Positions 1 to 63,611 of a stretch of 63,611 nt of DNA are shown here, piece by piece. Position numbers and translations under genes: made by a program. Numbering within the stretch: position 1 is the first letter of the stretch; every line of letters starts with the position of its first letter. Under the pieces are notes generated by a model. That model worked only from the letters and a program-made list of their open reading frames with translations. It did no database searches and had not been told where the DNA came from. This stretch comes from Actinomycetes bacterium (GTDB taxonomy: Bacteria > Actinomycetota > Actinomycetes > S36-B12): contig JAHECS010000004.1 in NCBI GenBank assembly GCA_024641635.1, positions 29,215 through 92,825 on the forward strand, read 5' to 3'.

Positions 1-111
1 GACCTCCTCGACCGTGCCCCACGCCTGGCACTCTCCGCAGCGGCCGACCCACTTCGCGGTGGTCCAGCCGCAGTCGGAGCAGCGGTAGGGGGCGGGCTGC
101 GTCTTTGCCAT
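1..111 (-). CDS. radA: DNA repair protein RadA, N-terminal fragment
   Basis: Only the first 37 codons lie in the window; the gene runs off the left edge. The peptide starts [10 protein letters not shown] and carries a zinc finger with Cys11, Cys14, Cys25 and Cys28, followed by WGT. That is the N-terminal C4 finger of RadA/Sms, a RecA-like ATPase that helps process recombination and branch-migration intermediates. The ATG at 111 sits 4 bases after the stop of the upstream gene at 116, so the two are probably co-transcribed. The ATPase and Lon-like domains cannot be checked here. Confidence 0.88.
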
Positions 112-115
112 GGGG

Positions 116-907
116 CTAGTGAGGGTCGGCCTGGCGAGCGAGGTCACGAGCCGCCGCATCGGCGGGATGGGGCGACAGGCCGAGGTCGAAGCGGCCGTTC
201 TCGAGCAGCAGGGTGCGCGCCCGGCACAGTCGGGCCAGCTCGTCGTACGCGGGCTGGCCGACGAGCGCGACGATCTCGTCCCGCGACGAGACGAAGACGG
301 GCTCCTCGCCGACGTGCGCGTCCGAGTTGGCGGTGCAGTACCAGTGGAAGTCGTGCCCGCCGGGCCCCCAGTCGCCCCGCTGGTACTCACCGAGGACGAT
401 CACGAGGTACTCAGTGCCGTCCTCGATCGTCCGGTTCTCGTAGGACCGGCGCACAGGAAGCTGCCAGCAGACCTCTGGCTTGGTCTCGATGAAGGAGACC
501 CCCTCGGCTGCCGCGAGGTGGTGCAGGGCGCACCCATAGCCACCGGGAAAGTCCACGCTGTTGTGGAAGATGCAGGCACCCTTGACGACGCGGGTCTTGT
601 CCTCGCCATCCTCCTTGGTGGTCCACCCCTTCTTGTGCCCGGTCCGGTGGTGCTGCCACTGCTCCGGGGTGAGCTGCTCGACCCAGGACGCGACGCGCTT
701 GCGGTCCGCCTTCTCGGAGAAGTGGGCGCCGTGGACGCAGCAGCCGGCGTCCGGGCGACCGGCGTCGATGCCCTGGCAGCCGCGCCCGAAGATGCACGTC
801 CAGCGCGAGGTGAGCCAGGTGAGGTCGGCCTTGATGAGGTGGCCGGGGTCAGCGGGATCGACGAACTCCACCCACTGTCGGGGGAAGCCAAGCATCACCT
901 CAGGCAT
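116..907 (-). CDS. Conserved cysteine-rich protein of unknown function
   Basis: A 263-residue cytosolic protein with clustered cysteines at about residues 38, 44, 56, 57, 112, 126, 147 and 191, some in CxxxxxC and CC arrangements. The spacing resembles zinc/iron-chelating proteins of the YkgJ/DUF3109 type, but I cannot assign a family firmly. No signal peptide or membrane segment is visible. It is transcribed toward radA with a 4-base gap, which suggests one operon. The ATG at 907 has a TAGGCT box exactly 6 bases upstream, fitting a leaderless transcript. Metal binding is inferred from cysteine spacing only. Confidence 0.75.
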
Positions 908-913
908 GACCGC

Positions 914-919
914 AGCCTA
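914..919 (-). promoter_or_regulatory. -10 box (TAGGCT) for leaderless start at 907
   Basis: On the minus strand TAGGCT ends 6 bases before the ATG at 907, so transcription would begin at or next to the start codon. No Shine-Dalgarno sequence is present. Confidence 0.6.
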
Positions 920-983
920 CGTGGTCTCCCGGACTGCGAGAGCCGATGTCGAGGCGGTGATGCGCGCCCGCTGGTCGGCGGGA

Positions 984-989
984 TAGTTT
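984..989 (+). promoter_or_regulatory. -10 box (TAGTTT) for leaderless start at 996
   Basis: TAGTTT ends 6 bases before the GTG at 996 and there is no ribosome-binding site between them, the pattern of an actinobacterial leaderless promoter. Confidence 0.6.
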
Positions 990-995
990 CGACTC

Positions 996-1925
996 GTGCG
1001 ACTCGGAGTGCTCGACCTAGGCTCGAACACCGTTCATCTGCTGCTGGTCGACGCCCACTACGGCGCTGCCCCCGTCCCCGCGTCCAAGCTGAAGATGCCG
1101 CTGCGGCTGTCCGAGCATCTGCGGGACGACGGGAGCGTTGACGATGGCGCCGTGGAGCAGCTCATCGACTTCATCGTGCGGGGTCAGCAGCTGGCGGAGG
1201 ACATGGGCGCCACCGACATCATGGCCTTCGCCACGTCCGCCATCCGTGGAGCGGCGAACGGGGAGGAGGTGCTGTCCCGCGTCCATCGCGAGACCGGCCT
1301 GGACATCCAGGTCCTGTCCGGGGAGGACGAGGCACGCATGACGTTCCTCGCTGTACGTCGGTGGTTCGGCTGGTCCAGTGGCCGGATCCTCGTCCTCGAC
1401 ATCGGCGGCGGCTCACTCGAGCTGGCCTCGGGCACGGACGAGGAGCCCGACGTGGCCGTGTCCCTCCCGCTGGGCGCCGGCCGCCTGACCCGCGACTTCC
1501 TCCAGGACGACCCGCCCGATCCGGAGCACGTCCGGGAACTGCGCAAGCACGTGCGAGCCACCATCGCGCAGGTGGTCGGACAGCTCAGGCGGGTGGGCGA
1601 GCCGCGCATGGCAGTGGCCACCTCGAAGACGTTCAAGCAGCTGGCTCGCATCGGCGGGGCGCCGCCCAGCAGCGAGGGGATCCACCTTCCGAGGGTGCTT
1701 CGAGCCAGCGACCTGCACGAGATCGTCCCGCGGCTCGCGGGCATGCCGGCCGCCGAGCGCAGCCAGCTGCCTGGTGTGTCGGAGGGGCGATCGGCCCAGA
1801 TGGTCGCCGGCGCGATCGTCGCTGAGGCGGCGATGGACCTGCTCGAGCTGGAGGAGTTGGTCGTGTGCCCCTGGGCGCTCCGCGAGGGCATCATCCTGCG
1901 CCGCCTGGACGGCCTGCCCCTGTGA
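996..1925 (+). CDS. Ppx/GppA family exopolyphosphatase
   Basis: This 309-residue ASKHA-fold protein should release phosphate from polyphosphate or from pppGpp. The phosphate-1 loop [11 protein letters not shown] is at residues 6-16 and the phosphate-2 loop LDIGGGS at about 134-140; SGEDEAR near 108-114 is also typical. It is short, like the mycobacterial Ppx1/Ppx2 proteins, and lacks the C-terminal HD domain of GppA. The GTG start is fixed by the leaderless promoter 6 bases upstream. Its stop overlaps the GTG of the next gene (ATPase at 1922), so the ATPase and isomerase are probably in the same transcript. Choice between polyP and pppGpp as main substrate cannot be made from sequence. Confidence 0.88.
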
Positions 1926-4264
1926 CGACCCCGGCGGTCGACCCGCGCACGGGACTGACCTCCGGCGAGGTTGCCGAGAGGGTCGCGCGCGGCCTGACGA
2001 ACGAGGCTCCCGACGCCCGCAGCCGCAGCCTCGCGGACATCGTCCGCGCCAACACCTTCACCTGGTTCAACGGGCTGATCGGGTCCCTGTGGCTGGTCAT
2101 GCTGGTTGTCGCGCCCATCCAGGACTCGCTGTTCGGCTTCGTCATCGTGGCCAACACCGGAATCGGCATCATCCAGGAGTACCGGGCGGCCCGGACCCTG
2201 GCGAAGCTCTCCGTCCTGGGGGCCGCCAGGCCGACGGTCAGGCGTGACGGCGTCGACTCGGAGGTGCCGTCGGAGGCCGTGGTCCTCGACGATCTCGTCG
2301 TCCTGGCCGCGGGCGACCAGCTCGTCGTCGACGGCATCGTCGTGGCGAGCGACGGGCTCGAGATCGACGAGAGCCTGCTGACCGGCGAGGCGGATCCCGT
2401 CGACAAGGCGGTCGGGGACACGGCGATGTCGGGATCGTTCGTGGTGGCCGGATCGGGCTCCTACCAGGCCACCCGGGTGGGGCGCGAGTCCTTCGCGGGC
2501 GGCCTCACCGAGCAGGCACGCACGTTCCACCTCACGAACTCGGAGCTGCGCGACGCGATCAACGGATTCATCCGCGGCATCTCGTTCATGCTCGTACCGG
2601 TGGGTCTGCTGCTCGTGTGGTCGCAGATCGTCCGGGCGGATCTGCCACTCGACGAGGCCATCCGCGGCACGATCGCCGGGGTCGTGACCATGATCCCCGA
2701 AGGTCTGGTCCTTCTCACGTCGATCGCGATGGCGGTCTCGGTCATTCGGCTCGCGCAGAAGCGTGTCCTGGTGCAGGACATGCCTGCCGTCGAGGTCCTG
2801 GCCCGGGTCGACACGATCTGCGTCGACAAGACCGGGACGCTCACGGAGCCGGGCATGCACGTGCGCCAGCTGGTCACCCTCGACGGGGCAGGTCCGCTGC
2901 CGGACGACGTCAACGCCGTGCTGGGGGCGATGGGCGCCAGCGAATCCGCGCCCAACCCGACCCTGCAGGCCATCGCCGCCACGTACGCGCCACCGGCGTG
3001 GGAGGTCAGCGGAACGGTGCCGTTCTCCAGCGCGCGCAAGTGGTCCGCCGCGGACTTCGGGGAGCATGGGACGTGGGTACTCGGAGCTCCGGAGATCGTC
3101 GCTGCGGACGGGGACGATGCCCGGCGGCGTGCCGACGAGATGGCTGCGGACGGGTCCCGCGTCCTGCTGCTCTCGCGTGCCTCGCGCCTCCCGGACGCGG
3201 CTCGGTCTCTCGACAGTGGCACGGCGGTCGCGCTCGTCGCCATCAGTCAGCAGCTGCGGCCGGACGCGGCGGAGACGGTGTCGTACTTCCTCGCACAGGA
3301 CGTCGCGGTGAAGGTCATCTCCGGCGACAATGCGACCACCGTGGGGGCCATCGCCAGCCAGGCGGGGGTGCCCGGCGCGGACAACCCCGTCGACGCACGG
3401 ACGCTGCCGCAGGACCCCGAGGCGCTCGCGGACGCAGTGGCGGGGGCCAGCGTCTTCGGGCGGGTCACGCCGGCCCAGAAGCAGGACATGGTTGCCGCGC
3501 TGCACCTCCGCGAGTCGACCGTCGCGATGACCGGAGATGGGGTCAACGACGTCCTCGCACTGAAGAAGGCGGACCTCGGCATCGCCATGGGGTCCGGCTC
3601 GGGTGCCACCCGTGCGGTCGCCCAAGTCGTGCTGCTCGACAACAAGTGGTCGGTCATGCCGAGCGTCGTGGCCGAGGGACGACGTGTCCTCGGCAACATC
3701 GAACGTGTCTCCGACGTGTTCCTCACCAAGACGAGCTACGCCGTCATCTTCTCCCTGGCCACCGGGCTCTTCGCCTTCGCGTTCCCGTTCCTGCCCCGCC
3801 ACCTGACCGTGATCGGCGCGCTGACCATCGGCATCCCCGGGTTCTTCCTGGCACTGATGCCCAACACCGAGCGCTTCCGCCCCGGGTTCCTAAGAAGGGT
3901 CCTGCTCTTCGCGATCCCGTCCGGGGTGATCTGTGCGGCATCCGCTCTCACGAGCTACTCGGTCGCCCTCAGCATCGAGGAGCCGCTGGGCAGCGCGCAG
4001 TCCGCCGCCACCGTCACGCTCTTCATCGTTGCCATCAGCGTCCTCCTGCAGTCGGCCCGTCCGCTGAACCTGATCCGGGTCGCGATCGTCGGCTCGATGG
4101 TCGTGGCCTTCCTGTGCGTGCTCTACATCCCCTTCCTCTCCCAGTTCTTCGCTCTCTCCCTCGCCCCCGAGCGGTACTCCGTCGTCGCGGTCGCCGCGGG
4201 CCTCGTGGGTGCCGTGCTGGTGTGGCTCGCGGCGCTGATCACCGACAGGTGGCGCCGGGCATGA
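1922..4264 (+). CDS. P-type cation-transporting ATPase, CtpE-like
   Basis: A 780-residue membrane ATPase. The actuator TGE is at residues 154-156, a PEGL motif in the M4 helix at about 259-262, the phosphorylated DKTGT at 302-306, and the hinge TGDGVND is well conserved. A run of hydrophobic helices closes the C-terminus. Length and local wording match Mycobacterium CtpE, implicated in calcium uptake, better than heavy-metal ATPases: there is no CPx motif and no N-terminal metal-binding domain. The GTG start overlaps the stop of the Ppx gene by 4 bases; an upstream in-frame ATG at 1865 would overlap that gene by 61 bases. The transported ion is inferred from family resemblance. Confidence 0.88.
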
Positions 4265-5073
4265 GCGCCGTCCCGCGAGTGGGGCTGTCGACGTCGTCCG
4301 TGTTCCCGGAGACCACGGCCGCCGCGTTCGAGCTCGCGGCCGCCTTGGGCTACGACGGCGTCGAGGTCATGGTGGGCACGGACGCGACCAGCCAGGATCC
4401 GGATGCGCTGCGGGCGTTGTCCGACCACTACGAGGTGCCGATCCTGTCGATCCACTCGCCCTGCCTCCTGGTGACGCAGCGCGTGTGGGGAACCGATTCG
4501 TGGGGGAAGCTGCAGCGGGCGCAGCGGGCCGCCGAGCAGCTCGGCGCAGACACGGTCGTGGTGCACCCACCCTTCCGGTGGCAGCGGGACTACGCGCGGG
4601 AGTTCGTCGAGGGCCTGGCCCGGATGGAGTCCGAGACCGACGTCAGGTTCGCGGTGGAGAACATGTTCCCTTGGCGCGCCGGGCCCGGGGCTGTCGGCGC
4701 CTACCTGCCGGACTGGGATGTGCGCAACGACGACTACCCGCACACCACCCTGGACCTCTCGCACACGGCGGTCTCGCGGAGCGACGCAATCGAGATGGCC
4801 TACGACCTGGGCGACCGGTTGGTGCACGTCCATCTCGCCGACGGCACTGACTCTCCCCGAGACGAGCACCTGGTTCCTGGTCGCGGCGACCAGCCGGTCG
4901 CGCAGGTGCTGACCCATCTCGTCGGCCGAGGATTCGCGGGCACCGTCATCGCGGAGATCAGCACGCGCCGCGCTCCCGACCGCGCGGCGAGGGCCGCCGA
5001 CCTGGCGGAGTCCCTCGCCTTCGCGCGGCTGCACCTGGGCCAGCACTGGTCGGGTCGAAACGACGACGCGTGA
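4261..5073 (+). CDS. Sugar phosphate isomerase/epimerase (AP endonuclease family 2 fold)
   Basis: A 270-residue TIM-barrel protein of the xylose-isomerase-like superfamily. Metal-ligand type residues are visible in the usual places: His in SIHSP, Glu in FAVENM, Asp/His in LDLSHT and HVHLADG, and Glu in VIAEI near the C-terminus. The ATG overlaps the stop of the ATPase gene by 4 bases (ATGA), indicating translational coupling. Orthologues occupy the same chromosomal position in mycobacteria (near proC). The substrate is unknown, and coupling to a cation ATPase offers no clear clue. Confidence 0.82.
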
Positions 5074-5087
5074 CCGAACGGTCGGTC
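5072..5087 (+). promoter_or_regulatory. TetR operator candidate, 16-bp perfect inverted repeat
   Basis: GACCGA and TCGGTC flank a 4-base spacer in a perfect inverted repeat. It lies 30 bases before the tetR start codon and covers the place where the -35 of the -10 box at 5106 would be. Palindromes of this ACCGA/TCGGT type are common TetR-family sites, so autoregulation by the adjacent repressor is likely. Confidence 0.6.
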
Positions 5088-5105
5088 GTCGGCGCCCTCG
5101 CCGCC

Positions 5106-5111
5106 TAGTCT
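5106..5111 (+). promoter_or_regulatory. -10 box (TAGTCT) for leaderless start at 5118
   Basis: TAGTCT ends 6 bases before the GTG of tetR. The inverted repeat at 5072-5087 lies about 18 bases upstream, over the expected -35. Confidence 0.62.
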
Positions 5112-5117
5112 GGACAC

Positions 5118-5765
5118 GTGGTCGTCCCGTCGGTCAATCCGCAGGACGCGGCCGGTGCAGTCCTCCAGGCCGCGCGTTTCGCCTTTGCCTCCCGCGGCTA
5201 CGCAAGCACGACGATGAAGTCCGTGGCTGCCGCGGCGGGAGTCGCGCCCGGTGTCGTCATGTCGTTGTACAACAACAAGGAGCGCCTGTTCGCGGCAGCC
5301 ATGCGACTGCCCTTCGATCCGTCTCAGGCGGTCCCCGAGCTCATCGCGCCCGGTCTGGACGGCATGGGGGACAGGCTGGTCCGCATGGTGCTCACCCTGA
5401 TGGGCGACGAGCAGGTGCGCAGGGACGTCGCGCGGGTGCTGAGGTCCGACACGGCGACCACCGTGTCCGCCTCGGCGGCCCGGAAGGCGGCGGACCCCGA
5501 GGCATCGGCCACCCTGGAGCAGATCCGCCTGGTGTCGGAGTACCTGTCCAGCACGGTCGTCGATCGGGTGGTGTCGGCCGTCGGCGTCCCTGACGCGCGG
5601 ATGCGGGTGGCCGTCATCTCGTCCTATCTCGTCGGCGTGGCCACGACCCGCTACCTGCTGCGCGTGGAACCGCTCGCGTCTGCGTCCGACGACGAGGTGG
5701 TCGCGCTGGTGGGGCCGACGATCCAGGGTCTGCTCGACCCGACGCGGCGACCGGGAATCACGTGA
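5118..5765 (+). CDS. TetR/AcrR family transcriptional regulator
   Basis: A 215-residue regulator. The N-terminal helix-turn-helix spans about residues 12-58, with the TetR hallmarks FASRGYASTTMKSVAAAAGV and the recognition-helix end LYNNKERLF. The remaining helical domain should bind a small ligand, not predictable here. The GTG is placed by a leaderless promoter, and a 16-bp palindrome sits over the -35. The stop overlaps the GTG of the proline-dehydrogenase-like gene by 4 bases, so the repressor probably controls itself, that gene, proC and perhaps acuC in one transcript. Confidence 0.9.
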   Translation: MVVPSVNPQDAAGAVLQAARFAFASRGYASTTMKSVAAAAGVAPGVVMSLYNNKERLFAAAMRLPFDPSQAVPELIAPGLDGMGDRLVRMVLTLMGDEQVRRDVARVLRSDTATTVSASAARKAADPEASATLEQIRLVSEYLSSTVVDRVVSAVGVPDARMRVAVISSYLVGVATTRYLLRVEPLASASDDEVVALVGPTIQGLLDPTRRPGIT

Positions 5766-6682
5766 TCCGCGGAGCGCTGTCGGCCCTCGCCCGCAACGAG
5801 CCGCTGGGCGGGCTGATCAGCCGGGCGCCGGTGGCGCGCGAGGTCGTCAAGAGGGTTGTCGGCGGGGACACGATCGAGGCTGCGCTGGACGTGGCCGGGA
5901 ACCTTGCGGACCGTGGCTTCTTCGTCAGCATCGAGCGCGCCGCCCCGGCCGTCACGACGCAGGAGGAGGCGGCCTCCGTGGCGGCCGAGTACCACGCCCT
6001 CATCGACGCCATCGGCGCAGCCGGACTCGCTGGGGTGTGCGAGGTGTCCGTGTTCCTCGAGTCCATCGGCCTGCAGGCCGGCGACGAGTCCCGCGCCAGG
6101 GAGCGACTTGGGGACATCGTGGCGCACGCAGGAGCGGGCCAGGTGGCAGTCATGCTGGGCATGGGGCCGCTGGCAGATGCGGCGACGACGGTGGCCTGGG
6201 CCGACGAGCTGCACGCGTCGGGTCATGCGGTCGGGGTGACGCTCGCTGCGGTGCTGCGCCGGACCGAGGCGGACTGTGCGCGGCTCGCGGACCGGCATGT
6301 GCGGTTGGTCAAGGGCTCCCACGGAGGGGACTCCGTCGACGCCTACCGCCAGCCGATCGAGACGGACAAGGCCTTCGTCAGGTGCGCCAAGAGCCTCCTT
6401 CGCGGCGGCGGGCAGCCGTCGTTCGCCACCCACGATCCACGACTGATCGACATCATCGGGGTCCTGGGGCAGCGATTCGACCGCCCTCGGCAGTCGTTCG
6501 AGTACGCCTTCTTCATGGGCCGTCACGAGCGGGAGCAGGAGCGACTCCTCGCCGACGGCGAGCGGGTGCGCGTGTACGTGCCCTACGGACCGGAGTGGTT
6601 CGAGCGGCTCGTGGGAGGCTTGGCGGAACAGCCCAGCACCATCGCGGCCGCCCTGCGATCGCTGCTGCCGGGCACGCCGTGA
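5762..6682 (+). CDS. Proline dehydrogenase-like protein with altered active site
   Basis: A 306-residue TIM-barrel protein clearly of the monofunctional PRODH family: the LRRTEADC segment (about 165-172), RLVKGSHGG (181-189), ATHD (222-225), and RVYVPYGPEW (270-279) align well. Canonical PRODH oxidises proline to pyrroline-5-carboxylate with FAD. However, residues that hold proline in PutA-type enzymes look replaced: the Arg-Arg pair near the C-terminus is Gly285-Gly286, the QAY tyrosine is Ala, KGAY is KGSH, and the MED segment is MLGMGP. The DNA (gtg gga ggc ttg) confirms the Gly pair. Translationally coupled to tetR and followed 22 bases later by proC. It may act on another substrate or be catalytically dead; the family call is firm, the activity is not. 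Confidence 0.72.
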   Translation: MIRGALSALARNEPLGGLISRAPVAREVVKRVVGGDTIEAALDVAGNLADRGFFVSIERAAPAVTTQEEAASVAAEYHALIDAIGAAGLAGVCEVSVFLESIGLQAGDESRARERLGDIVAHAGAGQVAVMLGMGPLADAATTVAWADELHASGHAVGVTLAAVLRRTEADCARLADRHVRLVKGSHGGDSVDAYRQPIETDKAFVRCAKSLLRGGGQPSFATHDPRLIDIIGVLGQRFDRPRQSFEYAFFMGRHEREQERLLADGERVRVYVPYGPEWFERLVGGLAEQPSTIAAALRSLLPGTP

Positions 6683-6704
6683 CCAGCCCTCGTCGGAAGG
6701 CGTG

Positions 6705-7508
6705 ATGTCCATGCGGATCGCAGTTCTGGGCGGTGGCGTGATGGGGGAGACGCTGGCAAGCGGGTTCCTTCGCCGCGTCCACCCCGCTCCTGACGTGGTC
6801 ATCGCCGAGAAGCGTCCCGAGCGGGCCGCTGAGCTCGTGCAAGCCCACGACGTGTCGATCGCCGATGCGCGAGAAGCGGTCCGCGGTGCCCGGGTCGTCG
6901 TGCTCGTGGTCAAGCCCCAGGACATGGTGGCGCTTCTCGATGACGTCGGCGCCGAGGTCGAGCCGGGCGCGCTGGTGGTGTCCATTGCTGCGGGGGTCCG
7001 CACGTCAACCGTCGAGGAGCGAGTCCCGGCCGGGGTCGACGTCGTCCGGGCGATGCCGAACACGCCCGCCCGAGTCGACAGGGGCGTCACGGGTGTCAGC
7101 CCGGGGCGGAACTGCTCGGCGGAGGGGCTTGCCCTCGCGGAGGACCTCCTTGCGTCGGTGGGTGTCGTGGTCGCCGTCCCCGAGGACCTGCAGGATGCGG
7201 TGACGGCGGTCTCCGGCAGCGGCCCGGCGTACGTCTTCTACCTCGCGGAGGCGATGACATCCGCTGCGGTCGACCTCGGACTCGACCGCGAGACGGCCAC
7301 GCGCATGGCCAACGGCACCATCCTCGGTGCCGCCACGCTCCTGGCCGCATCCGACGAGTCCGCCGACGTCCTCCGCCGCAACGTGACGTCGCCGAACGGC
7401 ACCACCGCGGCGGCGATCGCCACCATGGATCAGCTGGGCGTCAGGGAGGCGGTGGTGTCTGCGGTGACGGCCGCCCGGGACCGCAGCCGTGAGCTGTCGG
7501 GCGGCTGA
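6705..7508 (+). CDS. proC: Pyrroline-5-carboxylate reductase
   Basis: ProC reduces pyrroline-5-carboxylate to proline with NAD(P)H, the last step of proline synthesis. The Rossmann loop LGGGVMGE opens the 267-residue protein, and the signature around SGSGPAYVFYLAEAM and the SPNGTT segment near the C-terminus are clear. Three in-frame starts compete: GTG 6702, ATG 6705 and ATG 6711. A GGAAGG ribosome-binding site at 6695-6700 leaves 4 bases before 6705 and 10 before 6711, so either ATG is possible. It sits between a PRODH-like gene and acuC in one direction. Confidence 0.93.
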   Translation: MSMRIAVLGGGVMGETLASGFLRRVHPAPDVVIAEKRPERAAELVQAHDVSIADAREAVRGARVVVLVVKPQDMVALLDDVGAEVEPGALVVSIAAGVRTSTVEERVPAGVDVVRAMPNTPARVDRGVTGVSPGRNCSAEGLALAEDLLASVGVVVAVPEDLQDAVTAVSGSGPAYVFYLAEAMTSAAVDLGLDRETATRMANGTILGAATLLAASDESADVLRRNVTSPNGTTAAAIATMDQLGVREAVVSAVTAARDRSRELSGG

Positions 7509-7510
7509 TC

Positions 7511-8707
7511 ATGAGCGCGAGCGTCGGCATCGTGTGGGACGACCGACTGGCGGAGTACGACTTCGGCCCGGGCCATCCGCTGGCGCCGGTGCGCGTGCAG
7601 CTGGCGATGCGGCTCGCGGGTGAGTTCGGCCTCTTCAACCCGCCCCACGTCAGCATCCTCACGCCCGTGGAGCCGGTCGCCGACGAGCTGATCCTCCGCG
7701 TCCACGAGGCCGCCTACGTCGAAGCGGTACGGCAGGCGTCGGACGATCCGCACTTCTACGACGAGAGCCGAGGCCTGGGGACCTCAGACGATCCCGTGTT
7801 CCCTGGAATGCACCGGGCGTCGTGCCGCGTGGCGGGGGCGAGCCTGATGGCGGCCAGGGCCGTGCACTCCGGTGAGGTCGAGCATGCCGTCAATCTCGCG
7901 GGCGGCCTGCACCATGCCCTACCGGGGGCGGCCGAGGGTTTCTGCGTCTACAACGACATCGCTGTCGCCATCGCATGGTTGCTCGATCAGGGTGTGGAGC
8001 GCGTCGCGTACGTGGATGTGGATGTCCATCACGGCGACGGCGTGCAGGCGATCTTCTGGGACGACCCGCGGGTCCTCACCATCTCGCTGCACGAGAGCCC
8101 GCGCTCGCTGTTCCCGGGCTCGGGCTGGCCCACCGAGACTGGGGGGCCGGCGGCGCCGGGAAGCGCGGTGAACGTCGCCCTCCCGGCGGGCACCAACGAC
8201 CAGGGCTGGCTGCGGGCGCTGCACGCCGTGGTCCCGGACCTGCTCGGCGCCTTCCGGCCACAGGTCCTGGTCAGCCAGCACGGCGTCGACACCCACTTCG
8301 AGGACCCGCTCGCGCACCTGCTGGTGTCGTTGGACGGCCAGCGGATGGCCTTCGAGGCCCTGCACCGCTGGGCGCACAGGTACGCGGGCGGAGCGTGGGT
8401 CGCGGTCGGAGGCGGCGGCTACGAATGGGTGGACGTTGTCCCCCGGGCGTGGACGCACCTCATCGCGGAGGCCACGGGCCACCCGATCCCACCGGAGACC
8501 CCGGTGCCGGAGGGGTTCCACGAGTTCGTTCTCGAGGCCCTGGGCCGGCAGGCTCCCGGCCGCATGACCGACGGCCGTCAGCCCTGGCCACGACCCTTCG
8601 ACCAGGGCTTCGACCCGGACGATGCGATCGACCAGGCCATCCTGGCCACGCGCGAGGCCGTCTTCCCCCACTTCGGGCTGACGGCCGAGCCGGGCCTCTG
8701 GTTCTAG
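7511..8707 (+). CDS. AcuC-type histone deacetylase family protein
   Basis: A 398-residue zinc-dependent deacetylase of the arginase/deacetylase fold. The His-His dyad (GLHHAL), the metal-binding YVDVDVHHGDG loop, the second aspartate (HGVDTH) and the glycine-rich GGGGYEW loop with the catalytic tyrosine are all present. AcuC removes acetyl groups from acetyl-CoA synthetase in Bacillus; in actinobacteria it usually lies near proC, as here, and its substrates are probably acetylated metabolic enzymes. It starts 2 bases after the proC stop and has no good ribosome-binding site, so it relies on coupling. It could pair with the GNAT fusion protein at 28085-29731, which is a guess. Confidence 0.88.
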   Translation: MSASVGIVWDDRLAEYDFGPGHPLAPVRVQLAMRLAGEFGLFNPPHVSILTPVEPVADELILRVHEAAYVEAVRQASDDPHFYDESRGLGTSDDPVFPGMHRASCRVAGASLMAARAVHSGEVEHAVNLAGGLHHALPGAAEGFCVYNDIAVAIAWLLDQGVERVAYVDVDVHHGDGVQAIFWDDPRVLTISLHESPRSLFPGSGWPTETGGPAAPGSAVNVALPAGTNDQGWLRALHAVVPDLLGAFRPQVLVSQHGVDTHFEDPLAHLLVSLDGQRMAFEALHRWAHRYAGGAWVAVGGGGYEWVDVVPRAWTHLIAEATGHPIPPETPVPEGFHEFVLEALGRQAPGRMTDGRQPWPRPFDQGFDPDDAIDQAILATREAVFPHFGLTAEPGLWF

Positions 8708-8924
8708 CAAAGTGGGTCGTTTCCCTCCTCGAATCGTCGTATTCGGGGCGTTTCCGGTCCGAAACTGGTGACGTGAGCCGGAATTCGGCGCATATGTGGT
8801 CGGGGGCTTTTTTCCCGTTCAACTTTCCCAACGACCCCATTGGCCACTAGTCTTCGAACGCCCAGTTGCCGTGTGTCACCGGAGGGGAAGCCGGTGCGGC
8901 GAGGGGCAGAGAGTTCGGTGTGAA
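8708..8924 (+). other. 217-base intergenic region and leader of the HTH gene
   Basis: This is the longest non-coding stretch of the window and locally AT-richer than its surroundings. It holds a weak promoter candidate (TTTCCC at 8824-8829 and TAGTCT at 8848-8853, 18-base spacer). A perfect 6-bp hairpin follows at 8877-8896: CACCGG and CCGGTG enclose an AGGGGAAG loop. The hairpin hides a purine-rich stretch about 30 bases before the ATG at 8925, so leader folding could influence translation. No coding potential was seen. Confidence 0.45.
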
Positions 8925-9131
8925 ATGTCGACGACCCCCGACCGGGCGTTCAACGAGGTGCGGTTCCTGACCGTGGCCGAGGTGGCCGCGATGATGCGTG
9001 TTTCGAAGATGACCGTCTACCGCCTGGTGCACAACGGCGAGATGCCGGCTGTCCGCGTGGGTCGCTCCTTCCGTGTGCCCGAGCAGGCCGTCCACGACTA
9101 CCTGCGCGACTCGTTCGTCGAGACCGCCTGA
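8925..9131 (+). CDS. Excisionase/MerR-type small helix-turn-helix protein
   Basis: A 68-residue DNA-binding protein consisting almost wholly of one winged-helix domain. VRFLTVAEVAAMMRVSKMTVYRL forms the helix-turn-helix and VRVGRSFRVPEQAVHDYL the wing, as in excisionase-family and BldC-like proteins. Orthologues sit between proC and the bS22 gene in mycobacteria and streptomycetes, so it is a conserved vertically inherited regulator rather than a phage excisionase. The ATG at 8925 was preferred over upstream in-frame starts because the extension is not conserved-looking. It has its own long leader and is followed by a hairpin. Confidence 0.86.
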   Translation: MSTTPDRAFNEVRFLTVAEVAAMMRVSKMTVYRLVHNGEMPAVRVGRSFRVPEQAVHDYLRDSFVETA

Positions 9132-9149
9132 CCGTCACCGCATCCGGGT

Positions 9150-9168
9150 CGGCCCAGGTTCTGGGCCG
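9150..9168 (+). terminator. Hairpin between HTH gene and bS22
   Basis: CGGCCCAG and CTGGGCCG form a perfect 8-bp GC-rich stem with a 3-base loop, 18 bases after the HTH stop codon. There is no following T tract, as often in actinobacteria. It may end the HTH transcript or partly attenuate read-through into the bS22 gene. Confidence 0.5.
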
Positions 9169-9172
9169 GCGA

Positions 9173-9178
9173 TACGCT
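9173..9178 (+). promoter_or_regulatory. -10 box (TACGCT) candidate for bS22
   Basis: TACGCT lies 36 bases before the ATG at 9215, just after the hairpin at 9150-9168. It would give a leader of about 30 bases containing the AGGA ribosome-binding site at 9204-9207. Confidence 0.4.
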
Positions 9179-9214
9179 TGCGTCCCGTACTTCAGTCGAG
9201 ATTAGGAATCATTG

Positions 9215-9313
9215 ATGGGCTCTGTGATCAAGAAGCGGCGCAAGCGGATGGCGAAGAAGAAGCACCGCAAGTTGCTGCGTCGCACCCGGGTCCAGCGCCG
9301 CAACAAGAAGTAG
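9215..9313 (+). CDS. Small ribosomal subunit protein bS22
   Basis: A 32-residue, extremely basic peptide beginning [12 protein letters not shown] and ending RVQRRNKK. It matches the AURKAIP1/COX24-type peptide found in the mycobacterial 30S subunit and named bS22, which lies near the decoding centre and helix 44. More than half of the residues are Lys or Arg. An AGGA site 7 bases before the ATG supports this start. Its position between the small HTH gene and the epimerase gene is the same as in mycobacteria (Rv0500A-Rv0500B-Rv0501), from memory. Very short genes like this are easily missed. Confidence 0.92.
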
Positions 9314-9352
9314 GCCGCCACCTCCGGCAGTCGCTCCGCATCAGGGGGTCGA

Positions 9353-10321
9353 ATGGGACGCACCGTGCTCGTCACGGGCGTGTCGAGATACCTCGGTGGC
9401 CGGATGGCCGCCCTCCTCGCGGCTGACCCTGACATCGGGTCCGTCATCGGCGTCGACGTGGTGGCCCCCGAACTGACGATCCCCGGCATCGAGTTCGTTC
9501 GCGCAGACATCCGCAACCCCGTCATCGCCAAGGTGATGGGGGAGGCCGCGGTGGACACCGTCGTCCACATGGGGGTGATCGCGACCCCGCGGCAGGCCGG
9601 CGGGCGGTCGACGATGAAGGAGATCAACGTCATCGGGACCATGCAGCTGCTCGCAGCCTGCCAGCGGACCCCCGGCGTGCGCTCCCTCGTGGTGAAGTCG
9701 ACGGCTGCCGTGTACGGCTCGGGGCCGAAGGATCCGGCAAAGTTCACCGAGGACATGGAGCCGAAGCACGCACCGTCCTCCGGCTGGGCCAAGGACTCCG
9801 TCGAGGTCGAGACCTACGTGAGGGGCTTCGCTCGACGCCGTCCCGATGTGTCCGTGACCACGTTGAGGTTCGCGAACTTCATCGGCCCGACGGTGCAGAC
9901 GGCGCTGACCTCGTACTTCACCCTGCCGGTCGTCCCGACCGTCCTCGGGTTCGACCCCCGCCTGCAGTTCGTGCACGAGGACGACGGCCTCGAGGCGATC
10001 CGGGCGGCCGTCCACTCACCGCATCAGGGCACCTTCAACATCGCCGGCGACGGCGTGATCATGCTCTCCCAGGCCATTCATCGGGCCGGTCGTCCGACCA
10101 TCGGGGTCCTTGGGCCGCTGTTCCCGATGGTGGGGCGCGCGTTGTCGCCGCGGGGCCTGGCTGACTTCTCGCAGGAGTCGGTGCGCCACCTGACCTACGG
10201 ACGCGCCCTCGACACCCGTGCCATGCGACGGGTGCTCGAGTTCGAGCCGGAGCACACCACGGAGGAGGCCTTCGTGTCCTTCCTCGCGGGCGCCCATCGG
10301 GAGGGGAGGGACGTTGCCTGA
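9353..10321 (+). CDS. NAD-dependent epimerase/dehydratase family protein
   Basis: A 322-residue extended-SDR Rossmann protein. The nucleotide loop is TGVSRYLGGR at about residues 8-17, close to the usual TGxxGxxG but with only part of the glycines. The expected catalytic YxxxK is not obvious: the corresponding region reads SGWAKDSVEVE, as I recall also for the mycobacterial GalE2-type orthologue. It may therefore bind a nucleotide sugar without normal epimerase chemistry. A purine-rich AGGGGG precedes the ATG. The stop overlaps the TTG start of the acyltransferase gene, and the pair is a conserved neighbour set of bS22. Confidence 0.82.
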   Translation: MGRTVLVTGVSRYLGGRMAALLAADPDIGSVIGVDVVAPELTIPGIEFVRADIRNPVIAKVMGEAAVDTVVHMGVIATPRQAGGRSTMKEINVIGTMQLLAACQRTPGVRSLVVKSTAAVYGSGPKDPAKFTEDMEPKHAPSSGWAKDSVEVETYVRGFARRRPDVSVTTLRFANFIGPTVQTALTSYFTLPVVPTVLGFDPRLQFVHEDDGLEAIRAAVHSPHQGTFNIAGDGVIMLSQAIHRAGRPTIGVLGPLFPMVGRALSPRGLADFSQESVRHLTYGRALDTRAMRRVLEFEPEHTTEEAFVSFLAGAHREGRDVA

Positions 10322-11312
10322 CGCGAACATCGTCCCGATCGGCCCGTCCAAGGCGGCCCGCCTGGTGGGGAACACCGGCCCGCAGCCCTCGGCCCCGATC
10401 GCCCGCCGCGCGCGGCGGGCGTCCACGCCCGCGATCGATCCCGAGCGGATCCCCGGGGAGGTCTGGACCGACGACGAGATCCCCGACACGGAGGAGGGGT
10501 GGCTGGACTTCGCCCGGCGGAGGCTCAGTGGCGACTACCGCGTGGACGACTTCGGCTTCGACCCCGAGCTCACCGACAAGGTCCTGCTCGCCCTGCTGCG
10601 CCCCCTGTACCGATCGTGGTTCCGGGTGGAGACGACGGGGCTGGAGAACGTGCCGTCCCAGGGTGCGTCGCTCATCGTCGCCAACCACTCCGGCGTGATC
10701 GCGCTCGACTCGGCCATGGCGCAGCTGGCCCTGCACGACGAGCATCCCGCGCACCGGCACCTGCGGATGCTGGGCGCGAACCTGGTCTTCCAGACGCCGT
10801 TCATGGCGGAGATCGCCCGCAAGGCCGGGCACACGCTGGCCTGCCATCCGGACGCCGAGCGGCTGCTGGCCGCCGGCGAGCTCGTCGGCGTCTGGCCGGA
10901 GGGGTTCAAGGGCGTCGGCAAGCCCTTCTCACAGCGCTACAAGCTCCAGCGCTTCGGCCGCGGCGGCTTCGTGGCCGCGGCGCTGCGTACCCGTTCCCCC
11001 ATCGTCCCGACCGCCATCGTCGGGGCGGAGGAGACGTATCCGATGATCGGGAACGCCCGAACGGTCGCGCGCATCCTTGGACTGCCGTACTTCCCGATCA
11101 CCCCGACGTTCCCCTGGCTGGGCCCCCTCGGCATGGTGCCGCTGCCGAGCAAGTGGCTGATCCACTTCGGCGAGCCCATCCCGACCGACGACTATCCCGA
11201 GGGATCGGCCGACGATCCGATGGTGGTCTTCAACCTCACGGACCAGGTGCGCGAGCAGATCCAGCAGTCGCTGTACCGGCTGCTCGTGAAGCGGCCCTCC
11301 GCGTTCGGGTAG
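10314..11312 (+). CDS. Lysophospholipid acyltransferase family protein (PlsC-like)
   Basis: A 332-residue protein with a central 1-acyl-glycerol-3-phosphate acyltransferase domain. The acceptor motif is NHSGVIALD (His and Asp six residues apart rather than the usual four) and the phosphate-binding motif reads GVWPEGFKG. It presumably transfers an acyl chain to a lysophospholipid at the membrane. The start is TTG at 10314, with a GGAGGG-type site ending 3 bases upstream and an 8-base overlap with the epimerase stop. The first 55 residues are polar and proline/arginine-rich and may be a flexible tail. Confidence 0.83.
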   Translation: MPDANIVPIGPSKAARLVGNTGPQPSAPIARRARRASTPAIDPERIPGEVWTDDEIPDTEEGWLDFARRRLSGDYRVDDFGFDPELTDKVLLALLRPLYRSWFRVETTGLENVPSQGASLIVANHSGVIALDSAMAQLALHDEHPAHRHLRMLGANLVFQTPFMAEIARKAGHTLACHPDAERLLAAGELVGVWPEGFKGVGKPFSQRYKLQRFGRGGFVAAALRTRSPIVPTAIVGAEETYPMIGNARTVARILGLPYFPITPTFPWLGPLGMVPLPSKWLIHFGEPIPTDDYPEGSADDPMVVFNLTDQVREQIQQSLYRLLVKRPSAFG

Positions 11313-11340
11313 CCGGACTCCGCAGGACGCGCGGCGACCG

Positions 11341-12234
11341 CTAGGCCGTGCGACGGGATCGTGCTGCGGCGTAGCCGATCGCCAGCCCCACCGCGATGCC
11401 GCCGGCACCCGACACCGCCGGCAGTGCCACCCGCTTGACCTGCTCGCGTCGGCGGAAGTCACGGATCTTCCAGCCGTTCTCACGTGCGTGCGCGCGCAAG
11501 GTCGAGTCCGGGTTGACGGCGACCGGATCGCCCACGAGCGACAGCATCGGGATGTCGTTGGACGAGTCCGAGTAGGCCGAGCAGCGCGTGAGGTCCAGGC
11601 CCTCGCGCTCCGCGATCGCACGGACCGCCTCGGCCTTGGCCAGACCGTGCAGCGGTGGGCCGTCCAGGTGCCCGGTGTAGACGCCTCCCTGGACCTCGGC
11701 GACGGTGCCCAGGGCGCCGGTCAGTCCGAGTCGCTTGGCGATGACGGTGGCGAGCTCGACGGGGGTGGCCGTCACCAGCCAGACCTGCTGGCCCGCGTCG
11801 AGGTGCCCCTGCGCGATCGCCAGGGTCCCGGGGATCAGCTTGTCGATCATGCTGTCGTCGAAGATCTCCTCGCCGAGCCGTTCGAGCTCGGCGACGTCGC
11901 GGCCCTCGACGAACGACAGCGCTGCCTCGGTGGCCGACGCGACGTCCTCGAGGTCCTCCGAGCCGCTCAGGACGAACTTCAGCTGCTTGACCCCGAAGCC
12001 CACGATCTCGCGGCCGTTGAAGTACTTGCGCCGGGCAAGGCCGACGGCGAAGTGGAAGAGGCTGGCACCCCGCATCATGGTGTTGTCGACGTCGAAGAAC
12101 GCGGCGCCGGTCGCCTCGGGAAGCGGTGGTCCGTGGGTCCCAGCGGCGGCTGCGGCGGACGCCTGCCCGGCCCTGCGGTACCTGCTCAGGACGTCGCTGC
12201 CCAGGGAGACGTCGCTGACGGATGTGTCGCTCAC
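11341..12234 (-). CDS. HAD-IB family phosphatase, SerB1-like
   Basis: A 297-residue HAD hydrolase. Motif I is FFDVDNTMM, motif II VTATP, and motif IV YSDSSNDIPML; the cap sits between motifs I and II. A hydrophobic helix (LPAVSGAGGIAVGLAIGYAA) near the C-terminus followed by RSRRTA suggests a membrane anchor. SerB-type members remove phosphate from phosphoserine, but the anchored actinobacterial group next to bS22/acyltransferase genes may act on lipid phosphates. The GTG start has TACTCT 6 bases upstream. It is convergent with the acyltransferase and divergent from the acyl-CoA synthetase. Confidence 0.86.
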   Translation of the reverse strand: MSDTSVSDVSLGSDVLSRYRRAGQASAAAAAGTHGPPLPEATGAAFFDVDNTMMRGASLFHFAVGLARRKYFNGREIVGFGVKQLKFVLSGSEDLEDVASATEAALSFVEGRDVAELERLGEEIFDDSMIDKLIPGTLAIAQGHLDAGQQVWLVTATPVELATVIAKRLGLTGALGTVAEVQGGVYTGHLDGPPLHGLAKAEAVRAIAEREGLDLTRCSAYSDSSNDIPMLSLVGDPVAVNPDSTLRAHARENGWKIRDFRRREQVKRVALPAVSGAGGIAVGLAIGYAAARSRRTA

Positions 12235-12240
12235 GGGTCG

Positions 12241-12246
12241 AGAGTA
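12241..12246 (-). promoter_or_regulatory. -10 box (TACTCT) for leaderless start at 12234
   Basis: On the minus strand TACTCT ends 6 bases before the GTG of the HAD phosphatase gene. The 75-base space to the divergent acyl-CoA synthetase must also carry that gene's promoter. Confidence 0.58.
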
Positions 12247-12309
12247 CCCAGCCCCGCGTGCGCGTGTGCCAGACTCGGATCTCGGGCATCGGCGTGGAGG
12301 AGGTCGCGC

Positions 12310-13827
12310 ATGAACGCGAACATCGCCGAGTTCCTTCGCGCCTCGGCGCACCGCCACCCGGATGCCGCGTGCGTCGTGGCGGGCGACACGACCTACACGT
12401 GGGCCGAGATCGATCGCGCGGCCGATGCGCTCGCGGCCGGACTCGTCCAGCGCGGTCTGCATGCCGGCGACCGGGTGGCCCTCCTCCTGGGCAACTGCGT
12501 CGAGTTCGTCATCGCGTACTACGGAGCCGCTCGGGCCGGCCTGGTGTCCGTCCCGCTGAACCCTGCGTACACCAGCCCTGAGGTGGCGGTCCTGCTGGCC
12601 GATGCCGGCGCCCGCATGCTCATCGTCCAGCCCTCCACGGAGAGGGTCGCGGAGGAGTCCGCCTCGGCCCTGCCGGGCTGCGAGATCGTGAGCACGGCGA
12701 GTCGGGACTGGGCGGAGATCCTGCGATCGGGCGGCGACGCCGTCCTCGCCGAGGTGGCGACGGCTCCCGACGCCCTGGCCCTGCTCCTGTTCACGGCCGG
12801 CACCAGTGGCCGCCCCAAGGGCGCCATGCTCACTCACGGCGCGCTGCGGGCGAACATCGAGATGCTGCTGTCGCTCACCGAGCCGCCGGCCGTGGTGGAC
12901 GACGACGTCGTCCTGGTCGTGCTGCCGATGTTCCACGTCTACGGGCTCAACACCGCGCTCGGGCTGGCGGTCGCGGCCGGCGCGACCGTGGTGCTGAGTG
13001 ACCGCTTCGACCCCGTCGAGTCGCTGCAGCTGATCGCGTCCCGCGCGGTCACCACGGTCGCGGGGGCCCCGGCGATGTACCAGGCGTGGTGCGCGACGCC
13101 GGGCCTGCGCGAGGCGATGGCCACGGTGCGGCTGCTGTCGAGTGGCGGAGCCCCCCTGCCGGTGCGGGTGTTCGAGCAGTTCGCGGACCTGACCGGGCTG
13201 CGGATCTTCGAGGGCTACGGCATGACGGAGACCGCCCCCGTGGTCGCCACGACCCTCGTCTCGGGATCCCCCAAGGCCGGATCGGTCGGTCGGCCGCTGC
13301 CAGGACTGGACCTGCGGCTCGCCGACGAGGATGGGACCGAGGTCGATGAAGGAGACCCGGGCGAGGTCTGGGTGCGCGGCCCCTCGGTGTTCCGCGGCTA
13401 CTGGCCGGACGGCGCCGGCGGCCCGGACGCCGACGGCTGGTTCAGGTCCGGCGATGTCGCCTACGCCGACGAGGACGGTGACCTCCACCTTGTCGATCGT
13501 CGTCGGGAGGTCATCCTCGTCAGCGGCTTCAACGTGTACCCGCGCGAGATCGAGCTGGTGATCGACGACCTCGAGGGCGTCGCGGAGGCTGCCGTCGTCG
13601 GAGTCCCCGACGACGCGACCGGCGAGGCGGTGACCGCCCTCGTCGTCGCCAGGAGGGGGGCCACCCTGACAGCCGAGCAGATTGCGGACCACTGTGCGAC
13701 GCGGCTTGCCCGATTCAAGTGCCCCACCGTGATCCGCGTGGTCGAGGCGCTGCCGCACTCGGCGACCGGCAAGGTGGCGAAGGGTCGGCTCCGGGATGTG
13801 TACGGCGACGCCGGCTACGGGTCCTGA
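12310..13827 (+). CDS. AMP-dependent acyl-CoA synthetase/ligase
   Basis: A 505-residue ANL-superfamily enzyme that activates a carboxylic acid to the acyl-AMP and then to the CoA thioester. The P-loop reads FTAGTSGRPKG, the A5 motif EGYGMTETAP, the A7 motif GWFRSGDVAYADEDG, the A8 hinge DRRREVILVSGFNVYP, and the A10 lysine is in SATGKVAKG near the end. Acid specificity, probably medium to long chain, cannot be read from sequence. A GGAGGAGG site lies 8 bases before the ATG. The stop overlaps the ATG of the glutaredoxin-like gene. Confidence 0.88.
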   Translation: MNANIAEFLRASAHRHPDAACVVAGDTTYTWAEIDRAADALAAGLVQRGLHAGDRVALLLGNCVEFVIAYYGAARAGLVSVPLNPAYTSPEVAVLLADAGARMLIVQPSTERVAEESASALPGCEIVSTASRDWAEILRSGGDAVLAEVATAPDALALLLFTAGTSGRPKGAMLTHGALRANIEMLLSLTEPPAVVDDDVVLVVLPMFHVYGLNTALGLAVAAGATVVLSDRFDPVESLQLIASRAVTTVAGAPAMYQAWCATPGLREAMATVRLLSSGGAPLPVRVFEQFADLTGLRIFEGYGMTETAPVVATTLVSGSPKAGSVGRPLPGLDLRLADEDGTEVDEGDPGEVWVRGPSVFRGYWPDGAGGPDADGWFRSGDVAYADEDGDLHLVDRRREVILVSGFNVYPREIELVIDDLEGVAEAAVVGVPDDATGEAVTALVVARRGATLTAEQIADHCATRLARFKCPTVIRVVEALPHSATGKVAKGRLRDVYGDAGYGS

Positions 13828-14075
13828 TGCCCCGGGTCCTGCTGATCGGCAAGTCGGGGTGCCACCTCTGCGACGACGCCCGCGCGGTCGTCGCGTCGGT
13901 GTGCCGCGAGGCGGGCGCCGACTGGGCCGAGGTCTCGATCGAGGACGACCCGGCGCTGTTCGACGAGCACTGGGAGCGGATCCCGGTCGTGCTCGTCGAC
14001 GACCGGCCGCACGACTTCTGGCTGATCGACCCGGACAGGCTCCGGATGGCGCTGCAGCGGTCCACTGACCGATAG
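13827..14075 (+). CDS. Glutaredoxin family protein (CHLC active site)
   Basis: An 82-residue thioredoxin-fold protein with the redox motif CHLC at about residues 12-15 (GKSGCHLCDDAR) and a cis-proline region RIPVVLVD. It is the DUF836-type glutaredoxin that in many actinobacteria sits directly before rex or the heme genes. Its ATG shares one base with the stop of the acyl-CoA synthetase gene (TGATG). It probably handles disulfides in the cytosol; the partner is unknown. Confidence 0.85.
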   Translation: MPRVLLIGKSGCHLCDDARAVVASVCREAGADWAEVSIEDDPALFDEHWERIPVVLVDDRPHDFWLIDPDRLRMALQRSTDR

Positions 14076-14099
14076 TCGGACGGGAACGTCCGGTCAACT

Positions 14100-14117
14100 T
14101 TGTGACTTCGTTCCCGA
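14100..14117 (+). promoter_or_regulatory. Rex operator candidate (ROP) upstream of rex
   Basis: TTGTGACTTCGTTCCCGA matches the streptomycete Rex site TTGTGAACGCGTTCACAA at 13 of 18 positions, with a perfect left half. TTGTGA also serves as a -35 candidate for the TAACCT box at 14123, with a 17-base spacer, so bound Rex would block the promoter. This implies autoregulation by NADH/NAD+ ratio. Confidence 0.55.
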
Positions 14118-14122
14118 CCTCT

Positions 14123-14128
14123 TAACCT
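14123..14128 (+). promoter_or_regulatory. -10 box (TAACCT) of the rex-hemD promoter
   Basis: TAACCT stands 17 bases after TTGTGA at 14100-14105, a good sigma-A spacing, and about 68 bases before the rex GTG. Confidence 0.5.
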
Positions 14129-14196
14129 AGGCGCGTCGAACACCTTGCTCGGAGGCTCGTTCGGCCCCCAAGGCTCGACACTTCCCCTGGAGAACC

Positions 14197-14979
14197 GTGT
14201 CTGCACCTCACTCGCCCCGGACGGCGCTGTCCGCCGTGCCGCGTGGACGCGTTCGCGGCGGTTCCCGCGACATCCCGGATGCCACCGTGGCTCGGCTGCC
14301 GGTGTACCACCGCGTCCTCGCCCAGCTCGCCGAGGCCGGAGTGTCGACGGTGTCGTCCGAGGAGCTCGCACAGGCGTGCGGGGTGTCCTCGGCCAAGCTC
14401 CGCAAGGACCTGTCCCACCTGGGTTCGTACGGCACGCGCGGCGTCGGCTACGACGTGCGCTTCCTCGCCTACCAGATCTCGCGCGAACTCGGCCTCACCC
14501 AGCCCTGGGGGGTCGTGATCGTGGGCGCGGGCAATCTCGGGCACGCCCTCGTCGCGTACCGGGGCTTCGCCTCGCGCGGCTTCGCCATCGTCGGCCTGCT
14601 CGATGCACACCCCGACGTCATCGGTCAGCGGCTCGGTTCCCCCGACACCCAGATCGTGGTCCGGCCGCTGGCGGACCTCGAAGAGGTGGTCAGCGCCGGT
14701 GGCGCCCACATCGGCGTCATCGCGACGCCGGCGCAGGCGGCCCAGGACGTGTGCGACCGACTCGTGGCCGCAGGAGTCCGCAGCATCCTCAACTTCGCCC
14801 CCACCGTGCTGTCGGTGCCCGAGGGCGTCGAGGTCCGGAAGGTCGACCTCGCGGTCGAGCTGCAGATCCTGGCCTTCCATGAGCAGCGCCGCGCCGACTC
14901 GGCCGACGCCGGCGACCCTGCCGAGACACAGACCCGTCCGTTCGATCAGAAGTCGCTGGGAGAGGCGATCAACGCATGA
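14197..14979 (+). CDS. rex: Redox-sensing transcriptional repressor Rex
   Basis: Rex is a dimeric repressor that senses the NADH/NAD+ ratio and switches respiratory genes. The 260-residue protein has the N-terminal winged helix (ARLPVYHRVLAQL to SSAKLRKDLSHLGSYGTRGVGYD, about residues 30-85) and a Rossmann domain opening with VIVGAGNLGHAL. The C-terminal helix (AVELQILAFHEQRR) swaps between subunits. The GTG start follows a TGGAGAA site. A Rex operator candidate covers its promoter, and two more lie before nuoA. The stop overlaps the hemD ATG by 4 bases; elsewhere hemA and hemC commonly follow rex, but here they are absent. Confidence 0.95.
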   Translation: MSAPHSPRTALSAVPRGRVRGGSRDIPDATVARLPVYHRVLAQLAEAGVSTVSSEELAQACGVSSAKLRKDLSHLGSYGTRGVGYDVRFLAYQISRELGLTQPWGVVIVGAGNLGHALVAYRGFASRGFAIVGLLDAHPDVIGQRLGSPDTQIVVRPLADLEEVVSAGGAHIGVIATPAQAAQDVCDRLVAAGVRSILNFAPTVLSVPEGVEVRKVDLAVELQILAFHEQRRADSADAGDPAETQTRPFDQKSLGEAINA

Positions 14980-16847
14980 CAACGAGAGTCGCCCGAACCA
15001 CAACCACTGCCAAGAAGGCTTCTCCGAAGTCGGGGCCGAAGGCCAGCGCTTCCGCGACGAAGCCGGCCTCGAAGGCGCCTGCCCGGAAGCCTGCCGCCAA
15101 GAGTGCCGGCGCGCCGGCTGCCAAGGGGGAGCCCAAGACCGCGGCGAAGGCTGCGACGAAGAAGGCCGCCCCCACGAAGGCGAGCACCGCCAAGGCCGCT
15201 GCCAAGCCCGCCGAAACGCGGACATCGGCGACCCAGGCGACCGAGTCCCCTCGGGGTCGCCGCAAGGTCGCACATGGGCACGTGTCCCTCGTGGCCGCCG
15301 GACCTGGAGACCCTGAGCTGCTCACCATGCGGGCCGTCCACCTGCTCGGTGACGCCGATCTGGTCGTCGTGGACGCCGACGCGGTTGCGGTCGCTGAGGC
15401 GTACGTCGGCTCGACGGCCGAGGTCGTCGTCGCCGTCGACGCGGCGGGCCTGCCCCTCGACCAGGCCGCGCGCAGCGCGCTGGTGATCGAGGCGGCCCGG
15501 GAGGGGCGCACGACGGTTCGGCTCATTGCCGGCGATCCCGTCGTCGATGGCTCGCTGCTCCATGAGGCGGGGGCTCTGCGTCGGGCGCACATCGACTTCG
15601 AGGTGGCTCCGGGTGTCAGCGAGGTGACCGGCGTTCCGGCCTACGCGGGCTTCGGACTGACCGGCGGCCGCACGCGTCAGGTGCGCATCGTCGATGCGAA
15701 CGACACCGACCTGCCGTGGGCTGAGCTCGTCTCGGCTCGCACGACGCTCGTCCTCCTGAACGGCGCCGACCGCGCACCCGAGATCGCCACCCACCTGATC
15801 GAGGCCGGTGCCGACGAGGGGACTCCGGTGGCTGTCACCCGCCGCGGGACCACCGTCGACCAGCGCACCGTCGTCTCCACTCTGGGCGAGATCGGCGTCG
15901 TCGCCAAGGCGGCCCGACAGAGCGGCCCCGGGCTCGTTGTCGTGGGCGATGTCGTCGGGCAGCGATCCAAGCTCGACTGGTTCGAGGTCAAGGCTCTGTT
16001 CGGGTGGCGGGTCCTCATCCCGCGCACGCAGGACCATGGCGGCCCGGTCGTCAGTCTCCTGCGTGGGCACGGCGCCATCCCGATCGAGGTGCCGACCATC
16101 TCCGTCGAGCCGCCGCGCACGCCGCAGCAGATCGATCGCGCCGTGCACGGCCTCGTGTCCGGTCGGTACGAGTGGATCGGGTTCACCTCGGTCAATGCGG
16201 TGAAGGCGATCCGCGAGAAGCTTCAGGAGTACGGCCTCGATGCGCGGTCGTTCGCGGGGCTCAAGGTCGCGGCGGTGGGGGAGCCGACCGTCGCCGCCCT
16301 GATCGAGTTCGGCGTCAGGCCGGACATCGTGCCCTGCAGCGAGCAGACGACGAGCGCCCTGCTCGACGAGTGGCCGCACTACGACTCCCTGGTCGACCCC
16401 ATCAACCGGGTGTTCCTCCCCAGGGCCGACATCGCGACCGACACGCTCGCGGCAGGTCTCGCCGAGCTCGGCTGGGAGGTCGAGGACGTCACGGCCTACC
16501 GCACGGTGCGCGCCGCACCCCCGCCGGCAGAGACGCGCGAGGCGATCAAGACCGGTGGGTTCGACGCCGTCCTCTTCACGTCGAGCAGCACGGTCCGCAA
16601 CCTCGTCGGAATCGCCGGCAAGCCCCATCACACCACCGTGGTCGCCTGCATCGGTCCGCAGACGGCCAAGGCCGCCGAGGAGCACGGTCTCCGCGTCGAC
16701 GTCCTGGCCGAGACCAGCACCGTGCCCGGACTGGTCGAGGCGCTGGCGGCGCACGGTGAGGCGCTCCGGGTGGCTGCCCTCGAGTCCGGCGAAGGGACAT
16801 GGCGACCGAGCCGTCGCCGCACGACGACCAGGCGCAAGGCCACCTGA
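14976..16847 (+). CDS. hemD: CobA-HemD fusion: uroporphyrinogen-III synthase with degenerate methyltransferase domain
   Basis: A 623-residue three-part protein. Residues 1-97 are an Ala/Lys/Pro-rich, disordered extension resembling histone-H1-like tails. Residues about 101-345 are a SUMT/CobA-type methyltransferase fold: AAGPGDPELLT is intact, but the GGDP motif is AGDP and the following GRGGEE and PVTHR segments are lost, so methylation activity is doubtful. Residues 345-605 are HemD, which closes hydroxymethylbilane to uroporphyrinogen III. A basic RRRTTTRRKAT tail ends it. It is coupled to rex. HemD's usual partners hemA, hemC, hemB and hemL are not in the window. Confidence 0.88.
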   Translation: MTTRVARTTTTAKKASPKSGPKASASATKPASKAPARKPAAKSAGAPAAKGEPKTAAKAATKKAAPTKASTAKAAAKPAETRTSATQATESPRGRRKVAHGHVSLVAAGPGDPELLTMRAVHLLGDADLVVVDADAVAVAEAYVGSTAEVVVAVDAAGLPLDQAARSALVIEAAREGRTTVRLIAGDPVVDGSLLHEAGALRRAHIDFEVAPGVSEVTGVPAYAGFGLTGGRTRQVRIVDANDTDLPWAELVSARTTLVLLNGADRAPEIATHLIEAGADEGTPVAVTRRGTTVDQRTVVSTLGEIGVVAKAARQSGPGLVVVGDVVGQRSKLDWFEVKALFGWRVLIPRTQDHGGPVVSLLRGHGAIPIEVPTISVEPPRTPQQIDRAVHGLVSGRYEWIGFTSVNAVKAIREKLQEYGLDARSFAGLKVAAVGEPTVAALIEFGVRPDIVPCSEQTTSALLDEWPHYDSLVDPINRVFLPRADIATDTLAAGLAELGWEVEDVTAYRTVRAAPPPAETREAIKTGGFDAVLFTSSSTVRNLVGIAGKPHHTTVVACIGPQTAKAAEEHGLRVDVLAETSTVPGLVEALAAHGEALRVAALESGEGTWRPSRRRTTTRRKAT

Positions 16848-16849
16848 CG

Positions 16850-17509
16850 ATGGCGCAGGGCCGCGCGGACGGCGACCGCACGGTCGTCCACCTGCTTCGT
16901 CATGGGGAGGTCTTCAACCCCGAGGGCGTCCTCTATGGCCGTCTTCCGGGCTACTACCTCTCCGAGCTCGGGAAGCAGATGGCGGTCCGGGCTGCCGAGG
17001 CACTGGCCGAGCGCGACGTCACGCTCGTGGTGTCGTCCCCCATGGAACGTGCCCAGCAGACGGCAACACCGATCGCCGAGCGCCATGAGCTGCCGATCGA
17101 GATCGACCCCGATCTGATCGAGGCCGACAACGTCTTCGAGGGGAAGCGGGTCAGCGTCGGAGACGGCGTGCTCAAGCAGCCACGCACGTGGAAGCACCTG
17201 TACAACCCGTTCCGCCCGTCGTGGGGGGAGCCGTACGCGGAGGTCGCCGAGCGCATGCACGCGGCCGTCGCGTCGGCGCGGGAGAAGGCGCGCGGCCACG
17301 AGGCCGTGCTCGTCAGCCACCAGCTGCCCATCTGGGTGGCCCGGCTGGCCGCGGAGCAACGGCGGCTGTGGCATGACCCGCGCAGCCGGCAGTGCACGCT
17401 GGCCTCCCTGACCTCCCTCGAGTACGTCGGCGACACCCTGGCTGCCATCACCTACACGGAGCCGTCGCGCGACCTGCTCGTCAAGGCGAGCAAGATCGCC
17501 GGAGCCTGA
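16850..17509 (+). CDS. Histidine phosphatase family protein (phosphoglycerate mutase-like)
   Basis: A 219-residue branch-2-like histidine phosphatase. The catalytic LLRHGE motif is close to the N-terminus, SSPMERAQQTA provides the arginine and the second histidine is in VLVSHQLPIW. Mycobacterial orthologues lie directly before the cytochrome c maturation genes, as here. An upstream ATG at 16799 would overlap hemD by 49 bases and add a non-conserved stretch, so 16850, 2 bases after the hemD stop, is preferred. The substrate is unknown; it is not a glycolytic mutase by context. Confidence 0.84.
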   Translation: MAQGRADGDRTVVHLLRHGEVFNPEGVLYGRLPGYYLSELGKQMAVRAAEALAERDVTLVVSSPMERAQQTATPIAERHELPIEIDPDLIEADNVFEGKRVSVGDGVLKQPRTWKHLYNPFRPSWGEPYAEVAERMHAAVASAREKARGHEAVLVSHQLPIWVARLAAEQRRLWHDPRSRQCTLASLTSLEYVGDTLAAITYTEPSRDLLVKASKIAGA

Positions 17510-17517
17510 ACCCGGCC

Positions 17518-18114
17518 ATGCTGACCCGCCTCGCGGCGGCCACCGCGGTCGCCCTGACGTTGTCGCTGTCGGCGTGCGGGTCGTCAACGGACGCGTCGGA
17601 CGCGGGCACCATCGAGGATTCCGGGTACGTCGCGGGTGACGGCAGCATCGTCGTGCTGCCCGAGTCGGAGCGTGTCGCCGCACCCGACCTCGAGGGCGCG
17701 ACGCTAGACGGGGGCACCTTCCGGCTCGGCGACCATCTCGGCGACGTCGTCGTGCTCAACGTGTGGGCATCGTGGTGCGCGCCCTGTCGCGCCGAGGCCC
17801 CGGCGCTGGCCGCCCTGTCCACCGACCTGGAATCGGATGGGGTCCAGTTCGTCGGGCTCGACACGCGCGACTCGGACGTCTCGGCCAGGGCCTTCGTTGA
17901 CCGGTTCGGCCTGACGTACCCGAGCGTGGTCGACCGTGACGGCCGACTGCAGCTGCTGTTCAGTGACTCGCTGCCACCCCAGGCCATCCCGTCCACGGTC
18001 ATCATCGACCGTCAGGGTCGGGTCGCCGCCCGGGCCCTGGGCAAGGTGAGCGAGTCCTCCCTGCGCGGCATGATCGAGCCGCTGCTCGCGGCTGCGACGC
18101 CAGGGCAGGGGTAG
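17518..18114 (+). CDS. TlpA/ResA-type thiol-disulfide oxidoreductase lipoprotein
   Basis: A 198-residue exported lipoprotein. The signal peptide ends with the lipobox LSAC (Cys20), and the thioredoxin fold has the WCAPC active site at Cys87/Cys90 and the cis-proline in AIPSTVIID. On the outer face of the membrane it should reduce the CxxCH cysteines of apocytochrome c so heme can attach, receiving electrons from CcdA. An in-frame extension upstream to 17392 would destroy the signal peptide, so ATG 17518 is chosen. Its stop overlaps the ccdA start. Confidence 0.91.
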   Translation: MLTRLAAATAVALTLSLSACGSSTDASDAGTIEDSGYVAGDGSIVVLPESERVAAPDLEGATLDGGTFRLGDHLGDVVVLNVWASWCAPCRAEAPALAALSTDLESDGVQFVGLDTRDSDVSARAFVDRFGLTYPSVVDRDGRLQLLFSDSLPPQAIPSTVIIDRQGRVAARALGKVSESSLRGMIEPLLAAATPGQG

Positions 18115-18863
18115 TGGACGGGGTCGGCGAGCTCGTCGCGAGCGGTGGCCTGTGGGTGGCCGTGCCGATCGCCTTCGCGGCCGGCGTCGTCGCATTCCTG
18201 AGTCCCTGCGTCCTGCCGCTGGCCCCGGGCTACGTCTCGTACATCACCGGCCTCACCGGAGCCGAGCTCGCCGATGCCAAGGGCCGACGCTTCCAGGTGC
18301 TCACCGGGAGCCTGCTCTTCGTACTGGGCTTCAGCGTGGTCTTCGTCAGCTACGGCGCGCTCTTCGGAGGGGCGGGCTCCCTCCTCCTCGAGTACGCCGA
18401 CGTCATCAACCGTGTCCTCGGGGTCGTGGTCATCCTCATGGGACTCGCCTTCATGGGCCTCATCCCCGGACTCCAGCGCGAATGGCGACTGCATCGGATG
18501 CCCCGGTGGGGTGTCGCGGGAGCGCCTCTCCTCGGGTTGCTGTTCGGGCTCGGGTGGTCGCCGTGCATCGGCCCGACGCTGACGGCCGTGCAGACGCTCG
18601 CCTTCGCCGAGGGGAGCGCCCTCCGCGGGGCGGCCCTGTCCTTCGTCTACTGCCTCGGCCTGGGCCTGCCGTTCGTGCTGCTCGCTCTGGCGTTCAGCCG
18701 GATGGCACGCGCGATCGGATGGGTGCGGGAGCACTACGTGTGGGTCATGCGCATCGGGGGAGGCATGCTGGTGCTCGTGGGCATCCTCCTCGTGACCGGG
18801 CTGTGGACCGAGTTCACGATCTGGCTGCGGGTGCAGGTCCCCGGATTCGAGACTGCGCTGTGA
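18114..18863 (+). CDS. ccdA: Cytochrome c biogenesis protein CcdA
   Basis: A 249-residue integral membrane protein with six predicted helices. The two redox cysteines sit in helix 1 (FLSPCVLPLAPGY) and helix 4 (GWSPCIGPTL). CcdA carries reducing power from cytosolic thioredoxin to the extracytoplasmic TlpA/ResA protein. GTG start overlaps the tlpA stop and its own stop overlaps the resB start, so tlpA-ccdA-resB-ccsB form a tightly coupled System II operon. Confidence 0.93.
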   Translation: MDGVGELVASGGLWVAVPIAFAAGVVAFLSPCVLPLAPGYVSYITGLTGAELADAKGRRFQVLTGSLLFVLGFSVVFVSYGALFGGAGSLLLEYADVINRVLGVVVILMGLAFMGLIPGLQREWRLHRMPRWGVAGAPLLGLLFGLGWSPCIGPTLTAVQTLAFAEGSALRGAALSFVYCLGLGLPFVLLALAFSRMARAIGWVREHYVWVMRIGGGMLVLVGILLVTGLWTEFTIWLRVQVPGFETAL

Positions 18864-20443
18864 CCACCCGCCTCGAGGAGCCGGCCGCCGGGCTGCCCGA
18901 GGAGAAGCCACTCCCGCCGCTGGGGTCGGTCGGGCTGCTTCGCTGGATGTGGCGCCAGCTGACGAGCATGCGAACTGCGCTCATCCTGCTGTTCCTCCTC
19001 GCGCTCGCCAGCGTGCCCGGGTCGATCCTGCCCCAGCGCGGCACCAACCCGATCCGCGTCGACGAGTGGCTTGCTCAGAACCCCGCGAGCGGGCCCCTCC
19101 TGGACCGGCTCGGCTTCTTCGACGTGTACGCGTCGCCCTGGTTCGCGGCGGTCTACCTGCTCCTGTTCATCTCCCTGATCGGATGCGTTCTGCCGCGCAT
19201 CGCCCAGCACTGGCGCGCCGTGCGCCTCCCGCCGCCGCCGGCCCCACGTCGGCTCTCGCGGCTTCCGCACAGCCGCGAGTTCGCGAGCCCGCGCGAGCCC
19301 CAGGACGTCGTCGGCGCCGCAGAGCAGTACCTGCGCTCCCACCGGTGGCGGGTACGAACGGGCCAGGCGGACGACGGAACACCCTGGGTGGCCGCGGAGA
19401 AGGGCCACGCGCGGGAGACGGGCAACCTGGTCTTCCATGTCTCGCTGCTCTTCGTGCTCGCTGCGGTCGCGATCGGCGGCCTGCTGGGCTGGAAGGGCAA
19501 CGTCATCGTCCGCGAGGGGACGGGCTTCTCCAACACCCTCACGCAGTACGACGCCTGGGGCGGAGGCAGGTTCGTCGACCCGGACTCCCTGGCGCCGTTC
19601 TCCTTCACGCTCGACCGCTTCCAGGTCGACTTCGAGCGGGCGGACGCCCAGCGCGGGGCACCTCGACTGTTCGAGGCCGATGTGACGTTCCGGGACACGC
19701 CCGCCGGTGATCCGGTGGCCACCACGATCGAGGTGAACGAGCCGCTCGACGTCGACGGCGCGAAGATCTTCCTCGTCGGGCATGGCTACGCGCCGCACGT
19801 CGTCGTCCGGGACTCCGCTGGAGAGGTCGTCTTCGACGACACCGTCGTCTTCCTCCCCCAGGACGGCAACTTCACGTCCACGGGGGTGATCAAGGTGCCG
19901 GATGCGGACCCGTCGCTCGGGTTCAACGGCCTCTTCCTGCCGACCGCGTCGCGCGACCAGATCGGAGCGGGAGTCTCCACCTTCCCGGCCCCGGACGATC
20001 CCGAGGTGCTCCTGGCGGCCTTCCGCGGTGACATGGGGCTGGACTCGGGCGTCCCGCAGAGCGTCTACACGCTCGACACGTCGCAGATGGTCAAGGTCGG
20101 CCTCGAGTCGATCAGGCCCGGAGAGACCTGGACGCTGCCCAACGACTCCGGATCCATCGAGTTCGTCGGGCTCGACCGATGGGCCTCGTTCCAGATCGCG
20201 CACGACCCGGGCAAGGAGCTGGCGCTGCTTGCCGCCGGGGCCGCCATCGCGGGGCTCATGCTGTCCCTGTTCGTGCGCCGGCGCCGCGTCTGGGTCAAGG
20301 CGCTGCCGGGGGAGGCGGGCGGTACCCTCGTGCAGATCGCGGCCCTGGCCAGGACCGAGGCGACGGACCTCACCGCAGACGTCTCCGCGATCGCGGACGA
20401 GCTCGGCGCCCCGGCGGCGGTCGAGGAGAGGAGTGCCGAGTGA
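18860..20443 (+). CDS. resB: Cytochrome c synthase subunit ResB/Ccs1
   Basis: A 527-residue membrane protein of the System II cytochrome c synthetase. Hydrophobic segments lie near residues 35-55, 95-115 and 185-205, followed by a large extracytoplasmic domain and a last helix near 450-475 (LLAAGAAIAGLMLSLFV). Together with CcsB it exports heme and ligates it to apocytochrome c. The GTG start overlaps ccdA by 4 bases. The cytosolic tail after the last helix is charged. Confidence 0.92.
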   Translation: MTTRLEEPAAGLPEEKPLPPLGSVGLLRWMWRQLTSMRTALILLFLLALASVPGSILPQRGTNPIRVDEWLAQNPASGPLLDRLGFFDVYASPWFAAVYLLLFISLIGCVLPRIAQHWRAVRLPPPPAPRRLSRLPHSREFASPREPQDVVGAAEQYLRSHRWRVRTGQADDGTPWVAAEKGHARETGNLVFHVSLLFVLAAVAIGGLLGWKGNVIVREGTGFSNTLTQYDAWGGGRFVDPDSLAPFSFTLDRFQVDFERADAQRGAPRLFEADVTFRDTPAGDPVATTIEVNEPLDVDGAKIFLVGHGYAPHVVVRDSAGEVVFDDTVVFLPQDGNFTSTGVIKVPDADPSLGFNGLFLPTASRDQIGAGVSTFPAPDDPEVLLAAFRGDMGLDSGVPQSVYTLDTSQMVKVGLESIRPGETWTLPNDSGSIEFVGLDRWASFQIAHDPGKELALLAAGAAIAGLMLSLFVRRRRVWVKALPGEAGGTLVQIAALARTEATDLTADVSAIADELGAPAAVEERSAE

Positions 20444-21408
20444 CGAGTGTGCAGCTCGCCCAGGCCAGCAATGCGGCGGTCTACGCCTCGATGCTCACAC
20501 TGACGCTCGCGATGATCTTCTTCGCTGCCTCCTTCGCGTCGGGACGTCGCCGCTCCACTGCGACGGCCGACCTGCCGGCTCGGATCGCCGAGGGCGCGGG
20601 AGGCACCGCTGTCATCACGCGTCCGCCCGCCGTCGCCGACGCACCGCTGGAGCCGGGTCGGCGTTCCGCGAATATCGGCATGTCCCTGACGTGGCTGTCC
20701 TTCTTCACTCTGCTCGTCGGTGTCGTCCTCCGCGGCGTGTGGGCCGGTCGGGTGCCGTGGGGCAACATGTACGAGTTCTCGATCACGGCGGCGCTCGGCG
20801 TCCTCGGCGTCTTCCTGGTCATGTCCGTCAAGCGGGACCTGCGCTGGCTCGGGCTGTTCGTCGTCACGCCGACCCTGCTGTGGCTGGGACTGGCGGTCAC
20901 CGTGCTCTACACCGAGGCCGCGCAGCTGGTTCCGGCGCTGAAGTCGTACTGGCTGGTCATCCACGTCTCGGCGGCCATCATCTGCTTCGGCGCCTTCACC
21001 CTCGCCGCCGCCACCGCGGGCCTGTCGCTGGTGCGCGCGGGGGTGGAGCGTCGGCAGGGCACGACCGACGTCAGGGGCTGGACCTCGCGCATGCCGACCA
21101 GCGAGCGACTGCAGGTGCTGACGAACCGCGTCGTGGCGTTCTCGTTCCCGCTGTGGACGTTCGCCGTCGTCGCCGGAGCCATCTGGGCCGAGAACGCCTG
21201 GGGCCGCTACTGGGGCTGGGACCCGAAGGAGACGTGGGCCTTCATCACCTGGGTGGTCTTCGCTGCGTATCTGCACGCCCGGTCGACTGCCGGGTGGCGC
21301 GGCAACCGGGCGTCATGGATCGCCCTGGCCGGCTGGGTGGCCTTCCTGATCAACTACTTCGGCGTGAACATCTTCGTCAACAGCCTGCACTCCTACTCGG
21401 GGATGTAG
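20440..21408 (+). CDS. ccsB: Cytochrome c synthase subunit CcsB/ResC
   Basis: A 322-residue polytopic membrane protein. The heme-handling WWD segment is present as WGRYWGWDPKETWAF in the C-terminal half, and histidines flank it (VIHVSAA, YLHARST, SLHSYSG). CcsB channels heme across the membrane and with ResB attaches it to the CxxCH motif of cytochrome c. The GTG overlaps the resB stop by 4 bases. It is the last gene of the System II operon. Confidence 0.93.
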   Translation: MTSVQLAQASNAAVYASMLTLTLAMIFFAASFASGRRRSTATADLPARIAEGAGGTAVITRPPAVADAPLEPGRRSANIGMSLTWLSFFTLLVGVVLRGVWAGRVPWGNMYEFSITAALGVLGVFLVMSVKRDLRWLGLFVVTPTLLWLGLAVTVLYTEAAQLVPALKSYWLVIHVSAAIICFGAFTLAAATAGLSLVRAGVERRQGTTDVRGWTSRMPTSERLQVLTNRVVAFSFPLWTFAVVAGAIWAENAWGRYWGWDPKETWAFITWVVFAAYLHARSTAGWRGNRASWIALAGWVAFLINYFGVNIFVNSLHSYSGM

Positions 21409-21466
21409 CAGCCGGGAACAACTCACGGCGGCGTGCCATGCGCGACCCCGCGGGCCGAACTGCTGG

Positions 21467-21784
21467 TCAGGCGGACGGTTCGCCGTCGCGCCGGCGCTGT
21501 TCCATGCGCTTGCTCCACACGTCGTCGCCGAGCTCCTTCAGGAAGCTCGGGTCGTCGTCGGGGGCGAGTGGTCCGCGCCGCCGACCGAACCGGGAGCCGG
21601 GCATGCGCCAGACCCTCCCGAGTGCGAGCCACAGCAGCCCGCCGAGGATCGGGACGAGGATGACGAGCAGGAGCCACACGAACTTGGGCAGGCTGCGCGC
21701 CTCGGTCGAGGGGGTCCGCAGCACGTCGATGATGCAGTAGATGTAGAACGCCACGGCAAGGATGACCGCCGCCACTCGCAGCAT
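21467..21784 (-). CDS. PLD nuclease N-terminal (PLDc_N) domain membrane protein
   Basis: A 105-residue small membrane protein with two hydrophobic helices (about residues 4-22 and 35-56) joined by a short charged loop, then an Arg/Asp-rich cytosolic tail. It matches the PLDc_N family, helices found before phospholipase D/cardiolipin synthase domains but here standing alone. A near-perfect AAGGAGG site lies 7 bases before the ATG, unusual in a region rich in leaderless genes. Convergent with ccsB. Function unknown. Confidence 0.8.
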   Translation of the reverse strand: MLRVAAVILAVAFYIYCIIDVLRTPSTEARSLPKFVWLLLVILVPILGGLLWLALGRVWRMPGSRFGRRRGPLAPDDDPSFLKELGDDVWSKRMEQRRRDGEPSA

Positions 21785-21877
21785 GGACGACCTCCTTCGA
21801 ACCCCGGGGCTCCAAGCCTATGTCACCGATGCCGTCACGCACGCGGAGCCATCGACGGTCAGCCACGAGCGCTCGCG

Positions 21878-21883
21878 TACCGT
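21878..21883 (+). promoter_or_regulatory. -10 box (TACCGT) for leaderless start at 21890
   Basis: TACCGT ends 6 bases before the GTG of the DUF4229 gene and no ribosome-binding site is present. Confidence 0.6.
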
Positions 21884-21889
21884 AGCGGC

Positions 21890-22261
21890 GTGGCCCACTC
21901 GCGCAGGTCGACCCTTCTCGCGGTCGTCGTCTACACCGTGCTGCGGGTCGCTCTCTTCGCGCTTGTCTGGCTGACGATCGAGCTGATCACGCCGATCAGC
22001 GGGATCTGGGCGATCGTCGCCGCACTGCTCATCTCGGGCGCGATCAGCATCGTGGTGCTGGACCGTCCGCGTGGTCGGGTGGGCGCGGCGACCGCCGGGT
22101 TCTTCGGCCGCATCAACGCCCGGATCGATGCCGCGACCCGTGCGGAGGATGACGCCCTGGACGCACTGGACTCACGGCCTGAGGGCGTGGCGGCGGAGTC
22201 GGAGCCAGCCGCATCAGACGAGGGCGAGCAACCCGCCGAGCGCGATGCCGTAGACAAGTAG
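21890..22261 (+). CDS. DUF4229 domain-containing membrane protein
   Basis: A 123-residue protein with two membrane helices (about residues 8-28 and 38-55) and an acidic cytosolic tail. It fits the DUF4229 family, found beside menaquinone genes in actinobacteria; the function is not known. The GTG is fixed by the -10 box 6 bases upstream. Its last 48 bases overlap the 3' end of menA on the other strand, so transcripts of the two genes are complementary at their ends. Confidence 0.78.
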   Translation: MAHSRRSTLLAVVVYTVLRVALFALVWLTIELITPISGIWAIVAALLISGAISIVVLDRPRGRVGAATAGFFGRINARIDAATRAEDDALDALDSRPEGVAAESEPAASDEGEQPAERDAVDK

Positions 22262-23089
22262 CAGCAGCCCCGTGGCCTTGAGCGCGGGGATGAGCGCAGG
22301 GCCCTGCGCTCCGCCGAGAACGACCCCGAGCGGCCTGATGGCCAGGGCTGCGCTGAGCGAGGCGGCGGCCACGAGCGGCGACGTGAGTGCGGCGACCCCC
22401 AACGGCATGAGGAGTGCGGCGATGACGACCACCGCATACAGAAGCCGGGTCCGTCCGTCGCCGATCCGCACCGCGAGGGTGACCTTGCCCGCCGCCGTGT
22501 CGCCGGGGATGTCGCGGAGGTTGTTCGTGATGAGGATGGCGCAGGCCAGCAGGCCGACACCGACCGACGCGACCAGGTCGACGGGCTCGATGGCAAGCGT
22601 CTGCACGTAGGCGGTGCCGACGACGGGCACGACGCCGAAGAACACGAACACGAAGGCCTCGCCGAGTCCTGCGTAGCCGTAGGGCCGCGGGCCGCCGGTG
22701 TAGAGCCACGCCGCCGCGATGCTCGCGGCTCCGACGGCCAGGAGCCACCACTGCCCCGTCAGGGCGACAAGGACCAGGCCGGCGATGGCCGCGAGGCCGA
22801 GGGACGCCACTGCGGCGGCCTTCACATGGGACGCGGGGGCGAGCCCCTGGCCGACCAGTCGCACCGGACCGACCCGAACGGCGTCCGTGCCCCTCACCCC
22901 GTCGCTGTAGTCGTTCGCGAAGTTGACGCCGACCTGGAGGGCGACGGCGACCAGGAGGGCGAGGAGCACCCGGACGAGGTCGAAGGCGTCCGCCCACGCG
23001 CCGAGACCCGCGCCGACAGCGACGGGGGCAAGGGCGGCGGGGAGGGTGCGCGGGCGGGAGCCCTGCCACCACTGCGCTGCGGTCGCCAC
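22214..23089 (-). CDS. menA: 1,4-dihydroxy-2-naphthoate polyprenyltransferase
   Basis: MenA attaches the polyprenyl tail to 1,4-dihydroxy-2-naphthoate in the membrane. The 291-residue protein begins [17 protein letters not shown], shows the first Asp motif in [14 protein letters not shown] and the second in NNLRDIPGD, and has about eight or nine helices. The GTG start follows the menE stop by one base, so menE-menA are coupled. A longer in-frame reading upstream is open but lies inside menE and is discarded. Its 3' end overlaps DUF4229 by 48 bases. Confidence 0.92.
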
Positions 23090-23090
23090 G

Positions 23091-24305
23091 TCAGCCGTCC
23101 TTCCGGGTCTCGCCGGCCCAGCGTTGCAGCAGGCGGCGGTCCACCTTGCCATTCGGCAGGTGGGGCAGCCGTTCGACCCGGTGCACCGCGGGACGCGCAG
23201 CGCTGCCGAGTCGTCGGCCCACGGCGACCCGGACCGCCTCCTCGGTGCCCGGGGCCGAGTCCCGCACCTCGATGAACGCATGCAGCTCGGGCTCGCCGGA
23301 GACGCCGTCGATGGTGACGGTCGCCGCCGCAGCCACGTCCGGCAGGTCGCCCAGGACCCGCTCGACCGCCATCGGCGACACGTTGATGCCGTGCACCACG
23401 ACGACATCGTCGGCGCGGCCGAGGACGGTGACCGTGCCGTCGGCAGACACCTCGCCGAGATCGGCGGTGAGGAAGCCGTTCCCCGTGAACGCGGCGCTCG
23501 TGAGCGCGGGCTCATGGCGGTAGCCGCGCGCCACGCACGGTCCGGAGATGGACAGCGCGCCCGGACTCCCCGCCGCCGTGACCGTGACGCCGGGCAGTGG
23601 TCGGCCGTCGAACACGCACCCACCAGCCGTCTCGGTCGCCCCGTACGTCGGCGTCAGCCGGACGCCCAGATCGCCTGCCGCGGACCGCAGCGATGCCCTC
23701 AGGGCAGAGCCACCGACGAGGATCGAGGTGCATCGGCGAAGGGCAGCTATCCCGCGGTCGTCCGAGAGCAGTCGTGCCACCTGGGCGGGGACCAGCGAGA
23801 CGCGCACGTCATCGGTGATCCCTGCCGCCGCATCGACGGCGTCGGCGAAGACGCTCGACGTGAAGGGCGCTGCTCCACCGATGCTCGACACTGCCACCGG
23901 TACCCGGCCGGCGGCGAGCGCTCGAACGAGCACGTTCACGCCACCCATGGAGGTGACGGGCAGGGCCGCCACCCACTGAGGTCGCGCGCCGCGTCCGTTG
24001 ACCGCTTCGGTCATCGAGGTCAGCTGGGGGCCGGTGAGCAGGACGCCCCGAGGGTCGCCGGTGGAGCCGGAGGTGGCCATCACGACGGCGACGTCCTCCG
24101 ACTCGAGCGGCGGGGCGTCCTCGCCGGCCAGGACGGCCGCGAGGACGGCCATGACGTAGTCGTTCGACACGGTCGCGGAGACGGTCGGCACGGGTGCGAT
24201 GGCGGGGCCGCTGCCGTCAAGTGCGGCGGCGAGCGCGGGCAGCAGCCGCGCGGGGCCTTCTGGGCCCGGCGGCACCGGCACCCGCACGAGGGCTCGACTC
24301 ACCAT
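23091..24305 (-). CDS. menE: o-Succinylbenzoate-CoA ligase
   Basis: MenE activates o-succinylbenzoate to its CoA thioester. The 404-residue protein is short for the ANL superfamily, as usual for actinobacterial MenE, with the P-loop in [14 protein letters not shown], a [11 protein letters not shown] motif and the C-terminal lysine in LPNGKVDRR. The ATG at 24305 has TACGCT 7 bases upstream on its strand. It is divergent from menB with only 36 bases between the start codons. Confidence 0.91.
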
Positions 24306-24312
24306 CTGCCTG

Positions 24313-24318
24313 AGCGTA
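24313..24318 (-). promoter_or_regulatory. -10 box (TACGCT) for leaderless menE
   Basis: On the minus strand TACGCT ends 7 bases before the menE ATG. It faces the menB -10 box 10 bases away, and each -35 region would overlap the other transcription unit. Confidence 0.6.
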
Positions 24319-24328
24319 GGGCGGGCGG

Positions 24329-24334
24329 TAGGTT
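24329..24334 (+). promoter_or_regulatory. -10 box (TAGGTT) for leaderless menB
   Basis: TAGGTT ends 7 bases before the menB ATG at 24342. There is no ribosome-binding site, consistent with a leaderless transcript. Confidence 0.6.
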
Positions 24335-24341
24335 TCCGCGC

Positions 24342-25274
24342 ATGGACACCCGCACCCGCTACGTGCTGCCACCCGTCGCTCCCGAAGGATCACCAGCGCT
24401 CCGGGACCCGTCGCACTCCTCGATGACGCCGGCCTGCGAGTGGCGTTCCGAGGGCGACTACCGCGACATCCGGTACGAGCTGTCCACCGGGGACGCCGAG
24501 GGCATCGCGAAGATCACCATCAACCGGCCGGAGAAGCGCAACGCCTTCCGCCCGCAGACGCTGTTCGAGCTGCAGGAGGCGTTCAACCGGGCGCGTGACG
24601 ACGACTCGATCGGCGTCATCATCCTCACCGGCCAGGGGGATCTCGCGTTCTGCTCGGGTGGCGACCAGGTGATCCGCGGCAACGACGGCTACATCGGCGA
24701 CGACGAGGTGGCGCAGAAGGGCATCGGTCGCCTCAACGTCCTCGACCTGCAGATCCAGATCCGTCGCACGCCCAAGCCGGTGGTGGCGATGGTGGCCGGC
24801 TACGCGATCGGCGGAGGCCACGTCCTGCACGTTGTCTGCGACCTGTCGGTGGCCGCGGACAACGCGCGCTTCGGCCAGACCGGACCCATGGTCGGCTCGT
24901 TCGACGGCGGCTACGGCTCGGGACTCCTGGCCCGGACGATCGGCCAGAAGCGTTCGCGGGAGGTCTGGTACACCTGCCGCCAGTACGGGGCGGAGCAGGC
25001 CTACGACTGGGGCCTCGTCAACGAGGTCGTGCCGATCGAGGATCTCGAGATCGCCACCGTCGACATGGCTCGAGGCATGCTCGACCTGTCCCCGCTGGCC
25101 CTGCGGATGCTCAAGGCCTCCCACAACGCCGTCGACGACGGGCTGGCGGGCGTGCAGCAGCTCGCGGGTGACGCGACGCTGCTGTTCTACATGACCGAGG
25201 AGGCGCAGCACGGGCGCGACGCCTACAAGGAGAAGCGGAAGCCGGACTTCCGGCAGTTCCCCAAGCGCCCCTGA
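24342..25274 (+). CDS. menB: 1,4-Dihydroxy-2-naphthoyl-CoA synthase
   Basis: MenB closes the second ring of the naphthoquinone from o-succinylbenzoyl-CoA. The 310-residue crotonase has the oxyanion-hole segments FCSGGDQ and [12 protein letters not shown], and the typical MenB stretch [21 protein letters not shown] plus the C-terminal [11 protein letters not shown]. About 35 residues precede the core, longer than in Escherichia coli but usual in actinobacteria. The leaderless promoter supports ATG 24342. Its stop shares bases with the menC start (TGATG). Confidence 0.95.
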
Positions 25275-26272
25275 TGCCAGTCGACGCCCTGACCCTGTCG
25301 GATGTGCTCGACGCGGCGGTGCCCTTCGCGCTGCCGCTGCGTCGTCGCTTCCGGGGCATCGACGTCCGTGAGGGAGTGCTCATCAAGGGCCCGTCCGGAT
25401 GGGGCGAGTTCGCGCCGTTCGACGACTACTCCGACGCCGCCGCCGCACGCTGGCTCGAGAGCGCCATCGAAGCGGCCTTCGGCGAGTGGTCACAACGCGC
25501 ACGCGACGAGGTCGAGGTCAACGCGATCATCCCCGCCGTGGACTCCAGCGCCGCGGCCAGCCTGGCCCGCGAGGCGGTGCTCGAACTCGGCTGCCGGACC
25601 ATCAAGGTGAAGGTGGGATCAGCCGACCTCCTCGACGACGAGGCCCGGGTCGCCAGTGTTCGCGACGTGCTCGACACGGCGCTCGGCCGGGGCCGCGGGG
25701 CGATCCGGATCGACGCCAATGCCGCGTGGGACGTGACCCGGGCTGCGGCGGCCCTGCGCCGTCTCGTCGCCTACGACATCGAGTACGTCGAGCAGCCCTG
25801 CGCCTCCCTTGGGGAACTCCGTGAGCTGCGGCGGCTTGTCGAGGTGCCCATCGCCGTCGACGAGTCGATCCGCACCTCGGCGGACCCGGGTTCGGTGCGG
25901 GTGCGCGACATCGCTGACGTCGCAGTGCTCAAGCCGGCACCCCTGGGCGGAGTGGCCGCGACGCTGCGGGTGGCGGAGTCGCTGGACGTCCCCGTCGTCG
26001 TGAGCGGCTCGCTCGACTCCTCGGTCGGACTGGATACGGCCGTTGCCGCCGCTGCGGCGCTTGGGGACCTGCCATATGCCTGCGGGCTGGGCACGGGAGC
26101 GTTGTTCGCGGACGACGTGGCGGAGCCGCGACTGCCGGTGGGCGGGGTGATCGCGGTGGGCCGCACCGCGCCGGACCTGCCGTCCCTTCTCGCGGCGCGC
26201 GACCGACTCGACGATGACCGCGCGGCGTGGTGGCGCCAGCGGGTCGCCGCCGCCTGGGCCGTGAAAGGCTGA
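25274..26272 (+). CDS. menC: o-Succinylbenzoate synthase
   Basis: MenC dehydrates SHCHC to o-succinylbenzoate. The 332-residue enolase-superfamily enzyme carries the catalytic IKVKVG lysines, the metal ligands in RIDANAAW (Asp), EYVEQP (Glu) and IAVDES (Asp), and the second lysine in AVLKPAPLGG. The ATG overlaps the menB stop; a 4-base gap separates it from menD. The set menB-menC-menD is clearly one transcript. Confidence 0.93.
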   Translation: MPVDALTLSDVLDAAVPFALPLRRRFRGIDVREGVLIKGPSGWGEFAPFDDYSDAAAARWLESAIEAAFGEWSQRARDEVEVNAIIPAVDSSAAASLAREAVLELGCRTIKVKVGSADLLDDEARVASVRDVLDTALGRGRGAIRIDANAAWDVTRAAAALRRLVAYDIEYVEQPCASLGELRELRRLVEVPIAVDESIRTSADPGSVRVRDIADVAVLKPAPLGGVAATLRVAESLDVPVVVSGSLDSSVGLDTAVAAAAALGDLPYACGLGTGALFADDVAEPRLPVGGVIAVGRTAPDLPSLLAARDRLDDDRAAWWRQRVAAAWAVKG

Positions 26273-26276
26273 GCGC

Positions 26277-28025
26277 GTGAATCCCTCGACCGCCCAGGCG
26301 ACCGTCATGGTCGACGAGCTGATCCGTTGCGGCGTCACGGACGCCGTGGTGTCGCCCGGCTCGAGGTCGGCGCCGCTCGCCATGGCCCTGGCGGCCGCGG
26401 AGGCGCGCGGCGACATCACCCTGCACGTGCGACTGGACGAGCGATCGGCCGGCTACCTCGCCGTCGGGATCGCCAAGGTCACGGGGGTGCCCGCGATCGT
26501 GGTCACGACGTCGGGCACGGCGGCCGTCAACCTCCATCCGGCCATCGTCGAGGCCGATCAGTCCTCTGTGCCGCTCATCGCGGTGACCGCCGACCGTCCT
26601 CCGCAGCTGCGGGGCGTGGGGGCCAACCAGACGATCCGGCAGTCAGGGGTGTTCGGCGCCGACGTGCGCCTGGCCATCGACATGGGCGCTGCGACCCCTC
26701 AGGCGGGGCAGGTGCGGTACTGGCGGTCAACCGTCGCCCGGGTGGTCGCTGCGTCGACCGACGCGGTCGCTCCTGGCCCCGTCCACCTCAACGTGCCGTT
26801 CGCCGAGCCGCTCGTCCCGGACGGCACCGACGGGTGGGTCGAGGAACTCGAAGGCCGACCGGACGCACGCCCGTGGACCGCCGACGCGCGTCTCGTGGCG
26901 GGGATGAGCACCCCGCTCGACGACGTCCTGGACGCCCTGCTCGACGACGAGCGGGTGCCCGCGCGCGGCCTCATCGTGCTGGGCGATCACAACGAGACCG
27001 AGGCGGTCGAGCTGATCGACGACCTCGCAGACGTCCTGGGCTGGCCGATCATCGCCGAGCCCAGCGGGAACGGGGCCGGGTCCGCAACGGCCCTGTCTCA
27101 CGGACCCCTGCTGCTGGCGGACCCTGCCTTTGCGGATGCCCATGTGCCCGAGCTGGTGATCACGGTGGGTCGAGTGGGCCTGAACCGCTCCGTCCTGCAG
27201 ATGATCGGACGGGCCGCGCTCCACCTCGCCGTCGACTCCCGACCCGAGTGGAGCGACCCGACGCGGACGGCTGATGTCGTCGTCGCCTCGGTCCCCCTGC
27301 CCCCGGAGGAGGCGGAGATCGACGAGGCATGGCTCGAGTCCTGGCAGCGCGCCGACGTCCTCGCCGCCGCGGCCGTGGAGACCGCGTTGTTCTCCCACGA
27401 CGATGCCCTGACCGGCATGCACGTCACGCGGATCACCGCGAACGCCGTTCCGGACGGCGGACTCCTGTTCGTCGGCCCCTCCTGGTCCGTCCGCCATGTC
27501 GGGTCGTTCGCCGCCAACACCGTGCAGGACGCGGTCATCCTCGGCAATCGCGGCACGTCGGGCATCGACGGCTGTCTCTCCACCGCGTGGGGAGCCGCGG
27601 GTGCCCTGCAGCGCAACGGCGGCGCTGGGGCGCTGGCGCTCGTCGGCGACCAGACGTTCCTCTACGACAGCAACGCACTGCTGGCGCCGCCTGAGGAGGA
27701 GCGTCCCGATCTCGTCATCGTCGTGTCCGACAACGACGGGGGTGGGATCTTCTCGTCGCTGGCCCAGGGCGGCCCGGAGCATGCCGAGACGTTCGAACGG
27801 GTCTTCGGGCTTCCCCTCGGCATCGACCTCGTCGCGCTGGCGCGTTCCCTCGGCATACCTGCGGTGGGTGCCGGTTCGGCGACGGAGCTGTCCGCGGCCA
27901 TCGAGGACGCCGTCGGCACGGGCGGCGTCCGGGTCGTCGTCGCCCGTACCTGCCCGCGCGACCGCGAGGCGGCGATCCTCGTGAACGTCCAGCGCGCCGT
28001 CGGCGAGGCACTGGGGTCCGCCTGA
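26277..28025 (+). CDS. menD: SEPHCHC synthase
   Basis: MenD is the thiamine-diphosphate enzyme joining 2-oxoglutarate and isochorismate in the first committed menaquinone step. The 582-residue protein starts with NPSTAQATVMVDELIRCGV and has the SPGSRSAPLA and GVGANQTI segments typical of MenD. The cofactor motif region runs from GNRGTSGIDG to VSDNDGGGIFSSL. The GTG follows menC by 4 bases. Neither menH nor a DHNA-CoA thioesterase follows here. Confidence 0.95.
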   Translation: MNPSTAQATVMVDELIRCGVTDAVVSPGSRSAPLAMALAAAEARGDITLHVRLDERSAGYLAVGIAKVTGVPAIVVTTSGTAAVNLHPAIVEADQSSVPLIAVTADRPPQLRGVGANQTIRQSGVFGADVRLAIDMGAATPQAGQVRYWRSTVARVVAASTDAVAPGPVHLNVPFAEPLVPDGTDGWVEELEGRPDARPWTADARLVAGMSTPLDDVLDALLDDERVPARGLIVLGDHNETEAVELIDDLADVLGWPIIAEPSGNGAGSATALSHGPLLLADPAFADAHVPELVITVGRVGLNRSVLQMIGRAALHLAVDSRPEWSDPTRTADVVVASVPLPPEEAEIDEAWLESWQRADVLAAAAVETALFSHDDALTGMHVTRITANAVPDGGLLFVGPSWSVRHVGSFAANTVQDAVILGNRGTSGIDGCLSTAWGAAGALQRNGGAGALALVGDQTFLYDSNALLAPPEEERPDLVIVVSDNDGGGIFSSLAQGGPEHAETFERVFGLPLGIDLVALARSLGIPAVGAGSATELSAAIEDAVGTGGVRVVVARTCPRDREAAILVNVQRAVGEALGSA

Positions 28026-28072
28026 CCTGCTGCTCGTGCTGCCCGCGGTGGGCGCTCCACCGACCGGCGGGC

Positions 28073-28078
28073 TAGCGT
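28073..28078 (+). promoter_or_regulatory. -10 box (TAGCGT) for leaderless start at 28085
   Basis: TAGCGT ends 6 bases before the ATG of the TetR-ACT-GNAT fusion gene, giving it a promoter separate from the men operon. Confidence 0.6.
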
Positions 28079-28084
28079 GGGCTC

Positions 28085-29731
28085 ATGCCTGTCGACCCCG
28101 AGAAGCGACGGCAGGTCCTCGATGCCGCGGCCGAGGTGTTCGCGGAGCGCAGTGTCGCAAACGCGAGCAAGCGCGACGTGGCCCATCAGGCGGATGTTCC
28201 CGTCCGCACGGTGTCGGAGGTGGGCCAGCACCGCGTGGACCTGCTCCGACAGGTCGTGGAGCAGCTGCCGTTCCCGCCGGTGGCGGAGAACATCGCCGCC
28301 CAGGCCTCGCATCCGAGTGAACCGGCACTCCAGGCGCTGCTCCGGGCGGCCCGAGACGTGCTCGGTGACCCAGGTGCGGCATGGGATCCGCTCGAGCTGC
28401 AGGCCATCGTGTCCGCCCCGTACGACGAGCCGACTCGGCTCGTCGTGGCGGAACGTCTCGGCCGGCGATGGGCCGCGGCGCACGAGGTCGTCAGCCAGCT
28501 TCGGGGCGACGGAGCAGATGACGCGATCGATGACGACTCCGCGGCCCTCCATCTCATCGCGGTCGGACTCGGCCTCGCACTGCTTGCACCGCTCTCCGAG
28601 AAGTGGAGCGACGCCCGCTCGTGGACGGCGCTGACGGCGCGACTGCTCGAGGCGCTGGCGGCTGAGGATGTCGAGTCGGACGCTGAGGCCAGCACCCGGT
28701 GGCGAGCGCGGGTCACCATCCCGGGGACTCCGTCCACGATGGCGCACCTGCAACGCGTGCTGTCGCTCCTTCGCGTCCACGTCGACAGCGTCTTCACGGC
28801 GCGCCTGGGAGACGGCAGGCAACTGGTCGACATGTTCCTCTCGTCGCCCAGTGACGTGGATCGGGCCACGATCGTGCACGGCATCGGCTCGATGGGATCC
28901 GACGTCATCGTCACGCGAGGCCGGGAGGAGGACGCGGAGGACATCGCCACGAGGGTGCTCCACCTGAGCACGCGGCTCGCGCAGCAGCCCGACGTGGCGC
29001 CGCAGGCGGTCGCCGACCTCGTGCTCGCGGACTCGTGGGAGGTGGCACCGGCGACGACGGGCGACGACTCGACCGACTTCATCCTGCGCCTCCAGTGGAC
29101 GCCGGAGCTCCACGTGATCCTGCGTCGGGTCAAGGCGCCGTTCACGCGAACGGAGCTCAATCGGGCGTCGGCGATGCTCGCCCTCGTGGCGGCGCTGTCG
29201 GAGGCGCGGGGAGAGCCGGACGGATTCGGATGGCGCGAGAACCTGCGCGACGGGCGCGCGGTGGCGGTACGGCTCGGGAGACCCGAGGACACCGCCGGCG
29301 TCGAGCGCATGCATGAGCGCTGCAGTCCGGAATCGCGCTACCAGCGGTACTTCACGCCCATGAATGAGTGGCGCGAGGACAACCTGCGCCGGATCTCAGG
29401 AGGTCACCGCGGCGCCACGTTGGTGGTGACGGATGAGCAGGACGAGATCATCGCCCTCGGCAACGTCTTCCCGATCGGCCCGCAGGACACCGAGGCCGCG
29501 GAGATCGCGGTCATCGTCGACGACGCCTGGCATGGCTCAGGGGTGGGACTGCTGCTGACGCGGCATCTCATCTCGGTGGGCCGCCGCCTGGGGTTCGGCT
29601 CGCTCATCGCTTACGTGCTGGCGGACAACCGCGCGATGCACAGCCTGCTCAACGCGACCGATCTGGACTGGAGGTCGGTCCCCGACCATGAGCTGGGGCC
29701 GTCCGTCGACTGCCTGACCGCCTCCCTCTGA
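28085..29731 (+). CDS. TetR-like / ACT-like / GNAT acetyltransferase fusion protein
   Basis: A 548-residue multi-domain protein. Residues 5-60 resemble a TetR helix-turn-helix but lack the usual YxHF end, so DNA binding is uncertain; 60-195 look like a TetR ligand domain. Residues 207-300 (VTIPGTPSTMAHLQRVL onward) have the beta-alpha-beta pattern of an ACT domain; 330-375 resemble the end of a GAF-like fold. Residues 390-525 form a GNAT domain with SPESRYQRYF and the acetyl-CoA loop HGSGVGLLL. ACT-GNAT proteins that acetylate lysines under amino-acid control are known in actinobacteria; the extra TetR-like part is unusual. Role here is inferred: possibly protein acetylation opposed by AcuC. 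Leaderless promoter, between menD and menF. Confidence 0.8.
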   Translation: MPVDPEKRRQVLDAAAEVFAERSVANASKRDVAHQADVPVRTVSEVGQHRVDLLRQVVEQLPFPPVAENIAAQASHPSEPALQALLRAARDVLGDPGAAWDPLELQAIVSAPYDEPTRLVVAERLGRRWAAAHEVVSQLRGDGADDAIDDDSAALHLIAVGLGLALLAPLSEKWSDARSWTALTARLLEALAAEDVESDAEASTRWRARVTIPGTPSTMAHLQRVLSLLRVHVDSVFTARLGDGRQLVDMFLSSPSDVDRATIVHGIGSMGSDVIVTRGREEDAEDIATRVLHLSTRLAQQPDVAPQAVADLVLADSWEVAPATTGDDSTDFILRLQWTPELHVILRRVKAPFTRTELNRASAMLALVAALSEARGEPDGFGWRENLRDGRAVAVRLGRPEDTAGVERMHERCSPESRYQRYFTPMNEWREDNLRRISGGHRGATLVVTDEQDEIIALGNVFPIGPQDTEAAEIAVIVDDAWHGSGVGLLLTRHLISVGRRLGFGSLIAYVLADNRAMHSLLNATDLDWRSVPDHELGPSVDCLTASL

Positions 29732-29747
29732 CCGCACGCTCCCCGGG

Positions 29748-31022
29748 TCAGCGGATCTCGAGAGCGTCGCGGATAGGGACGAGCTTGGCCACGGACTCGG
29801 CCAGCTCGTCGGCCGGGTCGGAGCCGGCGACGATGCCGCACCCCGCGTAGGAGCGCACCTGGCCGAGCTCCCCGTCGACCGTGGCGCACCGCAGGGCGAT
29901 CCCGAACTCGCCGTCGCCATGCCGATCGAACCAGCCGACGGGCCCGGCGTACCGACCGCGCTCCATGCCCTCGAGCTCGTGGATGACCGCGAGTGCCCGC
30001 TCCGTCGGGGTTCCGCAGACGGCCGCCGTTGGGTGCAGGGACGCGGCCAGGGCGAGCACGGTGGCGGAGTCGGCAAGCCGGCCCGTCACGTCTGTCGCCA
30101 GGTGCTGGACGTTTGCCAGCTCCAGGACGTGCGGACGAGTCGGCACGTCGAGGTCGGTGCAGTGGGCCGCCAGCGCCTTGGCCACGGAGTGCACGGCGTA
30201 CTCGTGCTCCTCGGTGTCCTTGTGGCTGGAGAGGAGGGCCCGCGCCAGTCCGGCGTCGGTGCGGTCATCCCCGCGACGTCGAACCGTCCCAGCGAGCACG
30301 CGACTGGTGACGAGGTCGCCGGTCCGACGCACGAGCAGCTCAGGAGTGGCCCCGATGAGGTCATCGACACTGAACGTCCAGCAGGAGGGGTAGGCGTCGG
30401 CCAGCCGAAGGAGCAGGTGACGGGAGTCGAGCGTGCCCTCGATGTTCGCGACGACGTCGCGAGCGAGGACGACCTTGTCGAGCTCGCCGGCCTTGATCCG
30501 GCGGACGGCTTCGGCCACGGCCTCCTGCCATTCGATGGCGGTGCGGCTTCCCTCCGACCACGTCAGTGACAGCGGGCGGTCGGGCACGGAGACCGGCGGG
30601 AGGACGGGTTTCTGATCGGGGTCGCGGCCGATGACCGTCATCCATGCCTGCCCGGCACGACGGCCGACGACCACCTGCGGTACGACGACGATGGACGAGC
30701 CCGACGCGTCGTCGAACGAGAACGACCCGAAGGCGACCGGCCCCGTGCCCGGCATGCTCACGGTGTCGTCGACCTCGAGCGATGCGCACAGCTCCGACCA
30801 CCAGCGCTGCGTGCGACTGAACCGTTCGTGCCCCCGGACCTCCAGCCGAGCGGCGACGCCCCATCCGATCAGTCCCTCGCCGTCGCGCACCCAGGCGACG
30901 GGGTCGGTCCGCGGCAGTCGGGCGAGCAGCTCGACGGGGTCGGCGATCGGCCGCGTCGTGACGAACATGACTTCCGAAGAAGGGTCGGCCGGGGCTGGGG
31001 TCGGGGCCGCCGGGGAGGTCAC
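29748..31022 (-). CDS. menF: Isochorismate synthase
   Basis: MenF isomerises chorismate to isochorismate, the entry to menaquinone synthesis. The 424-residue protein carries the chorismate-binding domain: KAGELDKVVLARDV, the ATPELLVRR segment, SSHKDTEEHEYAV, and the C-terminal LHPTAAVCGTP and SYAGCGIVAGSDP motifs. The family call against anthranilate or salicylate synthases rests on the men gene context. GTG 31022 has TACGCT 6 bases upstream and is preferred over an upstream ATG at 31106 that would overlap menG. It is divergent from menG. Confidence 0.9.
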   Translation of the reverse strand: MTSPAAPTPAPADPSSEVMFVTTRPIADPVELLARLPRTDPVAWVRDGEGLIGWGVAARLEVRGHERFSRTQRWWSELCASLEVDDTVSMPGTGPVAFGSFSFDDASGSSIVVVPQVVVGRRAGQAWMTVIGRDPDQKPVLPPVSVPDRPLSLTWSEGSRTAIEWQEAVAEAVRRIKAGELDKVVLARDVVANIEGTLDSRHLLLRLADAYPSCWTFSVDDLIGATPELLVRRTGDLVTSRVLAGTVRRRGDDRTDAGLARALLSSHKDTEEHEYAVHSVAKALAAHCTDLDVPTRPHVLELANVQHLATDVTGRLADSATVLALAASLHPTAAVCGTPTERALAVIHELEGMERGRYAGPVGWFDRHGDGEFGIALRCATVDGELGQVRSYAGCGIVAGSDPADELAESVAKLVPIRDALEIR

Positions 31023-31028
31023 GCGCCA

Positions 31029-31034
31029 AGCGTA
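31029..31034 (-). promoter_or_regulatory. -10 box (TACGCT) for leaderless menF
   Basis: On the minus strand TACGCT ends 6 bases before the menF GTG. The hexamer is identical to that of menE, which hints at matched expression. Confidence 0.6.
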
Positions 31035-31083
31035 GGGCGACACCCTGGCGGCGGCATTCCGGGCCGGGTGGAAGGATCGCCCC

Positions 31084-31788
31084 GTGACGCGTGCCGATCT
31101 CGACAAGGCCCCCGTGGACGTCGCGGCGATGTTCGACGACGTCGCGGAGCGCTACGACCTCACCAACGACGTGCTCGCCATGGGGCAGACCCGTCGGTGG
31201 CGAACCGCCGTGCTGCGGGCAGTGGACGCCCAGCCCGGCGAGCGCGTCCTGGACCTGGCTGCAGGAACGGGGACGTCCAGCGTGCCCTTCGCCCGCGCAG
31301 GAGCGACCGTGGTGCCGACCGACTTCTCGCTGGGGATGCTGAGCGTGGGCAAGAAGCGGCTGCCGTACCTGCCCTTCGTCGCCGGCGACGGCCTGGCCCT
31401 GCCGTTCCGGGACGAGGCGTTCGACGCCGCGACGATCTCGTTCGGACTGCGCAACCTGCAGGACCGGATGGCGGGCCTGCGCGAGCTGAGAAGGGTGGTG
31501 CGGCCGGGCGGCCGGCTTGTCGTATGCGAGTTCTCGCAGCCGACCTGGGCGCCTTTCCGTACGGTCTACACGGAGTACCTCATGCGTGCGCTGCCCTCGG
31601 TCGCGCAGCGCACGTCGTCCAACCCCGAGGCATACGTCTACCTGGCCGAGTCGATCCGCGCGTGGCCCGACCAGCGTGAGCTCGCGGCGGACATCGTTGC
31701 GGCCGGGTGGGGCAGGGTGCAGTGGCGAAACCTCAGCGGCGGCATCGTCGCGCTGCATCGTGCCGTGCGGAAGGACGCGACCGAGTGA
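31084..31788 (+). CDS. menG: Demethylmenaquinone methyltransferase
   Basis: MenG (UbiE family) methylates demethylmenaquinone with SAM, the last step of menaquinone synthesis. The 234-residue protein shows [22 protein letters not shown], the SAM loop [15 protein letters not shown] and the signature [17 protein letters not shown] site lies about 8 bases before the GTG, so unlike its divergent neighbour it is leadered. It is followed by the nuo promoter region. Confidence 0.93.
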
Positions 31789-31833
31789 GCGTGTCGGCCG
31801 GAGCTTCGCAATCGTGTCCCGCGTCAGGAAGGG

Positions 31834-31851
31834 GTGTGAAAGCGTTGTCGT
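31834..31851 (+). promoter_or_regulatory. Second, weaker Rex operator candidate before nuoA
   Basis: GTGTGAAAGCGTTGTCGT matches the site TTGTGAACGCGTTCACAA at 12 of 18 positions, with a good left half and centre and a poor right half. It overlaps GTGAAA at 31836-31841, the likely -35 of the nuo promoter. Confidence 0.35.
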
Positions 31852-31859
31852 GCGACCAC

Positions 31860-31865
31860 TATGCT
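31860..31865 (+). promoter_or_regulatory. -10 box (TATGCT) of the nuo operon promoter
   Basis: TATGCT stands 18 bases after GTGAAA (31836-31841). The start site would be near 31872, just at the edge of the strong Rex site, giving a leader of about 45 bases. Confidence 0.45.
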
Positions 31866-31873
31866 TTCGACGG

Positions 31874-31891
31874 TCGTGAAGTGATTCACAA
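31874..31891 (+). promoter_or_regulatory. Rex operator candidate upstream of nuoA
   Basis: TCGTGAAGTGATTCACAA contains the perfect inverted repeat GTGAA-4-TTCAC and matches the streptomycete Rex consensus at 13 of 18 positions, with all mismatches but one in the non-conserved centre. It overlaps the predicted nuo transcription start, a position suited to repression. nuo is a known Rex target in Streptomyces. Confidence 0.65.
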
Positions 31892-31918
31892 TTGCGCAAA
31901 CCGTGAGGAGATGCGGGC

Positions 31919-32278
31919 TTGAACGTCTACACCCCGATCCTCGTCCTCGGCCTTCTCGCATTCGGCTTCGCGGCCTTCTCAGTCGCCGCAGCGACGGTCA
32001 CCGGACCGAAGCGGTACAACCGAGCCAAGTACGACGCCTACGAGTGCGGCATCGAGCCGACGCCGCAGCCGATCGGCGGGGGACGGTTCCCGGTCAAGTA
32101 CTACCTGACCGCGATGCTGTTCATCGTCTTCGACATCGAGATCGTGTTCCTCTACCCGTGGGCCGTCGCGTTCGACCAGCTGGCCCTCTTCGGGCTGATC
32201 GAGATGTTCCTGTTCATCATCACCGTTCTCGTGGTCTACGCCTATGTGTGGCGTCGCCGCGGACTCGAGTGGGACTGA
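31919..32278 (+). CDS. nuoA: NADH-quinone oxidoreductase subunit A
   Basis: A 119-residue membrane subunit of complex I with three helices (about residues 5-27, 62-84 and 89-110). The conserved loop KYDAYECGIEPT, which carries the cysteine near the quinone cavity, is present. The start is TTG at 31919, supported by a GAGGAG site at 31905-31910 with an 8-base spacer; the ATG at 31911 is out of frame. First gene of the 14-gene operon, preceded by a Rex site. Confidence 0.94.
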   Translation: MNVYTPILVLGLLAFGFAAFSVAAATVTGPKRYNRAKYDAYECGIEPTPQPIGGGRFPVKYYLTAMLFIVFDIEIVFLYPWAVAFDQLALFGLIEMFLFIITVLVVYAYVWRRRGLEWD

Positions 32279-32289
32279 CGGAGTAGCGC

Positions 32290-32844
32290 ATGGGACTCGA
32301 GGAAGCATTGCCGTCTGGCGTCCTTCTGACCACGGTCGAGAAGTTCGCCGGCTACGCGCGCAAGGGCTCGCTGTGGCCCGCCACCTTCGGGCTGGCGTGC
32401 TGCGCCATCGAGATGATGGCGGCGGGCGGCCCCCGTTTCGACATCGCCCGGTACGGCATGGAGGTCTTCCGGGCCTCGCCCCGACAGGCCGATCTCATGA
32501 TCGTGGCCGGGCGGGTGAGCCAGAAGATGGCTCCGGTCCTGCGCCAGATCTACGACCAGATGCCGAACCCGAAGTGGGTCATCGCCATGGGCGTGTGCGC
32601 GTCCAGCGGCGGAATGTTCAACAACTACGCAATCGTCCAGGGCGTCGACCATGTCGTGCCTGTCGACATCTACCTCCCGGGCTGCCCGCCGCGGCCGGAG
32701 ATGCTCTTCGACGCGATCCTCAAGCTGCACGACAAGATCCAGGACACCAAGCTCGGCGCCAACCGACGCGCTGAGATCGTGGAGCTCGAGCAGGTGGCGC
32801 TCACCGCCCCGACCACCCTGGAGATGAAGGGCCTCATGCGATGA
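32290..32844 (+). CDS. nuoB: NADH-quinone oxidoreductase subunit B
   Basis: The 184-residue peripheral subunit that holds cluster N2, the last Fe-S centre before quinone. The four ligands are Cys37-Cys38, Cys103 and Cys132 ([23 protein letters not shown]). The ATG overlaps no gene, 11 bases after nuoA; its stop overlaps the nuoC ATG. Compare the shorter paralogue at 53707-54126. Confidence 0.96.
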
Positions 32845-33545
32845 GCGACGCGCCCGTTCCCGCGGTACCCGAGGGTGTCAAGGAGCTCGACATCATCGGC
32901 GTCCGAAACGGCGCCTTCGGCGCGTCGGGCGGCGGCGACACCAGTGGCTTCGGCGGCCTCGTCGAGCCCATCGTCATGCCGGCGCCTGCCGTTCGCCCGT
33001 ATGGAGGCTGGTTCGACGAGATCTCCGACGAGCTCGAGCTCTCGCTCGCCGATCGAGGCCTGCCGGCGGTGGACGCGATCGAGAAGGTGGTGATCCACCG
33101 CGACGAGATCACGTACCACGTGCGGCGCGAGCACCTGGTGCCCTTCGTCACCGCCCTGCGCGACGAACCGGGACTCCGTTTCGAGATCTGCCAAGGCGTC
33201 AACGGAGTCCACTACCCGCACGAGACGGGGCGGGAGCTGCACGCCGTCTACCCGTTCCTGTCGATCACCCACAACCGGCGCGTTCGCGTCGAGGTGTCGG
33301 TGCCGGACGGCGACGCGCGGATCCCGTCCATCGTGTCGGTCTACCCGGCCAACGACTGGCACGAGCGCGAGACGTGGGACTTCTTCGGCATCGAGTTCGA
33401 GGGACACCCGGCGCTGACCCGGATCATGATGCCGGACGACTGGCCCGGCCACCCGCAGCGCAAGGACTACCCGCTCGGCGGCATCCCGGTCGAGTACAAG
33501 GGCGGGACGATCCCGCCCCCGGACCAGCGGAGGTCGTACAACTGA
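32841..33545 (+). CDS. nuoC: NADH-quinone oxidoreductase subunit C
   Basis: A 234-residue peripheral subunit (30 kDa type) at the quinone module. The signature [21 protein letters not shown] and the C-terminal [11 protein letters not shown] are clear. The first 45 residues are a polar, Gly-rich actinobacterial extension. ATG overlaps nuoB by 4 bases; the stop shares a base with the nuoD ATG. NuoC and NuoD are separate, not fused as in Escherichia coli. Confidence 0.95.
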
Positions 33546-34939
33546 TGTCGACCGACAACGTGACGTACAGCTCGAGCGACGACGCCAACGTCGAGTACGC
33601 GAGCGCGGGGGAGCAGTCGGAGGGCGACGCCTACGCGGGCTCGTACGAGACCACGGAAGGCCGCATCTACACCGTCTCCGGCGGTGACTGGGACACGATC
33701 ACGGCGGCGCCCGAGGGCGAGCACGACCGCATCGTCGTGAACATGGGCCCGCAGCACCCGTCGACCCACGGGGTCCTCCGCCTCATCCTCGAGCTCGACG
33801 GTGAGACGGTGACCGAGGCACGCGCGGGCATCGGCTACCTCCACACAGGCATCGAGAAGAACATGGAGTTCCGGACCTGGGTCCAGGGCTGCACGTTCGT
33901 GACGCGCATGGACTACCTGACGCCGATGTTCAACGAGACGGCCTACTGCCTGGCTGTCGAGAAGGCGCTCGGGGTCACGGAGCAGGTGCCGGAACGCGCC
34001 AGCGTCATCCGCGTGATGATGATGGAGCTCAACCGGATCTCGTCGCACCTGGTCGCGCTGGCGACCGGCGGCATGGAGCTGGGCGCCCTCACCGCCATGG
34101 AGTTCGGCTTCCGTGAGCGCGAGCTCGTCCTCGACATCTTCGAGATGGTCACCGGACTGCGGATGAACAGTGCCTACATCCGCCCGGGAGGCGTCGCCCA
34201 GGATCTGCCCGAGGACGGTGCGCAGAAGATCCGCGAGACGATCCCGCTGCTGCGCAAGCGGCTCAAGGACACCGCCGACCTCCTCGTCGACAACACCATC
34301 TGGATGGGACGCACCGTCGGCGTGGGCTACCTCGACCTCGCCGGCTGCATGGCTCTGGGCATCACCGGCCCGATCCTGCGCTCGACTGGCCTGCCGCACG
34401 ACCTTCGCAAGAGCCAGCCCTACTGCGGTTACGAGAACTACGAGTTCGACGTCATCACGAAGGACACGTCCGACGTCTACGGACGCTTCCTCATCCGCAT
34501 CGAGGAGATGGAGCAGTCGCTGCGGATCGTCGAGCAGTGCCTGGACCGCCTCACCCCCGGGCCGGTGATGATCGAGGACAAGAAGATCGCGTGGCCGGCC
34601 CAGCTCTCCATCGGGAGCGATGGCCAGGGCAACTCGCCCGAGCACATCAAGGAGATCATGTCGGAGTCGATGGAGGCACTCATCCATCACTTCAAGCTGG
34701 TCACCGAGGGCTTCCGCGTGCCGGCCGGACAGGTCTACACCGCCGTCGAGTCCCCCAAGGGCGAACTCGGCTGCCACCTCGTGAGTTCGGGGGGCACCCG
34801 CCCCTACCGGGTGCACTTCCGGGACCCGTCGTTCAACAACCTCCAGGCCGTCGCAGCCATGTGCGAGGGCAGCATGATCTCCGACATCATCGCCGCGGTC
34901 GCCAGCATCGACCCGGTCATGGGCGGCGTGGACCGCTAG
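33545..34939 (+). CDS. nuoD: NADH-quinone oxidoreductase subunit D
   Basis: The 464-residue 49-kDa-type subunit, descended from NiFe-hydrogenase large subunits and lining the quinone pocket. The loop [13 protein letters not shown] with the quinone-binding His and the [11 protein letters not shown] segment are intact, as is DPVMGGVDR at the C-terminus. About 65 residues of acidic, Ser/Tyr-rich extension precede the core. No second NuoD accompanies the NuoBCI-like cluster at 53707-54910. Confidence 0.96.
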
Positions 34940-34962
34940 AACCGAGAGAGCGAAGAGACGAG

Positions 34963-35637
34963 ATGGCAATCAGCGAGAGCACCCGCGAGCAGCTCCAGCA
35001 GCTCGCCGCGCGGTACCCCCGCCCCCGGTCGGGCCTCATGCCGATGCTGCACCTGGTGCAGAGCCTCGAGGGGGAGGTCACGCCCGAGGGCATCACGGCG
35101 TGCGCCGATGCCGCGGGCGTCAGCGCCGCGGAGGCCACGGCGGTCGCGTCCTTCTACACGATGTACAAGCGCCGTCAGGTCGGGCAGCACCACATCGGCG
35201 TCTGCGTCAACACCATGTGCGGTCTCCTCGGTGGCGACGCCGTGTACGAGGCACTGAGCGAGCGACTCGGCGTCGGCCACGATGCGCCCACCGACGACGG
35301 GCAGTTCTGGCTCGAGCGGATCGAGTGCCAGGCCGCCTGCACGCACGCGCCGGTGATGACCGTCGACTGGGAGTACATGGACGACGTCACCCCGGCCGCG
35401 GCCGTGGAGATCGTCGATCGCCTGGAGCGCGGCGAGACGGTCCTGTCGACCCGCGGACCCGCCATCCGAGACTTCCGCGCGACGGAGCAGACCCTCGCCT
35501 ATCCCGAGGATGGGCTCGCGGCGGAGGGCACGCCCGTCGACGACAAGATGCTCGTCGGGCTCAGGATCGCCAAGGAGGGCGGCATGGCAGCACCCGGAGT
35601 GCCGGCACCCTCCGCTCCGACCGGACAGGAGGGCTGA
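34963..35637 (+). CDS. nuoE: NADH-quinone oxidoreductase subunit E
   Basis: A 224-residue thioredoxin-fold subunit of the NADH-oxidising module carrying the 2Fe-2S cluster N1a. The ligands are in CVNTMC and ECQAAC. The C-terminus extends about 55 residues past the core, ending in a Pro/Ala-rich tail. ATG 34963 follows nuoD by 23 bases with a weak purine-rich site (GAAGAGACGAG). Confidence 0.94.
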   Translation: MAISESTREQLQQLAARYPRPRSGLMPMLHLVQSLEGEVTPEGITACADAAGVSAAEATAVASFYTMYKRRQVGQHHIGVCVNTMCGLLGGDAVYEALSERLGVGHDAPTDDGQFWLERIECQAACTHAPVMTVDWEYMDDVTPAAAVEIVDRLERGETVLSTRGPAIRDFRATEQTLAYPEDGLAAEGTPVDDKMLVGLRIAKEGGMAAPGVPAPSAPTGQEG

Positions 35638-35640
35638 GCC

Positions 35641-36945
35641 GTGCCGTTGACGCCCGTCATCACCGAGCACTGGGACGACCCGGAGCTCTTCACGATCTCC
35701 GGCTACCGCCGCCACGGCGGGTACCGAGCCCTGGAGTCGGCACTCACCCGCGACCCCGACGCCCTCATCTCCCTGGTCAAGGACTCCGGCCTGCGTGGGC
35801 GCGGCGGCGCCGGCTTCCCGACGGGGCTCAAGTGGAGCTTCGTGCCGCAGAACGACGGCAAGCCGCACTACCTGGTGGTCAACGCCGACGAGTCGGAGCC
35901 GGGGGCGTGCAAGGACATCCCGATCATGCTGGCGAACCCGCACGCGCTGGTCGAGGGCGTCATCATCACGTCGTACGCGATCCGTGCGAAGCATGCCTTC
36001 ATCTACATCCGCGGTGAGGTCCCTGAAGCCATTCGCCGCGTTGCCAACGCCGTGCGCGAGGCGCGCGAGGCGGGGTATCTGGGCACCGACATCCGCGGCA
36101 CCGGCTTCGATCTCGACGTGGTGGTGCACGCAGGCGCGGGCGCCTACATCTGTGGCGAGGAGACGGCCCTCCTGGACTCACTCGAGGGCTTCAGGGGCCA
36201 GCCGAGGCTGAAGCCGCCGTTCCCCGCGGTGGCCGGGCTCTACGCGTCGCCGACCGTCATCAACAACGTCGAGACGATCTGCAACATCCCCTACATCGTC
36301 GACCGCGGGGTCGATTGGTTCCGGCAGTTCGGCACCGAGAAGTCGCCGGGCTTCAAGGTGTTCGCGGTCTCGGGCCACGTCAACCGGCCCGGCATCTACG
36401 AGGCTCCTCTCGGCATCACCATGCGCGAGCTGCTCGATTACGCGGGCGGCATGCGCGATGGCCATCAGGTGAAGTTCTGGCTGCCGGGAGGCTCGTCGGT
36501 CCCGATGCTGACGGCCGATCACCTCGACATCCCGATGACGTACGAGGACATGGCCGCCGCCGGCACCATGCTCGGCACCGGAACCCCGATGATCTTCGAC
36601 GAGACCGTCAGCGTCGTGAAGGCGGTCACCCGCTGGCTCGAGTTCTACAAGCACGAGTCATGCGGCAAGTGCACTCCGTGCCGTGAGGGCACCTACTGGA
36701 TCACCGGGACCCTGGAGAAGTTCGAGCATGGCCATGGGACCGAGCAGGAGGTCGAGACTCTCGTCGAGCTGTGCGGCCAGATCATGGGGCGTTCGTTCTG
36801 CGCCCTCGGTGACGCGGCCGCGACGCCGTATCCCGCCGCGCTGAAGTACTTCCGCGACGAGTTCGTCGCGGCCACGACCACCTCGGCTGACGACCAGTTC
36901 GATCCGGTGGCGTCCTACGTGTTTGCGGGAGCGGTTGCGCGATGA
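35641..36945 (+). CDS. nuoF: NADH-quinone oxidoreductase subunit F
   Basis: The 434-residue flavoprotein that takes hydride from NADH with FMN and passes electrons to cluster N3. Visible are the [16 protein letters not shown] nucleotide loop, the FMN-binding [14 protein letters not shown] stretch, and the 4Fe-4S motif [13 protein letters not shown] with the fourth Cys in SFCALGD. GTG start 3 bases after nuoE. Confidence 0.96.
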
Positions 36946-39353
36946 CGGTCACGAACAATGCCCCCTCGGGCCCGAGCCCTGACGTCGCTGGAGCAGGGAC
37001 CGATGTCGAGGTCGCCGTCGACCTCATCACGGTGGTCGTCGACGGCGTCGAGATGAGGGTGCCGAAGGGCACTCTCGCCATCCGGGCCGCCGAGCAGCTC
37101 GGCATCGAGGTGCCGCGGTTCTGCGACCACCCGCTGCTGGACCCGGTCGCCGCCTGCCGCGCCTGCCTGATCGAGGTCGAGGGCATGCCCAAGCCGCAGC
37201 CGGCCTGCGCACAGGTGCTCAGCGACGGCATGGAGGTCCGCACGCAGTACTCCTCCGAGGTCGCGCGGGTGGCGCAGGAGGGGGTCATGGAGTTCCTGCT
37301 CCTGAACCATCCCCTGGACTGCCCGGTGTGCGACAAGGGCGGCGAATGCCCGCTGCAGAACCAGGCGATGTCCGTCGGTCGTCCGGAGAGCCGGTTCACC
37401 GGCGCCAAGCGCGAGTTCGAGAAGCCCATCAACGTCAGTGCGCAGGTGCTCCTGGACCGCGAGCGATGCGTCTCGTGCGCCCGCTGCACGCGGTTCGCCG
37501 AGCAGATCGCGGGGGACCCCATGATCGAGCTGCTCGAGCGCGGTGCCAAGCAGCAGGTCGGGACCGCGGCGGACGAGCCCTTCGACTCGTACTTCTCGGG
37601 GAACACCGTCCAGATCTGCCCGGTGGGCGCCCTCACCAGCGCGTCGTACCGGTTCCGCTCCCGGCCGTTCGACCTGGTGTCCGTGCCCACGGCCTGCGAG
37701 CACTGTGCCTCGGGCTGCTCCCTGCGAACCGACTACCGTCGCGGCGTCGTGACTCGGCGGCTGGCGTGGGACGACCCTGACGTCAACGAGGAGTGGAACT
37801 GCGACAAGGGCCGATTCGCGTTCGCCTACCTCAACCAGGGCCGGATCGAGTCGCCGATGATCCGTGAGCACGGAAGCCTGCGCGTCGCGTCCTGGCCGGA
37901 GGCCATCGATGCCGCAGCCCGTGGACTCGCCACGGCCCGAGGCAGCGTGGGCGTCCTCGTGGGCGGTCGCAGCACGGTGGAGGACGCGTACGCGTACTCG
38001 CGCTTCGCCCGGACCGCGCTCGCGACGGACCACATCGACTTCCGTGCGCGCCAGGGCTCGGCAGAGGAAGCTGCGTTCCTCTCGTCGAAGGTCGCAGGCG
38101 CACCCGTCAGCGCGGCCTATGACGACCTCGAGTCCGCGCCCGCCGTCCTCCTCGTGTCCCTCGAGCCCGAGGACGAGTCGCCGATCGTCTTCCTGCGCCT
38201 GCGCAAGGCGGCGCGCGCCGGCACCCAGGTGCTCTCCGTCGGAGCCACGGCGACGAGGAGCCTGGGCAAGATGTCCGGCCGTCTCGTGTCCGCCCGGCCC
38301 GGCGACGAGGCCAACGCCCTGCGCTCCCTCGACGACGAGACCCGCGCGCTGCTGGGGCAGCCGGGCGCCGTGATCCTGGTGGGCGAGCGCATCGCGGGCT
38401 CCGTCGGGGCCGCCTCCGCGGTCCTCGAGCTCGCGCGCGAGACGGGGGCCGCCCTTGCCTGGGTGCCCCGGCGATCCGGGGAGCGCGGCGCGCTCGACGC
38501 CGGAGCGCTGGCGGGGCTGCTCCCCGGCGGCCGGCCGCTGACGGACGAGCAGGCGCGCCGCGACGTGGCGGCGGCCTGGGGTGTCGAGGCGGCGGACCTG
38601 CCTTCCGAGCCGGGCCTCATCGGCGCCGACCTCCTCGAGGCGGCCCGCGACGGCCGGCTCTCCGCGTTGGTCGTGGGCGGCGTCGAGCTGGCGGACTTCG
38701 CCGATCCCGGACTGGCCGTGGCCGCGGTCGAGAACGCGGACTTCGTGGTCTCCCTCGAGAACCACCACTCCGCCGTGACCGAGCTGGCCGATGTCGTCCT
38801 CCCCGTGGCGGTCGTGACGGAGAAGTCCGGGACATTCGTCAACTGGGAGGGCAGGCCGCGACCGTTCGGCCAGGTCTTCCGCGACGCACTGACCATGTCC
38901 GATGCCCGCGTGCTCGCCATGGTGGCCGAGGCCATGGGCTCATCCCTTCCGGCCGATGTCGCCTCGATCCGCAAGGAGATGGGCGCACTCGGACCCTGGA
39001 CCGGTGCTCGGACGCCGGCCCCCGACACCGCGCCGGGAGCGTCCGCTGACGGTGTCGTCATCGCGTCATGGCGGCAGCTGCTCGACTCCGGCCTCATGCA
39101 GGAGGGCGAGCCGCATCTTGCCGCGACTGCTCGCCCCACGGTCGCCATCGTCAGTGCCTCGATGGCGGCGGCGCTGGGAGAGACCGTGACGATCAGCGGC
39201 CCCGCTGGTTCGGTGACCCTGCCCGTCGTCACGGGCGACGTGCTCGACCGCGTCGTATGGGTGCCGACCAATTCGCCGGGCTGCCACATCCATGCCGACC
39301 TCGGTGCCGTCCCCGGCACCCCGGTCCAGCTGTCCGCGGGAGGTGCGGCATGA
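36942..39353 (+). CDS. nuoG: NADH-quinone oxidoreductase subunit G
   Basis: An 803-residue subunit of the electron-input arm. N-terminal ligands for 2Fe-2S N1b (FCDHPLL, CRAC), His-coordinated N5 ([14 protein letters not shown]) and N4 ([14 protein letters not shown]) are present. The extra cluster N7 ligands are also intact (CEHCASGC and EWNCDKGRF), as in other bacterial NuoG of menaquinone users. The C-terminal molybdopterin-oxidoreductase-like part has no cofactor role. ATG overlaps nuoF by 4 bases. Confidence 0.95.
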
Positions 39354-40687
39354 CAGGCTCGCAGTTCGGCCTCTTCGGGACGGACCCGTGGTGGCTCGTG
39401 ATCCTGAAGGTCGTCGCGATCTTCGTGATGCTCGTGCTGATCACCTTGTTCACCATCTGGTGGGAACGTCGCGTGGTCTCCCGCATGCAGCATCGCATCG
39501 GCCCGAACCGCACGGGCCCCTTCGGTCTCCTGCAGTCCCTCATGGACGGCATCAAGCTGGCGCTGAAGGAGGAGATCATCCCCAAGACCGCGCATATGGC
39601 GGTCTACTGGCTCGCGCCCGTGATCTCGGCCACGATGGCCTTCCTCGCGTTCGCCGTCATCCCCTTCGGGCCGACGGTGTCCATCTTCGGGGTCGAGACG
39701 CCGCTGCAGCTCACCGACTTCCCGGTGTCGGTCCTCTACGTGCTGGCCATCGCGTCGATCGGCATCTACGGCATCGTGCTGGGCGGCTGGGCCTCAGGGT
39801 CGACCTACCCGCTGCTCGGCGGACTGCGCTCGAGTGCGCAGATGATCTCCTACGAGATCGCCATGGGGCTGTCCTTCGTCGCGGTGTTCCTCTATGCCGG
39901 GTCCATGTCCACCTCGCAGATCGTCGCCGAGCAGGAGACCGTGTGGTTCGCGGTCATCCTGCTGCCGTCGTTCCTCATCTACTGCACCGCGATGGTCGGT
40001 GAGACCAACCGGGCGCCGTTCGACCTTCCGGAGGCCGAGGGCGAGCTCGTGGGCGGGTTCCACACGGAGTACTCCTCGCTGAAGTTCGCGCTCTTCTTCC
40101 TGGCGGAGTACATCAACATGGTCACGGTGTCCGCGATGGCCACGACGCTGTTCCTCGGTGGCTGGAGAGCGCCGTGGCCGTTGTCCCTCTGGGCCGGCGC
40201 CAACGAGGGCTGGTGGCCGATGCTGTGGTGGCTGGTCAAGGTCCAGATCTTCATCTTCGTGTTCATCTGGCTGCGCGGGACCCTGCCGCGCATGCGCTAC
40301 GACCAGTTCATGAAGTTCGGCTGGAAGGTGCTCATCCCCGTCTCGATCGTGTGGATCATGATCGTCTCGGTGGCGCGCCTGCTGCGGAACGAGGGGTCCT
40401 TCTCGGCGACCGAGATCCTGGTCGCCGGCGCCGCGCTCATCGTGCTGCTGCTCGCCGTGTCGTGGGTCGCCCAGTCCCGTCAGGACCGGCGCGACCGGAA
40501 ACTGGCCGACGCGGAGGCTGCGGCCCAGGCACGTGGGTTCGACCCGATGGCGGGCAGCTACCCGGTTCCGCCCCTGCCCGGCCAGACGTTCACGTACACC
40601 TCGCGCCGGGCGATGGCCCAGGGCACGACGATCGTGCAGGACCCGGCCGCCGAGGTGGCCGACGACGGGAGGGACAGCAATGCCTGA
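39350..40687 (+). CDS. nuoH: NADH-quinone oxidoreductase subunit H
   Basis: A 445-residue membrane subunit with about nine helices linking quinone site and proton path. The conserved [19 protein letters not shown] loop and the acidic [20 protein letters not shown] loop are intact. A polar C-terminal extension of about 65 residues follows the last helix. The ATG overlaps nuoG by 4 bases. Confidence 0.96.
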
Positions 40688-41240
40688 GCTGCCACAGGCC
40701 GTGCGCGGCTTCGGGGTGACCTTCCTGACGATGTTCAAGAAGGTGGTCACCGAGCAGTACCCGGAGCAGAAGGTGCCGCCCAAGCCGCGGTTCCACGGGC
40801 GGCATCAGCTGAACCGCTGGGCCGACGGGCTGGAGAAGTGCGTGGGCTGCGAGCTCTGCGCCTGGGCCTGTCCCGCGGACGCCATCTTCGTCGAGGGTGC
40901 GGACAACAGCGACCAGGAGCGGTTCTCGCCCGGCGAGCGCTACGGCCGCGTGTACCAGATCAACTACCTGCGCTGCATCTTCTGCGGGCTCTGCATCGAG
41001 GCGTGTCCGACGCGGGCACTGACGATGACCAACGAGTACGAGCTCGCCGACGACAGTCGCGCCAAGCTCATCTACGAGAAGAAGGACCTGCTCGCCCCCC
41101 TGCTTCCCGGCATGGTGGCGCCACCTCACGAGATGGTCCCCGGCACGACCGAGCGTGACTACTACGCCAACACGGTCAAGGGTGCTTCGCCCGAGCAGGT
41201 CACGACGAGCCCGGCCGAGGCCGAGGAGGTGGCCTCATGA
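40680..41240 (+). CDS. nuoI: NADH-quinone oxidoreductase subunit I
   Basis: A 186-residue ferredoxin-like subunit holding 4Fe-4S clusters N6a and N6b. The motifs are [12 protein letters not shown] and [13 protein letters not shown]-terminal amphipathic region and an acidic C-terminal tail flank the core. The ATG overlaps nuoH by 8 bases. Confidence 0.95.
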
Positions 41241-42022
41241 CGGACACCGTCACTGACGTCAACACCGGCGAGCAGGTGGTCTTCTGGGTCTGCGCGATCC
41301 TCGCCGTCGCAGGCGCTCTGGGCATGGTGCTCTCGCGCAAGGCCGTGCACAGTGCACTGTGGGTTGCCCTCACGATGATCAACCTGGCCATCCTCTACAT
41401 CGCCAACTCCGCGCCGTTCCTCGGGATGGTGCAGGTCATCGTCTACACCGGCGCGGTGATGATGCTGTTCCTGTTCGTGCTCATGGTGGTCGGTGTCGAC
41501 GCGTCCGACTCCCTCATCGAGACGATCAAGGGGCAGCGGCTCGCGGCGATCCTGCTCGGGCTCGGGCTCGGCATCCTCCTGGTCTGGGGCATCGGCAGCG
41601 GCCTGGTCGCGTCCCCCACGGTCGGCCTCGACGCCGCCAACGATGCATACGGCGGCAACGTCGAGGGCATCGCGAACCTGATCTTCACGCGCTACCTGCT
41701 CGTCTTCGAACTGACGTCCGCGCTCCTCATCACCGCCGCCATGGGCGCCATGGTCCTCTCCCACCGGGACCGCTGGAAGGAGGTCGCGTCGCAACGCGAC
41801 CTGTCGATCGCGCGCTTCCGCAGCGGCGTCCACCCGGGGAACCTGCCCAACCCCGGCGTGTACGCACGGCACAACGCGGTCGACACGCCGGCGATCCTTC
41901 CCGATGGCGGAACCAGCGATCTCAGCGTTCCCCAGCCGGTGCGCGCCCGCGGTGACGAGCGAACACTCGACCAGGTCGACATCGACGAGGTCCGGCAGAT
42001 CACGGAGGGGAGCGGCGAATGA
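41237..42022 (+). CDS. nuoJ: NADH-quinone oxidoreductase subunit J
   Basis: A 261-residue membrane subunit with five helices in the first 175 residues, including the pi-bulge helix segment [18 protein letters not shown]. The remaining 85 residues are a polar cytosolic tail typical of actinobacterial NuoJ. The ATG overlaps the nuoI stop, and its stop overlaps nuoK. Confidence 0.94.
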
Positions 42023-42318
42023 ACCCGTCCAGCTACGTGGTCCTCTCCGCGTTGCTCTTCAGCATCGGCGCGATCGGCGTGCTCGTCAGGCGCAACGCGA
42101 TCGTGGTGTTCATGTCGGTCGAGCTCATGCTCAACGCGGCCAACCTCGCGTTCGTGTCGTTCGCTCGCATGAACGGCAACCTCGACGGCCAGGTCGTGGC
42201 CTTCTTCGTCATGGTGGTGGCTGCCGCTGAGGTGGTCGTCGGCCTGGCGATCATCGTCACGATCTTCCGAACGCGACGGTCGGCATCGATCGACGAACCC
42301 AACCTCCTCAAGTACTGA
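42019..42318 (+). CDS. nuoK: NADH-quinone oxidoreductase subunit K
   Basis: A 99-residue, three-helix subunit related to MrpC. The two key membrane glutamates are in [13 protein letters not shown] and in [12 protein letters not shown]. Overlaps nuoJ by 4 bases. A 43-base gap follows before nuoL, the longest inside the second half of the operon. Confidence 0.95.
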
Positions 42319-42361
42319 CCACAGACGACTCTCGGGAAACGACGATGGATAGGACCGCACC

Positions 42362-44257
42362 GTGACAGAGCTCATGCCCGCAGAGGGGGTGTTCTCCCTC
42401 ATCTGGCTGCTGATCGCCCTGCCGCTCGCCGGCGCGGCCGTCCTGCTCGTCGGCGGCCGCCGCACGAATGCGTGGGGCCCGCTCCTGGGCGTCCTCACCG
42501 TCAGCGCGTCGGCCGTCCTCGGCATCGTGATGCTCCTTCAGATGATGCAGAACTCGCCGGAGCAGCGGACGTTCGACCAGACGCTCTTCTCGTGGGTCTT
42601 CGTCGGGGGCTTCCAGGCTGACATGGCCTTCCAGCTCGATCAGCTGTCGATGGTCTTCGTCCTCCTCATCACGATCGTGGGTGCGCTCATCCACGTGTAC
42701 TCGCTGGGGTACATGTCGCATGACCGCGACAAGCGGAAGTTCTTCGGGTACCTCAACCTGTTCGTCGCCGCCATGCTCATCCTCGTCCTGGCGAACAACT
42801 ACCTCCTGCTCTATGTCGGCTGGGAGGGGGTCGGCCTCGCCAGCTACCTGCTCATCGGCTTCTGGCAGCACAAGCCCTCTGCCGCTGCAGCGGCGAAGAA
42901 GGCCTTCGTGATCAACCGCATCGGCGATGTGGGCATGAGCCTCGCGATCATGCTCATGTTCGTGACGTTCGGCACCGTCAGCTTCCAGGGGGTCTTCGGG
43001 GTTGCCGACCAGGCGAGCGAGGGCACCCTCAACGCCATCGGCCTCCTCCTGCTGCTGGCGGCCTGTGGCAAGTCGGCACAGTTCCCGCTCCAGGCGTGGC
43101 TGCTCGACGCCATGGAGGGCCCGACTCCCGTGTCGGCGCTCATCCACGCGGCCACGATGGTGACGGCGGGTGTCTACCTCATCGCCCGCAGCAATGCGAT
43201 CTTCGACGTCGCCACGGTCGCGGCCACCACGGTGGTCGTCGTGGGTGTCGTCACCGTGTTCATCGGCGCCATCATCGGTTCGGCCAAGGACGACATCAAG
43301 AAGTCGCTGGCCGGCTCCACGATGAGCCAGATCGGCTACATGATCGCGGCGGCCGGGCTCGGCCCCATCGGCTACGTCTTCGCCATCTTCCACCTGCTCA
43401 CCCACGGCGTGTTCAAGGCCGGGCTGTTCCTCGGCGCCGGGTCGGTCATGCACGGGATGAACGACAACGTGGACATGCGCCGCTACGGCGCCCTGCGCAA
43501 GGTCATGATCGTCACGTACGTGACGTTCGCAGCAGGGTGGCTGTCCATCATGGGCATCCCTCCGTTCTCCGGCTTCTTCTCGAAGGACGAGATCATCCAC
43601 GCGGCGTTCGAGCAGAGCGTGCTCACCGGAGTCCTGCTGATCATCGGCGCGGGCGTCACGGGCTTCTACATGACCCGGATGTTCATCATGACCTTCCTCG
43701 GGAAGGCCCGATGGGAGGACGACGTCCATCCGCACGAGTCGCCGAAGGTGATGACGGTGCCACTCGTCCTCCTTGCCATCGGTTCCCTCTTCCTCGGCAT
43801 GGCCCTGCTGTACTGGGGCAACATCGAGACCTGGCTGGAGCCCGTCGTGGGCTATGAGGCCGGCGAGTCGCCGATCTCGACGACCGCGTCGATCGCACTC
43901 AGTCTCCTGGCAGTCGGACTCGGCGTGCTGGTGGCCTACCTCATGTACCAGCGTCGCGCGGTGCCGATCGAGGCGCCGCACGGCTCCTGGCTCACCCGCG
44001 CCGCCCGAAACGAGCTGTACGGCAACGAGGTGAACGACGTGCTCGTCGTCCAGCCGACCTACTACACGTCCCGCTGGCTCGTGTGGTTCGACAACAAGGG
44101 GGTCGACGGCTTCGTGAACGGGAGTGCCGCGTTCGTTGGTGGGCTCTCCGGTCGCATGCGTCGTTACCAGACGGGCTTCGCACGTTCGTACGCGTTGTCG
44201 ATGGTGGGTGGCGCCGTCTTGGTCGTCCTCGCCCTGGTGTTGGTGAGGGCGTCGTGA
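42362..44257 (+). CDS. nuoL: NADH-quinone oxidoreductase subunit L
   Basis: The 631-residue distal antiporter-like, proton-pumping subunit. The TM5 glutamate ([15 protein letters not shown]), TM7 lysine region ([32 protein letters not shown]) and the broken TM12 lysine segment are present, followed by the long lateral helix and last helix. GTG start with an AGGA site about 8 bases upstream. Confidence 0.95.
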
Positions 44258-45807
44258 ACTTTCCCTGGCTGACCACGCTCATGGTGGTGCCGCTCGTCGG
44301 CAGCATCGTCGTGGCACTCCTCCCGAAGGGTCGGGACCTCCTCGCCAAGCAGGTCGCGCTCGTGGTCTCGCTGGCAACTCTGGTCATCACCGTGCTGATG
44401 GCGACACAGTTCCAGGGGGACTCCGCCGAGCCGTTCCAGTTCGTCGAGTCGCATCCGTGGATACCGGCCTTCGGCATCTCCTACTCGGTGGGCGTCGATG
44501 GGATCGCGCTGGTCCTCGTGGCACTCGCCGCGACCCTCGTCCCCGTGGTCGTTCTCGCCGGCTGGCACGACGTCGACGAGTCCAGCCGAGGATCGGTGAA
44601 GGGCTACTTCGCGCTGATCCTCGTGCTCGAGACCCTGATGATCGGTGTCTTCTCGGCGCTGGACGTGTTCCTGTTCTACGTCTTCTTCGAGGTCATGCTG
44701 ATCCCGGTCTACTTCATGATCGGGCGCTTCGGCGGCATCCAGCGTTCCTACGCCGCAGTGAAGTTCCTGCTGTACAGCCTCGTCGGCGGCCTCTTCATGC
44801 TGGCCTCGCTGATCGGCCTCTACGTGGTGTCCGCCCAGATGACGGGCACGGGGACATTCGACTTCGTCAGCCTCGCTGGTCTGGACATCGACCCGGACGT
44901 GCAGAAGCTGCTGTTCCTCGGGTTCTTCTTCGCCTTCGCGGTGAAGGCCCCGCTCTGGCCGTTCCACACCTGGCTGCCGGACGCGGCCGCGGAGTCGAAG
45001 CCGGGTACCTCCGTGCTGCTGATCGGCGTGCTCGACAAGGTCGGCACGTTCGGCATGATCCGGTACTGCCTTCCGATCTTCCCGGCGGCGTCCGACTTCT
45101 ACGCTCCGGTCGTCATCGGGATGGCGCTGGTCGGCATCTTCTACGGGGCGTTCGTGGCCCTGAGCCAGAACGACATGAAGCGACTGTTCGCGTATTCGTC
45201 GATGTCGCACTTCGGCTTCATCACCCTCGGCATCTTCGTCTTCACCAGCCAGGGCCAGACAGGATCCGTCGTCTACATGGTCGCCCACGGACTGTCGACG
45301 GCGGCACTGTTCCTCACCGCCGGCTTCCTGATGGACCGGTACCGCGGTTCGAGCCTGATCTCGGACTACGAGGGCGTCAACAAGGCCGCCCCCGTCCTCG
45401 CGGGCTTCTTCCTCGTCGCGGCTCTCTCGTCGCTCGCCCTCCCGGGCCTGGTCTCCTTCGTCGGGGAGTTCCTCGTGCTCCTTGGCTCCTTCGAGCGGTA
45501 CGTGTGGGTCGGTGCGCTGGCCACGGTGGGCATCGTCATCACGGCTGCGTACGTGCTGCGGCTCTACCAGCGATCCATGACGGGTCCCCTCAAGCCCGAG
45601 CTCGAGGGCATGGGCGACCTGCGCGGTCGTGAGGTGACCGCGCTGGTGCCGATCGCGCTGCTGACGATCGTCCTGGGCGTCTTCCCGGCGCCGTTGCTCA
45701 ACGTCATCAACCCGGCGGTCGACAGGGTCATGACGAGCGTCGGTGCGACCGATCCTGCCCCGACGGTCCAATCAGCCGGCCTGTCCACGGAAGGAGCCGA
45801 CCAGTGA
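44254..45807 (+). CDS. nuoM: NADH-quinone oxidoreductase subunit M
   Basis: A 517-residue antiporter-like, proton-pumping subunit. The TM5 glutamate is in [14 protein letters not shown], and the TM7 region reads [27 protein letters not shown]. The GTG overlaps the nuoL stop by 4 bases, and its own stop overlaps nuoN. Confidence 0.95.
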
Positions 45808-47375
45808 GCCCGCTCCTGGCGTCGGTCGGCGCGGAGACCGAGACGGCCTTCACCATGCCGTCCATCAACTACTACGCGATCGCGCCGATCCTCATCCTGT
45901 TCGGCGCGGCCGTCGTGTCCGTTCTCGTCGAGGCCTTCGTGCCCCAGCGTGGCCGGCGCCCTGTGCAGCTGGTCATCGTGGTGGGGTCGATCGTCGCAGC
46001 GCTGGCGGTCACCATCGACCTGCGCGGCACCCGCCTCGTCACGGGAGAGGGCGCGATCGCCGTCGATGGCCCCACCCTGCTGATGTGGGGGGCCCTGCTG
46101 GTGATCGGGCTCCTGGGCGCCCTGCTGATGGCCGAGCGATCGATCGATCCGCTGGGTGACGCCTTCGCGCCGCGGGCATCTGCCCTGCCCGGCTCGGAGG
46201 ACGAGCAGGAGTTCACCCGCCGCGGCTTCCTCCAGACCGAGGTCTGGCCGTTCCTCCTGTTCGCGCTCACGGGCATGCTCGTGTTCGTCGCGTCGAACGA
46301 CCTGCTCGTGATGTTCGTGGCCCTCGAGGTCATGTCGCTGCCGCTCTACCTGCTGGCCGGCATGGCGCGTCGTCGCCGGCTGCTGTCCCAGGAGGCGGCC
46401 CTCAAGTACTTCCTGCTGGGTGCCTTCTCGTCGGCGTTCTTCCTCTACGGGGCCGCGATGCTCTACGGCTTCAGCGGGTCCGTCAGCCTCGTCGCGATCT
46501 CGGACACCCTGTCAGCCAAGACGGGCGAGGGATCCCTCGTCGCGATCGGCATCGCCCTGCTCATGGTGGGCCTGCTGTTCAAGGTGGCGGCGGTGCCGTT
46601 CCACCAGTGGACTCCGGACGTCTACCAGGGCGCCCCGACCCCGGTCACCGGCTTCATGGCGGCCACCGTCAAGATCGCCGCGTTCGGTGCGCTCCTGCGG
46701 GTCCTGTACGTGTCCCTCGGCGGGCTGCGCTGGGACTGGGAGCCGATGCTGTGGATCATCGCCGCACTGACGATGCTGGTCGGATCGGTCGTCGCGATCA
46801 CGCAGACCGACATCAAGCGGATGCTCGCGTACTCGTCCATCGCCCAGGCGGGCTTCATCCTCGTCGGCGTGGTCGCGGCGTCGCCCCAGGGCCTGGCGAG
46901 CGCGCTGTTCTACCTCGTGGCCTACGCCTTCACGACCATCGGCACCTTCGCCGTGATCACGATGGTGCGCGACGCATCCGGCGAGGCGACCCATCTGTCC
47001 AAGTGGGCCGGGCTAGGCAAGAAGTCCCCGGTCGTGGCGGCCGTGTTCTCCCTGTTCATGCTGTCGCTGGCCGGTATCCCGCTGACCAGCGGCTTCGTCG
47101 GCAAGTTCGGCGTCTTCGCGGCCGCGATCGACAGCGGTAACACGTGGCTGGTCATCGTCGGCGTCGTCGCGAGCGTCATCGCCGCGTTCTTCTACGTTCG
47201 CGTGATCGTTCTCATGTACTTCTCCGATCCGACGCCCGACACCGCTTCGGTTGTCATCCCGTCGGCCTTCACGACGATCGCGCTCACCGCCTCAGCGGTG
47301 ATGACCATCGCTCTGGGTGTCTTCCCCCAGTGGCTGCTGGACATCATCACTCAGGCGGGCGTGTTCATTCGGTAG
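45804..47375 (+). CDS. nuoN: NADH-quinone oxidoreductase subunit N
   Basis: A 523-residue antiporter-like subunit, last gene of the nuo operon. The TM5 glutamate is in VALEVMSLPLYLLAGM and the TM7/8 region in KVAAVPFHQWTPDVYQGAPTPVTGFMA. GTG overlaps nuoM by 4 bases. Its stop lies directly before the -10 box of the prenyl synthase gene. With this gene the operon has all 14 subunits, one copy each of the three pumping subunits. Confidence 0.95.
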   Translation: MSPLLASVGAETETAFTMPSINYYAIAPILILFGAAVVSVLVEAFVPQRGRRPVQLVIVVGSIVAALAVTIDLRGTRLVTGEGAIAVDGPTLLMWGALLVIGLLGALLMAERSIDPLGDAFAPRASALPGSEDEQEFTRRGFLQTEVWPFLLFALTGMLVFVASNDLLVMFVALEVMSLPLYLLAGMARRRRLLSQEAALKYFLLGAFSSAFFLYGAAMLYGFSGSVSLVAISDTLSAKTGEGSLVAIGIALLMVGLLFKVAAVPFHQWTPDVYQGAPTPVTGFMAATVKIAAFGALLRVLYVSLGGLRWDWEPMLWIIAALTMLVGSVVAITQTDIKRMLAYSSIAQAGFILVGVVAASPQGLASALFYLVAYAFTTIGTFAVITMVRDASGEATHLSKWAGLGKKSPVVAAVFSLFMLSLAGIPLTSGFVGKFGVFAAAIDSGNTWLVIVGVVASVIAAFFYVRVIVLMYFSDPTPDTASVVIPSAFTTIALTASAVMTIALGVFPQWLLDIITQAGVFIR

Positions 47376-47381
47376 TACGTT
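47376..47381 (+). promoter_or_regulatory. -10 box (TACGTT) for leaderless start at 47388
   Basis: TACGTT begins on the base after the nuoN stop and ends 6 bases before the ATG of the polyprenyl synthase. It lets the gene be expressed independently of the Rex-controlled nuo operon. Confidence 0.55.
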
Positions 47382-47387
47382 GCTGGG

Positions 47388-48383
47388 ATGAGCGACGCGC
47401 TGCTGGGGCTGCCGCTCCCGGATGCCGGGCTGGAGGCCCATCTGGTGTCCGGGCTGGAGCGCGTCGAGGATGGTCTTCGCGACGCGGTGGCCAGCGACGA
47501 CCCGTTCGTGGCGGATGCGTCGCGCTATCTCGTCGATGCCGGAGGCAAGCGCTTCCGTCCCCTCCTGGTGCTGCTGGCGGCACAGCTCGGCGATGCCGAC
47601 GCATGGGGAGTCGTCCCCGCGGGCGTCGTCGTCGAGCTCACCCATCTGGCAACGCTGTACCACGACGACGTCATGGATGAGGCCGCCCTGCGGCGAGGCG
47701 CACCGTCGGCGAACTCGCGCTGGGACAACACGATCGCCATCCTCACGGGCGACTTCCTGTTCGCGCGGTCGTCCAGGATCCTTGCCGACCTCGGACCCGA
47801 GGCCGTCCGGATCCAGGCACACACGTTCGAGCGGCTGTGCAAGGGCCAGATCCGCGAGACCGTCGGGCCGCGAGATGGCCAGGACCCGGTCGAGCACCAC
47901 CTCGAGGTCGTGGCGGACAAGACCGGATCGCTCATCGCCGCGTCGGGTCGGTACGGGGCTCTCATGGCGGGGGCGCCCCCCGAGCACGTCGAGGCCATGA
48001 CGCAGTTCGGCGAGCGGATCGGCGTCGCGTTCCAGCTCGCGGACGACATTGTCGACATCACCTCAGAGTCGATGCAGTCCGGCAAGACCCCGGGTACGGA
48101 CCTTCGCGAGGGCATCCCCACGCTGGCAGGACTCATCGCCCTGACGAGCACGGATCCCATCGACGATCGGCTCAAGTACCTTCTCAGCCGACCCCTGCCG
48201 GATGATGCCGAGCACGCCGAGGCCCTCGCCCTGCTCCGGGCGCACCCCGCGATCGACGAGGCCCGCAAGCAGGCGCATGCCTGGTCGGACTCCGCGCGTG
48301 ACCTCCTCGAGCCGCTTCCCGCGGGAGCCGCCAGGGATGTGCTCGCGCTGCTGTGCGACTACGTCGTCTCCCGCACAGGCTGA
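47388..48383 (+). CDS. Polyprenyl diphosphate synthase (trans, menaquinone side chain)
   Basis: A 331-residue trans-isoprenyl diphosphate synthase. The first Asp-rich motif is YHDDVMDEAALRRG, the second QLADDIVDI, and GGKRFRP lies upstream as expected. The small residues before the first motif (ATLYHDD) favour a long chain. Placed after nuo and the men genes it most likely makes the menaquinone tail used by MenA, like mycobacterial GrcC-type enzymes. Chain length cannot be fixed from sequence. Confidence 0.9.
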   Translation: MSDALLGLPLPDAGLEAHLVSGLERVEDGLRDAVASDDPFVADASRYLVDAGGKRFRPLLVLLAAQLGDADAWGVVPAGVVVELTHLATLYHDDVMDEAALRRGAPSANSRWDNTIAILTGDFLFARSSRILADLGPEAVRIQAHTFERLCKGQIRETVGPRDGQDPVEHHLEVVADKTGSLIAASGRYGALMAGAPPEHVEAMTQFGERIGVAFQLADDIVDITSESMQSGKTPGTDLREGIPTLAGLIALTSTDPIDDRLKYLLSRPLPDDAEHAEALALLRAHPAIDEARKQAHAWSDSARDLLEPLPAGAARDVLALLCDYVVSRTG

Positions 48384-48400
48384 CGCGGCGAGCGGACGGA

Positions 48401-48432
48401 CCGGGCTCCCCGTACCTGCGGGCGGAGCCGGG
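48401..48432 (+). terminator. Hairpin after polyprenyl synthase
   Basis: CCGGGCTCC and GGAGCCGGG pair over 9 bases with one mismatch, loop of 14 bases, 18 bases after the stop codon. No T tract follows. A plausible intrinsic-like terminator between prenyl synthase and the MFS gene. Confidence 0.35.
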
Positions 48433-48458
48433 CCGGCAGAAGTGGTCTAGATGACTGA

Positions 48459-48464
48459 TACCGT
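48459..48464 (+). promoter_or_regulatory. -10 box (TACCGT) for leaderless start at 48471
   Basis: TACCGT ends 6 bases before the ATG of the MFS transporter, the same hexamer as upstream of the DUF4229 gene. Confidence 0.58.
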
Positions 48465-48470
48465 CCCGGC

Positions 48471-49661
48471 ATGCCCCGCACGGTCGTCCATGCCCCGGCT
48501 CGACCCATCCACGACCGGCCCACGTTCGTCGCCTACGCCTCGTTGGGCACGTGGTCGTGGTTCGTCTACGGCTTCGGTGCCAGCCTGGCCCTCCTTCGTG
48601 ACGACCAGGGCACCTCGGCGTCGCTCGGAGGCCTGCACGGCACGGCACTGGCGGCCGGCGGGATCATCGGCGCCCTGCTCACCCCCCGGCTGAACCATCG
48701 CTTCGGGCGCGGGCCGGTTGCCAGGTTCGGCGCCCTCGGAGCTGCCGCGGGGATCGTGTGGTTCCTGTGGCCCGGAATGCCCGTGTCCGGGACCCTGACG
48801 GCGATCTTCGTGACCTGCTTCTTCGGGAACATCGTCGTCGTGGGTGTGAACTCCTTCCTGGCCACCCATCAGGGGCCCTCGAGCCCTGCCGCGTTCACCG
48901 AGAGCACCGGAGTCGCGGCCCTCATGGGCCTGCTCGCACCACTCGGGGTCGGTCTGGCGACGTCCAGCGTCCTGGGCTGGCGGGCCGGGCTGCTCGTGAC
49001 CGTTGGCGCCTTCGTCGTCGTCGAGGTCGTACGAGGTCGTCACCTCGCGGTCTACGGAGGGGCCGGCCAGGTCAGGACGCGCCGTGAGACGGGATCGCTC
49101 CCGGCGTTGACGTGGTGGGCCCTTGTCGCCGGCATGTGCTACATCGGCGCGGAGTTCTGCCTCAGCCTGTGGGGGGTGGACCTGCTCCGCGAGAGGGCCG
49201 GGCTCAGCCCAGCCGCCGCAGCGGCCGGACTCAGCACCGTGACGGGGGGACTGTTCGTCGGCCGGGTCTTCGGGGTCAGGCTCGCCGAGCGGATCGCGTC
49301 CGAGCGGCTGCTCCGGCTGTCCCTGGTGGTCGGGGGGCTCGCGTTCGCGGCAGCGTGGATGGCGACCAGCCCGGCCGCCATCCTCGTCGCGTTGTTCCTC
49401 ACCGGGGTGGGACTGTCCCTGTCGTGGCCGCTGAACATGTCCAGGATCATCCGGGCGGCTGCAGGCAACGCCGACCGCGCGGCGGCGCTGGCTCTGGCCT
49501 TCACCACGACGGCGATCGGCGTGGCCCCTTTTGCACTCGGCGCCCTCGCGGCGTCAGTCCACGTGCACACCGCATTCCTTCTCGTGCCTGCCCTGCTCCT
49601 GGTCACCTTGGTGCTCGTGGTCGTCCGGCCCGTCCCCGAAGGCTCGGAGAACCCGGCCTGA
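48471..49661 (+). CDS. MFS transporter
   Basis: A 396-residue major facilitator protein with about twelve hydrophobic helices and a cytosolic loop after helix 6 (VRTRRETGS). The family A-motif is weak (TPRLNHRFGRGPVARFG between helices 2 and 3). No specific substrate can be named. Own leaderless promoter; convergent with rarD, sharing a hairpin at the joint 3' end. Confidence 0.82.
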   Translation: MPRTVVHAPARPIHDRPTFVAYASLGTWSWFVYGFGASLALLRDDQGTSASLGGLHGTALAAGGIIGALLTPRLNHRFGRGPVARFGALGAAAGIVWFLWPGMPVSGTLTAIFVTCFFGNIVVVGVNSFLATHQGPSSPAAFTESTGVAALMGLLAPLGVGLATSSVLGWRAGLLVTVGAFVVVEVVRGRHLAVYGGAGQVRTRRETGSLPALTWWALVAGMCYIGAEFCLSLWGVDLLRERAGLSPAAAAAGLSTVTGGLFVGRVFGVRLAERIASERLLRLSLVVGGLAFAAAWMATSPAAILVALFLTGVGLSLSWPLNMSRIIRAAAGNADRAAALALAFTTTAIGVAPFALGALAASVHVHTAFLLVPALLLVTLVLVVVRPVPEGSENPA

Positions 49662-49689
49662 CGGACGCCCCGTCCCCGGCGACGGTCAG
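49658..49689. terminator. Bidirectional terminator candidate between MFS and rarD
   Basis: CTGACGGACGCC and GGCGACGGTCAG form a 12-position stem with two mismatches and an 8-base loop. It includes the stop codons of both convergent genes, so it could end transcription from either side. Confidence 0.4.
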
Positions 49690-50636
49690 TCGGGCTCGAT
49701 GACCTCGAGGGCGTCGGTCGCGCTCGGCCGGCTGCGGGCGTTGCGCAGGCCGTCGACGCTCATCACGACAAGCGACGCCCAGACCAGCAGGAAGCCGATC
49801 CAGCGGGTGGTCGACATCTGCTCGCCGAAGACGAACACGCCGAGCAGGAACTGGAACACGGGGGTGAAGTACTGCAGGAGCCCAAGGCTCGACAGCGGGA
49901 TCCGGGTGGCGGCTCCGCCGAAGGCCAGCAGCGGGATCGCGGTCACCGGCCCCAGGAGGACGAGAAGGATGACCCACGAGGGGTCCCCGGAGGTCATGGC
50001 GGACTCGCCCTGGAGTGCGAACCAGGCCATGACGAGCAGGGCCAGCGGCGCCAGCGTGGCGGTCTCGATGGTGAGGCTCTCCACGGAGCCGACGCCCACC
50101 TGCTTCTTGATGAGGCCGTAGATGGCGAAGGAGAAGGCCAGGACGAGGCTGATCCACGGCGGCCGTCCGTAGCTCACGGTCAGGACGGCGACGGCGGCCA
50201 CGGCGATCCCCACGGCGATCCACTGGCCCCGTCTCAGGCGTTCCTTCAGGACGAGGACGCCGAGGGCGACGGAGACGAGGGGGTTGATGAAGTAGCCCAG
50301 CGAGGCCTCCACGACCTGGTCGCTGACGACGGCCCAGACGTACACGCCCCAGTTGAAGGCGAGGAACCCGGCGGCGATGGCCAGCCGGACGACGTTGCGA
50401 GGCACGCGCGCGCTGGACAGGGTCCTCGACCACGACCGGGTCATCGAGGTGAGGACGGCGAGGAACACCAGCGACCAGACGACCCGGTTGGCGACGATCT
50501 CAACCGGCGAGACTCCGTCGAGGAGGTGGAAGTACAGAGGGAAGAGCCCCCACAGGCCGTACGCGACGAAGCCGAGGAGCGTGCCGACCCCGGCCTGGGA
50601 TGCCGGCAGGTGCGGTCGGCTCAGCTGACGGTCCAC
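49686..50636 (-). CDS. rarD: EamA family transporter RarD
   Basis: A 316-residue drug/metabolite transporter with about ten helices in two EamA repeats. The segment GLWGLFPLYFHLLDGVSPVEIVANRVVWSL at the N-terminus is diagnostic of RarD (chloramphenicol-sensitive protein family). The GTG start overlaps the end of korB by 16 bases on the same strand, so it may be read from the kor transcript. The transported compound is unknown. Confidence 0.87.
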   Translation of the reverse strand: MDRQLSRPHLPASQAGVGTLLGFVAYGLWGLFPLYFHLLDGVSPVEIVANRVVWSLVFLAVLTSMTRSWSRTLSSARVPRNVVRLAIAAGFLAFNWGVYVWAVVSDQVVEASLGYFINPLVSVALGVLVLKERLRRGQWIAVGIAVAAVAVLTVSYGRPPWISLVLAFSFAIYGLIKKQVGVGSVESLTIETATLAPLALLVMAWFALQGESAMTSGDPSWVILLVLLGPVTAIPLLAFGGAATRIPLSSLGLLQYFTPVFQFLLGVFVFGEQMSTTRWIGFLLVWASLVVMSVDGLRNARSRPSATDALEVIEPD

Positions 50637-51673
50637 GTGTCACTGCCGTTCAGCAGCGACTGGAGATCGCCGACGCCCTTCTTCTCGATGACGTCGTCGA
50701 TCTGCTGACGGGCCATGCGCCCGTACGAGGGGCGCTCGATGTCCCTGAAGACCCCGATGGGCGTGTTCTGCAGCGTGCGGGGGTTGGCCAGGCGGCTCAG
50801 GGCGAAGGCGAGTCCAGGGTCCTTCGCGTGTGCGTCATGCCGGATGATCGCGTCCTCGCCGACCTCGGCAACCGGAACGACCTTGATGTGTCCGTCCGCC
50901 GTACGAGTGACCCCCTTCTCGTTGTCGGCTCCGAACCGGATCGGCTCGCCGTGGACGAGCCGCATCATGGCGTCGTCACGGGAGTCGTTGTCCTTGAGCG
51001 GCTGCCACGCGCCGTCGTTGAAGATGTTGCAGTTCTGGTAGATCTCGACGAGGGCGGTGCCCTCGTGGCCAGCCGCCTGGCGGAGCACCTCGGTCATGTG
51101 CTTGCGGTCCGAGTCGATGGTGCGGGCCACGAAGGTGGCCTCGGCGCCGAGCGCCAGCGAGACCGGGTTGAAGGCGTAGTCGAGCGATCCCTCGGGTGTG
51201 GACTTGGTGATCTTGCCCTGCTCCGAGGTGGGGGAGTACTGCCCCTTCGTCAGCCCGTAGATCCGGTTGTTGAACAGCAGGATCTTCAGGTTCACGTTGC
51301 GTCGCAGGGCGTGGATGAGGTGGTTGCCCCCGATGGACAGCGCGTCGCCGTCGCCGGTGATGACCCAGATGGACAGGTCGGGGCGTGAGATCGCCAGCCC
51401 GGTCGCGATCGCGGGGGCCCGGCCGTGGATCGAGTGCATGCCGAAGGTGTTCATGTAGTACGGGAAGCGGGAGGAGCACCCGATTCCGGAGATGAAGACG
51501 ATGTTCTCGCGGGCGAGTCCGAGCTCCGGCAGGAAGCTCTGGACGTTCGACAGGATGGAGTAGTCGCCGCAGCCCGGGCACCAGCGCACCTCCTGGTCGG
51601 ACTTGAAGTCCTTCGCCGACAGCGGCAGCTCGGACTTCGGGACGAGGGAGAGGGCGGGGTAGGTGTCGGTCAT
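50621..51673 (-). CDS. korB: 2-Oxoacid:ferredoxin oxidoreductase, beta subunit
   Basis: A 350-residue thiamine-diphosphate subunit. CPGCGDY near residue 33 provides Fe-S or ThDP-site cysteines, GIGCSSRFPYYM follows, and the ThDP motif is GDGDALSIGGNHLIHALRRN. With KorA it decarboxylates 2-oxoglutarate to succinyl-CoA and reduces ferredoxin, replacing or supplementing the dehydrogenase complex. ATG 51673 is chosen by resemblance to actinobacterial KorB; GTG 51685, overlapping the korA stop as GTGA, is the alternative. The lack of a delta (ferredoxin) subunit is normal for this type. Confidence 0.92.
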   Translation of the reverse strand: MTDTYPALSLVPKSELPLSAKDFKSDQEVRWCPGCGDYSILSNVQSFLPELGLARENIVFISGIGCSSRFPYYMNTFGMHSIHGRAPAIATGLAISRPDLSIWVITGDGDALSIGGNHLIHALRRNVNLKILLFNNRIYGLTKGQYSPTSEQGKITKSTPEGSLDYAFNPVSLALGAEATFVARTIDSDRKHMTEVLRQAAGHEGTALVEIYQNCNIFNDGAWQPLKDNDSRDDAMMRLVHGEPIRFGADNEKGVTRTADGHIKVVPVAEVGEDAIIRHDAHAKDPGLAFALSRLANPRTLQNTPIGVFRDIERPSYGRMARQQIDDVIEKKGVGDLQSLLNGSDTWTVS

Positions 51674-51681
51674 GTCCTGTC

Positions 51682-53559
51682 TCACTCGGTCTCGTTGGAG
51701 AGGTCTTCGACGGCGGCGGTGATCGCCGCGCCCAGCTCGGTCGACTTGAACGGCATGCCGCGCACCTGGTTGACGCCTTGGATGTCGACGAGGAATCTCG
51801 CCCGTAGCAGCATGGACAGCTGGCCGAGGTTCATCTCGGGGACGAGCACCCGCTCATACGCGTTGAGGACGTCGCCCAGGTTCCGCGGGAAGGGGTTGAG
51901 GTAGCGCAGGTGAGCCTGGGCGACCTTGACCCCGGAGCGCCGGGTGACCTCCACGGCCGCGCCGATCGGGCCGTAGGTGGAGCCCCAGCCGAGAACGAGG
52001 ACGCGGGCGTCCCCCGTGGGATCGTCCACCTCGAGGCCGGGAATGGTGTCCGCGATGGCGTCGACCTTCGCCTGCCTCAGCCGGACCATGCGGTCGTGGT
52101 TCTCCGGGTCGTACGAGATCGAGCCGGTGCCGTCGGCCTTCTCCAGGCCGCCGATCCGGTGCTCGAGGCCCTTCGTCCCGGGGATGGCCCAGGGTCGCGC
52201 CAGCGTCTCGGGGTCGCGCAGGTAGGGCCAGAACGACTCGGCGCCGTCCTCGTCGACGTGGTTCGGGCCGGTGGCGAAGTCGGGGTCGATGGTGGGCAGG
52301 GAGTCGACGTCGGGCACGAGCCAGGGCTCGGACCCGTTGGCCAGGTAGCCGTCCGACAGCAGGAAGACCGGCGTGCGGTACTCGATGGCGATGCGAGCGG
52401 CCTCCATGGCTGCGTAGAAGCAGTCGGACGGCGACTGCGGCGCGACGATGGGCACCGGAGACTCGCCGTTGCGACCGAACATCGCCTGGAGGAGGTCGGA
52501 CTGCTCCGTCTTGGTCGGCAGGCCGGTCGACGGGCCGCCGCGCTGCACGTCGACGACCACGAGCGGCAGCTCGAGGGACACCGCCAGGCCGATGGCCTCG
52601 GACTTGAGTGCGATCCCGGGGCCGGAGGTCGTCGTCACCGCGAGGGCCCCGCCGTACGCGGCGCCGATGGCCGAGCCGACGCCGGCGATCTCGTCCTCGG
52701 CCTGGAAGGTCAGCACGCCGAAGCGGTGGTTCTTCGCCAGCTCGTGGAGGATGTCGGAGGCCGGGGTGATCGGGTACGAGCCGAGGAAGAGGGGCAGCCC
52801 CGAGCGCTTGGACGCTGCGATGAGCCCGAAGGCCAGGGCGGGGTTGCCGGAGATGTTCCGGTAGGTGCCGGCCGGCAGGGGAGCGGGGGCCACCTCGTAC
52901 TGGACCGAGAAGGACTCCGTCGTCTCGCCGAACGACCAGCCCGCCTCGAAGGCTGCGAGGTTCGCGGCGAGGATCTCCGGCTTGCTGGCGAACTTCGACT
53001 TCAGGAACTCGCGCGTCCCCTCGGCGCCTCGCGAGTAGAGCCACGACAGGAGCCCGAGGGCGTACATGTTCTTCGCCCGCTCGGCCTCCTTCTTGGAGAG
53101 GTCGAAGTCCTTGAGCGCCTCCACGGTCTGCGAGGTCAGGGCGACCGCATGGACGTTGTAGGGCTCGAGCGAGCCGTCCTCGAGCGGGTTGGCCTTGTAG
53201 CCCACCTTCTCGAGGTTCCGCTTGGTGAACTCGTCGGTGTTGACGATGAGGTCGGCACCGCGGGGCAGGTCGGCGATATTCGCCTTGAGGGCGGCGGGGT
53301 TCATCGCCACCAGGACGTTCGGCACGTCACCGGGGGTCGTGATGTCGTGATCGGCGAAGGCGAGCTGGAAGGCCGACACCCCCGGCACGGTGCCTGCTGG
53401 CGCACGGATCTCCGCGGGGAAGTCCGGCAGCGTGGACAGGTCGTTGCCCAGTCCGGCGGTCTCGGAGGTGAAGCGGTCACCGGTGAGCTGCATGCCGTCG
53501 CCGGAGTCCCCGGCGAACCTGATGACGACGCGATGGAGGTTGACGACCTTCTTGGTCAC
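51682..53559 (-). CDS. korA: 2-Oxoacid:ferredoxin oxidoreductase, fused gamma-alpha subunit
   Basis: A 625-residue fusion: the gamma domain (residues about 8-190, opening RFAGDSGDGMQLTG) followed by the alpha domain (about 215-620) with SYPITPASDILHELAK and TTTSGPGIALKSEAIGLA. This order is typical of actinobacterial KorA. GTG start with GAGGAAG 3-4 bases upstream. Coupled to korB. Reduced ferredoxin must be re-oxidised; the divergent NuoB/C/I-like genes 147 bases away are possible partners, which is inference. Confidence 0.93.
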   Translation of the reverse strand: MTKKVVNLHRVVIRFAGDSGDGMQLTGDRFTSETAGLGNDLSTLPDFPAEIRAPAGTVPGVSAFQLAFADHDITTPGDVPNVLVAMNPAALKANIADLPRGADLIVNTDEFTKRNLEKVGYKANPLEDGSLEPYNVHAVALTSQTVEALKDFDLSKKEAERAKNMYALGLLSWLYSRGAEGTREFLKSKFASKPEILAANLAAFEAGWSFGETTESFSVQYEVAPAPLPAGTYRNISGNPALAFGLIAASKRSGLPLFLGSYPITPASDILHELAKNHRFGVLTFQAEDEIAGVGSAIGAAYGGALAVTTTSGPGIALKSEAIGLAVSLELPLVVVDVQRGGPSTGLPTKTEQSDLLQAMFGRNGESPVPIVAPQSPSDCFYAAMEAARIAIEYRTPVFLLSDGYLANGSEPWLVPDVDSLPTIDPDFATGPNHVDEDGAESFWPYLRDPETLARPWAIPGTKGLEHRIGGLEKADGTGSISYDPENHDRMVRLRQAKVDAIADTIPGLEVDDPTGDARVLVLGWGSTYGPIGAAVEVTRRSGVKVAQAHLRYLNPFPRNLGDVLNAYERVLVPEMNLGQLSMLLRARFLVDIQGVNQVRGMPFKSTELGAAITAAVEDLSNETE

Positions 53560-53694
53560 GGGCTTCCTCAGTTGGGCGAAGGACTCGTTGGCTCCGGTCG
53601 TTCACATCGTGTGCTCGCGGCCGTGAAAGCTGTTTATTAGGACGTCCAAGGAGAATACACCCGCCGTCGGGCCGATGGGCAGGCGCCACGTGAA

Positions 53695-53700
53695 TAGGGT
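53695..53700 (+). promoter_or_regulatory. -10 box (TAGGGT) for leaderless start at 53707
   Basis: TAGGGT ends 6 bases before the GTG of the NuoB-like gene, so the NuoBCI-like cluster has its own leaderless promoter, divergent from korA. Confidence 0.58.
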
Positions 53701-53706
53701 GGCGAC

Positions 53707-54126
53707 GTGATCGAGGGCCGCACCTATCGGGTTGCCGAGGCTCCCAGCCTGCGTGTGCAGGTGGCGAACCTCGGCCTCGCGTGCTGCGCGCTGGAGGTCG
53801 AGTCCGCGGTCCGGATGGGCCTGCTGATCCCCGAGGCGGAGTCGGACGGCCCCGCGGAACGCACCGTGCTCCTGGTGTCCGGCACGGTGACCGAGCCGCT
53901 CGTCCCCGTCGTCGAGGCTGCCGTGCTGTCCGTCCCGGGCGCGTCGGTGATGGCCTTCGGCGCCTGTGCGAGCACGGGGGGCCCCTACTGGGATGCGCCC
54001 ACGGTGGTGAACGGGGTCGACCGCGTCGCGCCCGTGGACCGGTATGTCCCCGGTTGCCCGCCACGTCCGGACGCACTCATCGATGCGCTCGTGGGCCGCT
54101 CGGTCGTCGACGGAGGGTCGTCGTGA
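53707..54126 (+). CDS. NuoB-like (PSST/hydrogenase small subunit-like) Fe-S protein
   Basis: A 139-residue protein, 45 shorter than the operon NuoB. All four ligands of an N2-type 4Fe-4S cluster are kept: Cys26-Cys27 (LACCALE), Cys87 (GACASTGGPYWD) and Cys117 (PGCPPRPD). The linker between them is rewritten, so it is a divergent paralogue rather than a recent copy. The GTG is set by the leaderless promoter; the stop overlaps the NuoC-like GTG. Similar small subunits occur in group 4 hydrogenases and secondary complex-I-like clusters, but no large subunit (NuoD/hydrogenase) or membrane subunit is nearby. Confidence 0.85.
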   Translation: MIEGRTYRVAEAPSLRVQVANLGLACCALEVESAVRMGLLIPEAESDGPAERTVLLVSGTVTEPLVPVVEAAVLSVPGASVMAFGACASTGGPYWDAPTVVNGVDRVAPVDRYVPGCPPRPDALIDALVGRSVVDGGSS

Positions 54127-54581
54127 CGACAGTCGACGCACGGGAGTGGGCAGGGGCACTGTCCGAGGCCGCATCGAAGGGCTACGTCTATCTCGACCTG
54201 CTGACGGCCGTCGACGACGGCGATCGGATCGACGTGATCGCCCGGGTGCTCGACCCGTCGACGATGGACGCCGTGATGCTGACGACGTCCGTCGCCTCGG
54301 AAGATCCACTCCTCCCGAGCATCGTCGCCAGCCACCCGGCAGCGGCCTGGCACGAGCGCGAGACCGCGGAGATGTTCGGCGTCACGTTCGCGGGCCACCC
54401 GGACCCGCGGCCCCTCATCCTTCGTTCCGTCCACGAGCGCCCGCCCCTGCGCAGGTCCACGCCACTCGTCGAGCGGCTCGCGACGCCCTGGCCTGCAGCC
54501 GTCGACCCGGCCGTCGAGCGCCGGCCCCGTCGACAGCAGCTGCCGCCCGGGGTGCGGACGGAGTGGGTGGACCAGCCGTGA
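54123..54581 (+). CDS. NuoC-like protein
   Basis: A 152-residue protein with the 30-kDa subunit signature HERETAEMFGVTFAGHPDPRPLIL at about residues 78-101, preceded by the alpha/beta domain (YVYLDLLTAVDD, IDVIARVLD). It lacks the N-terminal extension of the operon NuoC. The GTG overlaps the NuoB-like stop by 4 bases and its stop overlaps the NuoI-like start, so the three are translated together. It would dock a NuoD- or hydrogenase-type partner, none of which is encoded in the cluster. Confidence 0.85.
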   Translation: MTTVDAREWAGALSEAASKGYVYLDLLTAVDDGDRIDVIARVLDPSTMDAVMLTTSVASEDPLLPSIVASHPAAAWHERETAEMFGVTFAGHPDPRPLILRSVHERPPLRRSTPLVERLATPWPAAVDPAVERRPRRQQLPPGVRTEWVDQP

Positions 54582-54910
54582 CCGCACTGCCCCGCAGGGG
54601 CGTCATCGCCCTCATTCCCGACGACTGCACCTCGTGCCTCATCTGCGTGCAGGAGTGCCCGACCTGGTGCATCTCGTTGGACAGCCACACTGAGCAGGTG
54701 GCCGAGCCGGGAGCTCGCCGTCCGCGCACCGTGAGCGTGCTGGACCGGTTCACGATCGATTTCGGGCTGTGCATGTACTGCGGCATCTGCGTCGATGTGT
54801 GCCCGTTCGACGCGCTGGCCTGGGCACCCGATGTCGACTACTCGGCCGCCAGCCGCCCCGGGCTGGTGCAGGACACCGGCACCCTCGCCTCGTGGAGGAT
54901 CGATGACTGA
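54578..54910 (+). CDS. NuoI-like 2x[4Fe-4S] ferredoxin-type protein
   Basis: A 110-residue protein with two intact cluster motifs, CTSCLICVQECP near residues 17-28 and CMYCGICVDVCP near 65-76. It is shorter than NuoI and lacks its membrane-facing N-terminus. It could pass electrons between ferredoxin reduced by KorAB and the NuoB-like cluster. The GTG overlaps the NuoC-like stop by 4 bases; its stop overlaps the start of the next gene. Electron partner is inferred only. Confidence 0.86.
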   Translation: MTALPRRGVIALIPDDCTSCLICVQECPTWCISLDSHTEQVAEPGARRPRTVSVLDRFTIDFGLCMYCGICVDVCPFDALAWAPDVDYSAASRPGLVQDTGTLASWRIDD

Positions 54911-55370
54911 CCCTGTCACTCCGATGGACCCGATCGAGGAGCGGCGACTGGCCTCGGAGCTGTTCAACCACGTGTGGGCGCTGCTCGACACGCCCGAGCG
55001 CTCCCCCGAACTGGACGACGCGATGGTGCATGCAGCCCACGCGAGCCGGTGGCACTGGGGTCGGGTTGGTGGACCCGAGCAGTCCGCGGTCGGGGAGTGG
55101 CAGTGCTCCCGGGTGTACGCCGTGCTGGGTCGACCGGAGGCCGCCCTGCACCATGCGCGGCGCTGCCTGGAGCTCAGCGCCCTCGACGTGGTCGATCCCT
55201 TCGTCGAGGCCTCAGCCCATGAGGCGATGGCCCGGGCCCTCGCCCTTGCCGGCGACATGGACGGAGCCCGCGCCGAGCGCAACGCGGCCTACGCGATCGC
55301 GGTGGACCTCGAGGACGACGACGACCGCGGGGTCATCGAGAGCGATCTGGGCACTCTCCCGATCGACTGA
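54903..55370 (+). CDS. Helical-repeat (TPR-like) protein of unknown function
   Basis: A 155-residue all-helical protein. Repeated helix pairs such as SRVYAVLGRPEAALHHARRCLEL and MARALALAGDMDGARAERNAAYAIA have the spacing of tetratricopeptide repeats (Ala/Gly at small positions), so it may be a scaffold or assembly factor. Its ATG overlaps the NuoI-like stop by 8 bases, placing it in the same mini-operon. No enzyme motif is visible. Confidence 0.75.
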   Translation: MTDPVTPMDPIEERRLASELFNHVWALLDTPERSPELDDAMVHAAHASRWHWGRVGGPEQSAVGEWQCSRVYAVLGRPEAALHHARRCLELSALDVVDPFVEASAHEAMARALALAGDMDGARAERNAAYAIAVDLEDDDDRGVIESDLGTLPID

Positions 55371-55429
55371 CGATCACGCTGCTGCGGCTCTGTGGTGCGT
55401 CGAGACACGAGCGAGGGCACTGCCGTGCC

Positions 55430-57076
55430 ATGGTGAAGGACATGAGCGAGCGATCCGTGCCATCGAGTCCCGCCCTTGGGCGTGATTGGCGGGCATGGGC
55501 ATTCGTCGCGTTGGTCGCGATCGTCGGCCTCACCGACGCCTTCCTTCCCAGCCCGGTGATCCTGATCGGCTTTCTCGTTCTGCCGCTGGTGGGCTCGGTG
55601 ATCCTGGCCAACCCACGATTCACCGCCTCACTGACCATCCTGGCGATGGCCCTGATCCTCCTTTCCAGCCGCATGAACGACTATCCGGCGTCCGATCTGT
55701 GGCGCAGGGCCGCGGTCATCGCGATCACCGGCCTCATCGGGATGTTCCTGGCGGGGGAGGTGGCTCGCCAGCAGAACGAGCTCCGGACGGCCCGGTTGCG
55801 CGCGGAGGAGGACGAGGCGCAGGTACGCGCCACGTTGGACTCGCTGATCGACCCGCATCTGCTGCTGCGCGCCATCCGCGACGGCACAGGGCAGGTCATC
55901 GACCTGGCCTGTGTCGACGCCAACGAGGCGGCCTGCCTCGCCCTGGCGATCAACCGTGACGATCTGATCGGCTCGCGACTGCGCAGTCTGGATACGTCAC
56001 CGGCAGGTGCGGCGTGGGCGGACCTCTACGCCCGGGCGATCGACGCCGGTGGCCCGCTCATCCTGGATGACTGTGCCGACCGCGGGGTGGCGTCGTCGGT
56101 TGCGCGGCGCTTCGACATCCGCGCGATCCAGCTCGGGGAGGCCCTCAACCTGACCTGGCGTGAGGTGACCGACCGGCATGCGCAGCAGGAGGCGCTGAGG
56201 CTCTCCGAGCGGACCTTCCGGCTGCTGGCGGACAACTCCTCAGACGTGGTCCTTCATGCCCGAGGGGACATCGTCGTGTGGGTGTCCCCTTCGATCGTCA
56301 GGACCCTCGGCTGGGAGCAGGACGAGTGGATCGGGCACCCGATCACGGATTTCTGGCACGTGGACGACCTTGCCGCGATGGAGGCGGCTCGAACGGTCCT
56401 TGAGGCTGGGGCCCCCGCCATCCTCAGATCGAGGTGCGTGGCCAAGGACGGGCGCTACCACTGGCTCGAGTTCCACGCGCAGCAGTTCCTCGACGAGTCC
56501 GGCGAGGCGGACGGCATCTCGGCGTCCTTCCGGGTGATCGACGACGAGGTGCTCGCTGAGCAAGAGCTCGAGCGAAGGGCCCGATTCGACGACCTCACCG
56601 GCGTGCTGAAGCGGAACGAGGCGCTGGAACGCCTGAACGACTTCGGCAGGCAGATGAGGCGCCCCGGGGACGTGTCGGCCGTCCTGTTCATCGACGTCGA
56701 CTCGTTCAAGGAGGTCAACGACGGTCTCGGTCACGCGGTAGGCGACGTCGTTCTGCGCGCCATCACGTCCCGGGTCAAGGGCTGCGTTCGTGCGGGGGAC
56801 ACGGTGGCCCGCATGGGAGGAGACGAGTTCCTCGTGATCCTCGACGGGATCCACGCGGTGGACGAAGCGGCAGGCGTCGCGGAGAAGATCCGGGCGGCCG
56901 TGGCCGAGCCGATCGCCACGCGGGAGGGTGAGCTCGAGACCTCGGTCAGCATCGGCGTCACCTTGGTCGACCCGATCGAGACGGCGGACGCGATGATCGC
57001 TCGCGCGGACGAGGCCATGTACGAGGCGAAGAAGGCGGGGCGCAACCAGGTCGTCGTCGTCCCGATTCCCGGCTGA
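55430..57076 (+). CDS. PAS-domain diguanylate cyclase
   Basis: A 548-residue sensor enzyme. Four to five hydrophobic helices occupy residues about 22-108, followed by a short coiled stretch, a PAS-like domain (about 125-250), a second PAS/PAC domain (about 262-388, opening FRLLADNSSDVVLHA) and a GGDEF domain (about 395-545). The active site reads RMGGDEFLVIL, intact, and FIDVDSFKEVND supplies the metal aspartate, so it should make c-di-GMP. No EAL domain. The ligand of the PAS domains is unknown. ATG 55430 is used; ATG 55442 is an alternative. Confidence 0.88.
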   Translation: MVKDMSERSVPSSPALGRDWRAWAFVALVAIVGLTDAFLPSPVILIGFLVLPLVGSVILANPRFTASLTILAMALILLSSRMNDYPASDLWRRAAVIAITGLIGMFLAGEVARQQNELRTARLRAEEDEAQVRATLDSLIDPHLLLRAIRDGTGQVIDLACVDANEAACLALAINRDDLIGSRLRSLDTSPAGAAWADLYARAIDAGGPLILDDCADRGVASSVARRFDIRAIQLGEALNLTWREVTDRHAQQEALRLSERTFRLLADNSSDVVLHARGDIVVWVSPSIVRTLGWEQDEWIGHPITDFWHVDDLAAMEAARTVLEAGAPAILRSRCVAKDGRYHWLEFHAQQFLDESGEADGISASFRVIDDEVLAEQELERRARFDDLTGVLKRNEALERLNDFGRQMRRPGDVSAVLFIDVDSFKEVNDGLGHAVGDVVLRAITSRVKGCVRAGDTVARMGGDEFLVILDGIHAVDEAAGVAEKIRAAVAEPIATREGELETSVSIGVTLVDPIETADAMIARADEAMYEAKKAGRNQVVVVPIPG

Positions 57077-57108
57077 GCGCGGTCGCGGCATCCGATCCGA
57101 GCCGCGCT
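57076..57108. terminator. Hairpin between convergent cyclase and yajQ genes
   Basis: AGCGCGG and CCGCGCT form a perfect 7-bp stem with a 19-base loop, beginning at the stop of the cyclase gene. It is a modest terminator candidate for either strand. Confidence 0.3.
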
Positions 57109-57123
57109 GCCGGGGCGGCGGTG

Positions 57124-57615
57124 TCAGCGGTAGTTGTCGAACTGCACGGCGAAGTCGAGGTCGGCACCGCGGACCAGCGCCTGAACGGCCTGGAGATCGT
57201 CGCGGCTCTTGCTGGTGACTCGCAGCTCGTCGCCCATGACCTGGGCCTTCACCGACTTGGGGCCTTCGTCCCGGATGAGCTTGCCCAGCTTCTTGGCCTG
57301 CTCCTGGCTGATACCCGCCTTGAACGTGCCGGCGATCTTGTACTCCTTGCCGGACGAGCGGGGCTCGTCCGCCTCGAAGGACTTCAGGCTGATGCTGCGC
57401 TTGATCAGCTTCTCGCGGAAGACCTCGAGTGCCGCCTTGGCGCGCTCCTCCGTGCCGGACGTGATCTCGACCGCCAGTTCGCCCTTCCATTCGACCGTCG
57501 TCCCGGTGTTCTTGAAGTCATAGCGCTGGGACAGCTCCTTCGCGGCCTGGTTGAGCGCGTTGTCCGCCTCCTGGCGATCGACCTTGGACACGATGTCGAA
57601 GCTGCTGTCAGCCAT
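57124..57615 (-). CDS. yajQ: YajQ family nucleotide-binding protein
   Basis: A 163-residue protein starting [16 protein letters not shown], a near-invariant YajQ opening, with two ferredoxin-like half domains. YajQ proteins bind nucleotides, and some members bind c-di-GMP and act as effectors; that the neighbour at 55430 is a diguanylate cyclase may therefore be meaningful. A GAGGAGG site precedes the ATG by about 5 bases. Convergent with the cyclase gene. Confidence 0.92.
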
Positions 57616-57663
57616 GGATCCTCCTCGGGTTCGCCGCCATTGTGTCAGCAGCAGTGCGCTGGC

Positions 57664-59712
57664 TCAGACCGGCTGGTCGCGCAGCACGGGAGCCGGGAAG
57701 GAGGGATCGGGCAGGTCGAGCTCCCGCGCAAGCCGGTGTCCGTCGAACACCGCCTCGGAGATCCAACGGGGGGACTGCGCGTCACCGATGAGATGAACAG
57801 CGTCGACGCCTGCCGTGCGGAGCGCGTCCGCATCCTGGGTCAGCGACCGGTGCAGCTCGTCGACAGGCACCTGGTGCGTGACGAGGACGAGGTCCTCAAC
57901 CTCGAGCGTCCAGGGATCGCCGTACTCGGTCTCGCCGGTGATCCCGTCCGCCGATCGGGCCAGCACGGTGATTCCGGGGTGCATGACGACGCCGCTGTCG
58001 TGCAGGTGCTGGCGCAGCATCGGGCCCTCGAGAGTGCCGTCGGACATCGGCGAGACGACCGGATGGCTGGTCACGAGGTGGACGTCGTACCCCTCGGCGG
58101 CGAGAAGCTCGGCGATTCCGGGCGCGACGAAGTACCCGTCACAGTCGTACACGGCAACGCGCTGACCCCGCGGACGCTCCCCGGTCATGACCCGCTCGGG
58201 GGTGAGGGAGCCGGACGCGTTGTCGATGGCCCGGAGACGTCCTGGCTGACTTCCGTCGTCCGACCACCGGCTGCCGGTGGCGACGATGACGATGCTCGCC
58301 CCGTAGTCGAGCACGTCCCGGTCCGACAGGGTGCGTCCGGTGATGATCTCCACCGAGGGCAGCTGGTCCAGCTGGGTGCGGCGCCAGTCGACGATGCGTC
58401 CCCAGTCGCCGAGGGTGGGCAGCCGCCTCGTCCAGCGGAGGCGTCCGCCGATCTCGTCCTCCGCCTCCACCAGATGGACGGCAGCGAATCCGCGCTTGCC
58501 GAGGACCATGGCCGCCTCCATGCCGGCCGGCCCCGCGCCCACGATGAGCACGGTGCGGTCGGGGTCGCTCGTCTGGTCGAATCGCTCGGGGTGCCAGCCC
58601 CTGCGGAACTCCTCGCCCGCCGTCGGGTTCTGGATGCAGCCGATATGGCGGAAGTCCTCCTCCTTGAGGATGCAGACGTTCGCGCCCGTGCACTCACGGA
58701 TGTCGCCGAGCCGGCCCTCGGCGATCTTGCGCGGCAGGAACGGATCGGCGATGGCGGGCCGGGCTGCGCCGATGAGGTCGAAGTCTCCCGAACGGATGAG
58801 CGCGGCCATCTGGTCCGGATTGGTGTAGCGGCCGACGCCGACGATCGGCTTCCGGGTCGCCTCGCGGACCCTGCGGGTCCACGTGAGCTGGTGGCCCTCG
58901 GGGTAGTACCGCGACGTGCCGGAGTCCTCCGGCCACGAGCCGACCGTCACGTCGAACAGGTCGACGAGGGGGTCGGCCATCCGAACGAACTCCAGCATGT
59001 CCTCGATGCGGACCCCCTTCACTCCCCGCCGGCCGTCGACGCAGATCCGGGTGGCGACGGCGCAGTCGTCGCCGATGGCCTCGCGCACCTGCTCGAGCGC
59101 CTCGAGGGCGAAGCGCGCGCGCCCGGCGAGGCCTCCGCCGTAGCCGTCCGTGCGCCGGTTGGTCCAGGTCGACAGGAACTGGGTCAGCAGGTACCCGTGG
59201 GCGCCGTAGACGTACACGATGTCGAACCCGGCGTCGCGGGCCCGTCGCGCGCCCGCGACGAAGTCGGACTGCACCCGCCGGATGTCGTCGGTCGTCATCT
59301 CCCGTGCCGTCGAGCCCCACGAGATGGCGGCGGCCGACTGGCTCGGCGCCATCCGTGGGTGCCTGCTCGACACGTTCTTGCTCGAGTTGCCTCCGTGGTA
59401 GAGCTCGAGCCCCGCGAGCGCGCCGTGTGCGTGGATCGCCTCGGCGGTGTACCGAAGGGCGGCCACATCTCGGTCGTCCCGGATGTACGCCGCAACGTGC
59501 GGCTCCTCGTCCGCGTCCGCGGACACGGGCGAGTACTCGACGCAGACTCCACCCCAGCCGCCTTCGGCCTTGATGCCGCGGAACGCCGCCTGCGTGCGGG
59601 GCTGGGACGATCCGAACCCCGAGGCGTGCGGCACCTGGTAGAAGCGGTTCGGCAGGATCTTCGGGCCGATCGGGACGGGCTCGAAGAGGATGGCGTGCCG
59701 CGGGTCCAGCAT
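57664..59712 (-). CDS. Trimethylamine dehydrogenase-like FMN/Fe-S oxidoreductase with altered cofactor sites
   Basis: A 682-residue protein aligned end to end with trimethylamine/dimethylamine dehydrogenase: an N-terminal OYE-type FMN barrel, an Fe-S region, and an FAD/NAD-like domain opening VLIVGAGPAGMEAA. The catalytic Tyr/His of VYGAH and the acidic residue of WPED are kept. Yet the cysteine forming 6-S-cysteinyl-FMN is Ala (YQVPHAS), the Fe-S motif CxGCNxC reads CTGANVC, leaving three of four cysteines, and the substrate-bowl Trp after it is Glu. Substrate is thus probably not trimethylamine. ATG 59712 follows a GAGGG site by 7 bases; ATG 59718 is alternative. Confidence 0.82.
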   Translation of the reverse strand: MLDPRHAILFEPVPIGPKILPNRFYQVPHASGFGSSQPRTQAAFRGIKAEGGWGGVCVEYSPVSADADEEPHVAAYIRDDRDVAALRYTAEAIHAHGALAGLELYHGGNSSKNVSSRHPRMAPSQSAAAISWGSTAREMTTDDIRRVQSDFVAGARRARDAGFDIVYVYGAHGYLLTQFLSTWTNRRTDGYGGGLAGRARFALEALEQVREAIGDDCAVATRICVDGRRGVKGVRIEDMLEFVRMADPLVDLFDVTVGSWPEDSGTSRYYPEGHQLTWTRRVREATRKPIVGVGRYTNPDQMAALIRSGDFDLIGAARPAIADPFLPRKIAEGRLGDIRECTGANVCILKEEDFRHIGCIQNPTAGEEFRRGWHPERFDQTSDPDRTVLIVGAGPAGMEAAMVLGKRGFAAVHLVEAEDEIGGRLRWTRRLPTLGDWGRIVDWRRTQLDQLPSVEIITGRTLSDRDVLDYGASIVIVATGSRWSDDGSQPGRLRAIDNASGSLTPERVMTGERPRGQRVAVYDCDGYFVAPGIAELLAAEGYDVHLVTSHPVVSPMSDGTLEGPMLRQHLHDSGVVMHPGITVLARSADGITGETEYGDPWTLEVEDLVLVTHQVPVDELHRSLTQDADALRTAGVDAVHLIGDAQSPRWISEAVFDGHRLARELDLPDPSFPAPVLRDQPV

Positions 59713-59717
59713 GGGCA

Positions 59718-59723
59718 TACCCT
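59718..59723 (+). promoter_or_regulatory. -10 box (TACCCT) for leaderless start at 59730
   Basis: TACCCT ends 6 bases before the GTG of the HAD gene. On the other strand it coincides with the ribosome-binding region of the TMADH-like gene, so the two divergent units interfere. Confidence 0.55.
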
Positions 59724-59729
59724 CGCACG

Positions 59730-60374
59730 GTGACGTCCCGGGCGCTGCTGCTTGACCTCGACCGAACGCTCATCGACCTGCAGACGTACACCGACTACGC
59801 CGCGGCCCTCGCCGACGTGGAGGCGCTGCTCGGCACGTGGACTGACGCGGATGTCCCCGGCACGGACTGGGACCGGCCGACGCAGTCCTGCATGGCGGTC
59901 CTGCACTCACTGCTCGGAGACCCTCGGTGGCAGGACGTCAGCGCCGCGATCGCCCGCCACGAGAGAGAGGCCATCGGCGAGTCGCGGCTGATGCCGACGG
60001 TGGACGACGTCGTTGCCCGGCTGGTCCCCTTGCCCGTGGCCGTCGTCACGCTCCTCCCGGTGGACGTCGCCATCGAGGTCCTCGTGCGCCATGGGATCGG
60101 TGTCGGCGTCGGTCAACCGATCGATCTGGTCGTCGGTCGAGACCCGCGCGTCCGGCCCAAGCCGTGGCCCGACGGCCCGCTGGCGGCGTGCGACCGACTC
60201 GGCGCTCCGCCGGCGGGCGCCACCATGATCGGGGACTCGACCTGGGACCAGGAGGCCGCCGACCGGGCCGGGATCGCCTTCATCGGCGTGCCCAGCTCGC
60301 CGGTCGGGTTCCCGCCGGAGGTCCCCGTGGAGGGGACTCTCGCCGAGGCGGTCGACCGCGCCCTCGCGCCCTGA
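59730..60374 (+). CDS. HAD family hydrolase
   Basis: A 214-residue HAD hydrolase with a short alpha-helical cap. Motif I is LLDLDRTL at about residues 7-14, motif III includes the lysine in RPKPWPDG, and motif IV is MIGDSTWDQEAA. Motif II is weak (VVTLLPVD). It likely removes phosphate from a small metabolite; the substrate is unknown. Divergent from the TMADH-like gene with only 17 bases between start codons. Confidence 0.84.
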   Translation: MTSRALLLDLDRTLIDLQTYTDYAAALADVEALLGTWTDADVPGTDWDRPTQSCMAVLHSLLGDPRWQDVSAAIARHEREAIGESRLMPTVDDVVARLVPLPVAVVTLLPVDVAIEVLVRHGIGVGVGQPIDLVVGRDPRVRPKPWPDGPLAACDRLGAPPAGATMIGDSTWDQEAADRAGIAFIGVPSSPVGFPPEVPVEGTLAEAVDRALAP

Positions 60375-60427
60375 ACGTGCCCCGGCGTCGCAGCCATGCG
60401 CGCTGTGTATCCTTCTGCGTGCACCAC

Positions 60428-60509
60428 GGCAGGTTGCCCGAGCGGCCAATGGGAGCGGACTGTAAATCCGTCGGCTTTGCCTTCGAAGGTTCGAATCCTT
60501 CACCTGCCA
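60428..60509 (+). tRNA. tRNA-Tyr (anticodon GTA)
   Basis: Acceptor arms GGCAGGT and ACCTGCC pair perfectly with discriminator A at 60509. The anticodon loop CTGTAAA places GTA at 60462-60464, closed by a GCGGA/TCCGT stem. A long variable arm marks a class II tRNA as expected for bacterial tRNA-Tyr, and the T arm GAAGG-TTCGAAT-CCTTC is canonical. CCA is not encoded. A strong hairpin follows 5 bases later. No integrated element is seen at its 3' end. Confidence 0.95.
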
Positions 60510-60514
60510 CGCAC

Positions 60515-60547
60515 GAGGGCCCGGCTCCGTCAGGAGTCCGGGCCCTC
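60515..60547 (+). terminator. Strong terminator hairpin after tRNA-Tyr
   Basis: GAGGGCCCGG and CCGGGCCCTC pair perfectly over 10 bases, continued inside by CTCC/GGAG with one bulged T and a 4-base loop. No T tract, which is common in high-GC actinobacteria. Confidence 0.75.
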
Positions 60548-60580
60548 GCCGTTCTCGACGTGATGCGCGCGGTCACGGGC

Positions 60581-60586
60581 TAGCGT
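60581..60586 (+). promoter_or_regulatory. -10 box (TAGCGT) for leaderless start at 60593
   Basis: TAGCGT ends 6 bases before the ATG of the metallo-beta-lactamase-fold gene, the same hexamer as before the TetR-ACT-GNAT gene. Confidence 0.6.
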
Positions 60587-60592
60587 TCGGGC

Positions 60593-61369
60593 ATGGTCAG
60601 GCGGCTCGTCGAGGTGTCGGCGGGAGTCCACGTGGCCACCTCCCGCCGATACGTCACCACGTCGACCGTCCTGCTCGACGGCCGCGGCGGCGCCGTCGTC
60701 GTCGACCCCGCCTGGGACCCGGATGAGCTGGCCGCCATCCCGGCCGATCTCGCCGAGCTGGGGGTGTCCTGCGTCGCAGGGCTGGCTACCCACGAGCACT
60801 ACGACCACGTCATGTGGCATCCGGATCTCGGGGATGTCCCGCGATGGTCGTCCCAGGGAACCGTCACCCATCTGGGGCAGGAGAGGGAGCGGCTTCTGGC
60901 GCCACTCTCCGAGTACCTGACGGCCGACCTCATCGACATCGCGGGTCGGCTCGAACCACTGCCGAGTGGGTCACTCCCCTGGGACGGGCCGCCGACGCGC
61001 TGCATCCAGCACGATGCGCACGCACCGGCCCACCTCGCCGTCCTCGTCGAGGACGCGGGCGTACTCGTCGCAGGCGACATGCTCAGCGACGTCGAACTGC
61101 CCATGCCGGAAGGCTCGGACCAGGCTCTCGACACCTACCTGACGGGGCTGGAGTCCCTGCGCGATGCGGTGGCCGCCAGTCGGATCCTCATCCCCGGGCA
61201 CGGCACGCCGACGGACCGTCCGATGGCCCGCTTCGACTCCGATCGGCGCTACCTCGACGACCTGCTGAGCGGGCGGCCGTCGGACGACCCGCGCATCCTG
61301 GACCCGGACAACGCCGCCCTGCACGCAGCGAACCTGGCCCGCGCGGACGTCAGTTCGGGCCGGCGCTGA
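60593..61369 (+). CDS. Metallo-beta-lactamase fold hydrolase
   Basis: A 258-residue MBL-fold protein. The zinc motif THEHYDH (HxHxDH) is near residues 65-71, a second-shell Asp is in LVAGDMLSD and the last His in IPGHGTP. It resembles glyoxalase II-like or general MBL hydrolases rather than antibiotic lactamases. Its 3' end overlaps the convergent ACT gene by 20 bases. Substrate unknown. Confidence 0.86.
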   Translation: MVRRLVEVSAGVHVATSRRYVTTSTVLLDGRGGAVVVDPAWDPDELAAIPADLAELGVSCVAGLATHEHYDHVMWHPDLGDVPRWSSQGTVTHLGQERERLLAPLSEYLTADLIDIAGRLEPLPSGSLPWDGPPTRCIQHDAHAPAHLAVLVEDAGVLVAGDMLSDVELPMPEGSDQALDTYLTGLESLRDAVAASRILIPGHGTPTDRPMARFDSDRRYLDDLLSGRPSDDPRILDPDNAALHAANLARADVSSGRR

Positions 61370-61742
61370 GCGCCTCCAGGGCACGCACGGCGTCGTCCAC
61401 GCGGTCCACGGGGACCAGCAGGTGATCGTGGAAGTACCCGGCGATGACGTTGCACGAGACGCCGCCGTCGGTGAGCGCCCGGCTCACGGCCGCCGTCAGC
61501 CCCACGGCCTCGAGGGCGGAGTGCACCTGGAGGGTGATCCACCCGGCGACGAAGTCGTACGGCCATCCCTGCGCGTCCGCCGTCGCCCGGGTCACGACGC
61601 AGGTGACCCCCTCCTGCTCGCGGACGATCGCCTCGCAGTGGACAGCGGGGACATCCGTGAGCGAGACGAAGACGTACTCGCCGTCCCGGACGTCCGGCTG
61701 GATGGTTGCGACAAGTCGGTCGAGGTCGGTCTCGCCGCTCAC
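61350..61742 (-). CDS. ACT domain-containing protein
   Basis: A 130-residue protein built of a tandem ACT-like fold: GEYVFVSLTDVP, FVAGWITLQVHSALEAVGLTAAVSRAL and CNVIAGYFHDHLLVPVDRVDDAVRAL. Such stand-alone proteins (ACT_7/DUF2241 type) may bind amino acids. The GTG overlaps the agmatine deiminase stop by 4 bases, so both are coupled. A longer in-frame reading upstream is discarded. Function unknown. Confidence 0.8.
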   Translation of the reverse strand: MSGETDLDRLVATIQPDVRDGEYVFVSLTDVPAVHCEAIVREQEGVTCVVTRATADAQGWPYDFVAGWITLQVHSALEAVGLTAAVSRALTDGGVSCNVIAGYFHDHLLVPVDRVDDAVRALEALSAGPN

Positions 61743-62755
61743 GGGGAGACTCCTCTCGGTTGCTGCTGCGTGATGCAGTGGATGCCGCCGCCGCGGGCGA
61801 ACAGCGGACGAGCGTCCACCAGGACCACCTCGCGTCCCGGATACGCCTCCCGGAGGATCGCGGCGGCCCTCTCGTCGCCCGGGTCGTCGAAGGCGCACAG
61901 GATGACGGCTCCGTTGCAGACGTAGTGGTTGATGTAGGAGTAGTCGACCCAGCCCTCGTCGTCGCGCAGAACGTCGGGGGCGGGCACCGGGATGACGCGC
62001 ATGCCTGGCTGCGCCTCGAGCAGGGTGCGGACCTCGGCACTCACCTCGAAGTCAGGGTGGTCCGGGTTGCGCTGGTCGTGGACGAGGACGGTCGTGGCAT
62101 CGGAGAAGCAGGCGACGATGTCGACGTGGCCCCGGGTCCCGAACTCGTCGTAGTCGCGGGTCAGGCCGCGCTCGAGCCACACGAACCGCTCGACGCCGAG
62201 GGTTCGGCCGAGCTCGTCCTCGACGGCCTGCTGGGTCCAGTCGGCGTTGCGCCCCTCCCCGAGCTGCACCGTGCGGGTCAGCAGGACCGTCCCCGCACCG
62301 TTCACGTGGATGCCTCCCCCCTCGTTCACCAGGTCGGACCTGATGAGGGGCGTCCCCGTGGTCGCGCACACGCGGTCGGCGACCTTCGCGTCCTTCTCCC
62401 ACGATGCCCAGGGCTGGGCTCCCCAGCCGTTGAACACCCAGTCGACTCCGGCCAGGCCGCCGTCGGCGTCGAGGACGAACGTCGGTCCGATGTCGCGCAT
62501 CCAGGCATCGTCGAGCGGGGCCTCGTCGGTGTCGACGCGAGGGTCGAGCCAGCTGCGGGCCATCGCCAGGTCGGCTGGTTGGACCACGACCGTGACCGGC
62601 TCGAAGTCGACGATGGCGTTGGCCACGGACGACCAGCACGCGCGTGCCTCGTCGGCCTCCGCCTCCGTCGCGCCCAGCGTGTAGCCGGATGACGGCCAGG
62701 CCATCCAGGTGCGGTCATGCGGCTCCCACTCCGCGGGCATGCGCCAGCCGGTCAC
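61739..62755 (-). CDS. Agmatine deiminase family protein
   Basis: A 338-residue pentein-fold enzyme (porphyromonas-type peptidyl-arginine/agmatine deiminase family) that converts agmatine to N-carbamoylputrescine. The acid and guanidine-binding residues appear in DDAWMRDIGP and NEGGGIHVNG, the catalytic His in GHVDIVACF and the nucleophilic Cys in GGGIHCIT near the C-terminus. GTG 62755 overlaps the SDR stop by 4 bases and is preferred over the further upstream start. No putrescine pathway partner is nearby. Confidence 0.89.
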   Translation of the reverse strand: MTGWRMPAEWEPHDRTWMAWPSSGYTLGATEAEADEARACWSSVANAIVDFEPVTVVVQPADLAMARSWLDPRVDTDEAPLDDAWMRDIGPTFVLDADGGLAGVDWVFNGWGAQPWASWEKDAKVADRVCATTGTPLIRSDLVNEGGGIHVNGAGTVLLTRTVQLGEGRNADWTQQAVEDELGRTLGVERFVWLERGLTRDYDEFGTRGHVDIVACFSDATTVLVHDQRNPDHPDFEVSAEVRTLLEAQPGMRVIPVPAPDVLRDDEGWVDYSYINHYVCNGAVILCAFDDPGDERAAAILREAYPGREVVLVDARPLFARGGGIHCITQQQPRGVSP

Positions 62756-63611
62756 GGCAGGTCCAGCGGATAGTGCACGCCGGTCAGGTCCTCGCTCACG
62801 CGCCACAGCCTCTCAGCATCCGGCCTCGAGAGTGCCTGCTTCTTGCGGTCCACCAGCCGTGGATAGCCGCGTTGCTCGAGGAAGCCGTCGGGGCCGACGT
62901 AGCTGTCACCGGGGATGCCCGGGGCGGTCGCGGCGAACAGGACGGGCAGCGCGCCCATCTCGGCGGGCTGCCCGATGAGGCGGTTCGCGAACTCGATGGG
63001 TCCCGCGATCCACTGCTGTCCGCTCATCGCCGGCCCGACGCCCTGGAGGTTGGTGGCTGAGTAGCCGGGGTGGGCCGCCATGGCGAGGGTCGACAGTCCG
63101 TTCAGGTCGAGGCGCCGCTGCAGCTCCGACGTGAACAGCAGGTTGGCGAGCTTGCTCTGGCCGTACGCGCGCCACGGCTGGTAGCGGCGGGCGCCCATGA
63201 GGTCGTCGAAGTTCATCCGCCCGAACCGGTGGGCTCCTGAGGACACCGTGACGACACGTGACCGGGGCCTGGCGACCAGTGCCGGCAGCAGGAGTCCGGT
63301 GAGGGCGAAGTGGCCCAGGTGGTTCGTGGCGAACTGCATCTCGTAGCCGTCGACCGTGGTGCGTCGGGGGATCGCCATGACGCCCGCGTTGTTGACCAGC
63401 AGGTCCAGGCCGCCGGGGTGAGCCTGCGGCCAGGCGCGCGTGAAGGACCGGACCGATGCGAGGTCGGCGAGGTCGAGTTGCTCGACGGTCACCCGGGCGC
63501 CCGGGCTGGACGCGAGGATCCGGCCCAGGGCCGCCTCGCCCTTGTCCGAGTTGCGAACCGCCAGGGTGACGTCGGCGCCACGGTGGGCGAGCGCGTCCGC
63601 CACATGGAATC
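62752..63611 (-). CDS. Short-chain dehydrogenase/reductase, partial (N-terminus outside)
   Basis: At least 286 residues of an SDR continue past the right edge; the nucleotide-binding TGxxxGIG loop is missing. Visible are VNNAGVM, the catalytic SSGAHRFG with Ser, and YGQSKLAN with the Tyr-xxx-Lys pair. It resembles retinol-dehydrogenase-like/protochlorophyllide-reductase-like SDRs common in actinobacteria. The GTG at 63603 is internal, because the frame continues upstream as FHVADALAHRGA. Coupled to agmatine deiminase. Confidence 0.88.
   Translation of the reverse strand, partial: FHVADALAHRGADVTLAVRNSDKGEAALGRILASSPGARVTVEQLDLADLASVRSFTRAWPQAHPGGLDLLVNNAGVMAIPRRTTVDGYEMQFATNHLGHFALTGLLLPALVARPRSRVVTVSSGAHRFGRMNFDDLMGARRYQPWRAYGQSKLANLLFTSELQRRLDLNGLSTLAMAAHPGYSATNLQGVGPAMSGQQWIAGPIEFANRLIGQPAEMGALPVLFAATAPGIPGDSYVGPDGFLEQRGYPRLVDRKKQALSRPDAERLWRVSEDLTGVHYPLDLP

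Follow-up and report, generated by a model that had tools for sequence, protein, structure and literature searches.

In the proline dehydrogenase (PRODH) family, Lys99 of the Thermus enzyme (Lys329 of E. coli PutA) is the catalytic base, and two Arg residues hold the carboxylate of proline (PMC10651016). The YxxRR motif of helix alpha8, Lys99 and the gate formed by Glu65 and Arg288 have been described (PMC6017737). In PutA, Asp370, Tyr540, Arg555/556 and Leu513 serve substrate binding while Arg431 and Glu559 serve FAD binding (PMC3718742), and in SmPutA Tyr485, Arg488 and Arg489 touch a proline analogue (PMC11596857). No report of a non-catalytic PRODH was found in the open-access literature. 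Here we analyzed a PRODH-like gene on a 63,611-nucleotide stretch of an actinobacterial contig (JAHECS010000004.1; "the window"), whose product, judged from its residues, is very likely no longer a proline dehydrogenase.

Gene cluster and predicted fold

The PRODH-like gene (5762..6682, plus strand, as are all genes below unless stated) is an intact open reading frame that starts with GTG and encodes 306 residues. Upstream lies a gene for a TetR-family regulator (5118..5765; PF00440 and PF17920), whose stop overlaps the GTG start by four bases (GTGA), and downstream lies proC, encoding pyrroline-5-carboxylate reductase (6702..7508; TIGR00112 at 256 bits, over its cut-off). The proC start may be ATG 6705 or GTG 6702, which places it 22 or 19 bases after the PRODH-like stop; the spacing of 22 bases given by an earlier sequence-only reading of this DNA holds for the ATG. 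The cluster is flanked by a sugar-phosphate-isomerase-like gene upstream (4261..5073) and an AcuC/HDAC-like deacetylase gene downstream (7511..8707), both named by reading of the sequence and both syntenic, the former in every family looked at within the order. The window genome also carries one canonical bifunctional PutA (G000:C3).

The PRODH family framework recognized in that reading was borne out at two levels: i) the protein matched PF01619 (Pro_dh) at 49.4 bits against a Pfam cut-off of 27, its match to NF045947, the NCBI equivalog of Thermus-type PRODH, being 123.5 bits and far short of the 500-bit cut-off; ii) an AlphaFold2 model built from 46 sequences formed a full (beta/alpha)8 barrel (pLDDT 87.5, pTM 0.85). 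The closest solved relatives are the Thermus (2ekg/2g37) and Deinococcus (4h6q) enzymes. Comparison with the PDB, run alongside Foldseek, aligned residues 1-291 of the model with residues 6-294 of the 2g37 chain (Z 37.1, rmsd 1.7 A, 286 residues, 31% identity), and the match runs at an offset of three residues towards the C-terminal end, thus backing the residue mapping used below. Model confidence in alpha8 was about 60, which is uninformative, since a canonical control was similarly low there.

Dismantled proline pocket and conserved FAD-contact positions

Residues of 28 clade members were compared with those of 70 canonical proteins under Thermus numbering, which was checked by E65, K99 and R288 falling at the positions given in the literature. 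The proline pocket was lost in 28/28 orthologues, while its positions were essentially invariant in 70/70 canonical proteins. In the window protein, the gate Glu65 is Pro62, the base Lys99 is Phe98 (codon 6053..6055), Asp133 (PutA Asp370) is Gly133 (6158..6160), Leu254 is Phe251, and Tyr190 is His187 within an RLVKGSH motif (6302..6322) that retains Arg181 and Lys184 on the FAD side. On alpha8, Tyr285, Arg288 and Arg289 are replaced by Arg282, Gly285 and Gly286, so that Tyr-x-x-Arg-Arg has become Arg282-Leu-Val-Gly285-Gly286 (6605..6619). The window protein therefore fails the residue tests for a proline dehydrogenase at YxxRR, at the base Lys99 and at Asp133/Tyr190/Leu254, although Tyr275 (window Tyr272) is retained. 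The sequence-only reading had correctly noted the Gly-Gly pair in place of Arg-Arg, the change of KGAY to KGSH and the altered aspartate region (LDMED); the changes at Glu65, Lys99, Leu254 and Tyr285 go beyond it. It had also reported the tyrosine of the QAY (LQSY/QAY) motif as Ala: this tyrosine (Thermus 165) is indeed lost, but to Val164, the Ala (Ala162) standing for Gln163.

Across the clade, the pocket positions fall into two kinds. Some drift among genera: the Lys99 position is occupied by Leu, Phe, Pro or Tyr, and the Tyr190 position by His, Arg, Thr, Pro, Ser or Ala. Others are newly fixed: Arg282 and Glu58 (28/28 each), Arg254 (27/28, against 0/70 in canonical proteins, which have Val or Ile; Phe251 to Arg254 lie at 6512..6523) and Gly285-Gly286, with position 251 being Tyr or Phe. 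At the YxxRR positions themselves, Tyr, Arg and Arg were found in 70/70 canonical proteins, while the clade had Arg in 28/28, followed by Gly or Ala and then Gly or Asn. Other arginines at the carboxylate site had been named as evidence against a loss of proline binding, a point that is partly touched by the invariant Arg282, which takes the old Tyr285 place three residues before the lost pair; thus some anion could still be bound. One idea is that Arg282 and Glu58 might pair and plug the pocket.

On the other hand, the residues contacting FAD, namely Arg184 (PutA 431), Lys187, Thr226-His227 and Glu292 (PutA 559; Glu289 in the window protein, codon 6626..6628), were retained in 27-28 of the 28 clade members. 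Among 16 non-redundant members, mean entropy was 0.17 at FAD positions (P 0.0001 versus random columns) and 0.99 at pocket positions (P 0.07, not clearly under random), while in 18 canonical proteins it was 0.15 and 0.00 respectively. Thus constraint on the pocket has largely been released while that on the FAD site has not, and FAD is probably still bound, as these residues suggest.

The PRODH-like gene is under strong purifying selection: dN/dS was 0.057-0.22 in close pairs (g3, g12, L004/L005 and L006/L010), similar to that of proC in the same pairs. These values were taken from pairs with usable dS, leaving out wide pairs in the window's genus, where dS saturates. With the pocket lost and selection strong, the protein is very likely something other than a proline dehydrogenase. 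The earlier proposal that the losses mean a new substrate or a regulatory role is likewise well supported by a pocket dismantled clade-wide under purifying selection; as a whole, that reading was supported in part, its TetR coupling being the weaker element (see below).

Distribution and origin of the clade

The pocketless clade comes from one Nanopelagicales family of freshwater actinobacteria; its named relatives are metagenome-assembled genomes (MAGs), several of them Candidatus Nanopelagicales and several from lakes. Four 'Bifidobacterium breve' MAG contigs (L057, L067, L070 and L072) bear genes of this freshwater clade, and their titles look misassigned. The FAD-type form is present in genera g1, g3, g9, g12 and g13. 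Shorter forms in g4 (260 residues) and g8 (231-234 residues) have lost Lys187 and His227, and that of g8 also lacks the end of the barrel including alpha8; they still precede proC, with dN/dS of 0.15 in g4 and 0.13 in g8 (L131/L133). The g4 and g8 branches are long, and their nesting inside the clade is weakly supported (92/54). The g8 mini proteins lie between TetR and proC (L131, 2119-2814; L132, 2358-3062; and L133). Elsewhere in the family, genera g2, g6, g7, g10 and g11 have the isomerase-TetR-proC arrangement without a PRODH-like gene, g5 and g14 lack both TetR and the PRODH-like gene, and g12 has the PRODH-like gene without TetR. Within the genus to which the window belongs, roughly half carry PutA.

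The same cluster (isomerase-TetR-PRODH-proC-AcuC-like deacetylase) contains a canonical PRODH at this place in the sister families f3, f4 and f7, with proC on the opposite strand in one locus of these families (L032). PRODH-proC adjacency also occurs in Nocardioides, Ornithinimicrobium and Actinomadura; it is old and common to canonical PRODHs. In the tree the clade joins the actinobacterial PRODHs with 100/100 support, and several other long-branched sequences from this order (L126, L127, L128, L135 and L139) attach near it, possibly by artificial attraction. The PRODH-like gene is thus an orthologue of canonical PRODH: a paralogue arising by duplication was rejected on account of the canonical gene at the same place in sister families and of the position in the tree. 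A role as helper of PutA was rejected as well, since in ten genomes with a completeness of 90% or more the PRODH-like gene is the sole Pro_dh match.

A search of 395 genomes of the class with a clade profile found no further member beyond this family: FAD-type members scored 400-480 bits, proteins from elsewhere did not exceed 263, and the Arg-Arg pair was kept in all of the 24 best outside-family matches, which were read out. Other divergent PRODHs of the order were seen in passing. In f7, a very divergent PRODH-like gene lies between TetR and proC (L126, G069:C26, about 2630-3475, minus strand) with Lys99 changed to Asp, Arg288-Arg289 to Ser-Gly and Lys187 to Arg; its genome also has PutA, its branch is long, and it is possibly an independent pocket loss. 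Also in f7, two PRODHs whose retrieved flanking sequence has no proC match (L135, G066:C103; L139, G061:C23) have Trp for Tyr285 and Thr or Asn for Arg288, a second and milder pocket change; L139 retains most other pocket residues, and L135 also has Arg for Lys99 and His for Tyr190. In f6, a PRODH before proC (L128, G159:C20) has Gln for Lys99, Gly for Asp133, Val for Tyr285 and Asp for Arg288, a possible third pocket loss in the order.

Candidate roles and comparison with known systems

The reading we tentatively favor, at somewhat short of an even chance, is that of a pseudoenzyme or a regulatory protein connected with proline metabolism, which would bind FAD and would not oxidize proline. 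An ordinary monofunctional actinobacterial PRODH, at its original operon place, would have lost, in the ancestor of the family, the base Lys, the Asp, the two Arg that hold the carboxylate, the Tyr and Leu that provide packing, and the gate Glu, while the barrel and the FAD-contacting residues were retained. The product might then act as a non-catalytic partner or sensor, the simplest option being to bind ProC or tune it, in the manner of a prozyme in which a dead enzyme regulates a living one. ProC is chosen since its gene follows immediately in those clade members that were examined; as partner it is a guess from adjacency and co-occurrence. Several genera have cleanly lost the gene and kept proC, so ProC has no general need of a PRODH-like protein. 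The divergence of proC with versus without the PRODH-like gene showed a weak trend that is confounded by phylogeny and was set aside. A more specific course, from catabolic flavoenzyme to non-catalytic ProC subunit or sensor in the original operon, with its stages (loss of the pocket, of the FAD residues and of alpha8) preserved in living genera, is conceivable but less likely than not.

The main rival, a serious possibility in its own right, is an FAD-dependent dehydrogenase for a different substrate, in which Gly-Gly would make room in alpha8, Arg282, now at the Tyr285 place, would hold an acid group from a different direction, and the ring pocket would be reshaped by Tyr/Phe251. The fixed FAD positions, the strong purifying selection and the residues that have become invariant within the pocket or close to it (Arg282, Arg254, Glu58, Gly285-Gly286 and Tyr/Phe251) all suit such an enzyme; indeed the newly fixed Arg282, Arg254 and Gly-Gly tell against a pseudoenzyme, being equally fit for a new ligand. 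However, i) the catalytic Lys has given way to Phe, Leu, Pro or Tyr with no visible substitute base; ii) several pocket positions drift among genera, unlike the trace of one shared new substrate; iii) g4 and g8 retain the protein after losing FAD residues; and iv) the neighboring genes point to no substrate. By the first three of these, sequence evidence leans towards the non-catalytic regulator over the new-substrate flavoenzyme, though undecisively.

The remaining explanations fare much worse. Service to the adjacent TetR, for instance as a co-sensor that produces or binds a ligand, is improbable: the sequence-only reading had coupled the two genes, and the four-base overlap and the adjacency of TetR in most members agree with it, but the pairing is weak, as TetR occurs beside proC without the gene in five genera and the gene without TetR in g12. 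Moreover TetR (window 5118-5765; L142-L147 and L150-L152) stays by proC after loss of the gene, which makes proC or the cluster the likelier partner. Continued proline dehydrogenase activity, with other arginines such as Arg282 or Arg254 holding the carboxylate, is slightly less probable again: Arg282 sits on the same helix as the lost pair, and the window protein retains Tyr272 and its FAD residues, but Lys99, Asp133, Tyr190 and Leu254 have disappeared together with the gate Glu and the Arg pair. Least probable is a decaying pseudogene, a PRODH relic left after PutA took over proline oxidation, which the presence of PutA in roughly half of that genus to which the window belongs and the absence of the gene from several genera would fit, but which is ruled out for the clade by the close-pair dN/dS (comparable to that of proC) and intact reading frames, and is opposed by the clade-wide new invariant residues and the many genomes that have the gene and no PutA.

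The dismantling of the pocket in a clade where the protein stays under selection shows a second use for the PRODH scaffold. Annotation by homology would label the gene as proline dehydrogenase and thereby credit streamlined freshwater actinobacteria with proline catabolism, which some of them, on present evidence, do not have. Furthermore, the series is graded over genera, which allows a direct test of how an enzyme turns into a pseudoenzyme.

Among known systems, the monofunctional PRODHs of Thermus thermophilus and Deinococcus radiodurans share with the window protein the fold over the whole chain, the N-terminal helical arm and the FAD contacts Arg184, Lys187, Thr226-His227 and Glu292, but differ at Glu65, Lys99, Asp133, Tyr190, Leu254, Tyr285, Arg288 and Arg289, all changed here. 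The canonical cluster PRODHs (f3, f4 and f7; Nocardioides and Actinomadura) are positional orthologues of 36-42% identity that keep YxxRR, KGAY, LDMED and Lys99, whereas the window protein does not. Bifunctional PutA shares homology in the PRODH domain, but its catalytic residues are kept and a P5C dehydrogenase domain is present (1145-residue frame). The possible likeness in mode of action is with the trypanosomal AdoMetDC prozyme, a catalytically dead paralogue that regulates the enzyme (PMC5201418). The prozyme has an unrelated fold, however, and while it is a paralogue, the putatively dead protein here is an orthologue, and its putative partner ProC is not homologous to it.
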